DNA of 64,000 bases from Apostichopus japonicus. Lineage: Eukaryota > Echinodermata > Holothuroidea > Aspidochirotida > Stichopodidae. A model generated the notes under the pieces. It saw only the letters and a list, made by a program, of their open reading frames with translations. It did no database searches and had not been told where the DNA came from. Below, one piece after another: positions 1 through 64,000 of this stretch. The number at the start of each line of letters is the position of its first letter. The first letter of the stretch is position 1. A program made the translations under genes and the position numbers. The DNA lies in contig NC_092580.1 of the NCBI RefSeq assembly GCF_037975245.1, positions 2,516,501 to 2,580,500 on the forward strand, in the 5' to 3' direction.

Positions 1-680
1 GGACTTTATACTTAGATGAGTTGTGTCTGGGCACGGGATATAGTGACTCTGTGCCTAAAGATGTCATATGCTTAATTTCAGAGATCAACGCTCAAGTAAA
101 ATATATACAAAAAAACAGCATTTGACACTAACCCATCTAGGGTATCAGACTCAGATTTTTACAGTGCATTAATGAAGATCAACTTGGCTAAATTTACACG
201 TGTATTGATATTAAAAACATGTCAAAAATTTGCCGCATTTTTTTTTTAAATTCGTAAAGGGATATTGGCTGAATTTGACTGGTGCATATTTAGCGGAAAG
301 GGTCATACACATACAATAAGTACTGGCTGTTAGAAAGAATGGTTTGAATGTCATAGGTCATACAGTCAGCGAATTTAAAAGGTTCCGCAAAGGGTGTGTC
401 GCCAACATCACATACACCGAGCAGCTCATGTACGCCAAACTAGATGGTTATATGACGATCGATGTACAGCCACAGTGATGATACTAAAATGGTCATACAA
501 CCTAAGTTTGCTTCAACGTGAAAGAGTGCACTAACTGTTTTCTTCTGTAAACACTTATTATACTTAATTTAACGGGGAAAAAATCAGCATCGAACCAAAA
601 GTTTTTAGTATCGAAAATTCAATCCATGAGAAATAAAAACAGAATTAACCAATTTAAATTACTAATATATTTTGGGAAGA

Positions 681-686
681 TTTATT
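681..686 (-). promoter_or_regulatory. Candidate polyadenylation signal for the mosaic gene
   Basis: AATAAA on the minus strand, 90 nt beyond the alternative TAA at 775. Meaningful only if the last exon reads through. Confidence 0.3.
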
Positions 687-774
687 TTAGTGACGACTTT
701 GGGAAAGAATATTAAGGCTTTAAAATGATCCCTTATGATAGCATAACATTATCGAATTTATTTGTAGAAATATA

Positions 775-1164
775 TTAAACTAAAAGAATGCTAAGATGAG
801 TATATACAATCAAGTCAACGAAATATTTTCCTAAATTAAACTCCCAAAGTGTTAATTGCACATCGTAGCATTTCGCCAGAACACCGTCGAATGCATCATC
901 TAAATCAGTATATAGCGTTGATTTTGATAACATTGAGGGAATGATGCATATGAATAATAAAATGTCTATGAGAACGGTACCATTAAGAAGAACACAAACC
1001 TGGAGGAGAAAAAACAAACCTCTTTGCAGGCAGCCTACAAATTCCAACCGGATACAAATAGACTTGTTCCAAGAAAGTGGTCTCAGCCGAACTTTTCTCG
1101 ATACAATTGGACGAGTAAAATAATTTATCTGTAGTAATTGTTGATCATTGTTGCCCTGAAAAAC
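775..1164 (-). other. Alternative read-through terminal exon with a hydrophobic tail
   Basis: If the weak donor after 1020 (GTTTGT) is not used, the last discoidin exon stays open to a TAA at 775-777. The added tail begins with a strongly hydrophobic stretch (about residues 3-30 after the domain's final Cys) that could act as a membrane anchor, then about 50 unremarkable residues. A minus-strand AATAAA lies at 686-681, about 90 nt past the stop. This would make the mosaic protein a type I membrane protein rather than secreted. The homologous exon of the first discoidin domain has the same length (145 nt) and is spliced, so either form is possible. Confidence 0.35.
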
Positions 1165-2771
1165 CTGAAAAAATAAACGTATAAGTTATATCAGGGATAT
1201 CTTAGGGCGGCATACTCCTATTAGAGTCAATATCCATCCGCTCGATTGTTCTCCTTCAGGAAAAATGCCAAAAAGCAGCAGGAGAACATTTTTCTTTGAC
1301 CTGTTATCAATCATGATCTAGTTTTTGCGTGGCTTGCATGTTGAAGAGCATGAATGGAAGTACATGTGGTGAGAAAATTAGGTAACTTGAGGCAATCTCT
1401 TGGGAAGTATTTGCCATATTTACTCACAAGGGGCCAGGAATAAACCTGTCAATCACACCACTAGGAAATGAAAGCATTAACTAAATCTCAAATATTCGCA
1501 ATTTGAGAGGGGTGATTTCTAGAGAGAGCGTTTTTTTCTCAAATTTTAATACCACCCCTGCAGGTTCAATTAAGCCCTATAGTGTATGTTTGTCTGTTTC
1601 TATTTTCTTCGCTTGTGTTCCCATCTATCACTCTTTGTAATAAGGACTCTATATTCCCTTTATTTTTCTTCGAGCATTTAGTAGCTGAAAATTATTGTTG
1701 CTGATAAAGCTATACTTTGAAGTGAAGTCAATCATATATACTCTTCATTGAAACATCATATATGGATTAATACATTGCATGTATAGTTTCTGTACAGTTT
1801 CTTGATTTATTTACCACAGTTTTATTTTCGATATCCGAGTAATACGTTAATTGCCCTTTTGCGAAATATTGTAGACTGTATTCGGTCACCCAGCTGTCTT
1901 CAGACCAGCAACCTTGTGTGACAATTGCATGGAGTTGGTATTCTTTCAGCAAATCTACCTATTGAAAATGAAGAAACAAGGAGTCGTGGGCGTTATAACA
2001 AATACATCTCAAGAAATCAATCCTTTCAAGCGAGATCAATTTTTAATTTTTTTTTATACAATGTTCTCGTGATATAGATTAGAAGCGGGACTGAGTTTTG
2101 GCTCATTTCAAGGGCCCAGTTGGGTCAATACGTTTTCGCAGACACCTCGTTAGCTTATAAGCTCAAGGCCCTGGGCTTGCGGTCTATTGTACTATTATAT
2201 GATATGTGTATCAGTAGTTCGTCTTTGTCAGTGACCTATGTGTTAATGTTACAGTGATCAGTAAATCTGTTACATTTTAATTTTTTTCAGTACTCATATA
2301 TGACATAAATTGCAAGTAACTTTTATGTAGTGACTCAATGGTACCTAGTTACATGAACATAACGGATCGCCCGGTCCAGAGAGCATCAGCGGAATACTCA
2401 CTTCAATCCACGTGATACGTGACGACACCAATGGAACCCATCCGCTACCACTCCCATGAAATGGAAAAACTCTTGCGCGATGTGGGGAGTGTTCAACTAT
2501 TCCATCTGTTGAGGATCCAGTGAAGCTGGTATCCGGTATCTGCCCGGTCGATAATCCTACTGCTCTATCGCAATCTGGTGTTGAAACCAAAAATACATTT
2601 CGAATACATTGAAACTTAAAGGAACTTTTACTATAAGAGTTATCACCGAAGAGTTCGCTGTGAAAAGTTAAATGCAATGAAAGGTTATCCTACAAGGCAA
2701 ATGAAAACAATTACCTTTAAGCGGCATTGAGTTGCAAAATGAGGAATATATTATATATATATAAATGAGGA

Positions 2772-2844
<73 letters not shown>

Positions 2845-5800
2845 AATGAGTTGAAATTACCGTTGTCCATACAGCCAATTAGATCCAATCGAAGTCCTAT
2901 CATTTGACTGCCTTTCTTTGGATAAATACGCACACACTTTGCACGAAGGGAAGTTCCAAACAAGATCGTCTTGACGCACTGATGTTCTCCGTTGCCTTGT
3001 AACTCCTTGATGGAAATATTTATTTGGAAATTGTTAACATGTTTAATGAACGAAAAATATACCAAAAATGTTTCCTGCATAGGGTAACTTAATTCAGGAA
3101 AGAACCATTAAAGAGTTCTAAGGTGCTGTCCCGATCCGACAGTGTGGTGCAGCAACATAAGGAGAGGTTGTGGTATGGGTAGAGAGAATCGGAGTAAGCG
3201 GCTGGAGAAATCGGACCGAAATTATGTATTCTGATTCAACGTACAGTTTGCTTAGATATCTTATTTCTTTCTCTCCTATATGCAAGATGAGATTGTATTC
3301 GGTGGTTAAACTCGGCAGGGTGACCGAAAGTCTATAATTGGGATGGGGTAAGTGATGTCTTTTCTTTATTTGTGAGTTTGAGTATGTGTGTATGTTTGTC
3401 TGCTATACGTCTGCAATGTTGTGTCATAAACAAATTTAGGCCGAACTTCTTCAGTTTTAGCAGGAAGGTACTCATGATGAGAACTTGTACCACGCAGACC
3501 TTCAGAAATCGAAGGTGATTTTCAGTGACGAATAGTAAACAGACGTGTGTAACCATCAAAAGTTAAAGGCCATGAGATATGGAGCATGTGACTGTTCACA
3601 ATGTCATTTGGAATACTTACAGGACCAAGAACAGATCATACGTGTTTCTGTCCTTTGCTCAGACTTGGTCGAAAATAGAAATTTTCCATTATTATGCGTT
3701 AGGAAACGTTTGATAACTAAAGTAAAATTGATTTCTTACAACATGTCATAACAGAAAGTAGTTAAAACTATTGCTGCTAAAATTTCACCCAAAAAAAGGT
3801 TTCTATATAGGGCTACTGTGGTAAATTTACCATGTTTACCCCCAATTTAACCAAAGTTTACCGCTGTAAGACTAAGGTACATTTTTTGCTGGGAGCATAT
3901 GTAAGTTGTTTCTGATATCTTATATAGGGTGATATATTATTGTATTCACATACTTGATAACTGTTCGACCAAACTTTCTAGTCATTCCTGGACTTGCCTT
4001 TCATTTATACATTTCGTCCAACTACTTTACCTCAAGTCTTTTCATAGTGTTTCAGAGCTTGTTTATGAAGTGGTTGTGCCATCATTGGCCACTATATTGT
4101 GTTGTCTTGTAAATATCTAGGAAAAGTGGATCATCATACTGAAATTGCACCCGATACACATAGAGAACACAGTCACTATTGTAAATCTCAAAGTTTTGTA
4201 CCACAGCAAATACTGGATTTTGCTGACAAATCTGATAAATTGGTAGCTTGTGCCATTAGGATTACAGTAAGAACTGAGGATATGTGTAATTCCAACAAAT
4301 CCAGTTGTTCGGGATTTGTTGAAATTACAAATATTCGCATATGATCAGAAATCTAATGTCGCGTTGTATTAAAAAAGTTCATAGTCTAAATTCCCCTGTT
4401 GTCCGCTTAGGGTATTTGAGCAGCATTGATCACATGCCCCAGTGTACAGCAAATATAGGGATATTAAACCACGTAGTTACTTTATCCTAAACTATAATAT
4501 CCCCGGATAAGTAGGCTACTCTAGGAGAAGATTTTACACTGTAATACTGGCCACGTAAAGCCATGAGCTAGAAAGCTAAAGGCATATAAAAACATCGAAC
4601 TTTCAAAGCAGGCGAATCGAGGACAAACTTGCACAAACAAGAAAATCTAGGACGTTATATACACTGTTGAAACTAAACATATATTGGCTATTGCAAGGTA
4701 GGCAGGCGAGTCTAGGACAAACTTGCACCCACAAGAAAATCTAGGACGCTATATACAGTTGAAACTAAACATATATAGGCTATATTGCAAGGTAGGCTAT
4801 ATGAGGGATTTCGAATTTTCGGGGTCCCCCCCCCTGCGTATGTTGCAATGTTGTTTAAGTCTTCCAAATCTATATAAAATCATACATAGACGATATGTAT
4901 AATAGCAAATCAAATTACCTCTCATAGCTGCTATAGTGTAATTCCATCACAGATATGGTCCAATAGCAGGGGTGGGCAACCTTTTTGAATGAATGGGCCA
5001 GATTTAAGGAATGAAAAATTGATTGGGCTGCACCTAACCAACGACCTGCTGTTGATTTCAAACCTTTGATTCCGAGGACTTTCAAGCAATAGGAGTGTGT
5101 ACTTAATCTGTATTCACAAACATAATGTCAATACAGTACAGTTGATAATTAATGGGGATAATAGGCCTACCTGACAGCATCATTAGTGCCGGTAAATTCT
5201 AAGCAGCTAGCTACTTTTTTGTTTTTTGTGATGATGTAAAATAGATTTCTTGTTTTCTTTTTCTTGAGACATCTCACGGGCCGCTTAAAAATCACTGGCG
5301 GGCTGCATGTGGCCCGCGGGCCGTAGGTTGCCCACCCCAGTCCTATAGCATACTATCAACGTCACTTCACATATGGTTTATCCTACATCAAGTACACTAC
5401 TGTTACCCATCATATAATTCAATTGTTTCTTATAGGAAATCCTATTTCTATTGAAGTTCTGTTGTTTATATGAGTTTTTACCCCTGTGTGGCCGATTTAA
5501 ACCGCTTTATTTGTCAATTTCTCTTGTGATTTTCATAACATATTGTCGTATATACTTACGAGAACCCTTCTCTTGGCATCCTCGTAATTTCTCAATAGCC
5601 ACCAATTTATTGAGTCAAGTGAATAGCCAACATTAAAGCTCTCGACCCAACCATTGTCTGGGTGTCCCGAACCTTGCATCATGAGACCAGTAACAATGGT
5701 TCGACTTCCAAAGCATACCTGTGCGAAAATTGTGATAAAACTAGATATTTATTTACAATTTATGGTTGTTATTTGAAAGTGAAAAACAAATTACGGGAAG

Positions 5801-5893
5801 CGAAACTTGCATGGCTTAATATAGATGAGATCTACGTGTATAGGTAATGGCTATATATATATACATATATATATATAGGCCTATATATATAGG

Positions 5894-5931
<38 letters not shown>

Positions 5932-8900
5932 ATCTATGTGTAGGTTAAGTTAAGCTTGCAAATAATTAATCGTGTCTATCTCCCTATCACGGTATTTGCA
6001 GTTCTGATGAAACAAAGAAACAGCGAACAAAGGGGAAAATATCGCCTCAAGTTTGATAAATCTATTTAGTTATTAGTAGTTGACGAGAAGCAAACGAAAA
6101 CAAAACAATGCAATCTACCTGCATCCAAGGATCGGTGTCATTGTCTAACGGTCGCCACCACCTAGCACCATCGAGTACTGCATTCTCCGGCAGGTGGTTG
6201 ATGGAATGGTAACTAGATGCTGAGACCTCTACCTCAAACCGGGTCTCTTTTCCAAGTCCCATGGGTAAAGGACAATCGTCTGCATGTAGTAAGATACAAA
6301 TCCATTGACGTCATTGGAAATTTGTATGTAGAGGGTGACATTATACTACCATGCTAAGAAGAGTACAAAACTTGCAAAGCCGCGTAATCAGATTAAAAGG
6401 TGTAGACGATCAGTTATAAGGAGAACCACCTTGCTTCTTGAGCATATCAAATGGGAGAATCAATAAATAAATTAATCAATAGATAGCGAACTATAGCTAC
6501 CAATTCCCGAATCAAAGAGCATATTGGGAGTAACATGAAATACACACGTCGAACACCTACTGCTCCCGGCCCCTTAACGTGGACCCAAACTACCTAATAC
6601 AGGCGCGTATCCAGGATTTTCTAACCCGGGGGGCGCGAATTACTATCTAAGCGGAGCGCCACCATCGGTTGGCGCGCAGCGTACAAGAAAATTTCTGGTT
6701 TTGATACCACCCAGATCACCGGAAATGGTACTTCTCGGCCTTGAAATGACCAACCAGATGTACACTTTTGCCTGAGAACGAAGTATTTCCCAATAGTTTT
6801 TTTTCCATCCATAACCTTTTTGAATATTGTCACCAGTCACAAATCATGTTCGACCTCATCGCATGACCTGTGGATCATTGCTTCTGTAGGTGATTCTACG
6901 TCGCGGCCCACAATATCCGTCAGCCCCACTTTTAAAGGTTTCAAGCCCATTATTTGTTCAGAATTTGAAAATTCACATTCTCACTTCAAAAAATACCCAT
7001 AATGTCGCACAAAATTTCATCTATGGACAACCAATATAGAAAAACCTCCATCAACCCCTAACAGACCGGTCAAAATTGCATAGCTCCCAACTCTTGAGAA
7101 GGCAAAAGCTGGTCCATGCCACGAATCGCCATCCTGGGGGAGGGGTATAAGGGGAGGGGGTGTCCTCCTCCCCTTTTGAATTTTTTTGGAATCCTGGTGA
7201 TGCCTACATGTAAAATGGTGGCACTTAGAAAGGCTTTTGACACCAAAAATTTTCTGAGAACTATGCATTTTTTTGTGTGTAACATCAATAAATTGAATAG
7301 TAGGTGATAATTCATTCTTTCCCGTGGCATGAAAATGTTCGCTGCTCGCCCCAATGAAAAGAAATAGAGGCTAACTTGAGGTTCAAATGATGCTGTAAAG
7401 GAGGTTTTATACTCTATTATGCTAAATGCTTAAGAAATGATGGTTGCTAAGTCAAAATTTAATGCAATATTTTTTATATGTATACTTGACAATTAAAATG
7501 TGGGTTTTTCGGAAGCTTTCGCGGGTCAGCGGGTTTGGGTGTTAGAATGCGGGTCCAACCCGCGAATTGCGGGTCAGTTGGGAGCTCTGAAATTGCACGA
7601 GTAGAGGGAAGTGTGATGAAGAATGATGGTCAGAAATTTTCGAAAATTCAGACTCAGTTAATTTATTGGTGTACAAATATTAAAACCTCTTATAACGGCT
7701 ATTATAAAACTCCGAAACCGGACACTTCACACATAGGCGTAAGAGGCGAGGGGTGCAGTCCCTAATTCTCCATGACTAATGTAACAGCGGCGTAGGAAGG
7801 TACTTTTGAGTGGGGCGGGGGGGGGGGGCTGAAGACTGATGGCCGGCCTGGGGGAGGGGTCTAAGGGGAGGGGGTGTCCCCTCCCCTTTGGAAACTTTTT
7901 GCATTTTCAGGTGGCCTCAGATGCAATTTGGTGGTCCACATGAGATTTTTTTTCTCATTTGGAAATGAAAAAAGGGGTTTTCTGACTTGCGAAGCGGGGG
8001 GAGGAATGATACTTCCGCCCCACCACACTTTTCACTGGGGGGCTGACGCCCCCACCCAGCCCCCCGGTTCCTACGCCCTTGTAATGTAAAATATAGTTTT
8101 GACATAATTGGACCTCCATGCTTTTTCTCCATCTGCATAAGACATTTCGTTGTTTACATTATCATCCCCACGGACCGTACGGTACACGATGGCATGCAAT
8201 GTAGGCTAACAACCGCTGCTTGCTTATATGATATTGACATCAACATGTTGAAAATTTTTGGTTATTTTTTCGGGCAAGTCGGACAGTTTTGAGGCTGTTC
8301 ATCCTGGAACGCCATTTTCATGCTCACTGATATGATGTGATATCTGCTGTTTGCTTTGCAAATTCGAACACCGGGCGCGTAGCGAGGAATTTGCCAAGGG
8401 AGAGGTGATGCCTGTAGGCAAAGTATCTAAGTGTTGCGTCACCATAAGTTGGCGCGAAGCGTACAAGAAAAGTTTGGCCGAAAATCCCTCCCAGGTCGCT
8501 GGAAATGGCACTACCCAGGACCATTTGTTGGCGCGAAGCGTAAAAGCAAATTTTGCCGGAAATTCCTCCCAGATCGCTGGAAATGACACTTCCCATGCCT
8601 TGTAAGTTGCATCTGAGCACTTTCAATTTTGAAATTACTAGCAATATCATAAAAAAAAAATATGCTGAAGGGGGGGGGGCGGTCGCCCCCTTCCCGAAAT
8701 GCGTAATGTTCCCCGACGACACGGTCGAGTTCGAGACCAGCCACAGTTGGTTTCATAACAATTCTACAATTGTTTAAGGCATATATACACACACACGCGT
8801 TATTGTAGATCATATATAGTATATTGATCACGAGTGAGAGAGGGAAAATGGAAACGTCAAAAATTGAGTTGTCGGTGTAAGGGGTAGGGTGAGGCACACG

Positions 8901-11900
8901 CCCCTTCCGAAATCCTTGATCCGTCACTAGCTACCCTGTGTATATAATAGGGATCAGCGCTGTAATAATGTCACTGTTCCTCTTTCTCTTCCCGGTGTCT
9001 TGGCGTTTTTCTTATCTCCCTCCTTTTCTCCCTTTTCTCTCTTTCTTCTTTTTCTTTTCCCTTCCTTCCTCTCCTCCTTCTCCTCTTTTTTCCCCCTCTT
9101 TTTTCTTTTTTCTTCTCTTTTTTTCTCTCCTCTTTTTCTTACCCGGGGGGCGCGCGCCCCCAACGCCCCCCCCCTGGATACGCACCTGTAATAGGTAGTA
9201 ACCTGTGGCCAGATGTTAACGAAGCCTGTTATACAGACAGGTGTGCTGCCTTGGGGTAATTTAAGCGAGCTCTCATTATATCGGGATGTATCGGGGGTCT
9301 GGATTCTGCCCCCCCCCCCCCCCGTTGATAGGATTATACCTGGTTGGCCTAGTACCGGAATGGTGAAATTCAACATCATCATGGCCATGTATAAATAACT
9401 TTCGTTACATGATACAGATAGTTTTATTGGAAACAAATGTTGAATTTTATGTAGCCTCTAATTTTCATAAGTTGTGGCATTTTTCTTTGTGTAAACGGAT
9501 ACAAATGAGAATGCCTCGCGCAGGTTTGAAAACATACACACACGCAAATAGCAACTCAATCAGAGAGTGGGCCTACTTTTTCAACTGAACTTGACACCAA
9601 TGCCAGGACTGTTTACTTACCTGGGAGATTATGTTCGACAAAGGCATCGCATACTGTAAAAGAAATAAAGCACATCGTTGTAACCCCGCCTGTTGTGTGT
9701 ATGCATAATTGAACAAATCTTCAACAACATAACAAACTCATTTAACATAGTGACTGTACGTTTACAGGCCTTTTGCAGTTTTCTAGTCCATAAGGATAAA
9801 AACTGGATAAAAACCACCAGAGAGTTCAGTCAAACTAACAGAAAGAGGGCATGATCGAAAGGAATAGAAAAATGTGAGGTTGCATTCTTAATGTGAATGA
9901 AAGCCTTCAGCCCAAGTTTGGGCTCATTTTTAATATCAATACTGGCAGCTATACTAATAACATTATAATGTAACTCTAAAAGCTCACACGTTGAACAAAT
10001 GATAACAGCATAAGATACTCTTATTAAAATATCCAAGATATTACACATTAAAACCAGGGCGTGACGTCGCGGCCTTCACATAAGATCATAATTAAGTTTG
10101 TTGATGATAGTTGGTTTGTCCCACGATTGACTCATTATAGAGATATGAACATAAAGTTCTTATACAATGTGATTTTCTCCCACGTAAGAGCACAGGAGAA
10201 TTGAAGATGCTTTACACTCGAAAGCTATATAAAGATAATGCTTTACTATTGTCTGGACTATTATATTACTTTTATCTGGAAACATGTATTTTCTGTCAAT
10301 TATAAACAACGATGCTTGTAATACGCTCTTGAAAGCAATCTGTAAAACTTCGGTCGGTTCCGAATCCTCTTGTAAAGTGTGTTTAATTACTAATGAAATT
10401 ATCAGCGTGCTCTGTGTTATAACGTAACTCCGCCAAATTAAGTATGATCGTGATGGGATGACTAAACATTTACCCCAAATCGAATTAGTACTTTAGCTTA
10501 CCATTCCTTGTTTATATCAGGGGATTGTTCCATAACAACTCCCTGCTTATATTAGGTTAAACTTTAAATGATGAAGTATGTAATGAAGTTGTCTACAGCA
10601 AATTGTTCCGGGAACGTAAAATTGACGAGTGAGAGTATGGAACGCCAAAAGGTTTTCGATACTGATCCAGACATGATTTTACACCGTAACTCTGAAGAGA
10701 AAACTGACAAATAGCTCGAATAGAGAAGCTAGAGAAAGCACCCAAATAGTGTTAGCCCGAATCGAGGACATAACAGCTATTTCCTTGTTCTAGATACTAG
10801 TCGGCCTTTTTGACTGGTATCTTCTGTACTCCAGTAGGTAACATAGTCTTCATCGTATATACAACACAACGTTTACATCCTTAGATCAACATATTTTGAC
10901 TAAGGATGTCTTTAATGTATTAAATTCGTATGGCAATCCCTATAAATATGGCTCTCCATTTGATATTATCATCTCATTACTCCAATTGGGAGGATGAGAT
11001 ATTGTACTTCCTTTGCCAGTTGGGCCATATACAGCTATCTTAGTTGCCATAGCAACAGTTGTCATGATAAAGGTTAATTTTCCTAAGTATCTACTCTCGG
11101 GGGTCACCCATGGTGTGTTCCCCCAGGTGACCGGAAGTCCATGACTGAGGGAGGGGTTAAAACGTGTGTGAGTATGTCCAAAACTCCATTTTTCTGCTTT
11201 GCTATAACTCCAAGGGGAACACTGCAGTGACATGAACCGTCACAGGTATAATGTAAATGTCAAGTACTACCGAAATATGTGGTTGCCATGGGAACCGAGG
11301 TCAAAGGTCACTTGGTTAATGGTCAAAATTACATTTTTACAGCAATTTTGTGTCAGAAACTCCTCCTAAATGGCTACGCCGATTTTCGTCAGACATTTGC
11401 GTAGGTGAACCACTGTGGGAACTTGTGTCTCGCAGATCCCCGGAACAAAAAGTCAGAGGTCAAATTAAGTGTAAATCGGTCAATTTTAATTAACCCCATA
11501 GAAAAACATTGAATTAACATGGAACCTTAACAGATATAACGAGAATGTCAAGTGCTATCAACACATGTTGTTGTCATGGTAACCGAGGTCATAGATCAAA
11601 TGTATATTTTTAGTGTAGTTTTGCTGTAGGGGAGATATGCAACTCCATGGATTGCCCTTTTGTTATTATTTTTTATCTCTTTACTGTAAGAATTCAATAC
11701 GGTAGTGTGTGTTTGAAACAACTTACTTGTGTCGATCCTTGTAAACAGATCGATGGAAATTCCGGAGGGTAAATTGTTTGAAAGATCAAGAGAGTAGATA
11801 TTCTCTGATGTTAAGATGCAGAGTCGATCAGTGAACGGCCACACTTCTCTATACTCGAATCCTCTACAGACGAAAGCTGTCTGTGCAAGGCATTGTTGAG

Positions 11901-14900
11901 CACAGTCTTCGGCAGTTATCTCATAGCCTTCTATATACCGGGTGTTATGACCGGGAATGTACACTTCCTCAAGTCGTCGAAAAGACATTAGAGCATCGGT
12001 CTTACCTATATCGAAAGATAATGAAAAACGAACCTTATTTCACTTTACATAGACCGTTGCCAAGGTAACCAGCTTCCACGATAGTATACAGAACGAAGGT
12101 GATGACTTAAAAAGAACTTAAAGGAGTTAAGGAAAAGAACAAACAGTGACAAGACCACGAAAAGTAACACAAAGATGTAAAATCTTCAATAAATTAGGAG
12201 ATGGACAATGTCGATTCATTTGGTGCGATTGCATTGGAAGCTAATTTGTTTGACTACGGTTATTTATGGTGTTTGTTTATGATGAGTGACGATAACTATG
12301 ATGAACATGAAATAAACATATAATAACACATAATAACAAAACATACAATAAGCATATACATGCAATGCAACATTTGTTGATAGAGATATTTGTTAGTATT
12401 TCCGAAATCTCTAAACAATAAAAGTGTCTTAGAATAGCTAGCTGTGTATATATGCGTTTTACCAGTACTCAAAACGCTCTTATATGTTAAAACAAACGAT
12501 CGAAGGATAGTGGACAAGTAATGAACGAATTTGGTTCAGTTTTCAAGACTTTGACTCATACATGCACATTCTTGTGCATTAGCACTAATCTCTCTCTCTC
12601 TCTCTCAAAAAAAAAAAACAGAACAACTTCGAAACAAATCGCTTCTTCTTCTTCTTCATTATTTGATCCAAATGACCTAAAATATTACGGGGATTTAGTA
12701 TCGAATATCATCAATAAGTTACCCAAATCAAATTAAAAAGAAAACATGGATTGAAATTTTAAATGTCAAACAATTAAATGGTACCTTTAAATGTATTAAA
12801 TTTTTTTTAATAGATTTAATTACATATTTAAGTAGAATAAAAATGTTGCTTATTCCCCCATTATGAAATCCCTCATTGAGGGCTCCTCTGGAAAGCAGTG
12901 CTTCTGCACTGAGCAGGACTACCCTCATTAAAGATGACAATAATACAAATTAAAAATTAAATCAATTAACCTAAATATTCACGCAAACTATTACAAATTA
13001 ATTCGATATTTAGGGTAACACTTAGTCCATTTGGTCTCCACATCTTCTAATCGACTTATACATACATTCCAACATGTAGAGAATATATTTTAAAGTTAGA
13101 CCTCAGGTTGAACTCATATAACCTTTAATTAAATGAAGGCTGTCATTCGTTAATTCGAGGTGGTGCTAATAACTGAAAGATATATTGTGAATGTTACAAA
13201 GAAAGAAACTGCGGTTATAACAAACATAATGTTGTTTAATCTTTAGGGAGGTGGCTATATAACACAACGTATGAATAATACATGCAGAATTTATGCATAT
13301 TTTTTTTTTTGTAGACATAATTATGTAGGTCAGTTCAACACAGTTTACATAAGTTTCTGAATTATCACATCCAGTCGCTTTGCTATTTGACATCCATTGT
13401 AATATGACATCCAAACAGCTTTTTTTCCCCTCTTACTTTTATATGTTATGATCATATAAGTACTTCCACAAAATGATCAACCACCGAACGCAATGAAGCT
13501 TGAAAAATACGCAGGCGTCGTAGGTTCATAACAGCATGAAACAAGGGTTACAAACATCGCTAATAACTTGGTAGGTCAAATTAGGCTTAAACGAAAGATT
13601 AGAGAATCCAAGTCTTTATTTGAAAGAAAATGGTCAGGATGCTTGAAATAGCCTTGGGCATACCATCATTTGTTTATTCTTTGCAATTAGCTCAACTTAG
13701 CTGTAACAAAATTGTGTATATTGTAATAGTTGGAAGATAAAGCTAAGTTGGGCCATATTGGCATACCACGTAGGGACATTCCGGCAACTTTCTGTGATGT
13801 AGTTTATGCATACGCTCTGGTTATATATAAAGCATGAAAGTATATGAAGAACTCTTTATGATAAATTTGATATAAACTCTTGGAAATGATCATTTTCGCA
13901 CCCGTGCACATTGCTCTCTTTCTCCTGCTGTTCTCTCTCAAATTGGCCGACCAATAAGCAATCAAATTCCATTTCCACTAAATTAACTTGAATCCATTAA
14001 AGCCACTTAACAGGCCTCATCTCTTTCAAGAACAATTCTTTAATCACTGCGAAGTCATGATTGGAAATAGTTCATTGGTCTTGTTTATTTTTCTGAAAAG
14101 AAAGAACGAAAGTAACCCTTACATTGGTCGATTCTGCAATAGTCCTGTAATACATCACCGGTTATTCGATGAATATAATAACACCATGGAAACGTGGAGT
14201 CGTCGGGATTTCGACAGTAGTTTTGTCTCAAATCTACATGAATTAGGAAATAAAAATTTACGTTAGTTCTGAGTGTGTGGTTGAAAAATAATATACAAAC
14301 CAAGTAAAAGCAATCCATGGAGTTGTAATCTCAAATTGGTGGTTAATATATATCATCACGGAGGCAAATCGTGATATATACACACAAGGGCGTAGGAACC
14401 GGGGGGGGGGGGCTGGGGGGGGGGGGCGCCATCCCCCTAGTGAAAAATATGGAGGGGCGGAAGTATCATTCCGCCCCCCCCCCCCGCTTCGCAAGTCAGA
14501 AAACCCCTTTTTCATTTCCAAATGAGAAAAAAATCTCATTTGGAGCACCAAATTGCATCTAAGGCCAGGTGAAAATGCAAAATTATATACAAAATGGAGT
14601 GGGTGGGTTGAAGTGTGCTATATTGCACCAAATTGCATCTGAGGCCACCTGGAAATGCAAAAAAATCCAATAGACCCCTCCCCCAGGCCGGCCATCAGTC
14701 TTCAGCCCCCCCCCCACTCAAAAGTACCTTCCTACGCCACTGTAACACACCAAGATTCAAGTACGTGAGAATTATCATTCAGGAGCAATTTAACAGGGTG
14801 ACCTCTTTTTTGAAACTTTCAACTCCGTTTAACTTGATGACTATTTGTTGCAAGGTTTCGAGATTTAAATGTTGACCTCTCACATATGACGTCATAAATT

Positions 14901-17900
14901 CATGAGGTAATGCGACCAATGCCCTTCAGGCATCACTCCACTTTAAAATTCATCATCCGGGCATTGACGAAGGCTTCGCGCAACATTTTGTTTAGGCACA
15001 AATTTGGCAGTTTTTACGTTCCATCTCCATTTCTGGAGAGCCGATGATGTCCCCGTTTAATTTCAAACACTTATTCATATAGTGTTACAGAAGATTATTT
15101 TGAAAACAGAAGGAAGAACATGATAATGAATGTCCTTGCTTATCAATATTAAACACCTTGCTTATCAATATTAAACACCTTGCTTATCAATATTAAAACA
15201 CCTTGCTTACCGTTAGTAGGATATAAATCAGGATTGATTGGAAGACTGTAGTTGTTTGTCCAGTCCAGGCAGAGATGTCCGGAAAGTGTGTACCGTGCAT
15301 TGTCTCTGTAAGTTGTTCCATTCCCCTCGACACATCCACTGTGTGCTAAAAGCGTAACATGAAAACAAACATCAGCTGGATTGAACTTATTTTCCAAAAA
15401 GTCCAATCAGAATACGCCAATAATTTGCATATCGAGCAGGATATGGTGTATTTTCATAACTCATCCAATAAAACTAGTTATAAGTGAAGCAAACATTACA
15501 TTACGACCTTCTTACAAAATCGCAGTCGAAACAAGAACGGGTCATCCTTGTTGTTGCGTTCATAGATGTGATGTACATATATTGGGTACCAGGCATATAA
15601 CACGAAAAGCAAAACGTCGTTGTCGACCTGTGCAAACACATCCAATGGTTTTTACTAACCTTTGCATGGGGGAATTCTACAGAAGCCTAACACAGTCTCA
15701 TTACGTTTGCTCGTGTAGAAACATTTGGCGCCTTTGTCATCTTGCTGCAATATTCTGCAATAGTTTTCTGACAGATCTTTCAAGAAAAAAGAATGTTCAT
15801 ATACCAGGTTAACAGTAATGACCTATATTGTGTGTGTCTGCAGATGTTCAAAATTGTTTAAAATTTATGGCTATCAATCTGCAACTATAAATCAAAAGTA
15901 GCCTAGATCCCCGTACTATAAAGATTCTGAACGATTTGCAATAAACCAGTAATTGACGAATATTCCACGAGGACTGTAAATACGTGATTTATAGAGAGGC
16001 GAACATAAGGTGCATACCCCCCCCCCCCAAAAAAAAATAAGATCCTACGAGAGACCAAGAAATATCTCAAAATACAACAACTTCCGGGGATTTGAAACAA
16101 ATTCCATAGAAATTGAATTTTGCTCTCTCACATGTATTTTGTGATTTAAACTCGAGAGAACATAGGGAATATATGAAATCGCTTGATCTACCAGGCTTCT
16201 CCCTGGGAACCTCATTAGAAAACACCTATAAGTAACCTATATAGTGCTGGAGAAGCATTTGCCACTTACCACCAATGCCACTATATGGAGGGTTCGTCTG
16301 CTGCGAAGCCTTATCTGAAATAACCGTTCTCCCATGATCACTTCAGCTTCCCACCAGCCACTAATCTGAAGGACTAATTCTACCTTCTCTTTCTGATTTC
16401 AAATAAACCGTCATGGATACTTTTCGTCTTTTTTTTCCATATTGAGTTGTCGCACGGAATGTCCTATTATAATCGTATGGATGCCAAAGTTCATCACATT
16501 TATAATAATTACACCGATGCGATTTAGTCCTTTACATGCTTGTTTCACTTGTAACAGGGACATAAGGTACCAGTGTAGCGGGTTCGCCATCGGCTGTTAC
16601 GCCCCCTATTTTTCGGGAGACACTTTGTCCCAGGATATGAGACTGTTGAGTGATGTCCCCCTTCGTTTAAGCATACTTAGGAAACTTTGTATGGGGAGAT
16701 ACTATACATACCAGCAGGCCTATACTGTTAAATGTACGGGAGATCAAATATACTGAAAATTCAGGATAAGCTGTCCTAAGGAGATTAGGAAAATATATGT
16801 ACCAGATTACAGTGACAGGTGAGACGATATATACTGCCACACTCCGCCACTGTTTATAGATAGATCTTTAGCTAAATACATATACAATGTGTGAATAGCT
16901 TCTCATATTCTATGTGATCGCAGTTATTTCTGAAGGATTGCCATGAGTTAGACAATAAATTGATATCAATGATAACGTCGATCATGTATAAATGGGTATA
17001 AAGGCCTACTCTGCCTGTTGTAGTTAACAGGATACATTTCCTGAGGAACATCCTGCCACATCAGGCACGTGTAGGCGAATCCCGATGCACCATTGCCCTC
17101 AGGAAGAGCGTAGTTATGGGTTCCATAATACTCATTAGTATCCGTATCGATGCAACTCCATTTCCCTAAAAAGGAAAAAAAAAAGGGGGAGGGGGTTACG
17201 GGATATCATCACGACTCTGGATTAACAATAATATCGACAATTGTGATTACTGCGCATTGAACTTGAAACTTATCATATCAAAAGGTCGAAACCAGGGGCG
17301 TAGCGAGGAATTTGCCAAGGGAGGGGCGAAAACTGTATAGCAGTTGTAGCAAACGATCTAAGCGTGGCGTCACCATGTGTTGGCGCGAAGCATACAAGAA
17401 CAATTTGGCCGAAAATGTCTCCCAGATCGCTGGAAATGGCACTTTCCAGGCCTTTTTAGTTGCATCTAAGCATTTTTTATTTTGAAATTACTAGCAATAT
17501 CGAAAATAAACGAAAATACAAAAAATATGCACAAGGGGGGGGGGCGGGGCGGTTGCCCAATTCGCCCCCCACCCCCTTGGCTACTACGCGCCTGATCGAA
17601 ACTGAAAACAGCGAGACATTTCAACTTGACTCGGTTTAAACTTATACGTTGCTGATATCACTATATCATTGTTCTGTATGTGGTGAACTTATGATGAAGT
17701 TCTGCATTGCACCCAGACTTCCCAAAGTTTCTTATATATTTATTACATCTCAAGTTGTTCTTGTACTCATACTCGTGCATGCTTGTGTACGGTACCGTAT
17801 AAGGTCGCTTCTCTCTGTATCTCATCCCTGTGAGGCGTGTATTGCACATCGCAGATGAGGCACTGTCGTCAGTTGACTGTTGCAGCCAACTGGTGATCCA

Positions 17901-18158
17901 TATAGGTTACCATAGCAAACGTGAACCATGGAAGTACATCGTTTTGTAATTGTATGGGTATTAAGAAGGATATCGTGATACCATATCCAATTATGAGTTA
18001 TATTTGGATCACATGTCACCCAAATTTTGGCATGACATCTTCATTTCCATGGACTACTCACTTGTTTTTCATTTGCAGTAGCTGAATAACTAGCAAATGT
18101 GTGACTCACCTTGAATAACAGACTTCAAAAGGCACAGCAGAATAATTGTGATTCTCAT
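1020..18158 (-). CDS. Secreted kringle-kringle-PAN-F5/8C-F5/8C mosaic protein, 13 exons (3' end uncertain)
   Basis: Exons, 5' to 3': 18158-18110, 17165-17010, 16314-16270, 15776-15660, 15345-15211, 14233-14117, 12005-11727, 6279-6119, 5718-5560, 3005-2861, 2574-2402, 1958-1815, 1164-1020. All introns are GT-AG and phases agree at every junction, giving 608 codons. Exon 1 is a signal peptide (MRITIILLCLLKSVIQ). Residues ~17-122 form kringle 1 and ~123-206 kringle 2, each with six cysteines (NYCR, GFCR and NYCRNPD, DYCR motifs). Residues 207-299 are a PAN/apple domain with four core cysteines on one phase 1-1 exon. Residues ~300-454 and ~455-608 are F5/8 type C (discoidin) domains, each bracketed by Cys (DCPLP...LDLIGC; DCDRAVG...EFVGC). 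Kringle 1 has AKCF where most kringles have PWCY, and neither kringle shows the DxD lysine-binding pair. Such modules bind proteins, glycans or lipids outside the cell; the actual ligand is unknown. The weakest calls are the donors at 17010 and 1020; extra phase-1 exons between 11727 and 6279 cannot be excluded. Confidence 0.85.
1205..1262. repeat. Dispersed repeat, copy 1 (second copy at 46692-46752)
   Basis: Shares GGCATACTCCTATTAG, then ATCCGCTC and TGTTCTCCTT at matching spacing with 46692-46752. The family is unknown. This copy lies in the mosaic-gene intron just upstream of the last exon. Confidence 0.5.
2777..2844. repeat. (AT)n(GT)n microsatellite beside a splice donor
   Basis: (AT)26 at 2777-2828 runs into (GT)8 at 2829-2844. 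On the gene strand this is (CA)n(TA)n starting 16 nt inside the intron after the donor at 2860. Confidence 0.95.
4609..4797. repeat. Tandem duplication, two ~95-bp units
   Basis: Two adjacent units each begin GCAGGCGA and contain AGGACAAACTTGCAC, then AAGAAAATCTAGGACG and TTGAAACTAAACATATAT, with few differences. Intronic to the mosaic gene; no function is visible. Confidence 0.8.
4967..5340. mobile_element. hAT-like non-autonomous element (MITE), 374 bp
   Basis: Terminal inverted repeats read CAGGGGTGGGCAACCT on the left and CTGGGGTGGGCAACCT (reverse complement) on the right. Flanking 8-bp duplications are TCCAATAG (4959-4966) and TCCTATAG (5341-5348), one mismatch apart. The interior shows no transposase reading frame. 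The GTGGCCCGCGGGCCGTAG block near the right end is typical of widely spread hAT MITEs. It sits in the intron between discoidin exons 5560 and 3005. Confidence 0.85.
5848..5928. repeat. AT-rich microsatellite with TATAGGCCTATA palindromes
   Basis: Alternating TA interrupted by two AGGCCT palindromes; 130 bp upstream (plus strand) of the mosaic-gene exon 5560-5718. Confidence 0.9.
6600..6770. mobile_element. Fragment of a GCGCGTA-type MITE
   Basis: Starts CAGGCGCGTATCCAGG and contains TTGGCGCGCAGCGTACAAG, followed by a diverged form of the CCCAGATCGCTGGAAATGG block found in the copies at 8371, 17293 and (reversed) 19930. The right end is not found. Confidence 0.6.
7110..7240. mobile_element. 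Internal fragment related to the 7785-8081 MITE
   Basis: The block CTGGGGGAGGGGTATAAGG, a GGAGGGGGTGTCC motif and the following 60 bp match the interior of the element at 7785-8081, without terminal repeats. Confidence 0.55.
7785..8081. mobile_element. hAT-like MITE, 297 bp, perfect 8-bp target duplication
   Basis: The ends are CAGCGGCGTAGGAAGG and, inverted, CAAGGGCGTAGGAACC. Both flanks carry TAATGTAA (7777-7784 and 8082-8089). The interior is G/C-tract rich and non-coding. An inverse-orientation relative lies at 14385-14742. Confidence 0.9.
8371..8700. mobile_element. hAT-like MITE copy, right end unclear
   Basis: Begins CCGGGCGCGTAGCGAGG and follows the 17293-17594 element through the TTGGCGCGAAGCGTACAAG block, which here appears twice (about 8450 and 8529) together with its CTCCCAG-TCGCTGGAAATG partner. 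This points to an internal duplication. The G/C tract near 8671-8690 corresponds to the element's right part; a clean terminus and target duplication are not seen. Confidence 0.65.
9015..9192. repeat. 126-nt pure pyrimidine tract joined to a MITE terminus
   Basis: Positions 9015-9140 contain only C and T on the plus strand. They are followed by a G/C palindromic block and GGATACGCACCTG, whose reverse complement CAGGTGCGTATCC matches the left end of the fragment at 6600. Mirror polypurine/polypyrimidine tracts can form triplex DNA. Confidence 0.8.
9193..11235. other. Intronic stretch without recognisable exons or repeats
   Basis: Part of the 5.4-kb intron between the PAN exon and the first discoidin exon. 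Apart from a C16 run near 9310, I see no conserved coding segment, RNA gene or terminal repeats. Confidence 0.5.
11236..11605. repeat. Diverged direct duplication, period ~290 bp
   Basis: GTCAAGTACTACCGAAATATG...ACCGAGGTCAAAGGTCA near 11259 recurs as GTCAAGTGCTATCAACACATG...ACCGAGGTCATAGATCA near 11547. Adjacent to the PAN exon, in its downstream intron. Confidence 0.6.
12006..14116. other. Intron without recognisable features
   Basis: Intron between the second kringle-2 exon and the PAN exon. Contains a short (TC)n tract at about 12592-12606 and A/T homopolymers; no exon, RNA or transposon end was recognised. Confidence 0.5.
14385..14742. mobile_element. hAT-like MITE with internal duplication, inverse relative of 7785-8081
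   Basis: Ends CAAGGGCGTAGGAACC and, inverted, CAGTGGCGTAGGAAGG. The block CACCAAATTGCATCT...GGCCA occurs twice inside (about 14548 and 14627), so this copy is longer than its relative. Flanks (TATACACA and TAACACAC) resemble a damaged 8-bp duplication. Located between the two kringle-2 exons. Confidence 0.8.
15128..15211. repeat. 22-bp tandem repeat overlapping a splice donor
   Basis: About three and a half copies of a TTGCTTATCAATATTAAACACC-type unit end at the donor of exon 15345-15211. The true donor (GTAAGCAAGG on the gene strand) corresponds to GATAAGCAAGG in the other copies. Confidence 0.8.
17293..17594. mobile_element. hAT-like MITE, 302 bp, with 8-bp target duplication
   Basis: Left end CAGGGGCGTAGCGAGG; right end inverted CAGGCGCGTAGTAGCC. 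Flanks are GTCGAAAC (17285-17292) and ATCGAAAC (17595-17602), one mismatch. The interior has the TTGGCGCGAAGCATACAAG block and a G-rich segment; no coding capacity. In intron 1 of the mosaic gene. This is the most complete copy of its family here. Confidence 0.85.
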
Positions 18159-18682
18159 GAGATTACTCCAGCAAATAATCGCCTTTTCGAGGTAACTGTT
18201 TGATCAAAAAAGACGTATAATTACGATACGATCGAGTATTTTTTTTTATCGTAACCGACTTAATTAACTTCAGAGTCTTCTTTTAACAGACTCTGCAGTG
18301 TTATTATATTTGTTTTATAATTCTCCGTCTAATCACCATCTTACTTCAAATAAGTAAACAACGTTGACAATAACAAAGATTCGACTTTCTTATATAATCA
18401 GTGCCGTGCTAATAACATACGCGGACGATCAAACAGGAATCGTCTTACAAAATTAACTTAATTATTGCACTGATTCAAAAGACAGATATACCATTTGCGG
18501 AAGTTTAACATATTTTACATTAAATCTTAAATTCGTGTTTTCTGGTGCTTTTGGGCAAACAATACTTTCATTTCATATACAACCATCATTACAGTACTTT
18601 ATGCGATGAACATATTTACGCTATGAAGAATAAAGAAAATAATTGTTTTCCGTTTAATTATGTTAATTATGTTAATACTGAA

Positions 18683-19110
18683 AATACAGCATTCTACTGA
18701 AGGTATATGCATAGCTTAAAAAGCTTAGAAGCAAAAGTACAAATCATCGTTTTTAAAAGTATTTTAAGTTGCTTAAAAAGCAAAATTCAAATTTATGACT
18801 GAACTTGAATCATCTGATCTGATCTAATCTACATCAAGTTGACAATGTTTTTCTTTGGGCGTCATTTGAAAAAGTACTCTCAGTATGTTCATGATTAAAA
18901 TACAGCATTCTACAAAAGGTATGCGTAACTTAAAAAGCTTAGAGGCTAAAGTTCAAATCATCGTTTAAAAGTATATTAAGTTGTTTATGAAGTTATTTTG
19001 AAAGTATATTATGGCTAAGTAACTTGAATCATTCAATCTTGTCATATCAGGTTTGCCAATGTTTATGTTTTTTGGCCTTAAGGTTATTTGAAAAAGTGTT
19101 CAATGTTATT
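18683..19110. repeat. Tandem duplication of ~216 bp, two diverged units
   Basis: AATACAGCATTCTAC opens both units (18683 and 18899). CTTAAAAAGCTTAGA, CAAATCATCGTTT, ACTTGAATCAT and ATTTGAAAAAGT follow at the same spacing in each. It lies upstream of the mosaic gene's start. Confidence 0.75.
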
Positions 19111-19890
19111 GCTACATGTGCCATTGGTGTGATGCAGGGATATTTGATAAATTTCTACTATGCAAGTGGAGACTCAGTAACATTGGGGATCTTCCCAAAC
19201 TAATGATGGCAACACAAACATGATAGGTGCTCATCCATAGCCTTTTTTCTCATTGTCAGCTCAATGTAAGTACAGTCCCAGCAAACTATCTAGCAACTTG
19301 TATTTTTGGTCATGCACAGGTGCACTTTCACCAATTGGTTAAGAATATGTTGTCATATCATGGTTCACACCAATTTGATGTATGAGTGAACTTATCTCAT
19401 TACATCATACGTTTTTACAGCTTAAAAAGTTAGTTTAAAAATTTCAAGTTTCTTAGAAGCGACATTAACATTTATTGATTAAATGGAAACATGTAATCTA
19501 CTAATGGAGTTACCGGTGGTTTATGTTCTGATTAATTAATTAAAGTTACCAATATTTGATGGAGATAAAAATTGAATTGTCATGTTTTGGACTTTACTTG
19601 ATTAGGGATACGGTCATATTCAGCATGCATAGAAGCATGGGCGTATATATGGAATGGGGAGCAATTAGTGGGATGAGACCGCGAGACGCAGTAGTCATAC
19701 ACCCCCACCCCCTCCCCAAGTCACAATGAGAGTATATTACAATACTTAGAAATGAGTTTGTCTACCAGTGTGTACTATTAGGCGGGCTGTCATGTGCCAA
19801 GAAATTGCATGTAAAATTATTTAATCACATACACATTGAAGATTTTCATTTTTTGTCCCCAAACCTGTTCCTGGCCATCATTTCACTAAC

Positions 19891-20142
19891 ATTCACATTG
19901 GGGATATTCAACACATATCCACAGTTCCATGCAGGCGCGTAGCCAAGGGGGGGGGGGGCGAAGGGGGCGACCGCCCCCCCCCCCCTTTGAGCATAATTTT
20001 AAACATGGCCTGGGAAGTGCCATTGCCAGCGATCTGGGAGGCATTTTTAAGTAAAGTGTATCCCCTCTCTTCATATAAATAACTAACACAAGTGGCTATT
20101 ATTATATTCACATTGGGGATATTCAGTACATATCCACAGTTC
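19891..20142. repeat. 37-bp direct repeats flanking a MITE fragment
   Basis: ATTCACATTGGGGATATTC at 19891 and again at 20106, each followed by the same ACATATCCACAGTTC (2 mismatches over 37 bp). Between them at 19930-20060 is a reversed, truncated copy of the 17293-type MITE starting CAGGCGCGTAGCCAAGG. Confidence 0.75.
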
Positions 20143-21150
20143 AGATCTCCATAGTACAGATCTGCAACATCAATACTTTCTACGAACAAAGGTTAGGCAC
20201 TTAGGCAAATACATTGTGCTACGTAATTGCACATTGGAAAATTATGTTTCTGTGCAGAAAGAAAGTTTAAACTTTTTTCCACCAAAAGTAAGTGTTGAAC
20301 AAAGTAAAACATGTCGCAGAATCATAAATAGGCAGCAAGGCCTACTGTAGTGTCTCAAACAATTAAAATAAAACATCTGCAAAAATACCTACGAACGTTT
20401 TGCTCTCGGCACTAAGTGCCCACAACTAATGACACTATAGTTATAGCGGTCAAACTCCCATTTAGTATAGGTCTACTGTTGATTGTCAGTAGGGAATATA
20501 AGATTATCACTAATTTATATAATTTTGGGTGCTAACAAGCTGTCCTGAACATTATACTACATTAAAGTATAGCTAACATAACATCCTTCTTACAAGTCAG
20601 ATATACAAGATTCTTTGAAGGAGACCAAATATCTTATGATATCTATGCGGACAATATGTCCTAGAACATTTATGTACTAGGATATTTCGTCCGGCCGGAC
20701 TCTTTATACTGTGAGGACGGGGACATGGAAGTTGGGATACTTTGTCCGGCCGAATAAAATGTCCTGGTTATTATTGTGTTGTTACCTAATAGGTCTCTCG
20801 TTGTTCTATATCGATAGTTGCAGGTCTATTGAACTATAAAGCGAGCACGAATATTGTCCTGATATATGTTAGCTATGACCATTCTCTCTCTCATCGTTGA
20901 TATATAACGATGCTTCAAAGTGTGTAAACCACTTATAATCTGTAAGAGTGTGTACATTGCTAAAAAAAACGAACAATTTAATACAATGGCTTAAAAAAAG
21001 TCATCGAAGAACCCCTTGATCATAAACTGAACAACAAAACTGTACATTTCAAACGAGGTTCATTAAAAAAATAAACGTTGTCCACACAATCAGATCTGCA
21101 CACATTCCAGTATACAGTCATTTGAAACAGTTAAAGTGTGTGTATAGTAT
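20143..21150. other. Intergenic stretch without genes
   Basis: No coding segment was recognised. Around 20640-20770 the motif GTCCGGCCG recurs with GGACAT/ATGTCC, a low-copy inverted motif of unknown meaning. Confidence 0.4.
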
Positions 21151-21155
21151 AGTAT

Positions 21156-21295
21156 AGTCGCTTGCAGACATGCGCACAGTACAGTCGCTTGTAGACATGC
21201 GCACAGTATAGTCGTTTGTAGACATGCGCACAGTATAGTCGCTTGTACACATGCGTACAGTATAGTCGCTTGTAGACATGCGCACAGTCTTGTCG
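21156..21295. repeat. 27-bp minisatellite, five copies
   Basis: Unit AGTCGCTTGTAGACATGCG followed by CACAGTAT, repeated with ACATGCG at 21168, 21195, 21222, 21249 and 21276. Because 27 is divisible by 3, one minus-strand frame stays open as a 9-residue repeat, but no start context or splice sites support translation. Confidence 0.9.
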
Positions 21296-24237
21296 TTTTC
21301 ATATTTTTATTTGAGCTAATGTTTAGCTTGTAACAATCATTTAGAATGAGCGTCCACCTGAAGCGTTGTCCGAATCATTACCCCCCCCCCCCCGTCCGAA
21401 AAAAAACTCGCTAATATTGGTTCCGATCGGGGGTCGAATTGGTATTGGATCGGGACTGAGTTAAGACGCCCCTCCCCCATCCGAAGTTACATCTGTGACT
21501 GTAAATCTTTCCACCAATTAGCAGCTTATATAACGTATGGATTGGTAGATAGTATAATAATATAAAATATAATCAAATAAATACCATATATTAAAGTGCT
21601 GTTATCATGAAACAAAACATGCTCAAGAGCACTGTACAAAAGAACCTATACCTGGAATATAAAGTTACCAAACTTAAGAAAACCTAAAAGTAATAACAAC
21701 AGCAATAAAAGTAGAAAATTATATAAGACTGGTTATAAACCACAGTATATTGGGGAGGGCAGGGATTTATATATGTTCGCTACATTAGGATTCGATTACT
21801 GTGTTGTAGTGAAAAAGTTTATAAATGTCCATTTCCTCTCTATGATCCTACTACTCAAAAAGTCTGTAAAACATTGCAAAACACATGGGTGGCGTAGTAC
21901 GGGGACCTCACCCTCAAAAGTGGCCGTTTCATAAATTTGGGGTTTTGGCAATGTGAAAATGCACTTTTATTGAAAGATTATACAAAATTGTGCATAAAAA
22001 GAGCTCCGTCGTTGAAAACCAATTTTTTTTAAATCTGCCATTAATTAAAGTTCGCTGTAAAACATTCAAATATTGGAATTTATGTTACGAAATGAACAGA
22101 GGAACACTTTGTCCCAAACTCTTAAGGTAACTCTGTGGTTTGCTTCCTTGAATAGAGGGAGATTCTACAATAGTGGAGAAGTCAGCTTCAATGAGCATTT
22201 GAAAGTATATATATATATATATGGTAATGAGAGTTATAAACCCTCTCTTTTCATACTCTAAGATGCCTTTACAATAAAACATGACTCGTATAGGAAAGGA
22301 AAGTCATATTACTAACACGACCATATCCAAGTTCTGTTACATAGACATTACATAGACATAGAGCAGATGGTAAATTTATGATCAAAAACATACTCATAAA
22401 TTTTGCTCTTAAAATAGTTAGATAGATGTATCATTTACTTCTATTATGAAGGTAATTAGCATAGAAACGATGTCAGAAATTGGTAACTATAATATCCGAG
22501 AGAATGACAGATTGAATGATGACATAACGCAGGTTATTCGACTTTACCTAAAGTCGGCACCCATAGAATTGGTAAACAGATGTCAACAATTGTTGCTACC
22601 AGCATATACACTCAAATATCAGTAACAATTAAGCAGCCTTGTTTTTACCTTTATTCTTCTGTTAAATAGAATACACATCTACCATACCATATACACAATG
22701 AAACGTTGAAAGCTATTGTAACAAAGCCAAATTTGTAACATAATCTTTAACAGAGAATGCTCTGCCATATATACTGGATACTGACTTAACGTTTATACTT
22801 AAGACAATATTGTTTGTCTATTGTAAACAATGTGATATGTCACATATTAAAGAAAAAACTCACCTTTGTATAGCCAACATGTTTCCTCACCCTGGTGTAT
22901 TATCAAAATTGTAGAGAAAGAATGCGCGTGGTTAGTTCATGAAATTGACAAACTAATTATGACCTCTTCTAACGAAAGCCTTCGCACTTCGATTAAACTG
23001 TACTTAATTATACGTTCTGTCGTATTCAGTCATGAATATGCATGAGCTTACGCAATGATGTAAGCGACAGACGGGTGGCAATTGTGGTCATAGTTGTTAA
23101 ACTAAGATTACATGGTATGTAGAGTATTGCTAAAAATCTGCAAATTAACCTTCAAAGAAAGCCATGCATTTCGAAAGGTTTAAAGTTAGCTGATTGTGGC
23201 CTTAACAGAGTTCTGTGTCTCACAACAAAATAACTAGAACAATAAGTATTTCATTTGTTGAAAACGTTCACTGAATTGGTAATGATATAATCATCATGAA
23301 CACATTGTGTCATAAACAATTTTGGCAGCAAGCTTGATATTCAAACGAAGCCGTAAGGATAATTCTGCTATAATAAAAATAGCTGGCTCTATGCTTATCG
23401 TTGATATTTGTTACTGGCTTTATGCAAATTTGTCATAACAAAGATCAGTACATCTACATTCTCTTCATGCCAAGTGAATTATATCAGCAAACGATGAAGG
23501 TCTACATAATACGAGAAGGTTGGCTGTAGACAATTTCAGATTATTTCTCGAGTGCTGCTTTGAACGAATTTGTTGGTACCCGCTCATTTAAGCTTATTGC
23601 CATGCCAAGAAGTCTACAGTGACTAAAGAACCGTGTGGACACATGTTCATAGAAAAGAATGCAGTAAAATTGGTCGGAAAGACAAGAATGGTCTGACACA
23701 ATGTACTTAGTGAAGTGTCAACAGGGCACTTTACAAGATGATGTTATAAAAATAATCCAAGGCGCATTAAATTACAATGCTTTACATAGAAATATAGTTT
23801 AGTTAGGGGGGGGGGGGGGGTACAATACAATCTGTCCATGCCCTCACTTAACATCTTCTTCATTGGTTCCCATGATATATGTCTCATGCGATAATCTGAC
23901 AGTTTAGTGTATTTGTGCGACTATAAAGCTGTGATTACCTGTGTCAACAACTGCCTGAGGAAAGTTGAATGATTAATGGAAAGCTGGTTTTTAATATCCT
24001 AATATAATGTATTGGTAAAATAATAATAGTAATAATAAACACTTATAAAAGCGCCGGTATCCAGGAGTCGCTCATGACGCTTTGCAAAAATAATGACCAA
24101 CGATGAAAATCAAATCAAAGATAAATGATAATCTGTGACCTGGAAAAGAAAAGCCTTCAAGTTTGTTTTGTAAAGACTCATGTTGGTAGAGATAAGCCTA
24201 ACTGTGGTAAACTGTTCGACACTTTGTGGCAGCACTG
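21296..24237. other. Intergenic stretch without recognised genes
   Basis: Contains C and G homopolymer runs (about 21380 and 23809) and an AT microsatellite (22207-22221). A strong minus-strand splice-donor-like CAAAG|GTGAGT lies at about 22860, but no convincing exon surrounds it. Confidence 0.4.
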
Positions 24238-24630
24238 AACACAGAAAGTGCTACAGCCCCATTTGTTCTTAGTAGAATACAGCAAAATAAAATAAAACCG
24301 CTAGCAAACTGCTTATCCACTAGAGAGCCTGTGTAAGAGAATGTGTAAAAGTAAGTTGGCCTGACGTTTCGATCCTAGCATGATCTACTTCAAAGGCTAA
24401 ATGACAAGTAACAGTAACAGAGGGGACAAAAACACGCACAGAAATACAGACAGGTTAATGAGCATGGTGAACACAAAGAGAGATAAATGTAAGGGGATTA
24501 GTAGACAATGGATGGAGAGATGAAAGAAACCAACGAAGAATGATCTGCAGCACCATTTGTTCTTCAAGTTAGTAGAATACAGCAACACAGAAAGATCTAC
24601 AGCAACATTTGTTCTTAGTAAAATGCTCAT
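24238..24630. repeat. Local repeat with three copies of an ACAGAAAG...TTTGTTCTTAGTA unit
   Basis: ACAGAAAG, CTACAGC and CATTTGTTCTTAGTA occur in order at 24240-24275 and 24589-24621, with a partial copy at 24546-24588. Confidence 0.6.
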
Positions 24631-24659
24631 GGAGAAGCCTTTGTGATGTAGATCTGATT

Positions 24660-25090
24660 TCTAGCACCTGCTTCTTATGGATCAACTAGATTTGATAGAT
24701 TAATAGGAAAGATACTGTTTAGAATTTTGAGGACAAAAAGAGCAACATTGTGTACAATTTATTAAGACAGGTGTAATATGAGAGTATGCTGTAGTGAAGA
24801 TAATTAGTCTGGAGGCAATATTTTGAATGTACTGGAAACGACTTGTTGTGTATTGTTGATGCCATAGAGGAAGGAATGTCCTACGTCAAGCTTTGATGTG
24901 ATAAATGCATGTACCATGCACCATTTCAGCAGTTTCCCTAATCACATGCCTTTGGATACAGCCAATGTTCCTAATTGAAAATATGAGCTGCTCTACAAAC
25001 AGCTTCTCGATAGTGAGTGATGAGTCCAAATTAATTCCTAGGTTTCGGAGTTCGGATGTAGGAGCTACGCTATGCAATTACCGATCCTAA
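24660..25090 (-). mobile_element. CR1/L2-like LINE reverse transcriptase relic (C-terminal part)
   Basis: Read on the minus strand, the segment shows ELRNLGINLDSSLTIEKL, IRNIGCIQRHVIRET and, after one stop, the LLYGI...LQYIQNxAARLI...YxHITPVL pattern. This is typical of the end of reverse transcriptases in CR1/L2/Jockey-type LINEs. Internal stops and frame breaks show it is dead. The upstream reverse transcriptase core and endonuclease are absent. Confidence 0.7.
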
Positions 25091-25692
25091 CATGTTATGA
25101 GATATGAACCTATACAGTTTGAATGCGATTGCCAATAATCATGATTCAATATCATCATCATGAAGCATTTATAAACTTGAAACAAGTTTGGGAATACTAA
25201 CAGCGTTCAGAGTGACATGCTAAAGTGGAAATTTGGAATTAAACACGTATCTAATCTGTTAATGTAAAACCATTTAATTCAAATTACGCAGGAGTCCATA
25301 TCAATCACGTTGTTGGAGATTGTGTTCTTATTTAGTCAAACTGTATATAGTAACGTCTGAAAACTGCATTTTAAGTTACATGTTGTCAGACATTGTTAAG
25401 GCAAGATTATGCGACCTAATAATCCACTAATAATAAAACCCCAAAATGCAGCCAGACAAGTAAAATTACATTCGTGTTGCATAAAAAAAGACACACATTT
25501 CCCTTTTTTTAGTTGTTATTATGGTTCTTTAATGGTTTACACCATATGGCCTTATTTGATAAGCAGATGGGAGACACCCAGCAAAAATAACAAAGACTTA
25601 CATATGTAATAACGCACAAAACTAGTTTCTAACACACACCAAGTTAAAACACCACAGAAGATAAACCGTGAAATAATGTTTACGTGCAGTGA

Positions 25693-25946
25693 AGGTGAGC
25701 TTACTTTTTTTATTATTATTTATATATCAATCGTATCTTCTACATGTCCAGCTTGCAGTTGATTTGAGATGCTATAACAAGGAAATTAAAAGTATTTAGA
25801 ATTCCTTTTTCAATATTCCTGCTGCTCATTTGTATATTCAAAGTACACTTTATCAAATATTCTCATACCATTAATAAACTACCATTTTGTCTTCATCATA
25901 TTACGCTGATGTTTTCACCTATTTGTCTCCTATTTTGAAATTTCAG
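25693..25946 (+). other. Candidate 5' UTR intron of the SLC23 gene
   Basis: GTGAAG|GTGAGC provides a good donor (25694/25695), and TTTCAG at 25941-25946 a good acceptor 22 nt before the start codon. Inferred from splice signals only; the promoter and transcription start are not identified. Confidence 0.4.
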
Positions 25947-25968
25947 TTATTTTATCTCGACATTAAAG

Positions 25969-27476
25969 ATGGATGAAACAACAGCAGCAGCTGGAGAATC
26001 GGAAAACAAAGACATGTTGAGTGAAGATGAAACAGAGATAATTACCGTAGACACCGGCAAGACTGATTCTGGAAGAGCGGCCTTGATTTATGGCATTAGC
26101 GATCAGCCACCTTGGATAATGTCATTTGCATTAGCTCTACAGGTAAATCTATGTTTTAATTAGTCGAAAATATACACTCTAAAAACTGTTGGGTAAAAAT
26201 TTGCCCCAACCAGGGCACTGCTTTAAACCAAGCGCTGGGCACTCCATGCCTCCTGCCCCCCCCCCCCCCAAAGCTAGGTAAAGCAAGGATACATGTAAAA
26301 CACTGTTTCTTGTTAGCACAATTTGTCATCAACCCAGTAAAGCAATGGAATTTGGAATAACCGGTACCCCCACATGTGTCACGGGCACTCGAATATCTTC
26401 ATTGTCACATTTTTTTGTCAAAAGCCCACCTTTAAAGATTGTCCCGCCAGACAGGGGAAGTGACGTTACATTATAATCATTACTTTAAAATGTCATACGT
26501 GTATTTCAATTAGCATCATATGACATTTTTATTTCTAGCGCAGCTGGATAATCTATCAATGTCAAGTAAGATATGTGATAATTGTTGAAGTTTTGAATCG
26601 ATCCAACCTGTACTCATTTCAGATGGTCAAGTAAACAACAAGTAGGCAATCCATTGAGTTGCAGATCTTTCCCCAAAAATTGGCTATGCGACCACTCTGG
26701 AGGCCTATCAAGCATGATACACATGATAAATGTGTGTGTGTGCGTGCGTTTGTTTTTCTATCTGACCGAGGACTTGAACAAAAGAATTCCAGGTCCTCGG
26801 TTGTGATTTCTAAAGAATCACCACGTCCTCGGAAGAATTCTATTGTATGGGGTATTGTTAAGGTTAGGGTACGTGGATTTGAACAATGGAAAATACAATG
26901 GGGTCCTCGTTCTGAATGTAATACAAACATGTATGTTTTAATGCGTATTTATGTCGTTCATTGCAGCATTTCTCATCCAACTTCACCTCCTGCATTGTGC
27001 TCCCTATCCTCTTATCTAAGAGTCTGTGTTTTGACAAACAAGATGAACTCCTTACAAAACTGATAGCTACGAGTTTCTTCACTACCGGGATTGGTACAAT
27101 GCTTCAGGTTTTCCTTGGATGCCGGTAAGATTTAACTGCAGTGTGTCATTGTGGCTTTCGTGAGAGATCCACAATTAATCAAGTTAAAAATGTAATTATT
27201 TGCTCGCTTATACGTCAAAGTTTTATCTTCATTGTATACAGCACGCTCTGCACTCACAGCAACAACGGTTTTACAAACGCTATTATATTGACAAATGCAA
27301 AGTTCACAGTAGATACTGTAACATTGTCCGATATTGTGTGTATATGTGAAGCTCTACTTTCAGTCAAATTAAATCAACTATAACCCGTTATGCAGAGTCT
27401 GTCTTGATAAACCACTCGCTATATATATGGCTGTTGCAAACATATACCGTATAGATTTATGCAATGTTTATTGATA

Positions 27477-27532
<56 letters not shown>

Positions 27533-28391
27533 TGAAAACGTAGTGAAAGGAATATATATATGTATAATTTTTTTTTCTTGAAGATTACCCATATTACAAG
27601 GACCATCTGCGGCATATTTAATCCCACTGATCGCCATGTTGCAAGTGAGAGGGGATTGTCCTGAGATTTCGGCAGGTTTGTGTATATCATGGTATTTATC
27701 AAATTCTCCGTCACTATGCACCCGGGAGTTGTTCCATAACAACACCCTGATAGCCTCTTTTTACATCACGTACACAATAAAGCACACATCGGGCCGGGAA
27801 CCGATGCACTGTTTAACCATTTTCCCCACTGTAGCAGTACACTGCATGGGGTGTCAAGGCTGGGGACAAGTAGTAAAACCAATATGTGCGACATGAAATC
27901 CTATAATAACATTTTCATTAACCTACAGCGAATACTACGGCGGTTGAAAACAATCTGTTAAGGGACGAAGCGCTTATCAGAATTCGTGAGGTACGTACAC
28001 TATGGTGTGACCAGATATATACACATTCCTATTAATTTCTATGCGTAAAAATACACCAAAACGCTATCGTATTTGTCATTCAAAATTAAGTTCGTGTCCC
28101 GACTCCATCGTTCAGCTTCTATATACATAGTCTAGATGTGGAATTGTTTTTTGTTTTGTTTTTTAATTTAGCATAATTGTTCAAATGTTTACATAAAACA
28201 TAAGTGGTTGTGTTACGATGAAAATACAAAATAGCCTTTCCATTTTAATGTGATCGATGACGGAGGCTAATTAGAATAGAGGCATTTATTTTAAAGTGGT
28301 ACGTGTACTGAGGGTCGATTTTTTTTAAAGTTCTTCAATGTTTACTTTTGTTCGTAAGAGGTATACTTACAACCGTCATTGAAAGATATAC

Positions 28392-28453
<62 letters not shown>

Positions 28454-31400
28454 CTGTATGTGTTCTTTTACCATGGACTGAAAACGCAAAGAGTAGGTAC
28501 TTGTTCATTAATGGCGCTGCATATCTTTTACGTAGTACAGAAAATGAAACCTTTTTGATGTGAACTGTTAATGTTATTCTTTGGGAGGGGAGGCCATGTA
28601 GTATCTACGACAGGCAAGTGCAAATGAAGAGACAAAATAAAATCGACCAAAAACATTATTTTGACAAATGATATTTGGCTCTATTTGCTCCCTGGTAGAT
28701 TTGCATATAATATCAACATTTTGTTGTTGATATTTTACGTTCATTGCAGGTTCAAGGTGTGATGATGTTGGCAGCGCTGGTGCAATGTATTCTTGGTTTC
28801 ACTGGACTCATCGGGACCCTTCTTCGCTTCATAGGTCCCATAACCATTGGTGTCACTATATTTATGATTGGTGTTGGCATCATTCCTGTTGCAATGAACC
28901 TCGTTGAAGATCATTGGTGTATTTCTATCCCGTAAGTAGTAAACCTGTATTTCAGTCAAGAACAAGCCCTTCATATTAAGATGCATATTGCAAAGACATG
29001 AAGGGCTGCAGTTATGGCAAGCCATTTTAACCTTTACCCCCTTATTCTACTAAAGCAGAATTAATTACACTTAGGTCCTAAGTAGAATACAATTGAGCCT
29101 AAGTGAAATTAATTGCACTTAAATAGAAATTAACAACCTAAACCTGCATGGAGAAATGATCTTAAGTTTTCAAGAAAGTTGAAATGATCAACTTTGATAT
29201 CACTTGATTGTGTTTGATTGGTTGAAGAAAGTGTGACCAAATGAGAAATATTTCAGTGTGTATTTGTTTTTGATCTTGTGTTTTTTTTACTCTTGCAGTA
29301 CAATATCTCTGGTTATTTTGTTTTCGATGTTTCTGTCAAATGTGAGCGTCCCATTCCCCGGAAGCAATGGAATTCGTATTTTTGCCCTTTTCCCAGTAAG
29401 TATATAAATATTTCATTTCGACTTATCTTAAATACAGTTTCACAGCTCTGTCAATAAGTATGACTCGTCAATGATAAGATGTTGACCTGGAGTATAAGAT
29501 GAGCTGAAAGGACTTCTCAAAAATATTAACAAAGAATTTTTTAAATTTTAAAAGCGGATAATTTGAGGCTGCACATACTTAGATTTGGTCACTTGGATGC
29601 ATTCGTTAGATGGATATTGGCAATGGTCAAGCAATTTTTGCTGTTTAATATGGTAACTAGGAGCAAAGCGACTTGGTGAAAAACATAAAGATAACTTGGT
29701 CACCAGCAGAATGGGTAAGGCAAAGTGATAAGTCACAAGTCCTTCTACTGGATGATAACACCTTTCTATTGATTGCAACATTAAGAAGAAGTTTGCGAAA
29801 CGCTTTTTCACTCAAATTTGTCCATCTTTGACTTTGACGAACTATGGCGTTTTACATTAATCAAATGCACTGCAGACTTGCAGAGTCTGATATATCACAT
29901 GGTTTTGTTTCATACGCTTGTAATGGTCAAAATGCTGTTCTTGGTTATTTGATTTGACCTCTGACCTTTGACCATATTAGTCACGAGTCACGGAGGTGAT
30001 AAGTCCTCGCCCATCCACACACTCCCCAAGTTTGAAGTTATACGGTGTAGGAGTTCGTGACACACTTTATGTTGACGCACTTCACGCACACACAAATATC
30101 AAATCCACGTATCCTTACTGTTACAAACCCCCATGAAAAACTTTCCTGAGGACGTGCTGATTCTTTCAAATGACGTCTGAGGACTTACAATTCACTCGTT
30201 GAAGTGCTCAACCTGAAAACAAACACGCACCCCCGAACACACTCTCGTACACTTCTTTCTGACCCCCCCCCCCCTCACATGATAACTTCTTCCATGTTAT
30301 TGTGTCATCCCATGATGCCCCATTAAGTCAGAGCAACCCACCCAGCGCCTCAATTAGGGGTGTTAGGTGGGCAGTAGTTTTAGTGCAAAAATTGTTGATA
30401 GAGTACGATTTCTCATTCTCAGTACAATTATAGGCATGAGATAAAGCACGCAGGGAATCCATGCAGTTGCAGATTGCATCCCAGAATGTGTTGCTTTAGT
30501 ATTATACAGAGGAAACTTAGTGAGCTCATTAAAAGGTGATGTTCGTTATACGCTAGTGGTTACCGTATATTATTGAAAACGTTTTACATTATGACATTAG
30601 TAGTAGATAATACAAGTCTTACTTCTTGTAAGTCGGTGCTTGTTTAGCCAAGGTTCGTTTTTTTTTCTGTTTGCAGATGATGCTTGCTATCGCTATTATG
30701 TGGTTCGTATGCGTCGTATTGACATTAACTGGTGTTTTCCCGGACGATCCAGAAGTGTACGGTTATGCTGCACGTGTAGACACTAAAGTGGATAATATTA
30801 GGGCGGCTCCCTGGCTTGCACTTCCTTATCCAGGTATTTGCTGAAGTACTATTTAAGACATGGAAATCATGAAAAAACATTCGTTCCTAGTATGGTTGCT
30901 TAAAGTATAAGATACTTTCTTTAGTGGACGATTTGTATCTTACTTTTTAACACTTTTCAATAGTCATCATATAGTACATTAATACACAAGTGTGTTACAT
31001 TCCTTTAACATTGCATGTAACAGCTGAGACCATCGGTAATAGCTTCGGCCGTAAGTTTTGTTTCACGTGAAAAAGAAATTCAATAGTCAAGCTTGAAAAC
31101 AAAATAGCAACACCACTTGCCATCAAGTACAATATCTCATCCGTGGTGGGCTGCATTACATGTATATACGGAATGAATGCGCGTGTATCAATAATTCAAC
31201 TTTATCATAAAGGATGGGGGAATACGGACATATATGACTTAATCTGACTTGCATGTTAAAGTTTTAAAATAAAGGCTCAATAAATTTCTTTCAATGTATT
31301 TGAAATATTACGACAAGTGTTACCATGGTTTCATCATTCCTCTCTTGACCACCATCATAATTGCTCCAAGACATTAATTGATTTGATGTGAATTTTTTCA

Positions 31401-34400
31401 CTTGGTGAAGGTGAAATATTGATAGGGATTTAAGGATAAAACTTTGCTTGTCGATTTTCCCAAGTATTCTGAATAATGACGTAATTATCAATTATCTTTA
31501 GATTAAATTGTTCAAATACCGTCCTCAAATCAAAAGTCTTTATTTCCCATCCTACTGTGTGCATCCAACTGTGTTCACACCCCCCCCCCCCCACCCAACC
31601 CGGGATAATTTGACACTCCGAGTTTGGTCTCCCAAAGTAAAGACTTTGATCTTTACACATTTCTTATCTTAATCTTAATCTTCTCCGTAACGTCTGTTAC
31701 ATAAGGTCAAGATGCTCTCTTTCCACCCCTGTCGATCTTCTGCAGCTTTTCTCACATCGGACCAGCTTCTCCAGTCATTCTTGTCTCTCTCTTTAGTTGC
31801 TGTCCTTCTCCAAGTCGTCTTGGGTCTGCCAACCTTCCTCTTTCCTTCTGGTGCCCATTCCATTGCTACTCTTGCATGATTTCCTGTCTCCTTCCTCATA
31901 ATATGACCAATCCAATTCCATCTGCGTCTCCGTATCTCTACACTTATTCTGTTTATGCCTGTTTGCTGCATAATTCTGTCATTGCTAACTAGTTCTGTCC
32001 AAGGTATCTTCAGTATTCTTCGTATGCACTTGAACTGAAAAGCATCCAACTTTTGCTCCTCTCTCTTTGTCACTTTCCATGCTTCACTTCCATATAACAG
32101 CACTGATCTTACTAGCGTTTTGAATAGTGTTAGTTTTGTCTTTCTGCCTATTGCACTATTTTTCCTTATCCTTCTTAGGTTTCTTAATGCACCACGTGCC
32201 TTTCCTAATCTGTTTTTGATGTCTTCTGTACCTCCTCCATCTTTACTGACTTTGGCCCCCAGATATACAAACTCTTCTACGTCTTCCACTTCTATGTTGT
32301 TGAATTTCAGTGGCGCATCTACCCTGTTATTCATTCTCATGTGCTTACATTTCTTCACATTCATATTCAAACCAATTCTTCCTGCCATCTCTTCTACTTT
32401 CTCTGTCTTTTTCTGGATGTGGTCATGCTTTGCCGATAACAAGGCAATATCGTCCGCAAAATCCAGATCCTCAAGCTGCGTGGTATATCTCCATCTGATG
32501 CCTCTTCTTTCTCCTGCAAGTACTCTCTTCATCATCCAATCTATTGCTAACAAAAACAGGAACCCGCTCATGACACATCCTTGTTTCACCCCAGATGTTA
32601 CGTGGAACCACTCAGTTGTTTCACCTTCATCCACGACTGCGCATTCAACGTTGTCATATAAAGCCTTCACAATTCTAATTATCTTGTCTGGTATCTGGTA
32701 CTCTTTCAATATATTCCACAAGCTGTTGCGGTGTAGAGAGTCGAAAGCTTTCTCAAAATCAATAAAATGCACATACAGAGGTGAGTTCCATTCAGTTGAC
32801 TGCTCTAGGATGTTACGCAGTGTAAATATATGCTCTGTTGTACTCCTGTTTGGGCGGAAACCAGCTTGTTCTTGCCTCAAAACCTTGTCCACTCCGTCCT
32901 TTAATCTGTTGATGAGCACTCTTCCGAAGATCTTGCTCATAACTGGCAGCAATGTCACACCTCTCCAGTTGCTGCAATCTGTGAGGTCCCCCTTTTTGGG
33001 GATTTTAACAATTAGCCCCTTGTTCCATCTTTTTGTGGTTGACTCCTCTGACCATATTATATTAAAGAGGTCTGTTAGTCTTTCCACTGTAGCATTTACA
33101 TCAGCTTTTAACAATTCAGCTGTTACTTGGTCTAAACCTGGGGATTTGCCATTGCTAGTCTTAATCAATGCATCATGTACTTCCAGCCTTGTAATAACAT
33201 CTAAATCGATTTCAACCTCTGCTTCAATACGCTCATCAGTTTCACGAACCCAGTTCATTGGATCGCCTCTGTTAAACACAGAGCTAAAATGATCCTTCCA
33301 TCTGTCTTTTCTAGCCTGCTTGTCTTTAATAATATTGCCATCTATGTCCTTAACAGCAGCAGTAGTGCTCTTCCATTTTACCTGTCATTTCCGTGTTATA
33401 GCGTAAACATCTTTAAGCCTTCCATTCTCTGCTGCTCTTTGGGCATCTTGTGCCATTTTGTCTATCCACTTTCTCTTGTCACTTCTCGTACTTCTCTTTA
33501 CTTCTCTGTCTTTTATTCTGTAAGTCTCTCTCCATCTCTCTTTGATCCTCTCTGATTTTGTGCTATTAATCTTCGTATTAATTTCCCTCCTTTCATCTAC
33601 CTTAACCCATGTCTCTGCTGAGACCCAAGGTTTACTTACTCTCTTGGTGTACCCTATTGTCATCTCAGCTGCTTCTACATATACTTTCTCCAGCCCTTCG
33701 CACCATTCCTCTAGTGTTTCGACATCCAGGGCTTCATATCTGTTCTTGACCTCTACATTGTATTGCTCTCTCATCTGCCTGTCTTTAATCTTTTCAATAT
33801 CTAATTTAGGCTTTACCTTTGATCTATTCAAATATTTACACAGTTTCAGTCTTATTGTGCATCTGACAAGGTAGTGGTCGCTTATTGCGTCTGTACCTCT
33901 TTGTGTTCTTGTGTCTAGTACTGAGGTCCTCATACTCTTGTTCACTAACACATGGTCAATTTGGTTCTTCGCTCTTCCATTTGGCGAGACCCAAGTTTCC
34001 TGATGGATAGTTCTGTGTTTGAAGATCGTACCTGTGATAACATATCCATTCACTTGAAAGAACTCACATAGTCTCTATCCATTGTCGTCTCTAACACCAA
34101 TACCTTCCTTGCCCATAATGTCGTCCAGTCCTTCATTGTCGCATCCCACCTTTGCGTTGAAGTCACCTATGATAAATACCATGTCATGTCTGCTGCATCT
34201 GTCTACAATCTCTTGGAGCTGCCCATAAAACGTGTCTTTTCCCTCCTCTACTGCAGCTTCTGTCGGAGCATATACTTGTATGATTGTGACCTTCTTGTGT
34301 TTACCAAAAAACCTTGCTGTAATTAGTCTACTACTGACTGGTGTCCATTCAATGAGAGTTTTTACAATTCTCTCACTCAACATGATACCAACACCTTGTA

Positions 34401-37400
34401 CATGTGTGTTGTCGTTGCCCACATACAACAGAGTATCACCTGAAGCAAGTCTCACTTTCCCTGCACCTGTCCATCTGACCTCACTGAGGCCTAGAATGTC
34501 AATGTTGTGCCTCTCTCTTTCTCTTGCCACAATGGATGCAACTCCTGTTGCATACATAGTCCTCACGTTCCATGTGCCTAAGAATAGGCTGTGATTTGGC
34601 GTCACCACAGTTCCTATCGGGCGTTGGGCTTCCCGAAGGCTTTGGCCCAACGGCGTCATCCTGCGTCCAGTTGTGAAACTGTCTGCTACTGCAGTTAATC
34701 CAAAAAGGTTTTGTGGTCCATCATTAGGACCCTGAGCATCATTGATTTCTGTGATAAATGGGATTTTTCCAGGAGGCGGTTATCAGCCGACTGCCCAACC
34801 CCCACTCTGGAGGACCGGGTTTTCTCTTAGGGTACCTTCCCCTAGACAACTGCGTGCCAACGCTAACGAGCTCTGCCTGCCCGGGTTTGGAATCAGAGTT
34901 TCCCTCTCCTAGGGGGTTTTAAGGCTCCCCAGCCCGTTCAAGCCAGTCTAGCCTGTGATCCCCTTGAAAAGAGAGACCGAGACTAATCTTGTATAGCGCT
35001 GGCTACACGCTCCCACGCCGCTTTAGCTGTGATAAAAGTACCACACCCACCCTGCCCCATGTCCTGCTGAAAGCAGCAAGAACACCCACGTTCGTGGCGA
35101 GGAGGTGCGACTGCGGAGTTCATCCTCGCCTCTGAGGGAAAGGAATCTAAAACAGGGCTTTACACATTTAAATGTGAATAATTCTGGTTTATTTTGCCAA
35201 AATAAGTTGATATTGTTCACTGTTTCATATTTGTTTGCAAAATTGTTGCTTGTGTTTGTGGAAAATATGGAAATCGCCAACATTATATACATACACACCG
35301 CAACATCGCTCGTAAATTCTTTATTCATTGATACCAACAGAGCAGCAAATTCCACTCTAGACTGTTAAGATTCAGAGCCGTATATTTAGAATATACGGCT
35401 CTGCCAAGATTGACTGGAAAGCGCCCTCTATTAGACTATAGTGACACACGAAGTTATCGAATAGTTGCTAAAAAACCAATGGTGATTGGATATATTCCCC
35501 CAGAAGAAATATATTCTTTTAAATCTATATCTTTCTTTGTTATATAAGAGTAAGGCACCTTGTATACTGTGTGTAAGCGTCATATCTTTAATTATCTTTA
35601 ACACAGGTCAATGGGGAATGCCTACTTTCAACGTTGCCGGATTTGCTGGCGTTCTCACAGCTGTAGTAGCAAGTATGTTAGACTCACTTGGTGACTATCA
35701 TGCGTGTTCTCAGGTATCTCTTGTGCCGCCGCCACCCCTCCACGCCGTAAACCGAGGAATAGGGCTGGAAGGAATTGGTTGTATGATTGGTGCATTGTGG
35801 GGTGCTGGCGTGGGCGTCACCTCACATAGTAGCGACATATCCGTTTTAAACCTTACAAAGGTAAACAGATGATATTTTCACTCAATGTAACATGTTTATT
35901 ATGTAAACAGTTGAAAAGATCTTGATTTAATACAATTCCGTGATGATCACATAAAGAAATTAAGTTTACGAAATCTAGAATATGTGCTTCTGCTATATCA
36001 GCGGGCTTCAAGTCATGTAATTTTTTCAACTTAATTCAAAAGAAACATTTTGTTCATAGTTTACACAATTCAAGCTGGGGGTCGCACTGGTTGACTGCAA
36101 CGGACAGGCAGAAATAAATCGCAATGGTGATGCTTACAATTATGACTAGATTGATTCAAGTCCACTTGCAATGTTGGTCCTTTTGTATGAACTCTTTAAA
36201 GTATTCAGTGCCATGCAGGCCAGCATAACGCCTACATAGTTTACCACTCACAAAATTATTTGATGAGGTAAAATCCTCTGCATTGAAAAGAAAACTCGAA
36301 ACTGCATTGGCATGGCAAATATTCTCATTGAAGCCTTGTACTACATTAGAATAGGTTTGGCATCTACTGTTAGTCAATGGTTACTGTATTTGTTCACCGC
36401 TCAGTGTTCAAAGTAATGTTAAATTCTAGTTCACTGTATATAAGCTTTGAGCTTTGACTCGGAAATAATGTGAAAGTTAACCCTGTTAATTTAACTTGAT
36501 GATGTCAGATAATGGCACACTGTGCTGGGGAGTCACATGTATACAACGGTAGTACACAGCCATTCATTGACTTCAACACGCGAAATATTAATGATTTGAT
36601 CGTATTCATCGGTCAATTACCAATCGAGCAATACCGCCCAGGAAGATTTGTCCACATTTGTCTGTGACAGTTACGAATATTCAAGTTTGTTATCTTCATG
36701 GACTCACGTCATTAATGTTTACTGTTAACCTCTTCCGATTGCTTCAGACTACATTACCGTCAAGTGGTCGGTCTGGTAAAGTTAGAATAATCAGCGTTGC
36801 TAAGCGAAACATTGAGTAACAAATCATTTGGTACCAAATATGATTTTTAAATTAGGCCAATGGGCTCATAGTATTGTTTTAAGCTGTTTTGGCTATGCAA
36901 AACCCAGGCTCAGACATAGCCTCTTTTTAGTATTTAAAAAAAAATTGATAGGGACAAGAGTCCAAAATAAGTTGATCGTTTCTCACTCTTTTAGTATGTT
37001 ATTGCGCCTTTCATTGTATTCAGTGAAAAGCCCTAGTGCTGGTTATATCTGGCCTATAGAGTCATAATGTCCTTATTTCTGTGTTTCTCGAAGTTGTTGC
37101 CAGTTGACGACATTGACAGGAAATCAGACGATTTAATAGAATTAGGTCGAGAATACAAGTAAACATTTCTCTGACACAGGAGATCAATTTTTCGGCAACT
37201 CTTCCTATATATGTCAACGGTGTTTCTTTATTCACATGCACAGTTAACACGATTACTGATATGGTTTTCACAGGTCGCGAGCAGAACTGTCTTAATCCTG
37301 AGTGGGTTGATTTTTGCGGCCGTCGCGTTCCTGGCGAAATTCAGTGCCCTTATGAATGCAATTCCATCACCTGTGCTGGGAGCTTCAGCGGTTACCATTG

Positions 37401-39400
37401 GTAACTTTCACATAGACAAATACGTAACAGTCAGAGTTTATGTATGAACAAATTTCAGTTATAAAGTTAACATCTCACTTATCCTGATTCCAAGGAGTAC
37501 CGTATATATAGGCCAAGAACAGAGAATTGTCTAATTGTTTCAATCCCATTGTGTGAAATCCCACAAAACTATACTTCATTAGCTTGACATTCGTTAATTA
37601 CAAAGGGAAGTATAGTTGTGAACCAGCGTATTGCATGTGATAAATATTAATGTGCAAAGGGCTTGAAAGACTAACTGTTTAGTTGGGAGGGGCTGAAGGA
37701 ACGATTTGTGATTTGAAAAAAATATGTGGGTGTCAGAGTTTGAACGGATCATGCAATCTTTTAGGAATAGTAATAGCTAAATTTGTGAAATAAAGAACTG
37801 AAATACAAAACTTTCTTTAATTGAGATGTCGGTAGTAGACGCTGTGAATCATATACTGTATGTAGAAATGCTGCAGCCTTATGCGCCAATGGTAGAAACC
37901 GATTCCTGGCAGTAACGTTTGTCATGAAGAGTGTTGAATTTAAAATTAGAATACCTGTCGAAACCTGACTGAGGGGCAATATGGCAATTTAGGCAAACTG
38001 ACAAAATAATTGATCCAATAAGGTATATGAATTTCAAAGCAAAGTCCTGTGTTAAGATATCCAAATGGTAATTATATAATTACCTCAGAAAATGGGAATA
38101 TTTGTTATAAATTGCATTTTGAAAAATATTGCAATCATCGTACCTTGACAGGTACGGAAACAAATGGATGTACTTCCATTAAAAAAGAAAGATTGACTAG
38201 ATTAAAAAGCAACGGAATGTGCCGATCACGTGTCATGTCTCCTCTTCTTGAGTTTCAGTTACGTTTACAACTATTAGTGTGGATTACCGTTGTCTTCTGT
38301 GTAAGTGATACTTTTTTAAGGAAAAGTCGCCCAGGAAAGAACCTGGGCACGAAAACCAAACTACCAAAACGACTGATCCGCTTCTAACCCCAGTCCCCTT
38401 GCATCGAGACTGTGACTGTGTGATCATCGTCAGGTGTGCATCACCATTCCCCTCGAAAGGGAACAGATACTACACATGATCTTAGCCAAAAGGCCGAGAA
38501 GTGATACTAATCTCCCATCATGAATACCCATTGAAGGAGCTATACTACGTTTAAAAGATAAGCTATTCATTGTTGTAGTTCTTAGAAAAGGGACTTAGAG
38601 AAGCACTGAATGTAATTTAGTGAAACAGACTGCAAATGTGTTCACTCCTCTAACTGTGTGTATATATTCCACATTTCCTTTCAGGAATGATATCAGCTAT
38701 TGGATTAGCTAATTTTCAACACGTTAACATGGAAAGCTCGCGAAACATACTTGTCGTAGGAATCTCCATTTTCGTTGCCATCGGGATTCCGGGATATTTT
38801 GATAAAAACCCTGAAGCAGTTAATACTGGTAAGTAGTATCACAAATTTACAGGGTTTGGGCTTGTGAGAAGGGTCTCTATAATCACGTGGCGTTTTTATA
38901 TCAAATTTCAACTGATGTTTGTTCGAGTATATCTTTGTCTTCCTGATATGTTATTAACATGTCTCGTGTTTTTGTCTCCTGTCTCTAGGAATTGGAGTTA
39001 TCGATCAACTTTCCCTTATTCTTCTGTCAAATAAGATGTTCATGGGTGCAGCTGTTTCCGTTCTGTTAGATAACCTCATTCCTGGTACGTTTTTCTATTA
39101 CTATTCTCGATGTGTGTCTTAATATAGTTTAGAAAAGATTTTTGCTTAAGAGTCATTTTTCTTTCTTCTTCTCACAATATTATAGGGACATATGAGGACA
39201 GGGGCATGGACTGGAGAACTAAGACGTCTCAAGACAATACAGCCGTGACAATGAGTACAGAATTGTCTGTTTACCAGTTACCGTTCGGTATGAGATGGAT
39301 TCAAAAGAAGAATTGGATGAGATATGTTCCATTTAGTCCTACTTTTACAGGGTTTCGTCGACCGTACAACACTGCAGTTCCAGATGACTCGTCTGTTTAA
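25969..39400 (+). CDS. SLC23: SLC23-family nucleobase/ascorbate transporter, 12 exons, complete
   Basis: Exons: 25969-26142, 26967-27124, 27584-27675, 27929-27990, 28750-28931, 29299-29395, 30677-30833, 35607-35860, 37274-37400, 38685-38828, 38989-39084, 39186-39400. All junctions are GT-AG with matching phases, giving 585 residues, close to vertebrate SVCT proteins (~600). Family landmarks: YGISDQPPW then Q58-H59 (the TM1 QH motif, split by intron 1), LPILQG (TM3), PPPPLHAVNRG and the TM8 acidic residue E362, PSPVLG, and the IGIPGYFDKNPEAVNTG segment. Family members are multi-pass plasma-membrane carriers of ascorbate (Na+-coupled) or nucleobases. The TM10 NAT signature, normally (Q/E/P)-N-x-G-x4-T-(R/K/G), reads S383-D-I-S-V-L-N-L-T-K392 here, so substrate range cannot be assumed. 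The loop after TM2 is short. Codons are open throughout, so the gene looks functional. Confidence 0.93.
27480..27530. repeat. (AT)n microsatellite in SLC23 intron 2
   Basis: Uninterrupted TA dinucleotides ending about 55 bp before exon 3. Confidence 0.95.
28394..28452. repeat. (AT)n microsatellite in SLC23 intron 4
   Basis: Nearly 60 bp of alternating TA, mid-intron. Confidence 0.95.
29396..30676. other. SLC23 intron 6
   Basis: Non-coding. The stretch 29990-30240 (GTCACGGAGGTGATAAGTCC and purine/pyrimidine blocks) resembles dispersed repeat sequence but has no defined ends. Confidence 0.4.
31659..35000 (-). mobile_element. Antisense APE-type LINE (RTE-like) inside SLC23 intron 7, nearly intact
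   Basis: One long minus-strand frame runs from about 34659 to the TAA at 31675. N-terminal part: apurinic-like endonuclease with LGTWNVRT, LSEVRWTG, IIGDFNAKVG and SDHYLV motifs. C-terminal part: reverse transcriptase with NWRGVTLLPVMSKIF, QAGFRPNRST, FEKAFDSLH, KQGCVMSGFLF and the catalytic FADDIALLS, then a GRPKTTWRR tail. Only two in-frame stops break it: TAG at 34077-34075 and TGA at 33387-33385. The stop codon lies within a terminal AGATTA-type tandem repeat (31659-31682), so there is almost no 3' UTR, as in RTE-clade elements. GC-richer sequence from 34660 to about 35000 is probably the 5' UTR; the 5' boundary is uncertain. Opposite orientation to the host gene limits interference with its splicing. 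Confidence 0.9.
35373..35403. repeat. Perfect 14-bp-arm hairpin in SLC23 intron 7
   Basis: CAGAGCCGTATATT, loop TAG, then its exact reverse complement. About 200 bp upstream of exon 8 and close to the LINE's 5' side. Could be the remnant of a foldback element. Confidence 0.85.
35861..37273. other. SLC23 intron 8, no features recognised
   Basis: No splice-flanked coding segment matches the transporter, and no repeat ends or RNA genes were seen. Confidence 0.5.
38313..38508 (-). pseudogene. Chimeric retroinsert headed by the 5' 45 nt of U2 snRNA
   Basis: On the minus strand, positions 38505-38461 follow the U2 snRNA 5' end: CTTCTCGGCCTTTTGGCTAA, then GATCATGTGTAGTATCTGTTC, including the GTAGTA branch-point-recognition sequence. 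About 43 of 45 positions match the metazoan consensus as I recall it. The next ~140 nt are not U2; they include a GCCCAGG/CCTGGGC hairpin and end in an A-rich tail. The insert is bracketed by AAGTGATACT at 38303-38312 and 38499-38508 (plus strand), a 10-bp target duplication overlapping the U2 start. This fits LINE-driven retrotransposition of a chimeric RNA. The U2 stem-loops III/IV and a standard Sm site are absent, so it should not act as U2. Confidence 0.8.
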
Positions 39401-39584
39401 ACCCGTATTATCTTTGTAACATATAGGTTACTTCTTTCCAGTGGCGGCAACAAATTTGGCTCCCATTGTATCCGGAGTCAACGTGTCAGCTTTTCAATTA
39501 TTAACATAGTCATTATGAGCTGTATAGCGTTTCGTTCTTTTTGTTGTATTATCCTTTTTGTTTCTTATGTTTCTATGTAACGGA

Positions 39585-39590
39585 ATTAAA
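39585..39590 (+). promoter_or_regulatory. Candidate polyadenylation signal of SLC23
   Basis: ATTAAA 185 nt after the stop codon; the common single-base variant of AATAAA. No nearer AATAAA is present. Confidence 0.45.
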
Positions 39591-41615
39591 AGCTTTGTAA
39601 TTTTAAACTTGGATACGACAAAGCTTGGCATATTAAAGAAACTTACTTGATTAACGGACACGACATTAATACTCTTTGCCACAATTAAATTGTTATAAGA
39701 ACTTCCCCAAAGGACCTATAGAGCAATAACAAACACAATTTCCATAGACCTTTAGTCTCATCACAGTAATATTTAACTCCGTGCCCATTTTAAACTACTA
39801 AAAAACTAAAAAAGGATTTGCTAGATCTTGAGCATAATGTTTTAGCAATAATGTTAAGACCAGTTGACGTTATTAAATATCTTAACGCCCATGCATCTAC
39901 AACACTGTTTCAGTCTGGATAATTTAGGGACATAATTCAAGTGGAACACTTCATTCTTATCAGTTGTAAATGAAATACCAGGCATATCCACAGAACCATG
40001 TATAACATTAATATGAACATTTGTCACAAACTTTGGAATTCTTGATGCTAAAGGCCCAAATAGAAACCCTCTACCCATCTGGCTCCCTTGAAGCTAATAA
40101 TTGTAATACCACAGGAGCTCAGTTTGAGCCGTCTGTGACTTAGTGCGAACTTCAGAGGTTTCCCTTATACACAAAGCCTGCACAAGCGAGGTAATACAAC
40201 AAATAATCGCCTGTTCTTTTACATGACGTTCTTTTGCCTAAAATTTTGAATAATTGACACTAAATGATCTCATTTTAAAAACCAGTGCTCTCAAAGTGAA
40301 GCTGGATGTTTAAAACTGTAATAGATAATATTCTTCTTTTATATGTGAAAAAAATAATATAACCATACTTTTATTACCTTAATCGTTATATTGATTTACA
40401 TGCACGTTTTACTTGTTTCTTATAACTCATTCAGTTGTTCATTGTATTTACTGGGTTAATGATATTGTAACTGGTAATTTATTTTGAAAAGTCTCCTGTA
40501 TGATAAGCTGCAGTGTACACCAAAACTGCATCACAAGACGGAGCGTCCAGTTGGAAGTTTTCGTGACGTTGAACTTCCGAACATCAAATGAATGGAAATA
40601 TACATTTAATTAAAAAAAAAATTGCAATTTATTGCAATTTAATTCTCCTTCATGATCTCTGCTCAGAAGATAAATAGATTTCTAAACTTTACAAAAGTGG
40701 TGCAAAACTCATGCAATATCCTAAGTCTATCGTGGCATAGAACAACTGTATTTGTTTGTTTATGATGCTTACAAGCTGTTTCAAATACTTTATTGTATAA
40801 AAATCATCAAATTTCCCTTCTACTTTTAATACTAATACTTGGCAACCATTGACAATAAAATATCGCCGCACATCTAGTAACTTTTGTAATCTCGGGGATC
40901 TCAAGACAAAATGTCATTCAGATGAAAAAGATGTTACATAAATCAAAGTAAACCATGCTTTGGCATAGCCTAGCAGTAGTTGTTGATTATGCAATCCACA
41001 TAAGGGAGACCACTGTATATAGCTTCATGGTTTCACGAATTGGTTGAATATCGAGGCTCCTTCTTTGAATAAAAACACTAACAGGAACTAGATCACAAAT
41101 AATGCGAGTAACTGAACAAAAAACCATTTGATGACAATCAAACATTGGATGACGTTACCATAAAGGTTTGTAGGTGATGCTTTCATAATACCCAGGAAGC
41201 TAAAAAGTTATTCTTTTTAATACAGAATGACAATTTGTCTCTTGTAAAGACTGCATGATCGGGGTAAAACTTTCAAGATATACTTCACAACAGTTGCGGA
41301 TCAGTGACATGATTATTTTTGACTAGACTTAAGTGAATGTTTGTGACTGAGTGATGGTGGTACGTATACCAGCTATAGCAAATATCCAAGTCTCAAAAGA
41401 TTTACACTGTCCAGAAAAGTGGACGGTCTTAAAATATCTTAAAATATATATCACATGAAAAGGGATTCAAGATTATGAGGCATATGTCTTTATCATTTTA
41501 TTGCTTGGCTTATTGTTTGCCAATCCATAATGCTTAAATCCAGCTGATGTTTTAGCACTACCGTGGAGTGCATCCAGAGTTGAAAGAGCTGTAGGACAGC
41601 AACCTGTCAGTTTAC
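39591..41615. other. Intergenic stretch without recognised genes
   Basis: AT-rich; no conserved coding segment, RNA gene or transposon terminus was recognised. Confidence 0.45.
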
Positions 41616-41665
41616 AAAGTGTGTGTGTGGGGTGGGGGGGGGGGGTGGGGGGGTGGGCGGGGGCA
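41616..41665 (+). repeat. G-rich tract with quadruplex potential
   Basis: (GT)n runs into several G-runs of 4 to 12 separated by single T or C bases (GGGGTGGGGGG type). Confidence 0.8.
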
Positions 41666-41727
41666 TTGTATGGTCTCAGATAGCATTTATTAGTTTCATG
41701 CAAAATTATCAAAGGCAGTACGTGGTG

Positions 41728-42504
41728 TAGGGATGCACCGGATCCAAATTTTTGGATCCGGCCGGAACCGGATTTTACCGGATAGTACATGAAACAAGGA
41801 GCAAATCTTAGGTGAGGTATACGCATATTATAAAAAGGTGAAATTAAGACCCCATTTATGAGATTAAATATGACTTGAAGTGGTGTAATCTACATTCTTT
41901 AATAAAATAACTACAATATAATTGTTGACAAGCTTGATACAGTATGTAACTTTGTTTAAGAAAGAACTTTAAGATGAAGTGGTTTTTGTGGAATTAAAAA
42001 AAAAATCAGACGTATTTAACCATATAAGAGATTGTTTCACACATAAAAATTCAGAGAAAACATGAATGCCAACAATAAGGGAAAGTAAAGATTCAATGGA
42101 ACAGTATTTTGACTGATAAGTATATGAATGGTCTATTCTAACTGCACAATATTAAACTGATGAAGGCTGCAAGAAATGATTTCACTGCATTTGTTGTATA
42201 TAGCTTCATATTATTACAGTAGTTAGTATTATTTTGGTTGATCTTTAGAAACAGTGGGTCAGACCTTTGAGAAAATTAAATTAAACATGTTAAACCAAAT
42301 TTTTCCTTACTTTGAATGTTTTTATTAATTTTTGGAAATAGTTTACACTGATTTAAGTTAATACCAACACCTTTTTAAGGAATAATTCAGGCCAGATTTT
42401 GAAAAAGATCCGGCCGGATTTTGAAAAATATCCGGCCGGAACCGGATAATTGCTCACTATCCGGCCGGATAGTCCGGCCGGACCGGATATCCGGTGCATC
42501 CCTA
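41728..42504. mobile_element. hAT-like element, 777 bp, perfect 8-bp target duplication
   Basis: Left end TAGGGATGCACCGGAT; the right end is its exact inverse, ATCCGGTGCATCCCTA. Both flanks are ACGTGGTG (41720-41727 and 42505-42512). The subterminal regions, especially the last 100 bp, are packed with CCGGCCGGAT motifs, probably transposase binding sites. The AT-rich core has no transposase frame, so it is non-autonomous. The TIR type is a familiar hAT one. Confidence 0.95.
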
Positions 42505-42512
42505 ACGTGGTG

Positions 42513-43559
42513 TTGAATGTCATGCAACGGCTCTCTATTGTTCATATGTTTTGATTGAGCTATTGGAACTGAAAACAATGGATTGACTAGTATGGCACTT
42601 TCAAAACGAAGTGTTCCCTTTTAATGAACATGTGGAACGCCAGTGCTTATGTTTGTTGCTTATAACTTATATAGTTCTACTTATAGTCTATATTGCAGAT
42701 ATAATGAGATAAACGGTAGTGTTAAATGAGTGTTGATTTAGGTATGTGCATACCATGGAGACAACAATTAGTTGGTCACCTTAAAAACCTATGGAACAAC
42801 ACTAAAACACAACCACCGAAAGCAATAAAAGAGGGGGGGGGGGGGGGGAATGGGATCAGAAGATGACTACAACAGAGCAAGAACAAAAAAAGAAAATGAA
42901 AATTTATAAAAAGGTTTATAAATATATGAATAATCAATAAAGATCGATAAGCTGTATATAAAGGGCTTTAACATTCTGAGAAGCGTTCGATTAGTCTAAA
43001 GGTCATCAAAACGTAACTTCCTCGATTCGGCCAAAGGCGACCAGCCCTCAGGCTCGGCCATACTGGACGCCATATATACGTATAGAAAAATGGTTACCCA
43101 CAAGATCAATTTGACGTTCGGTACAAGATCCAAAAACTGTGAACGGTTTCAATTACTAGTAACATATACACTACATATGAAGATAGGTAATTGTATAAAT
43201 TTGACAGGAACATCCAAACTATCATCTTCATATACTCAAGCGCACTGCCACAAATATGACGAATAATTTCTCGAGCCTTTACCCTTCTATCGAGAGAGCT
43301 ACAGTTTCACAGACAAGATGGTTAACATGTATACGTATCATCCATAGAGCAGAATATAAGATATGAGGGCGGACAGCCCAAAATAACTGTGCCAGCATGA
43401 AAACCCCGTCGCCTTTACCAAAACGATTTTAGTTTCGGGTCTGATATCAGCTATCCATTCACTCTCAGAGGGGCAACACCATTAGAATCAGTTCTCTTAT
43501 GCTTTATGAATATCCAGAATTCTTCATACTGTCAAAGGGGTTTGGGCTAGCAGTAATAA
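42513..43559. other. Intergenic stretch, no genes recognised
   Basis: Contains a G17 run at about 42833-42849 and otherwise unique-looking AT-rich sequence. Confidence 0.4.
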
Positions 43560-43589
43560 GAGCAACGATGTCAGACATATAATCCCATC

Positions 43590-43790
43590 CCATTATGCCT
43601 TTCGCAGGTCTCTCTGTAGGCCTACCTCTTTCTTTAAATTTAAGACGCACTCTTCATCACAAAGTCTCCCAGACTTCTTTGAGGTTACAAGGGCTTTATT
43701 TCGTCTTCTAATTTTCCCGACCAGTACCATACATCTTATTAACCACCCTTCAATATGCGTCAATGATAAGAAAGATCTCATTTAAAGTGA
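43590..43790 (-). mobile_element. Possible LINE linker-region relic
   Basis: The minus-strand frame has a basic LVGKIRRRNKAL...LKKEV...RDLRKA pattern, resembling the segment between endonuclease and reverse transcriptase in Jockey/CR1-type LINEs. No flanking domain confirms it. Confidence 0.25.
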
Positions 43791-44312
43791 TCAGGAGTGT
43801 CAATACTGAATATAGTGTCATGGGTGTGGAGGGGGTGGGGGTGCTCACCCCAGACATTTGCACGTACGGTAGACGTCACGCGCACGCGCACACACTACAC
43901 GTACGAAGGCCTGTTGACAAGATGGCACAGTAGTTGCACTAGTGAGACCGCATCTCATATCAACTTTGTACAGAAAATCCTCTTCTGATGTGACCGGGAC
44001 ATCAAGTATTGCATAGCCTAAGCATCTCACTGAAAATCAAGGATCTGCACTTTTATCTTTAAAATTCGGGACGTTTAAAGGCCAAATAGTAAGTAGTTTT
44101 AATGCAGGTGCTATTTGAGTACATTGGCTAGTTTAGTGTAACGATAGGCTTGGACGACAACGTACACTGCGTACAACTAAACGAACCAATGTCAGCCAGA
44201 ATATTAACACTAGGTTGCAGCTGCATTCGTAGACAATACAGAATGGCATGAATGTGATGTAGCCTAACATCAACAATGCATGCTTGCAATGTTGATGTTG
44301 TTGTTATTGGCA

Positions 44313-44557
44313 GGACATTAGGCCTAACTTTAGAATCCGTACCATATGAATGGGAAAGCTTACTTCGGATCGGCAGAATAAGGTTAGGGGTTAGAAAGTA
44401 GGGTTAAGGAGTAGCTAGGTTAGGGGTTAGGAATTAGGGTTAGGAAGTTAGGGAATATTGTTAGGGGTTAGGGAGTAGGGTAAGGAAGTAGGGAATAGGG
44501 TTAGGGGTTAGGAAGTAGGGTCGATTGGTACGGATTCTAAATCAGTACCGGACATTA
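44313..44557. mobile_element. Inverted-repeat element filled with TTAGGG-like sequence
   Basis: TTTAGAATCCGTACC (44329-44343) is repeated as its exact inverse at 44527-44541. GGACATTA flanks the whole at 44313-44320 and 44550-44557, a probable 8-bp target duplication. The interior, 44376-44522, is a degenerate GTTAGGGG / AGTAGGG tandem array related to TTAGGG. No coding capacity. Confidence 0.7.
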
Positions 44558-44559
44558 CT

Positions 44560-45360
44560 AGTGGGGTCGTTCCACAAGGGTCTGTTTTGGATCCCTTGTT
44601 GTTTGTTGCCTATACAAATGACATTGACGGAGATATTAATTGTGTACAGCTACAGTAAGAAGTTTGCTGATGACACCAAACTGTATTCTTCTGACTGAGG
44701 TCTTTTTCAATAGCGATTCTGAGATTAAAAAATTTCAAACGCATTTGGATTACGTTTTTTAATGGTCTCAAGGATGGCAAATGCTTTTAATATTGATAAA
44801 TGCAAGGTGATGCATATTGGTAGAAGTAACCAAAAGCCTGTATCAATCTTAATGGTGAGGAGTAACAGGAGGTCTTTGTTGAAAACTTGACTCATCTCTG
44901 CAACCTTCTAAACATTGTCTCGAAGCTGCTAAGAGAAGTAATAGGGGTTTAGGTATGATTAAGAGGAACTTTTGTATTCTGAAAGAGGACAAAGTTGTAA
45001 GGCTTTATAAGCAGTTGGCTATAGGCCTCATATGGAGTATGTTGTACAGGCTTGGAACCGATATTTTGCTAAGGATAAGGAAGTAGCCTAGGCCTACTCG
45101 AAAAGGTCCAGAGAAAGGCTTCTAGGATAGTTAGTTAAAGGTGCCCCTTATTAAAGGCGGTTACAACTGTTGAATCTCACCACACTGGAGGTTACGTGGA
45201 ACGGGTTTAAGAATGCTTTGGACAATAACTTTAAGCATTGTAATCAGCTCTGAGTGTTTGTGTCTTCAGCTTTTTTTTCTTCTATAGGGTCCTAGATGGA
45301 GACTTGAGTGTCCCTCCTGATATTTTTTTCTAATAAACTAAATAGTTCCAATAGTACTAC
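44560..45360 (+). mobile_element. CR1/L2-like LINE reverse transcriptase relic
   Basis: Across shifting plus-strand frames: SGVPQGSVLDPLLF, then a damaged active-site segment FADDTKLYSS, then FNIDKCKVMHIGRS, RGLGMIKRNFCILKEDKVVRLY and a WNRYF/KDKE segment. This is the usual order from reverse transcriptase motif 4 to the thumb of Jockey/CR1-type LINEs. Several frameshifts and stops make it non-functional. It starts directly after the GGACATTA repeat of the preceding element. Confidence 0.8.
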
Positions 45361-45719
45361 TTATAGGCAGCTAGACCTGGCCTCATTGTCACTAGGTTAG
45401 GCCACGCTTCCAGAATAATGTATGTGTGCTTAGGCCTATGCAATTGCAGCAGCCAACCTCTTAACCAATTTGAACTAGAACTTTAGAAGGTTACCTTAAC
45501 CTTTTAGAAGGTAAGCTTAACTTTTTCTTTGCAAATGTTACAAGAATAGGCTGTGCAAGAGTCGTGCCAGCAATGCAACTGCATGAGGGAAATTCACAGT
45601 AAATAATTGCTCTCGCACCCACAGATGGACACATGTTCGGTATATATAATACTAATCTGGATTTAAGAATATAAGTATGTTTATTTGCTGGTCAACAGTT
45701 ATTTAAGGTATCATTTAAT

Positions 45720-46300
45720 TGTAATTAGTTACTCCATCAGTGATCTCCCCTTTTCCAACGGCATTACTGGAAAGACTCTTGCTCAGCCGCATTACACAAA
45801 CACTTTACGAACAGAATACCGCAGTTAGCTGATAGTGAACTATGTAAGGAATCTTTAAATTAGGAAAAAGTTTCATATTCAAGAAGAAATCAAATCTCAA
45901 CTTTTTGATAAAGAATGGGATGATTGCATGGGTAGGTGTGGATACCTTTCAGCTACCTCAAAGAGGGAAGTGAAAGTAATACCCATCACCTCAGAGCTTA
46001 TACCATCACAGACTTGTAAACACTCACTAAGTAGTACATAAACTGTAGCTTATTTGATAGTGAAGGTCCACTATATAGTTTCCATGAATCATCGGTGACT
46101 GTTATGGAGCCATCCAACATAAATAAGCAGTATTATTTTCAACTTGCACAACAAAATGACAGTTGCCAATCAACTATAGAAGCATGGGACATCCCTACAA
46201 CATCCAACACAACAAGTAGTCATTCCAGATAGGAAGTTAAGGAGAGCAGTGAAGATTCAGATGAGAAGTAGAACTTTATCTGCAAAGGAAGTTAAAGTTA
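45720..46300 (+). pseudogene. Decayed coding-like segment of unknown origin
   Basis: Plus-strand translations across frames give protein-like stretches (TPSVISPFPTALLERLLLS; HHLRAYTITDL; NINKQYYFQLAQQNDSCQST and STIEAWDIPTTSNTTSS) separated by stops. They look like one decayed gene or transposon but match no family I can name. Confidence 0.3.
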
Positions 46301-46691
46301 GTAACAAAATTTCCAATATTAACATGATTGTCACATGCATGACTGCATTTTCTTAAGCTGTTCTTTTCATTAAAGTGCAATATGAGAAACTGCTGTGTAG
46401 CATTGCTACACTGATACTAATGCCAGTGTGAAATCTAACTAGCTCTGACCCTACTAATGGGTGTACAAAGGTTTCTGAGACTGTACAGTATGTTCCAATA
46501 ATTGACATTAACACTTGGTAGTAGCAGTTTGGTGTCGTACTACCAAAATGTACAACAGTGTTTATAACAGGGATATAGGAACCTTATCTTATTTTGTGCT
46601 AAAAGGTTTCATGGGATTCCCATGGAAAAGAAATGAATGAAGCAAGAGACCATATGGTGGGATTGGTTTAGATTGAAATTGTAATACCATA

Positions 46692-46752
46692 GGGTGGCAT
46701 ACTCCTATTAGCGTCTGTATTAATCCGCTCCTAGTGTTCTCCTTTAATTTAA
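46692..46752. repeat. Dispersed repeat, copy 2 (see 1205-1262)
   Basis: GGCATACTCCTATTAG followed by ATCCGCTC and TGTTCTCCTT as in copy 1. Confidence 0.5.
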
Positions 46753-48123
46753 TGGGCGTATGCTACAGTAGCTACCTTAAGTAAGAATGAAAATTCATTG
46801 TCAATGTAAACTCTAACAGCCTTGATTGTAGAGCTCTGAAGGTGTTGGGTATGATGTGTAATCATGAAATATTACAAAATATCTCATCATTTTATGCTTT
46901 AGTGATTTTGGTGCCAAGTTTCATGAAATATCACCAAAATATCCCAATATTATGGAAGAGATTGCCACAGAAGTTACACATTGGTACACCATGTGCCCAA
47001 AAATGCACTGATGAAGTAATGATTGGAAGAACATGTCCATGGACTGAACCATCTGTGTGTGTCTGTTTTGAGCTGCCTGCTACTAAGCTGTAATCTCATT
47101 CATTTTTCTTTTTCATCAGACAGTACAGCATCTAAAGCAGCCAGCATTGTCACACAATAATGATTATGCCAGACCCTGCAACTTTATTCAACGATGGCTC
47201 ATATTTTGTATTGCACTTGAGAAGTGTGTGAAGAAAAACTAGACGTAATGAATCGCTTTTTGAAAGGTAAAAATGCAACAACATTTTTTTGAATATACTC
47301 TATATGGATGAATGGCTTCCTCCAAAATCATTAACTGCAGTTTTACAACAAACTGTGAAATAGAAGTTATTGTCCTGAAACTAAATCAGTATTTATGAAC
47401 TCCTCACATTGGCTTTCTATGACCTCACCTTAAAATAACAAAAACAAGCATTTTACAGCACGTGGCTTGTGTTTTCGTCTTTTTAGCTTTGGTAGGCTAT
47501 ACATATGTTTTTTGTGGCATTCTTTTCCTCTACTTCCTTGGACACTTAAAAGGCCATTGTTATTAAAATGAAACAAGCTTCTTTGAACTCTTGAGAGAAG
47601 GGCAAAGAAACAAGAAATTTAAAAGGAGACAGTAAAGAGATACAGTAGCAGTACAGTTGCTTTAGTAAAAATTGGTCGTAATTATCGTAATGGGCGTTTG
47701 TGACGGTCAATAATTACTACCTTCCTGGGTTTGGATAAACTGTTACAAGCTTTTGTCACTGGGTCCTGTCTTTCTTCCAACCTGTTATTGAAAAATTTAC
47801 CTGTTTAGAGTTCCTCTTGTCGAGAGTTACAAGTCTTACTTTTTATTGCTCTTTGCTATCATCTCAGTGAAGCTTGAACATATACTGTATGCAAGTGTAA
47901 AGTTGATAGGAGGTATGATACTTTTAATGCATTTATCCATATAATTATTATTATGATGAACCTCTGCGTGCATGTACATTATATCAAAACTAACACTATC
48001 ACATTTCTGCTTTCCGTCTTGAGAGAGGGATGTATATTTGACAAGTCTTTTTGCAATATTTAGTGTCATATTTTCCGCCATATTGATGGCCGCCATGCCT
48101 CATGATGGCCTCATGATGGCCGC

Positions 48124-48159
<36 letters not shown>

Positions 48160-48610
48160 CAAATGGAAGAAGTATGAGTTAATTAAATATTAAACACATA
48201 TAACACAGAAGTATGAATTATATTACACATGGAGAAAATTAAACTGACAAATGTGATGAATGGTTCATCCTCTGCTGATTCTTGTCCTGGTCAAAGAGGG
48301 ATGAGAGAAACACAACAGAGGTAGACCATGGGATGATGTGGATTATCTTCTTGTTTTGTGAATATTTCAGGGCAGGACGACAACAATGCATTAAAATATA
48401 TTGTTTTAAAAATGTTACAAGAAACTGAATGTTGTTTTGAGTAAAATCTGCTCAAACGGTTTAAATATGATAAAATGTATGATTATTAGCAACATTCTAT
48501 TGTCCAATCACATGCCATGTAAGAATAACGACAATCCAATCACAGCGAAGCTCTCATGTAGTAACATTTTATTTACAATCTAGCATATAGCATAGCGCAG
48601 TAGGTCTATA
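46753..48610. other. Gene-poor stretch with an AT microsatellite
   Basis: (AT)n at about 48126-48158, preceded by a duplicated GGCCTCATGATGGCCGCC-like motif (48080-48124). No supported gene. Confidence 0.4.
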
Positions 48611-48639
48611 TGTGTTAGTCACCGTGGCAGCTACACCAC

Positions 48640-51447
48640 ACGCGGAGAACGAATTGTCTCCTAAATTTTGCTGTATGCACGTCGTAACTAATACCAAACA
48701 GAGTTTGACACCTTTCAAAATTAAAAGCTGGTCGAAATTCATAGAATGCCAAAGACGGTGGCTAAACATAGACTATTTTGAGGGTGAAATTGCCAGGCGA
48801 ACTACTGTACACAACAGTTTGGCCTGAGCCTAACACAAACGGAGCCTAATGTTATACCCGGTTCTGGTTATCACCGTGAGTGTTACCAGAAATTTGTAAC
48901 GTACGAAGGTTACAGACAGCAGAAAGCAGGAGAAGAAAATTGCAAACAGATGAAGGTAAGTAGGCCCATGTATAAAATTAGGGATTTGTATGACCCCTAT
49001 ACTAGCCTAGAGCATAGGATATACCTATGCTATGGTACTCAAAACTTCAAGCCTAGGCTATGCCTAACTACCATGCAGTGGTTAAGTGAGAGTGGCTCCA
49101 TGTTGACTGCATATTTGCAGTGGAGGGCTGAGTCACAGCTAGTGAAGCAGTGCCCTTTTATCTTGCTGGGAAACAATGGGGGTGGGTAATGCTTAGCCTA
49201 TCATTGGTTATGATGGAAAAATGCTGAATTTTTCATTGTATTTTTAGTGGAGGACAGAGTGACAGTGATGTTTTGTGATGTCTGACTAAATTAATAATAA
49301 AGTTTTTCAAATCGAATGCAGGGCCGAGTCGAATTGAAGAAATGTAAAGTCATCTTGTGTACCATGGTTAAAATATTATGAGTTCGGAGTTGCAGTTGAA
49401 CTTCATGAGAATGACTCATCAATAATATAAGGGCCTAGGTAGCTTGATGAACTTAAAAATTAAGTTACCGAAATGTATTTTGTGGTGGAGGGTTCAGTCA
49501 ATGTGATGAGATGATGTATTATTTTATATAGGTTAATGCAACTCTGCCCCCTGTAAAGTCGCAGTAATGGTTTGTTGTTGGAGTATTTTGGAGTTGTGCC
49601 CCTTTGATAAATGTTGTCTCATATATTTGGTAGAATTTTATTCATAATTATTCCACTGGTTGTGTGTCATAAGTTAGGGTTTAGCCAGATAGAAAAAAAT
49701 GAGCCGAAAACGTCAGCAAGCTAAGTATAGCTTGGTAAAATTGTATGCTATGTTTTTGAAGTGTGCATGGCGCATATTCTGACGGCACCTGGCCGATGAA
49801 CGTATATTTCTATAGTTTACTAGTTCTGCCAATAGGGCCCGAATGAGCATATTGTCCTGCTTAATAAACCAGCGAGAGTGTAGGGTGGTGATCAGTTGTT
49901 ATATTTGTGGGATCCAGATATTTATGGATGATCTGATCTGACAAATGACCAATTTAATTTAATAAAGAAGGAATAATTGTTTCCTCCATACACTGCTATA
50001 CATTGCACGGTAGCAGTAGTGTTGCAAATGAGGGTGAGCACATGCCCCCTACAAATTTCCCATGTAAAAACCAGGTGCTGCTCCCCCCTAAAAGGTGTCT
50101 GACAAAATAATTTGGTTTAGGCATCCCCTGACCACAAGGAACTGGGAGAGTTTAGGCTCACGCCCGTTCACACAACCCTTCGGAGTAAAAAGAAATATTG
50201 ATGTTTTCCACGGTTGAGATCATATGGTTTGAGGATACCATAACTAGCTGACTTCAATACATCACAATGATCTTAAAACCAAGGAGCTACCATGAGTGGG
50301 GGGTGGGGAGGGGGCTTGCGTCATAGCCCCAACCTTTTGCCTAGTTGAACATCTGTTTGATTTCACAATTTCTGAAAGTGGTTGTTGGCCTTTTTGTGTA
50401 CATATGGTCCATAGTGGGTAGTTTACTCTTAGGTTTTAATCATCATGTAGCTTAGGCTGGTAATTACTCCTCGGCTAAAGATACTCATATGCTAGGAAAG
50501 TTAAACATAGGCCTAGAGGTAAAGTGCTACACAATCATTAAGTCCCATAGTGTCTTATGAGGAGTTGAAGTTGGGAGAGTTTGTTGTTCCAGTCATCTCT
50601 GGTTGGAAGTGGTGATCTATATGGTAACTGGTTCTAATGGACACCTTACTTAATTTTTCACACAGATGCTGATATCGAGTCTGATTGTGGTAATGAAGGG
50701 GACGCATCAGTACTTTTACAGGCATCAACCAGTGGTTCGAAGGTCTTGAGGTCCAGTTTCAAAACTCCACAGCATGATAAACACCGAAAAGATGTGCTCT
50801 CGAATGTGTGTCTGATTTGTCAGAAAGATGCATATCTCAAGACTATAACTGGAACCAGAAGTAAAGTAAAGTTAACGACCTGTGAAAGGAAAGAGGCACA
50901 CATTTTGCTGGAAGCTGCACGACTCCATGGTGATCACAGGATCCTACTGCAGATTGAACACAAAGATTTGGTTGCAGTTGAATTCCGATACCATAACTTT
51001 ACACGTGGTGTCACTGAAAAGAAGTCAACAGCTGAGAAGGAAAGCAAATTTGAACCATCATTCAAAGTTTTTGCAAAGTCAATTGTAACAGCCCGCCTTA
51101 TTAAAGGCCAGGAAATCCTCCGTCTCAAGACTCTAAATGTGTTGTTTTGTCAAATAGTCAAGAACACATAGGCTCTTGATGCTTCACATTTCACAACACA
51201 ACGACTGAAGGTTCAGTTGAGGACACGGTTTCATAATCTGGTGTTTGTGAAACCATCAAAGAGGTTTGAAAGTCAAATTGTCTATGCCAAAGATATTAAT
51301 GTTGTTGAGAGAGTAGCAGAACAATTCCAAACTCCCACTTCAGAATGCAGCACTACTACTTCTGATGAGTTGGATGCACGTACCACAGATGCCACAGCAG
51401 ATGACCACACTAGACTGAGAACATTGTATCATGCATCACAAGTATAG
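48640..51447 (+). pseudogene. Decayed member of a C-x-x-C / Y-H-x-x-C-Y zinc-finger-like family
   Basis: Two segments. Segment 1 (about 48690-48956) has FKIKSWSKFIECQRRW, then after a frameshift GSGYHRECYQKFVT, ending at the donor AAG|GTAAGT. Segment 2 (acceptor at 50665 or 50720, to 51170) has NVCLICQKD, CERKEAHILLEAARL, DHRILLQI and VEFRYHNFT. After an in-frame TAG (51169-51171) the same frame continues with LDASHF...RLKVQLRTRFHNLVF to a stop at 51445-51447. I recognise the layout from numerous uncharacterised echinoderm and cnidarian proteins in which two C-x-x-C...Y-H-x-x-C-Y units occur in tandem; a transposon link is suspected, not shown. Here the second unit has lost the residues that would supply its Y-H-x-x-C-Y cysteine. 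The frameshift, the deletion and the stop all argue for a dead copy. Confidence 0.65.
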
Positions 51448-51739
51448 TGATCGTCTTCTGTACTCCCTCTATCAATTTTATTCTGTCTTTCCATTTGTCT
51501 ACAAAATCTTCTTCAAATTGATGCTACTGTATACATAAGGGCATTTATGAATTATGCTGAAAAATCTATGATTACTGGATGATGGACTATCAGGGGTGTA
51601 CCATCATTGATCTTTTCACTATCATGTAAACCCAAGAATTTTGAACTATTAACAAATTTGGTATTTCAAGTTTCTCAATTGGGATTCATTCAGATTGCAG
51701 TCATTGGTTTCACCAATGACCATGTAAATTTCAGGAAAA

Positions 51740-51745
51740 AATAAA
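51740..51745 (+). promoter_or_regulatory. AATAAA downstream of the zinc-finger-like pseudogene
   Basis: AATAAA 293 nt after the last stop of that frame; plausibly its former polyadenylation signal. Confidence 0.35.
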
Positions 51746-52670
51746 GTGCAATTTCAATACTATGATTGTGGAGTATTTTTAATCAAACCAATATAGGCTA
51801 TACAAATTCATTTTTATCTCAATACATTACATGTATAGAGATATTGTAACAGTAAGTGGGACTTTCTCTTCTCTTAAAAATTTTTCAGCGTCTTCAAACA
51901 AAGTTCTTTTTCTCTGGAATTTCCAGAGCAAGAATATATCATATAGACCAACAAAAGTTACTATTTTTTATTCCAGAATTGTATCTCATTCTGTGACTTT
52001 TTCACCGATTTATGTCCAAATCGGGCCAATTTGCACTGAAAACACACTTTGACAGACCTGTTTTGCACACGCTCCAAAACTTATGTTTTATGAAAGAGAA
52101 TAGAATAGAACTGTCTTTTAACAGTGGTATCGTCTAAGATAGGGTCCTATGTATTATATATTTTATTAAAATTTTAAACTTTCATTTGTTGTTTACAGGT
52201 AGGTATTAATAAGAATTTTACTACTTGTATATGACATTTAATGGCTTTTATTTGCTTGATTTGATGTTTAAATGATTTTTCTTTCTTAAAACAACACTGA
52301 GCTGCCGCCCCTACTTTTAGTAAAAAGGTCCGTTTTTGATGATTAAGCCCCGCCCCCAAGTCTGTTTTGTAGCAGATTGGCTATGACTCATAACAGCTAC
52401 ATGTTAGATATACGAAAATGGCTACCCTCGCGAACAATTTTCTGTTCTGTAGTTAGGTACGCGGAAAAACGTGGGTTGTTTTGATATCTAGAAGTGGACA
52501 CAGTTTTGATGGTAGTCACCACTACAGTCTACAGTAACATACAGTAGGTCAATAGGCCTAGCTCTCAAGGCAGGCATCAAGAATATGGTCGAGTTGTTCG
52601 CCTCTTCTAATTTGGCTGTTGTCATTGACGTCAAAGTATATGACCAAAAAGTCCAACTGAGACTGACCTA

Positions 52671-53557
52671 CAGGGATGTAAGTCTTCCGTATTTTTACGG
52701 AAATCCGGTTTTTTTTTTATTCCAATAAAGTTCCACAAAATTGTTCGAATATCAAAGACACAACGCGGCAAAAATGCCTGGCCCGTTGCAGCAAGCTAAC
52801 TTCAACTTTCACTCATCGATCAATCAAAATACCATTCCTGTTTCGCATCATCGCATTGCACTGTACAACATTGTGCCATGTGAATATCGTTGCGTACGTG
52901 CGAACTTCGTCGTCTTGCGAATGAACTTCGTCGTCGTGCGAATGTTTGTCGCCTGGCAAGGGTGTTGTTCAATATCAACTTCCTGACATGGACGTTAAAT
53001 GGATGTGTGCCGAGAGATTGGCTTCGGTCAGCTTGCGAGTCTATAAGCCTCCATGGCTTCTTTCGCGAGTTCCTGCTTGCGGGAAGATCACTATACATAC
53101 ATACATACATACAACTTCAAATCGCCATAACTCATTTCTGTTCTTTGAAAAACCTTGCCTAATTCACGTTGATTGGACTGCTAATTAATATCTTCGTAAC
53201 TGCTGGTGCTTGACATAACTTTCGGAATTAACGCTTGTGATATTTGTGAGCGGCGGAAATCTACGGGATACGCATATGAAAGTCGATATTTGTGATCGCA
53301 TTCGAATGTGAGACTGTTTTTTATTCCGTAGTTCGCTGCGACGTATTTGTAACTTTGAGGTAGCCTAACTTAACGATAGTGTGTAAGTAGTAAGAACTAG
53401 GGGTAAGATTTGTTACCGCTAATACTTCTGAGCTAGCCTAACATAACGATAGTGTGTAAGTAGTCAGAGCTAGGAGTAGGATGTGTTAGGACGGCATTCA
53501 CCCGGGGTCTCCGAATAGCTTTCCGGTTTTTTTTTTTTGGCTGCACTTACATCCCTG
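52671..53557. mobile_element. Inverted-repeat DNA element, 887 bp
   Basis: CAGGGATGTAAGT at the left end and its exact inverse ACTTACATCCCTG at the right. Both flanks carry GACCTA (52665-52670, 53558-53563). Inside are repeated CGAA-CTTCGTCGTC motifs (52905-52945) and a ~70-bp tandem duplication (TAGCCTAAC...GATAGTGTGTAAGTAGT, about 53361-53470). No transposase frame is evident. Superfamily uncertain: the CAGGGA end suggests hAT, but only 6 bp of target duplication are visible. Confidence 0.75.
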
Positions 53558-53850
53558 GACCTAAGATGAAGGATACCACATAAAAAACAAGTTCTTAAAT
53601 ATTCTATGACATTACTAAACCTTGCAACGTCGTTCTTTCGACTAACAGGCAATGAGCGCTAAAGGCAAGACTAGCAGGATAAAGTGTAACCTGCAGAGAC
53701 TATTCGTGGCAAAGTAGCAAAAATGCAAGTTATATATTTGTTGTACCATGATTGATATTGATAATTGTAGAGACAGAGCAAAGATTTGAAATTAGGAATA
53801 AAAATTAAAACTTCCAGTATTGAGATACTGCATCATTGATGCTCTTGTTT

Positions 53851-54430
53851 ATGTGGGGTGCCCCTTTAATAATTTGAGAAGCTAATTAACCTTCCATCGA
53901 GCATGTTCAGAGAAAAACAACTTCTTCCAAAATCAGCACCTTCAAAAATACTCAGTTGCCAAATTTTAGCTCCTGTCTACAAATTTAATTTTCATGTGGG
54001 GTTCCTCTTTAATTTATTGGGGAGCTAATTAACCTTTGATTGAGCAAGTTTGGAGGGAAGTAACACCCTTTTCAAAATCTGCCCCTTCAAAAGTACTTAG
54101 CTGCCAATTTTCAGCTCCTGCCTATAAATTCAATTTTTAATAGGGAGTACTCCTTTAATCAACCAATTAGAGAGCTCGTTAACTTTGATTGTGCAAGTTA
54201 AGAGAAAAAAAAATCACTTATTCAAAATGAGCCACTTCAAAAGTACTCTATCGCCCAATTTCAGCTCCTGCCTATAAAGTCAACTATTCATGTGGGGTTC
54301 TCCTTTAAATAATCAATTAACTTGTGATTGAGCAAGTTTACAAAAAAACAACACATTTTTTCGAATTCAGCACCTTCGAAAGTACTTGCTTGCCAACATT
54401 CAGCTCCTGCCCACAAAATACGCACAGAAT
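53851..54430 (+). repeat. ~143-bp satellite, four diverged tandem copies
   Basis: Each copy has TGTGGGGTTCCTCTTTAAT, GCTAATTAACCTTTGATTGAGC, AAAATCAGCACCTTCAAAAGT (variants) and TTTCAGCTCCTGCCTA in order, starting near 53851, 53994, 54139 and 54290. It lies just upstream of an adducin exon, probably in its intron. Confidence 0.9.
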
Positions 54431-54530
54431 TCAAAATCTAAGCATAATTTTGCCTATCATCCCATGGTCTAAGGGCTTTATAAATATGAATTAACAGCTC
54501 ACACCTCGTCTTCCTTGATTTTGCCCTCAG

Positions 54531-56143
54531 CCAATCGACCCGAATGCTCAAGTTTACGCCAAGTCTAAAAGGAATTATCCAGAGGGAGTACCAAGACGAG
54601 GCTGTACTGTACATGGCCTTTGCTCCAAATACACGTTGATGTCAGAGGGAGAAATCCTTGATTACAAGAAAGAAATTGCGGACAAAACTGGTCAAGGTTT
54701 GTTCATCTCATTTTACAAGTCCTTGTTTTTTTATCCAGGTTCTTTTGTTTTTTGGTGGGTGGGTGGGTGGGGTGGGGGGTCCAGTGGGTGGGCATATTGG
54801 ACTGATATGAGGGCTAACTGACACGGCTTGGGTGTATGACCTTTCAGCCCTTGTCCCCCCTTCCCTTCCCCTACCCCTCCCAAGGAAAGGGAATTGCCAT
54901 GAAAGACAGATTTACACCCTAGTTTAGATGTTATCAGTATAAGTCTGTCTGTTTCACTCTTCAAGGAGAGTGAGAAACCCATCTCCGTACGTTTCCTCCT
55001 CCGCAACACATTTGAATCTCTCCTCAGCAGTTCCATTTCTGGCTTAAATTATGCTATCCCCCTCCCAATACCACCACATTAAATCCTGCTCCTACCCTCC
55101 CACTCCAATTCTGTTAAACTCAGCTATCATCCCAACCCCCCCCCCCACCACCACTGCTACCTACTTACACCATCACCCTAGCTTATACCCTGTTTGTAGG
55201 CTGAAATAGAATGGTCTGTCGTCACACCTCTGGAGGGTGGTGTTGACCCACTCTCAGTCGATGGATTACATCATCATCATCTCTCACTCATAGATCTACT
55301 TTACTCTCCTCTAATCTACTTTTCTCCTCTAATCTCTAATCCTCTAATCACTAATCTCCTCTAATCTACTAATCTACTTTTCTCTCCTCTTCCTCGCTAC
55401 AGATGTGAAGGAGATTGAGCTGATGGTGCAAGCCAAGGAGACTGAAATGAGAAGAAACCGAGGAGGAGAGTGAGGATGGAGAGAAGAGCAGAACACAGAA
55501 AATAACAACCAAGACTGTGACCATTCTTGGAGGTAATAGTCTGCCAGAACTTACCACTTACGACTGGTGGAGAGAGAGTGAGATGGAAGGTCGTTGTCAT
55601 TCCTCCTGTTCAAGACACGGCTACATAACCTAGCTGTGGATTGTGATCTTACAATTCATTTTAGTCCTGTATTCTCCAGCTTCCTCTCTCTTAACCCAGC
55701 ACAACCCTCTTAAAACTTAAAATAAGTTGGCTATAGTATGTGTGTGTGTATGTATGTATATAAGTTCTAAAGCCATGAGAGACCATACTATGGCCCACTC
55801 AATACATCACATGCATAAATAGGTGCGTTTCTGTTGGGTTTGATACAGTCATGGTAGAATTTAATTATGATCTCATCAATGTCTCTCTCTTGTACGATCG
55901 CAGTTTTCCATCCTCTCTCTCTCTCTTCACAACTATTTCAGATCAACCGGGGACGTTAGAAACGACCACAGTCATTCGTGAATGGCAACGATGACAGGGC
56001 ACCCTCCCCCACCCCGAGGGTAGTCAGAGCGTGGAAGGTTCCCCTCGAAGGACTATTTCCTCTTGCTGTCCAAGAAGAAAAAGAAGTACCGAACGCCATC
56101 ATTCTTGTCAAAGAAGAAGAAGGACAAAAAGGCGGAGAGCTAG
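54531..56143 (+). CDS. ADD: Adducin C-terminal exons with MARCKS-like tail (frame broken)
   Basis: Adducin caps actin filaments and links spectrin to actin under the membrane; its basic MARCKS-related C-terminus binds spectrin-actin, calmodulin and lipids. Three exons are visible: 54531-54696 (starts PIDPNAQVYAKSKRNYPEG, contains SEGEILDYKKEI), 55403-55532, and 55942 to the TAG at 56141-56143. The last exon ends KKKKKYRTPSFLSKKKK then DKKAES, the hallmark adducin tail. Introns are GT-AG and phase 1. The frame is not continuous. In exon 55403-55532 the entering frame stops at TGA 55471-55473, while a +1 frame gives an acidic EETEEESEDGEKS run that exits in the phase the next exon needs. In the last exon the entering frame (QPGTLETTTVIRE) stops at 55992, and the tail lies in another frame with a TAG at 56021-56023. 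Assembly indels or real decay are both possible. Upstream exons are not in the window or not recognised. Confidence 0.8.
54757..54779 (+). repeat. G-quadruplex-type tract in an adducin intron
   Basis: GGGTGGGTGGGTGGGG followed by TGGGGGG: at least four G-runs with single-T loops on the sense strand, 60 nt after the donor at 54696. Confidence 0.85.
55265..55395 (+). repeat. TCTAATCTAC-type pyrimidine-rich repeat upstream of an adducin exon
   Basis: Imperfect repeats of TCTAATCTAC and CTCCTC ending at the CGCTACAG acceptor at 55402; likely serves as an extended polypyrimidine tract. Confidence 0.7.
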
Positions 56144-59100
56144 AGGAAGAATCGCTACTTTTAAAATGACAAGTCAAATTTCTTTTCATAAGTTTGTTTG
56201 TGTGGAGAGTTGGTTGGAATCGTTAGTAAGCAGTCCTGTTAGAGTTCAACTGTCCAACGCTGTGAGAAGAAGAGGGGGCCAGCATATTTCCCATGTACAG
56301 ATCACAATAATCCTCCCTCCCCTCTTGTTATTACGATTTTATAATATTTTTTTCTCTCTATGCAAGTACTATGTTTGTAGACGCATTATAACAGCTACAT
56401 GTAAGTCAAGTATATGCCTACTCTGTGATGTGAGACGCTTCTCTCGAATTTCCACGGCTACGGGAAGTAGTCAGGGCAGAGGTCAATGTTATAAATATGT
56501 CCAGTTTTTTGGTCTTTTTTTTTGGGCTTCCCATTATATGAGTTATTTGGGTTGTGTTAAATAGTGAAATTAACTCTAGACTGGATCAGCATTATGTTCC
56601 AGGGGAAAGTTTTCTCCCTCTCTTTATTATTTTCCCCCTTACATTTCACTTAAATTTTAGGCTAACAGGATCGCAGATTGTACACGGTCTATTTACTCCA
56701 GTTGCATAAAGTAACTTTTTGGTATAGTACATAATATCATGTATTTGTTGGAACAGATTTTAAGCATTGGAGTCGTATCAATTTCCTTGGTTAGCATTTT
56801 GTGTAGATATGTATGAGAATGGTGCACATAAAGGCTCCTTCCTTCCTTCTTGCATTCCCGGGTTCCGTAACCAAACCACGTGTTGGTTCGGTTTGTGTGT
56901 TTCCCTGAAATGTTATTCTCATTTGTATATATTTTTTTTAACCTATCTGAATGTTTGTTGTTAATATCATGTTGTGAAGAGAAAGTTTGTCTTTTGTTTC
57001 TGTTTCGAGGCCAGGTCACAGTGATAGAAATCATGATAGCTACAGCTCTTTGACAAACTGTTTTCCATATTTGAAGGATAGTTTTTTTTTTCCGTTTTTT
57101 TTCCTTCTTTCTATTGGCTTTGGATTATTCAGACCTACTTAAAACTTAGTTGTTGGAGTACCTTAGTAAGTGCAATTTAAAAAGTATCGAAAACAAAACA
57201 AAAATAAGGTAATTATCATATTTGTCTTTGTGTAATCTATGTCATATATATAGAAATATTAAACTGTGTTCTGTTTTTTATTTAAAGTCGAACACAGAAA
57301 AAGCAGTGAAATACGGCTACCGGTTGTTAAAGTATGAAGTCTGTTAGCCCGCTGTTGACTCGTTATTTGTATCTAGTCTTGATCTTGATTTATGAAAGGT
57401 GTAGCTATGATGATGATGCAGAATAATATTTGCCTGTAAACTTCAAATGCATTTCACAAGTTTAAAAAGCTAGCATGGGGGGGTGTGAACAAACCTGTAG
57501 TTATGCATGCTGTGATTTGATAACAAGGGAATAGCTATCTTTAGACCACGAGGAAGTGTATTCCTGTGTACCTCTGGGCGGGTTCAGTGACAGGGCTGTA
57601 CCATTGTCCCGTGGATAAATGGAACAGTCGTACCAAGGGCCAAAAACTTGGCATTGTGTCCACATGGTAAACATGTACAACTTAACAATGATCAGAGGCC
57701 ACCCCAGGAACAGATGTTCATTGGGATATATAACTATTGGTGTTATGGCTATGAATATTTATTAGCTGATGTTAGTTTAGTGCAGTGCTAATGAATATTC
57801 ATGAATTTGTATTGACATATCAAAGTATTCAGATCAGCAGGAAGAGAGCAGCCAAGTAGAAAACATCCCATTTCATTCAACAACTTTCTTGGTATTTTGC
57901 CTATTTTGTGAGGTTACCATGGTGATGTTGTTGCAATGACTCATTCTACAGCCATTGTGTGTATGACGGGTGATGCCTTATTAAGAGATTTGTAACAATA
58001 GCAGAGGTTGAAGGGAAATATTACAAATGGAAAGTGGTAGTATTTATAGACAAGTTTGGAGCAAATTATGTTCGTTACAGATGTACTGAAACTACAAGCA
58101 CAATGAATATTCATGTCATATATCAAAATTAGCATGATTCCTATGCCTGATTTTCCATGTTGCCGTCACGTGAGCGTTCGTGTTTAATGGAGGGTTTGCA
58201 GTCACCATGGGAACCGATACCCCAGGGATTGTATAGTCCATGCATGTAGTTAGCTTAACTAAAATTTTTGGAAAAAGATTCTTTGCACAGAAATATGAAA
58301 AAAAAATGGGAAAAAAAATGAGAAGGTGAAGTGAGGTATAACTGCAAGGCTGTAAAATGATACAAAGTTCATGAAAAGTTTAAATTGAGATAAAAAGTTG
58401 AATGTATATATATCCTGTATGGTAGTTAATTAGTGTTATGTAACCAAATTTGAATATTGACATAACGAAACCTAAAAATGGTTATAGGAAAGTGAATGAT
58501 GACGGTCAGAAACGCTGTTAAGAAATTGCCATGGTATTAATCGTGACGTTGTATTTGTACGGCAAGATCACCCAGGTCGATCTGAAGTGTTTTCTTTTTT
58601 CCTTTCCAGAAAAGAGGTTCTGTTTTGTGAAGCGTTTGGTTGGTTTGAAGAGAAGACTTCTGATCGACTCTTAACCCCAGGCAGGGGAGTGACAGGGTCT
58701 TCTCTTTTCCAATATTTATAGTTTTCGGACAAAATTTACTGTTACCCTAACCTTTCTAAACTCGGAATTAATTTTCAATCAAAACTGATGGGGCGGGGGG
58801 GGGGGGGGGTAATATCGTGTTCCGCAAGAGGTGGAAAAATAAACAGGCATTCCTGAAATCCCTTTTCTTTCCGTGTTTATTTCTTGTCTGTCTCTCTCTC
58901 ATTTCTAGTTGTAGAAGAAAAAACAGAGAGCGATTTGAGAACTTGTCTGGTCCTTACAAATGGAACTGGAAGTTGACCTTGCCTAACATACCCACACATA
59001 CATATAACAGGATGTTATGAATAATCTGACAGACTAGTTTGCCAACAAAATTGTTTTGACAAGACAGGATGATATTGCAGTCGATATGAAAGGTAGATAT

Positions 59101-59289
59101 TTCTCAAAAATCGTTTTGCCCTTTGAAAGGCCTTGTAACTAAAACAATAGGTCTACTACACCCTTTTAAGCCAATTGAAGCATTCTGTAATGTGTTTTGT
59201 AATGCATAATACAACCCAGCCCACCCCACCCTTTCCTCCCCAACTTTCAGTAGAACAATTTTGTCAAAAATTAGAACCTTCTAAACCAT
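56144..59289. other. Adducin 3' UTR and downstream sequence
   Basis: No further coding segment was recognised. An AATAAA is seen at about 58838, beyond a G14 run. The transcript end is not determinable from sequence alone. Confidence 0.4.
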
Positions 59290-60670
59290 AAAAAATCAAG
59301 ATGACAAACAATGGTTTGATTTGACAGCTTTGAAATCACGTATCACTGGCAAGATGCGCCGAGCTCACTCGTACGACAAAGTCGATAAATGTGTATTTTT
59401 TCTGGTAGTTCGCGACACGCTGTTTACGAATCTGAAGGTTATTTTGGAATTGGGTGTTGTGTGGGGGCGTGGGGGCAAAAAACCTGATTTGATTTTTTCC
59501 CCAAAACTGACCCAAAATCGGTTTCGCCCAAATGACGTAACATGGAGTAATCGATGCTCAGGAGCCCAAATCTGCAACTCCCAGGTCCATATCTGCTTCC
59601 GTTCGGGGGATACGTGGTCCCAAAGGACTAGAAATACGTGTTCCCTATAAGTGCACAAATTGGAAAACCCCCTCTTTTCAGCCCCCTCTCTTGTCCTCTC
59701 TGAAACACCCATCGACATTAAAATTGGACGTGGAGTAGAAGACACCCTTGTTTTTGTTATACACTAATTTCGTGTAATTATCTGACCGGGAAAGGCTTTT
59801 TGTCTATAGATTTCTATTTTTTTCATAAATCATAAATCAGTTCCCCCCCCCCCCGCACGCCCCCACACAACACCCAATTACAAAATATACTTCAGATTCG
59901 TAATCAGCGTGTCGCGAACTACCAGAAAAGATACACATTTATCGCCTTTGCGACAACAAGTTTTTTTCACCTAAAAAAAACCGTAATCGGTACGTACCCC
60001 TTGCAGTTTTTGCCAAAACTGACCCATTTATTCATAAATGTCAAGATAAAACTCAAAATGACAAACAAAGGTTTGATTTGACTGCTTTGAAATCACGTAT
60101 CACTGGCAAGATGCGTCGAGCGCTCTCTTATGAAACTTCTTTCGCTCAGTTTGCAACAGAACAATAGAACAATAGAAAAACTTTTAGGGGCAACAAAAGA
60201 TTTTAAACCTTTGTTCGTCGTAAAAGTTTTTCGGTCTTATTTTTGCAAGTTTGAGGTGCAAAAACTTGGTGTCGCAAAATCGATAAATTTGTATCTTTTC
60301 TGGTAGTTCGCGACACGCTGATTACGAATCTGAAGTTTATTTTGGAATTGGGTACCAAAAAGAGGTACTTTTTTAACTTTTCAGACAAAAAACCTATTTT
60401 TGGCGCAAATAAAAATTGTCAAAAATTGACCCAAAATCGATTTAGCCCAAAAGACGTAACAGGGAGTAATCGATGCTCAGGAGCCCAAATCTGCAACTCC
60501 CAGGTCCATATCTGCTTCCGTTCGGGAGATACGTGGTCCCAAAGTACAAGATAGAAATACGTGTTCTTTATAAGTGTACAAATTGGAAAACCCCCTCTTT
60601 TCAGCCTCCTCTCTTGTCCTCTCTGAAACACCCATCGACATTAAAATTGGACGTGGAGTAGAAGACACCT
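59290..60670. repeat. Nested direct and inverted repeat complex
   Basis: A block with AAATCACGTATCACTGGCAAG, CTGGTAGTTCGCGACACGCTG and AATCGATGCTCAGGAGCCCA at 59310-59745 recurs in direct orientation across 60080-60670. Part of it (TCGCGACACGCTG to ACCCAATT) occurs inverted at 59865-59965. A smaller hairpin centres near 60200 (AAAACTTTTAGGGGCAACAAA paired with its diverged inverse). No coding signature. Confidence 0.85.
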
Positions 60671-60823
60671 TTGTCTTTGCTATACACCAATTTCGTGTAA
60701 TTATCTGACCGGGAAAGGCTTTTGTCTATATGATTTCTATTTTTGTTCATAAATCAGGTTTTTTGGCCCCCCTGCACGCCCACACACAGCACCCAATTCC
60801 AAAATATTTCTTTTATACGTGGC

Positions 60824-61026
60824 AAAATGCGTCGAGCGCCCTCTTGCGGCCTCGTTTTTGGTCAGTTTTTAACTTCAGAGGAACAATAGGAGAGCGAAAA
60901 ACTTTTAGGACGAACAAAGGTTTTGAAATCTTTTGTTCGACTTAAAAGTTTTTCGCTCTCCTATTGTTCCTCTGAAGTTGAAAACTGACCAAAAACGAGG
61001 CCGCAAGAGGGCGCTCGACGCATTTT
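60824..61026. repeat. Long hairpin: 95-bp arms, 13-nt loop
   Basis: Arms 60824-60918 and 60932-61026 are inverse complements with about three mismatches. Each arm carries GCGTCGAGCGCCCTCTTGCGG or its inverse and the AAAACTTTTA block shared with the neighbouring repeat complex. Probably a foldback element or inverted duplication. Confidence 0.95.
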
Positions 61027-61089
61027 AATCTTTTTTTTTTATCTTTTCCTTCCTGAAGTAGAAATATTAAATACGAGCATTCGTTTACA

Positions 61090-61345
61090 ACAGTCGCTGT
61101 GGCGCAGGGGTTAGTGCTCCGGACTGACAAACACTGTATCATGAGTTCAAACCCCAGTGAAGGCAGTTTTCCTTTTACTATTCTTATACCTCTTTCCTTC
61201 CATTATGAACCTTAAATATTAGAAATGAGCATTATTTCTCAACAGTTGCTGTGGCGCAGTGGTTAGTGCTCTGGACTAAGAGAGACAGACAACACACTGT
61301 CATGAGTTCAAGACCCAACCAGAGTCTTTTAGTTTTCTGTTCTTT
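61090..61345 (+). mobile_element. Two tandem tRNA-derived SINE-like units
   Basis: Both units contain an internal polymerase III A-box (TGGCGCAGGGG / TGGCGCAGTGG) at 61102 and 61250, and a B-box-like GAGTTCAAACCCC / GAGTTCAAGACCC 40-60 bp later. Both are preceded by a shared AAATATTA...GAGCATT leader, so the ~150-bp unit is tandemly duplicated. The acceptor arms do not pair, so these are not functional tRNAs. Confidence 0.7.
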
Positions 61346-61394
61346 GGAGCAGGTGGAAGTATAAAGGTAAGAAACGAAGGTTACTTTATTGGGA

Positions 61395-61740
61395 ACCAAA
61401 ATGGTGTGATCGGTTGTTCCATCTGCAATGATACTGAGCACCATGGGCTCAAGCCCCGGTTGGGCCGGTGAATTCTGTAAAGGGAGCTCGTCGGTACCCC
61501 CTCCCCCTGACAAGGCTCCCAAGCGACACCCGCATTTGCTGCCCCCCTCCCTGACAAGGTTTCCAAATGGGTGAGGCGAGTAGGCAACCACCCCCCTCCC
61601 TGACAAGGTTCAGTGGAGGTGTAAATATTTTACAAACAACCAACAACCAGATCTTTAAATATTGGAAATGCATCCTAAGGTAGCTGATAGACAAAAAAAG
61701 TAGGCATCACAACGTCCCTGGTTCAATTTCAACTCACCTC
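61395..61740 (+). mobile_element. Further tRNA-like B-box units and CCCCTCCCTGACAAGG repeats
   Basis: GGGCTCAAGCCCCGG at about 61446 and TGGTTCAATTTC at about 61718 resemble B-boxes. Between them CCTCCCYTGACAAGG occurs three times (near 61503, 61546 and 61595). Probably degraded SINE copies continuing the tandem array. Confidence 0.4.
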
Positions 61741-63640
61741 TTCTTTTTTATTCTTCCAGTGAAAGCACATGTTAAAAAAAACTCACCATACATTTTTCAC
61801 ATTTTCTCAGTTTGCAGCTTACAAGTAAAAAACAACCAAAACTTGCAAATAAACAAACTGTGTCCACTTAGTGACAACAAAATATTGCATCTATATCAAA
61901 CCCCCCAAAGAGAGGAGTTTTAGCATTCTCTAGACAGGGGGCAAAGAATTGTGATTTTCTTGCCATATAATTTGCACAAAATCCCACTTGACTATCTGAC
62001 TGATGTAGAGTCAAGTGAGTTAACATTGGTTCAAGAATTAAGTGAGAACCAGAAATGATCAGACAATTCAAGCTCCCTAGACCACAACAAGGTGTACAAA
62101 CTCACTCTTTGGACATCAACCTATTCAGTCACTGAGAACGTTTTACAGTACATAAGTTTTATGGCCAAAAATGGTATAAAATCCAGAAAGAACAGTCTTC
62201 CTTTTATGTGAAATATAGACCCAAAGATGTTGAATATGTAGGAGCAAATGGACATTACCCCTTCAATACAATAAAATATTTTAATAACAAAGCCATCTAG
62301 TATATAGACTACACAGAAGAAGGCAACTTTTCAGACAGTCTGTTGACCCCCTTGAGACTCAACTAGTGACAACTGCCAGGGATCACTTGAGGTGTGCTTT
62401 AAGATCATCCAACACATGATTATCACTTCTGAAGCAGATATCATTTACCTGATTGACTGTTTATACATTGTTCAAGGTTACTTCAGACCTATCTGTAATT
62501 TGAGCCACTTCAAAAACTAAAACTGAAGTTGACCAAATTATGTTCACGAAAAGGAAATGATTGCAATGGAGAACTCACAGTGGGGGCGCCATCATACCAG
62601 GTGTTCGATTCATCCGACCTTAACTTTTGGAGTTATTAAGGTGGTCAGAATTTGACCCTAAGTGACCTTTTACCTCTTCATTGAACATTCAGCTCTTGCA
62701 CATTTCTGAGCATGAGGATGTCGAAAAGGATTTCAGGCTTTTGGCAGCTGATGACTCCAATTTACATTTCACCTCTTAACAGAACTGCTAAAAGTGTAAT
62801 GCTCAGTGAGGGGGGGGGGGAGACCTACCATCAGCTATGACATTTTACAGATGCTACAGATGTTCACTTAACTCGACTACAAGGTTTTTGTATTTTGGCC
62901 GCTGATGACCTCAATTGACCTTTCGGACTCCGCTCAATAACTGGAGCAGCCAAAGAAATCAGTGCTGTAAATTTACATCCTGATTTTCATAAAATTCATG
63001 CAAGATATGCTTGGTGAGTCATCCCGTTTACAAGTTGGAACATGACATAAACATACGTTTACCTGCATACCATACAGTGGCATACACGCCGAGATTCCTT
63101 TTTGCATTTTGGCTAGAAATCAATCAAGCAAAGATTCCTGGCCTAGGATACTTATAAATTCCTCTCTTCTGAATTTACAGACTCTTTATGCATTAGATTA
63201 TCCTTTAGCATCATCACATGACCATCTTTAACGAAAAACCTTTTATAATTTCCATCTGTAGATCTGAGAAAATTTACAACACGATACCCTTGAGAAGAGC
63301 ACTTTTGAAAACATACAAGAGAGATAAAAACACCGGTATTTTAAGGTGCAGGGCAGAGATGGTCTTATGGTATTGCAGAAGTATTTAAGACTATGCATGA
63401 AATATAGATAGATTCCTCCAGAAAAAAAATTCTGCCAAAATGTTCCTTAAAATTTAGGAAAGCAGTTTTTCAAGTGTTTTAAGTACAGCTTTCATAACAG
63501 TATTTTCCATTTTATCTCTTGCTACTTCAAGGAAAAAAAACTGCATATTCTTAGTGCTTCAATATTTACACACATGGTCATACAAAAAAAAAATAGAAAA
63601 GCTTACATATATATAACATATATGTATATATATACTTATA
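61741..63640. other. Non-coding stretch, possibly a 3' UTR of the gene at the right edge
   Basis: No conserved coding segment was recognised. A diverged duplication (GGC-GCTGATGAC-TCAATTTACATTTC type) occurs near 62742 and 62900. Confidence 0.35.
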
Positions 63641-63668
63641 TCTTTTATGAAGCTGCAACATCGGTGGC

Positions 63669-64000
63669 TCAAAAAGTTTGTGATCCTGAAAGTTCAAGAC
63701 CGGCAGGACTATCTGGTAGCTGGACTAAATCACTTTCAGATTCTTCTTCAACTTTAATCCTATTTCTAATCCCTCTGAAGGAAACTTCCATCGGCTTGTG
63801 TTTTTGGATTGATGAAGCGTTCGGCACTTCGCTACCAGAAATGGAACAAACTTTTCTGTCTTCTTCTGCCTTCAGGAGGTTATAGTCTGGTAAGCCTTTC
63901 CTGATCTGTTACCAGTTAGACCGTACTTTACTCGGAGATGAGATGGAGGCTTTCATGTCCATAATGAGACTAGAGAAGGGATCTGAATCAGCTACAGGGG
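63669..64000 (-). CDS. Possible C-terminal coding segment of an unrecognised gene
   Basis: The minus strand reads a protein-like frame ending at TGA 63671-63669. It is rich in acidic and polar residues (LLKAEEDRKVCS, SIQKHKPMEVSFRGIRNRIK, VEEESESDLVQLPDSPAG). The same frame continues upstream (SDPFSSLIMDMKASISSPSK) across a single TAA at 63911-63909. A possible acceptor TTACCAG precedes DYNLLK, but the apparent intron would be only 26 bp. So either the upstream part belongs to a distant exon, or the TAA is a nonsense change or sequence error. The family is unknown and the gene would run off the right edge. Confidence 0.4.

What the first reader, a model, noticed from the sequence alone, without database searches (positions are those of the whole stretch)
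38303..38508. U2 snRNA 5' end fused to an unknown RNA, retroinserted with a 10-bp target duplication
The first 45 nt match U2 (including the branch-site recognition stretch) and then switch abruptly to ~140 nt of other sequence with a strong hairpin and A-rich tail, bracketed by AAGTGATACT. The target duplication overlaps the U2 start, implying microhomology at the 5' junction. This is either a one-off template-switch product or a member of an undescribed U2-headed SINE family.
Basis: partly seen in the sequence, partly recalled or inferred. Interest (0 to 1): 0.75.

Follow-up and report, generated by a model that had tools for sequence, protein, structure and literature searches.

The report
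U2-gene-dwelling SINE with a captured head
The odd U2 fusion is one of more than a thousand copies of a small jumping element whose members also sit inside the animal's own U2 splicing-RNA genes, which suggests how a piece of a cellular RNA gene can become the front end of a mobile element.

Summary
On the minus strand, U2 nt 1-45 (44 of 45 identical to the native gene) is followed by 143 nt of unrelated sequence, six A's and GTATC, between AGTATCACTT repeats. It is not a one-off: the U2/body junction occurs at 1,077 places in this 671.6-Mb genome (control 0), another subtype's junction at 192. Nor does template switching explain it best. The same element sits inside native U2 genes of a tandem array: U2 nt 1-45, body, AAAAA, then U2 again from nt 36, at the nt 38/39 site that L1-type, Keno-like LINEs also occupy. 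So the 'head' is U2 gene flank transcribed with the element, and the GTATC tail of scattered copies is U2 read-through. Two scattered dimers with U2 nt 36-45 between the bodies support this direction. Best model: U2-resident copies give U2-started read-through RNA that returns to U2 genes and also lands at weakly U2-like sites. Transcription and the mobilising LINE are inferred. snRNA-headed SINEs (SINEU) and U2-specific LINEs are known; my searches found no report of a SINE resident in U2 genes.

The parts
38461..38505 (-). U2 head: U2 snRNA nt 1-45 (stem-loop I and branch-site recognition sequence, domain names recalled), sense on the minus strand
   Evidence: cmscan 52 bits; 44/45 to native U2
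38318..38460 (-). SINE body, unrelated to U2, 143 nt, with a strong hairpin near its 3' end
   Evidence: no U2 match beyond 7-mers; copies at over a thousand places
38329..38348 (-). 3' hairpin GCCCAGG-TTCTTT-CCTGGGC
   Evidence: sequence and fold
38312..38317 (-). A-run of six
38307..38311 (-). GTATC after the A-run, equal to U2 nt 36-40; here also part of the target repeat
38303..38312 (-). target repeat copy at the element's 3' end (sense AGTATCACTT); its first A is shared with the A-run
38499..38508 (-). target repeat copy at the element's 5' end, overlapping the U2 start
38687..38828 (+). neighbouring exon of a nucleobase-permease-like (SLC23-type, name recalled) gene; the element appears to lie in its intron, antisense
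   Evidence: Pfam Xan_ur_permease on 38687-38827, E 1.2e-05, 24.7 bits, just under the cut-off of 27

Best explanation
The insert is an off-target copy of a non-autonomous retrotransposon that also lives inside U2 snRNA genes. The element inserts at U2 nt 38/39, the site that L1-type Keno-like LINEs also occupy in this genome's U2 array. Target duplication leaves U2 nt 1-45 upstream and U2 from nt 36 (or 39) downstream. The U2 promoter then drives an RNA reading U2(1-45)-body-AAAAA-GTATC... (inferred). A U2-targeting LINE reverse-transcribes it (inferred). Back in a U2 gene the U2 head lets the 5' end rejoin without a seam, recreating a promoter-linked copy (inferred). At weakly U2-like sites elsewhere the same RNA leaves a U2-headed copy with a GTA(TC) tail and an 8-18-bp target duplication, such as the one in the window. 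SHOWN: the family, resident copies in U2 genes, a site shared with LINEs, junctions, tails, target duplications, ectopic dimers. INFERRED: transcription, the mobilising enzyme, homology-guided 5' joining, ectopic copies being mostly dead ends.
For: Junction at 1,077 places, reverse-pattern control 0. A prior prediction, SINE tail followed by U2 nt 36 on, was met at 6 places, all in the C16 U2 array. At 3 of the 6 the order is array spacer, U2 1-45, full body, AAAAA, GTATCTGTTCTTTTC; in two of these unit positions 1-115 (upstream plus head) are 100% identical to the array unit, and the third has one substitution in the head. Truncated residents join at U2 nt 40 and nt 53. 17 elements (6 SINE, 11 others with LINE-like 3' ends) share the 3' junction. 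Other elements join upstream at nt 30, 31, 45 and 50. After the A-run, 31 of 45 copy instances continue with at least 3 nt of U2 nt 36 on, against 26 of 1,150 A-run ends in flanks. Target duplications: 24 of 37 single-copy loci against 21 of 715 mismatched flanks. In 18 duplication-supported ectopic targets the base at -1 is A in 15, and the match to TCTGTTCT is 3.17 against 2.11 of 8, z 3.5 (two of the 18 share near-identical flanks). Two ectopic dimers carry U2 nt 36-45 between the bodies, one flanked by a single 15-bp repeat. Loop variants of two residents also occur in ectopic copies.
Against: No RNA data. No LINE with the SINE tail was found (exact pattern only), and the body has no match beyond 12 nt in LINE A or 11 nt in LINE D. 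LINE D's U2 junction occurs at 6 places, none ectopic, so the LINE that spreads SINE copies elsewhere may be another one. A truncated resident (U2 1-53 head) left no ectopic progeny (1 place, itself). 14 of 45 copies have fewer than 3 nt of U2-like tail, some pure A; 13 of 37 loci, and one of the two dimers, lack a clear duplication. The dominant ectopic subtype (CCCTTTCGAGGGG) was not among the residents read. A dimer could also arise by template jumping between two read-through RNAs. One search scored only 40 of 2,990 candidates, so the copies studied were chosen for likeness to the window copy.
Confidence: 0.78

Rival explanations
1. SINEU-like origin by RNA fusion: the RT once jumped from the SINE RNA onto U2 RNA at nt 45 (or the RNAs were ligated), the chimera then spread as an ordinary SINE, and copies in U2 genes are secondary, drawn there by homology.
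For: snRNA/LINE chimeras by template switching or RNA ligation are established (passages of PMC13174262; U12 and tRNA at R2 5' ends, read as template jumps, abstract of PMC3414825). Two ectopic loci carry extra U2 fragments at the 5' junction that look like template jumps (L006, L043).
Against: It does not explain why the tail of ectopic copies continues as U2 nt 36-40, why the head ends at nt 45 where other U2 insertions also join, or U2 nt 36-45 between dimer units.
Confidence: 0.13
2. Ordinary self-propagating SINE: ectopic copies are themselves transcribed from an internal Pol III promoter and are the main sources.
For: High copy number with several subtypes; weak A-box-like match at U2 nt 18-28 (one mismatch) and a B-box-like match with one mismatch in the mixed consensus.
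Against: No exact A or B box in the consensus; the GTA(TC) tail recurs across unrelated flanks (31 of 45).
Confidence: 0.07
3. One-off RT template-switch product joining U2 to another RNA.
For: Structure of the single window copy.
Against: 1,077 copies with the same junction.
Confidence: 0.01
4. Diverged U2 gene or full-length U2 pseudogene.
For: cmscan stretches the match over 38505-38429 with large deletions.
Against: Beyond nt 45 there is no alignment to native U2, and the same U2/body junction recurs at 1,077 places.
Confidence: 0.01

Closest known systems
SINEU (SINEs with U1- or U2-derived heads, Kojima 2015, GBE 7:1702)
   Same: U2 5' sequence as head, unrelated body, dispersed copies (the existence of the class seen in passages of citing papers).
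   Different: From recall (paper not held), SINEU is crocodilian, recurrently added U1/U2 heads, and prefers a Mariner target with Tx1-Mar LINEs. I recall no residence in U2 genes.
Keno (APE endonuclease; Tx1 clade, recalled) and Utopia (restriction-like endonuclease), U2-gene-specific LINEs
   Same: Same insertion site: U2 resumes at nt 39 downstream of Utopia, and Keno has identical 3' flanking U2 (PMC4640811, section 6). LINEs A and D here are APE-type, as Keno is.
   Different: Keno and Utopia are autonomous; the window element is about 190 nt and non-coding. Clade membership of the LINEs was not tested by tree.
R2 and R2/R1 SIDEs in Drosophila rRNA genes (PMC3414825, abstract)
   Same: Short non-autonomous elements at a LINE's target inside a multicopy RNA gene, transcribed together with the host gene.
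   Different: SIDEs are built from LINE ends, with a self-cleaving ribozyme that cuts the 28S cotranscript. Here no LINE-derived end was found (LINEs A and D compared), Rfam shows no ribozyme, and the flank is kept as a head.
snRNA/LINE-1 chimeras in mammals (PMC13174262, passages)
   Same: snRNA sequence in sense at the 5' end of a retrotransposed copy.
   Different: Those are described as independent events; here one junction recurs in over a thousand copies.

Membership tests
SINE | short non-coding repeat dispersed in many copies | tested here: met
   1,077 and 192 junction places (no check for overlap of the two sets)
SINE | target-site duplications and 3' tail | tested here: met
   24 of 37 loci against 21 of 715 in control; A-run plus GTA(TC) in 31 of 45
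SINE | internal RNA polymerase III promoter | tested here: inconclusive
   no exact A or B box; best matches have one mismatch
SINE of the stringent type (not SINEs in general) | 3' end shared with a partner LINE | tested here: inconclusive
   hairpin tail with non-SINE upstream found only in 3 SINE copies; exact pattern only, so a diverged LINE tail would be missed
SINEU (snRNA-headed SINE) | head derived from U1 or U2 snRNA | tested here: met
SINEU (snRNA-headed SINE) | sequence relationship to the crocodilian families | not testable with these tools
   Kojima 2015 is not held; no repeat library at hand
Keno / Tx1 (for the resident LINEs) | APE endonuclease plus RT | tested here: met
   Pfam on LINE A and LINE D only; best PDB relatives of LINE D are L1 ORF2 proteins; groups B and C not scanned
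Keno / Tx1 (for the resident LINEs) | insertion in U2 with U2 resuming near nt 39 | tested here: met
Keno / Tx1 (for the resident LINEs) | RT phylogeny inside the Tx1 clade | not tested
   no reference set at hand
U2 snRNA gene or pseudogene | alignment to U2 beyond nt 45 | tested here: not met
SIDE (internally deleted LINE) | both ends derived from the autonomous LINE | tested here: inconclusive
   no body match beyond 12 nt in LINE A or 11 nt in LINE D; LINEs B and C not compared over their full length

The most novel reading that the evidence does not exclude
A SINE that homes to its own promoter: it has no promoter of its own, returns to the same site in U2 genes with a U2(1-45) head acting as homology arm, is transcribed as part of the U2 gene, and sheds over a thousand promoterless U2-headed copies elsewhere. 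This would be the general route by which snRNA-headed SINEs arise.
Probability: 0.5. Interest if true: 0.82.

Novelty: new variant of a known kind. Interest (0 to 1): 0.72.

Why it matters
SINE heads are often explained by rare RNA fusions. Here copies resident in the source gene are still present, so head capture by insertion into a small-RNA gene can be read directly from junctions. If true, it would also explain how a SINE whose head lacks an internal promoter can multiply, and it adds a non-autonomous passenger to the LINEs that parasitise U2 genes, an essential splicing component.

Tried and rejected
Rejected: U2 gene or pseudogene; single chimera; other RNA families in the body (besides U2 only two hits far below their gathering scores). 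Looked for and not found, within the limits of exact or near-exact patterns: a LINE sharing the hairpin tail; headless copies with an intact body start; ectopic progeny of the truncated resident; ectopic U2-headed LINE D.

Full report
What is there. The window copy runs on the minus strand from about 38505 to 38307. Its first 45 nt equal the native U2 of the same genome except for one base, which lies inside the AGTATCACTT repeat and is best read as target sequence. The remaining sequence has no alignment to U2 beyond 7-mers, and besides U2 only two hits far below their families' gathering scores. The only Rfam match at gathering thresholds in the whole window is U2. An exon resembling a nucleobase permease lies at 38687-38828 on the plus strand, so the element appears to be intronic and antisense (the Pfam score is slightly below the curated cut-off).

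It is a family. A DNA search of the genome (671.6 Mb, 35 contigs, species not named) found 44 matches with only 40 of 2,990 first-look candidates scored. A 36-nt pattern across the U2/body junction with up to 3 mismatches gave 538 + 539 = 1,077 places, reverse control 0. A second subtype (CCCYTMGGG loop, up to 2 mismatches) gave 101 + 91 = 192 places, control 0. Forty-three aligned copies differ on average by 3.0% from their consensus, whose head equals U2 nt 2-45; 17 of 43 start at U2 nt 1, the rest at nt 2-9. These copies were picked for likeness to the window copy, so the divergence is not a family-wide estimate. A pattern for an intact body start preceded by two non-T letters gave one hit, which on inspection has a mutated U2 head; heads ending in T would escape this pattern.

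Retrotransposition. Among 37 single-copy loci, 24 have a target duplication of score 8 or more starting within 6 nt of the A-run, against 21 of 715 pairings of mismatched flanks; lengths are 8-18 bp. After the A-run, 31 of 45 copy instances continue with at least three letters of U2 nt 36 on (GTATCTG...), against 26 of 1,150 A-run ends in flanking DNA (tandem copies are included in the 45). In L006 and L008 the duplication shows that GTATC was not in the target. In others the target itself was U2-like, as in the window (AGTATCACTT against U2 AGTATCTGTT).

Residence in U2 genes. Native U2 genes form a 645-bp tandem array on C16, plus four genes on C15; 60 places match the first 100 nt exactly, 56 on C16 and 4 on C15. 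From the GTATC tail and the published Keno/Utopia site (PMC4640811, passages and section 6) I predicted SINE 3' ends joined to U2 nt 36 (note). The pattern search found 6, all in the C16 array. Three are full length: array spacer, U2 1-45, body, AAAAA, GTATCTGTTCTTTTCAGC (31059279, 31132296 and 31133739). In two of them unit positions 1-115 are 100% identical to the array unit; the first carries a T-to-A change at U2 nt 43. Two are truncated (31006754 behind another element with a LINE-like 3' end; 31134537 with U2 1-53), and one is a double insertion: a truncated unit after U2 nt 40, then a second unit with only GTATCTGTTC as head (31021616).

The LINE neighbours. A wider pattern found 17 elements ending AAAAGTA at U2 nt 36-38, all on C16: the 6 SINEs and 11 others in at least three sequence groups (B, C, D) with the common end ACTTGAAAGAAAAGTA. 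Coding capacity was tested for LINE A and LINE D only; group B shows long frames resembling LINE D's ORF2 by eye, and group C was not read. LINE A joins at U2 nt 30 upstream and about nt 38/39 downstream, with a CCHC ORF1 and an APE-RT ORF2. LINE D is 5,300 bp, joins after U2 nt 50, and has the same coding plan; its best solved relatives are L1 ORF2 proteins. Its 5' junction occurs at 6 places, all in the array and none ectopic. Further 5' junctions in the array lie at nt 31 (two elements, not identified) and nt 45; one at nt 45 (L020, CACTCGGCC...) reads in frame as part of the LINE A ORF2 listed, so nt 45 is a 5' joining point for other elements too.

Direction. Two ectopic loci hold dimers: U2 head, body, AAAAA, GTATCTGTTC, body, AAAAAGTAT. 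In L105 the whole dimer lies between one pair of 15-bp repeats, so it entered as one unit; in L104 no clear duplication is seen. The 10 nt between the bodies are U2 nt 36-45, as in the resident double. This is what read-through of a doubly hit U2 gene would give; a jump between two read-through RNAs is the alternative, but it too needs U2-resident templates. Two of the loop variants seen in residents (CCCTTAGGG and CCCCTCGGG) also occur among ectopic copies (100 of the 192 places were listed, 3 of them in the array).

How it most likely works. Insertion at U2 nt 38/39 puts the element under the U2 promoter; the RNA starts at U2 +1 and continues past the element into U2; target-primed reverse transcription restarts at U2 genes or, less precisely, at sites with A|T at the nick and some likeness to TCTGTTCT. 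Steps not shown: transcription, the enzyme, and the homology-guided 5' joining, which is inferred from the absence of a doubled U2 head in full-length residents.

Evidence against and limits. No LINE with the SINE's tail was found, and LINE D has no ectopic U2-headed copies, so the mobiliser of ectopic copies is open. The dominant ectopic subtype was not seen among the residents read, which may reflect turnover of the array or a gap in what was read. The truncated resident has no ectopic progeny. Fourteen of 45 copies lack a clear U2-like tail. Pol III boxes were only scanned by consensus. There are no RNA data.

Known or new. snRNA-headed SINEs are a recognised class (SINEU named in passages of PMC5753468 and PMC8010984; snRNA heads mentioned in PMC7245038; the original paper is not held, and its details are recalled). 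U2-specific LINEs are known (PMC4640811). Searches of the paper library listed no paper that I recognised as reporting a SINE resident in U2 genes; I saw only the listed part of each result, and most subscription papers and all preprints are outside that library.

Noticed in passing
L004 (C11:20354630-20355220): Three head-to-tail ectopic copies, each followed by GTACCTTTCCT, which resembles U2 GTATCTGTTCT (8 of 11); looks like repeated insertion at one U2-like ectopic target.
   Followed up: partly
L006 and L043, 5' junctions: Extra U2 fragments (starting near nt 8, reaching about nt 36 in L043 and about nt 24 in L006) precede the full U2 head inside the target duplication, as template jumping would give.
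   Followed up: partly
L044: A second SINE copy is followed by a diverged U2 stretch that continues past nt 45 (CTGTTCTTTTCA), possibly a U2 pseudogene used as target.
   Followed up: no
C5:11042412-11065986: Eight junction matches spaced about 2.7-4.1 kb apart, suggesting a segmental tandem duplication carrying the SINE.
   Followed up: no
L076 (C16, about 31.005-31.006 Mb): At an array edge the U2 spacer holds a run of about 150-bp repeats of unit positions 505-645.
   Followed up: no
window 31675-34779, minus: A separate LINE remnant with endonuclease and reverse transcriptase frames (Pfam).
   Followed up: partly
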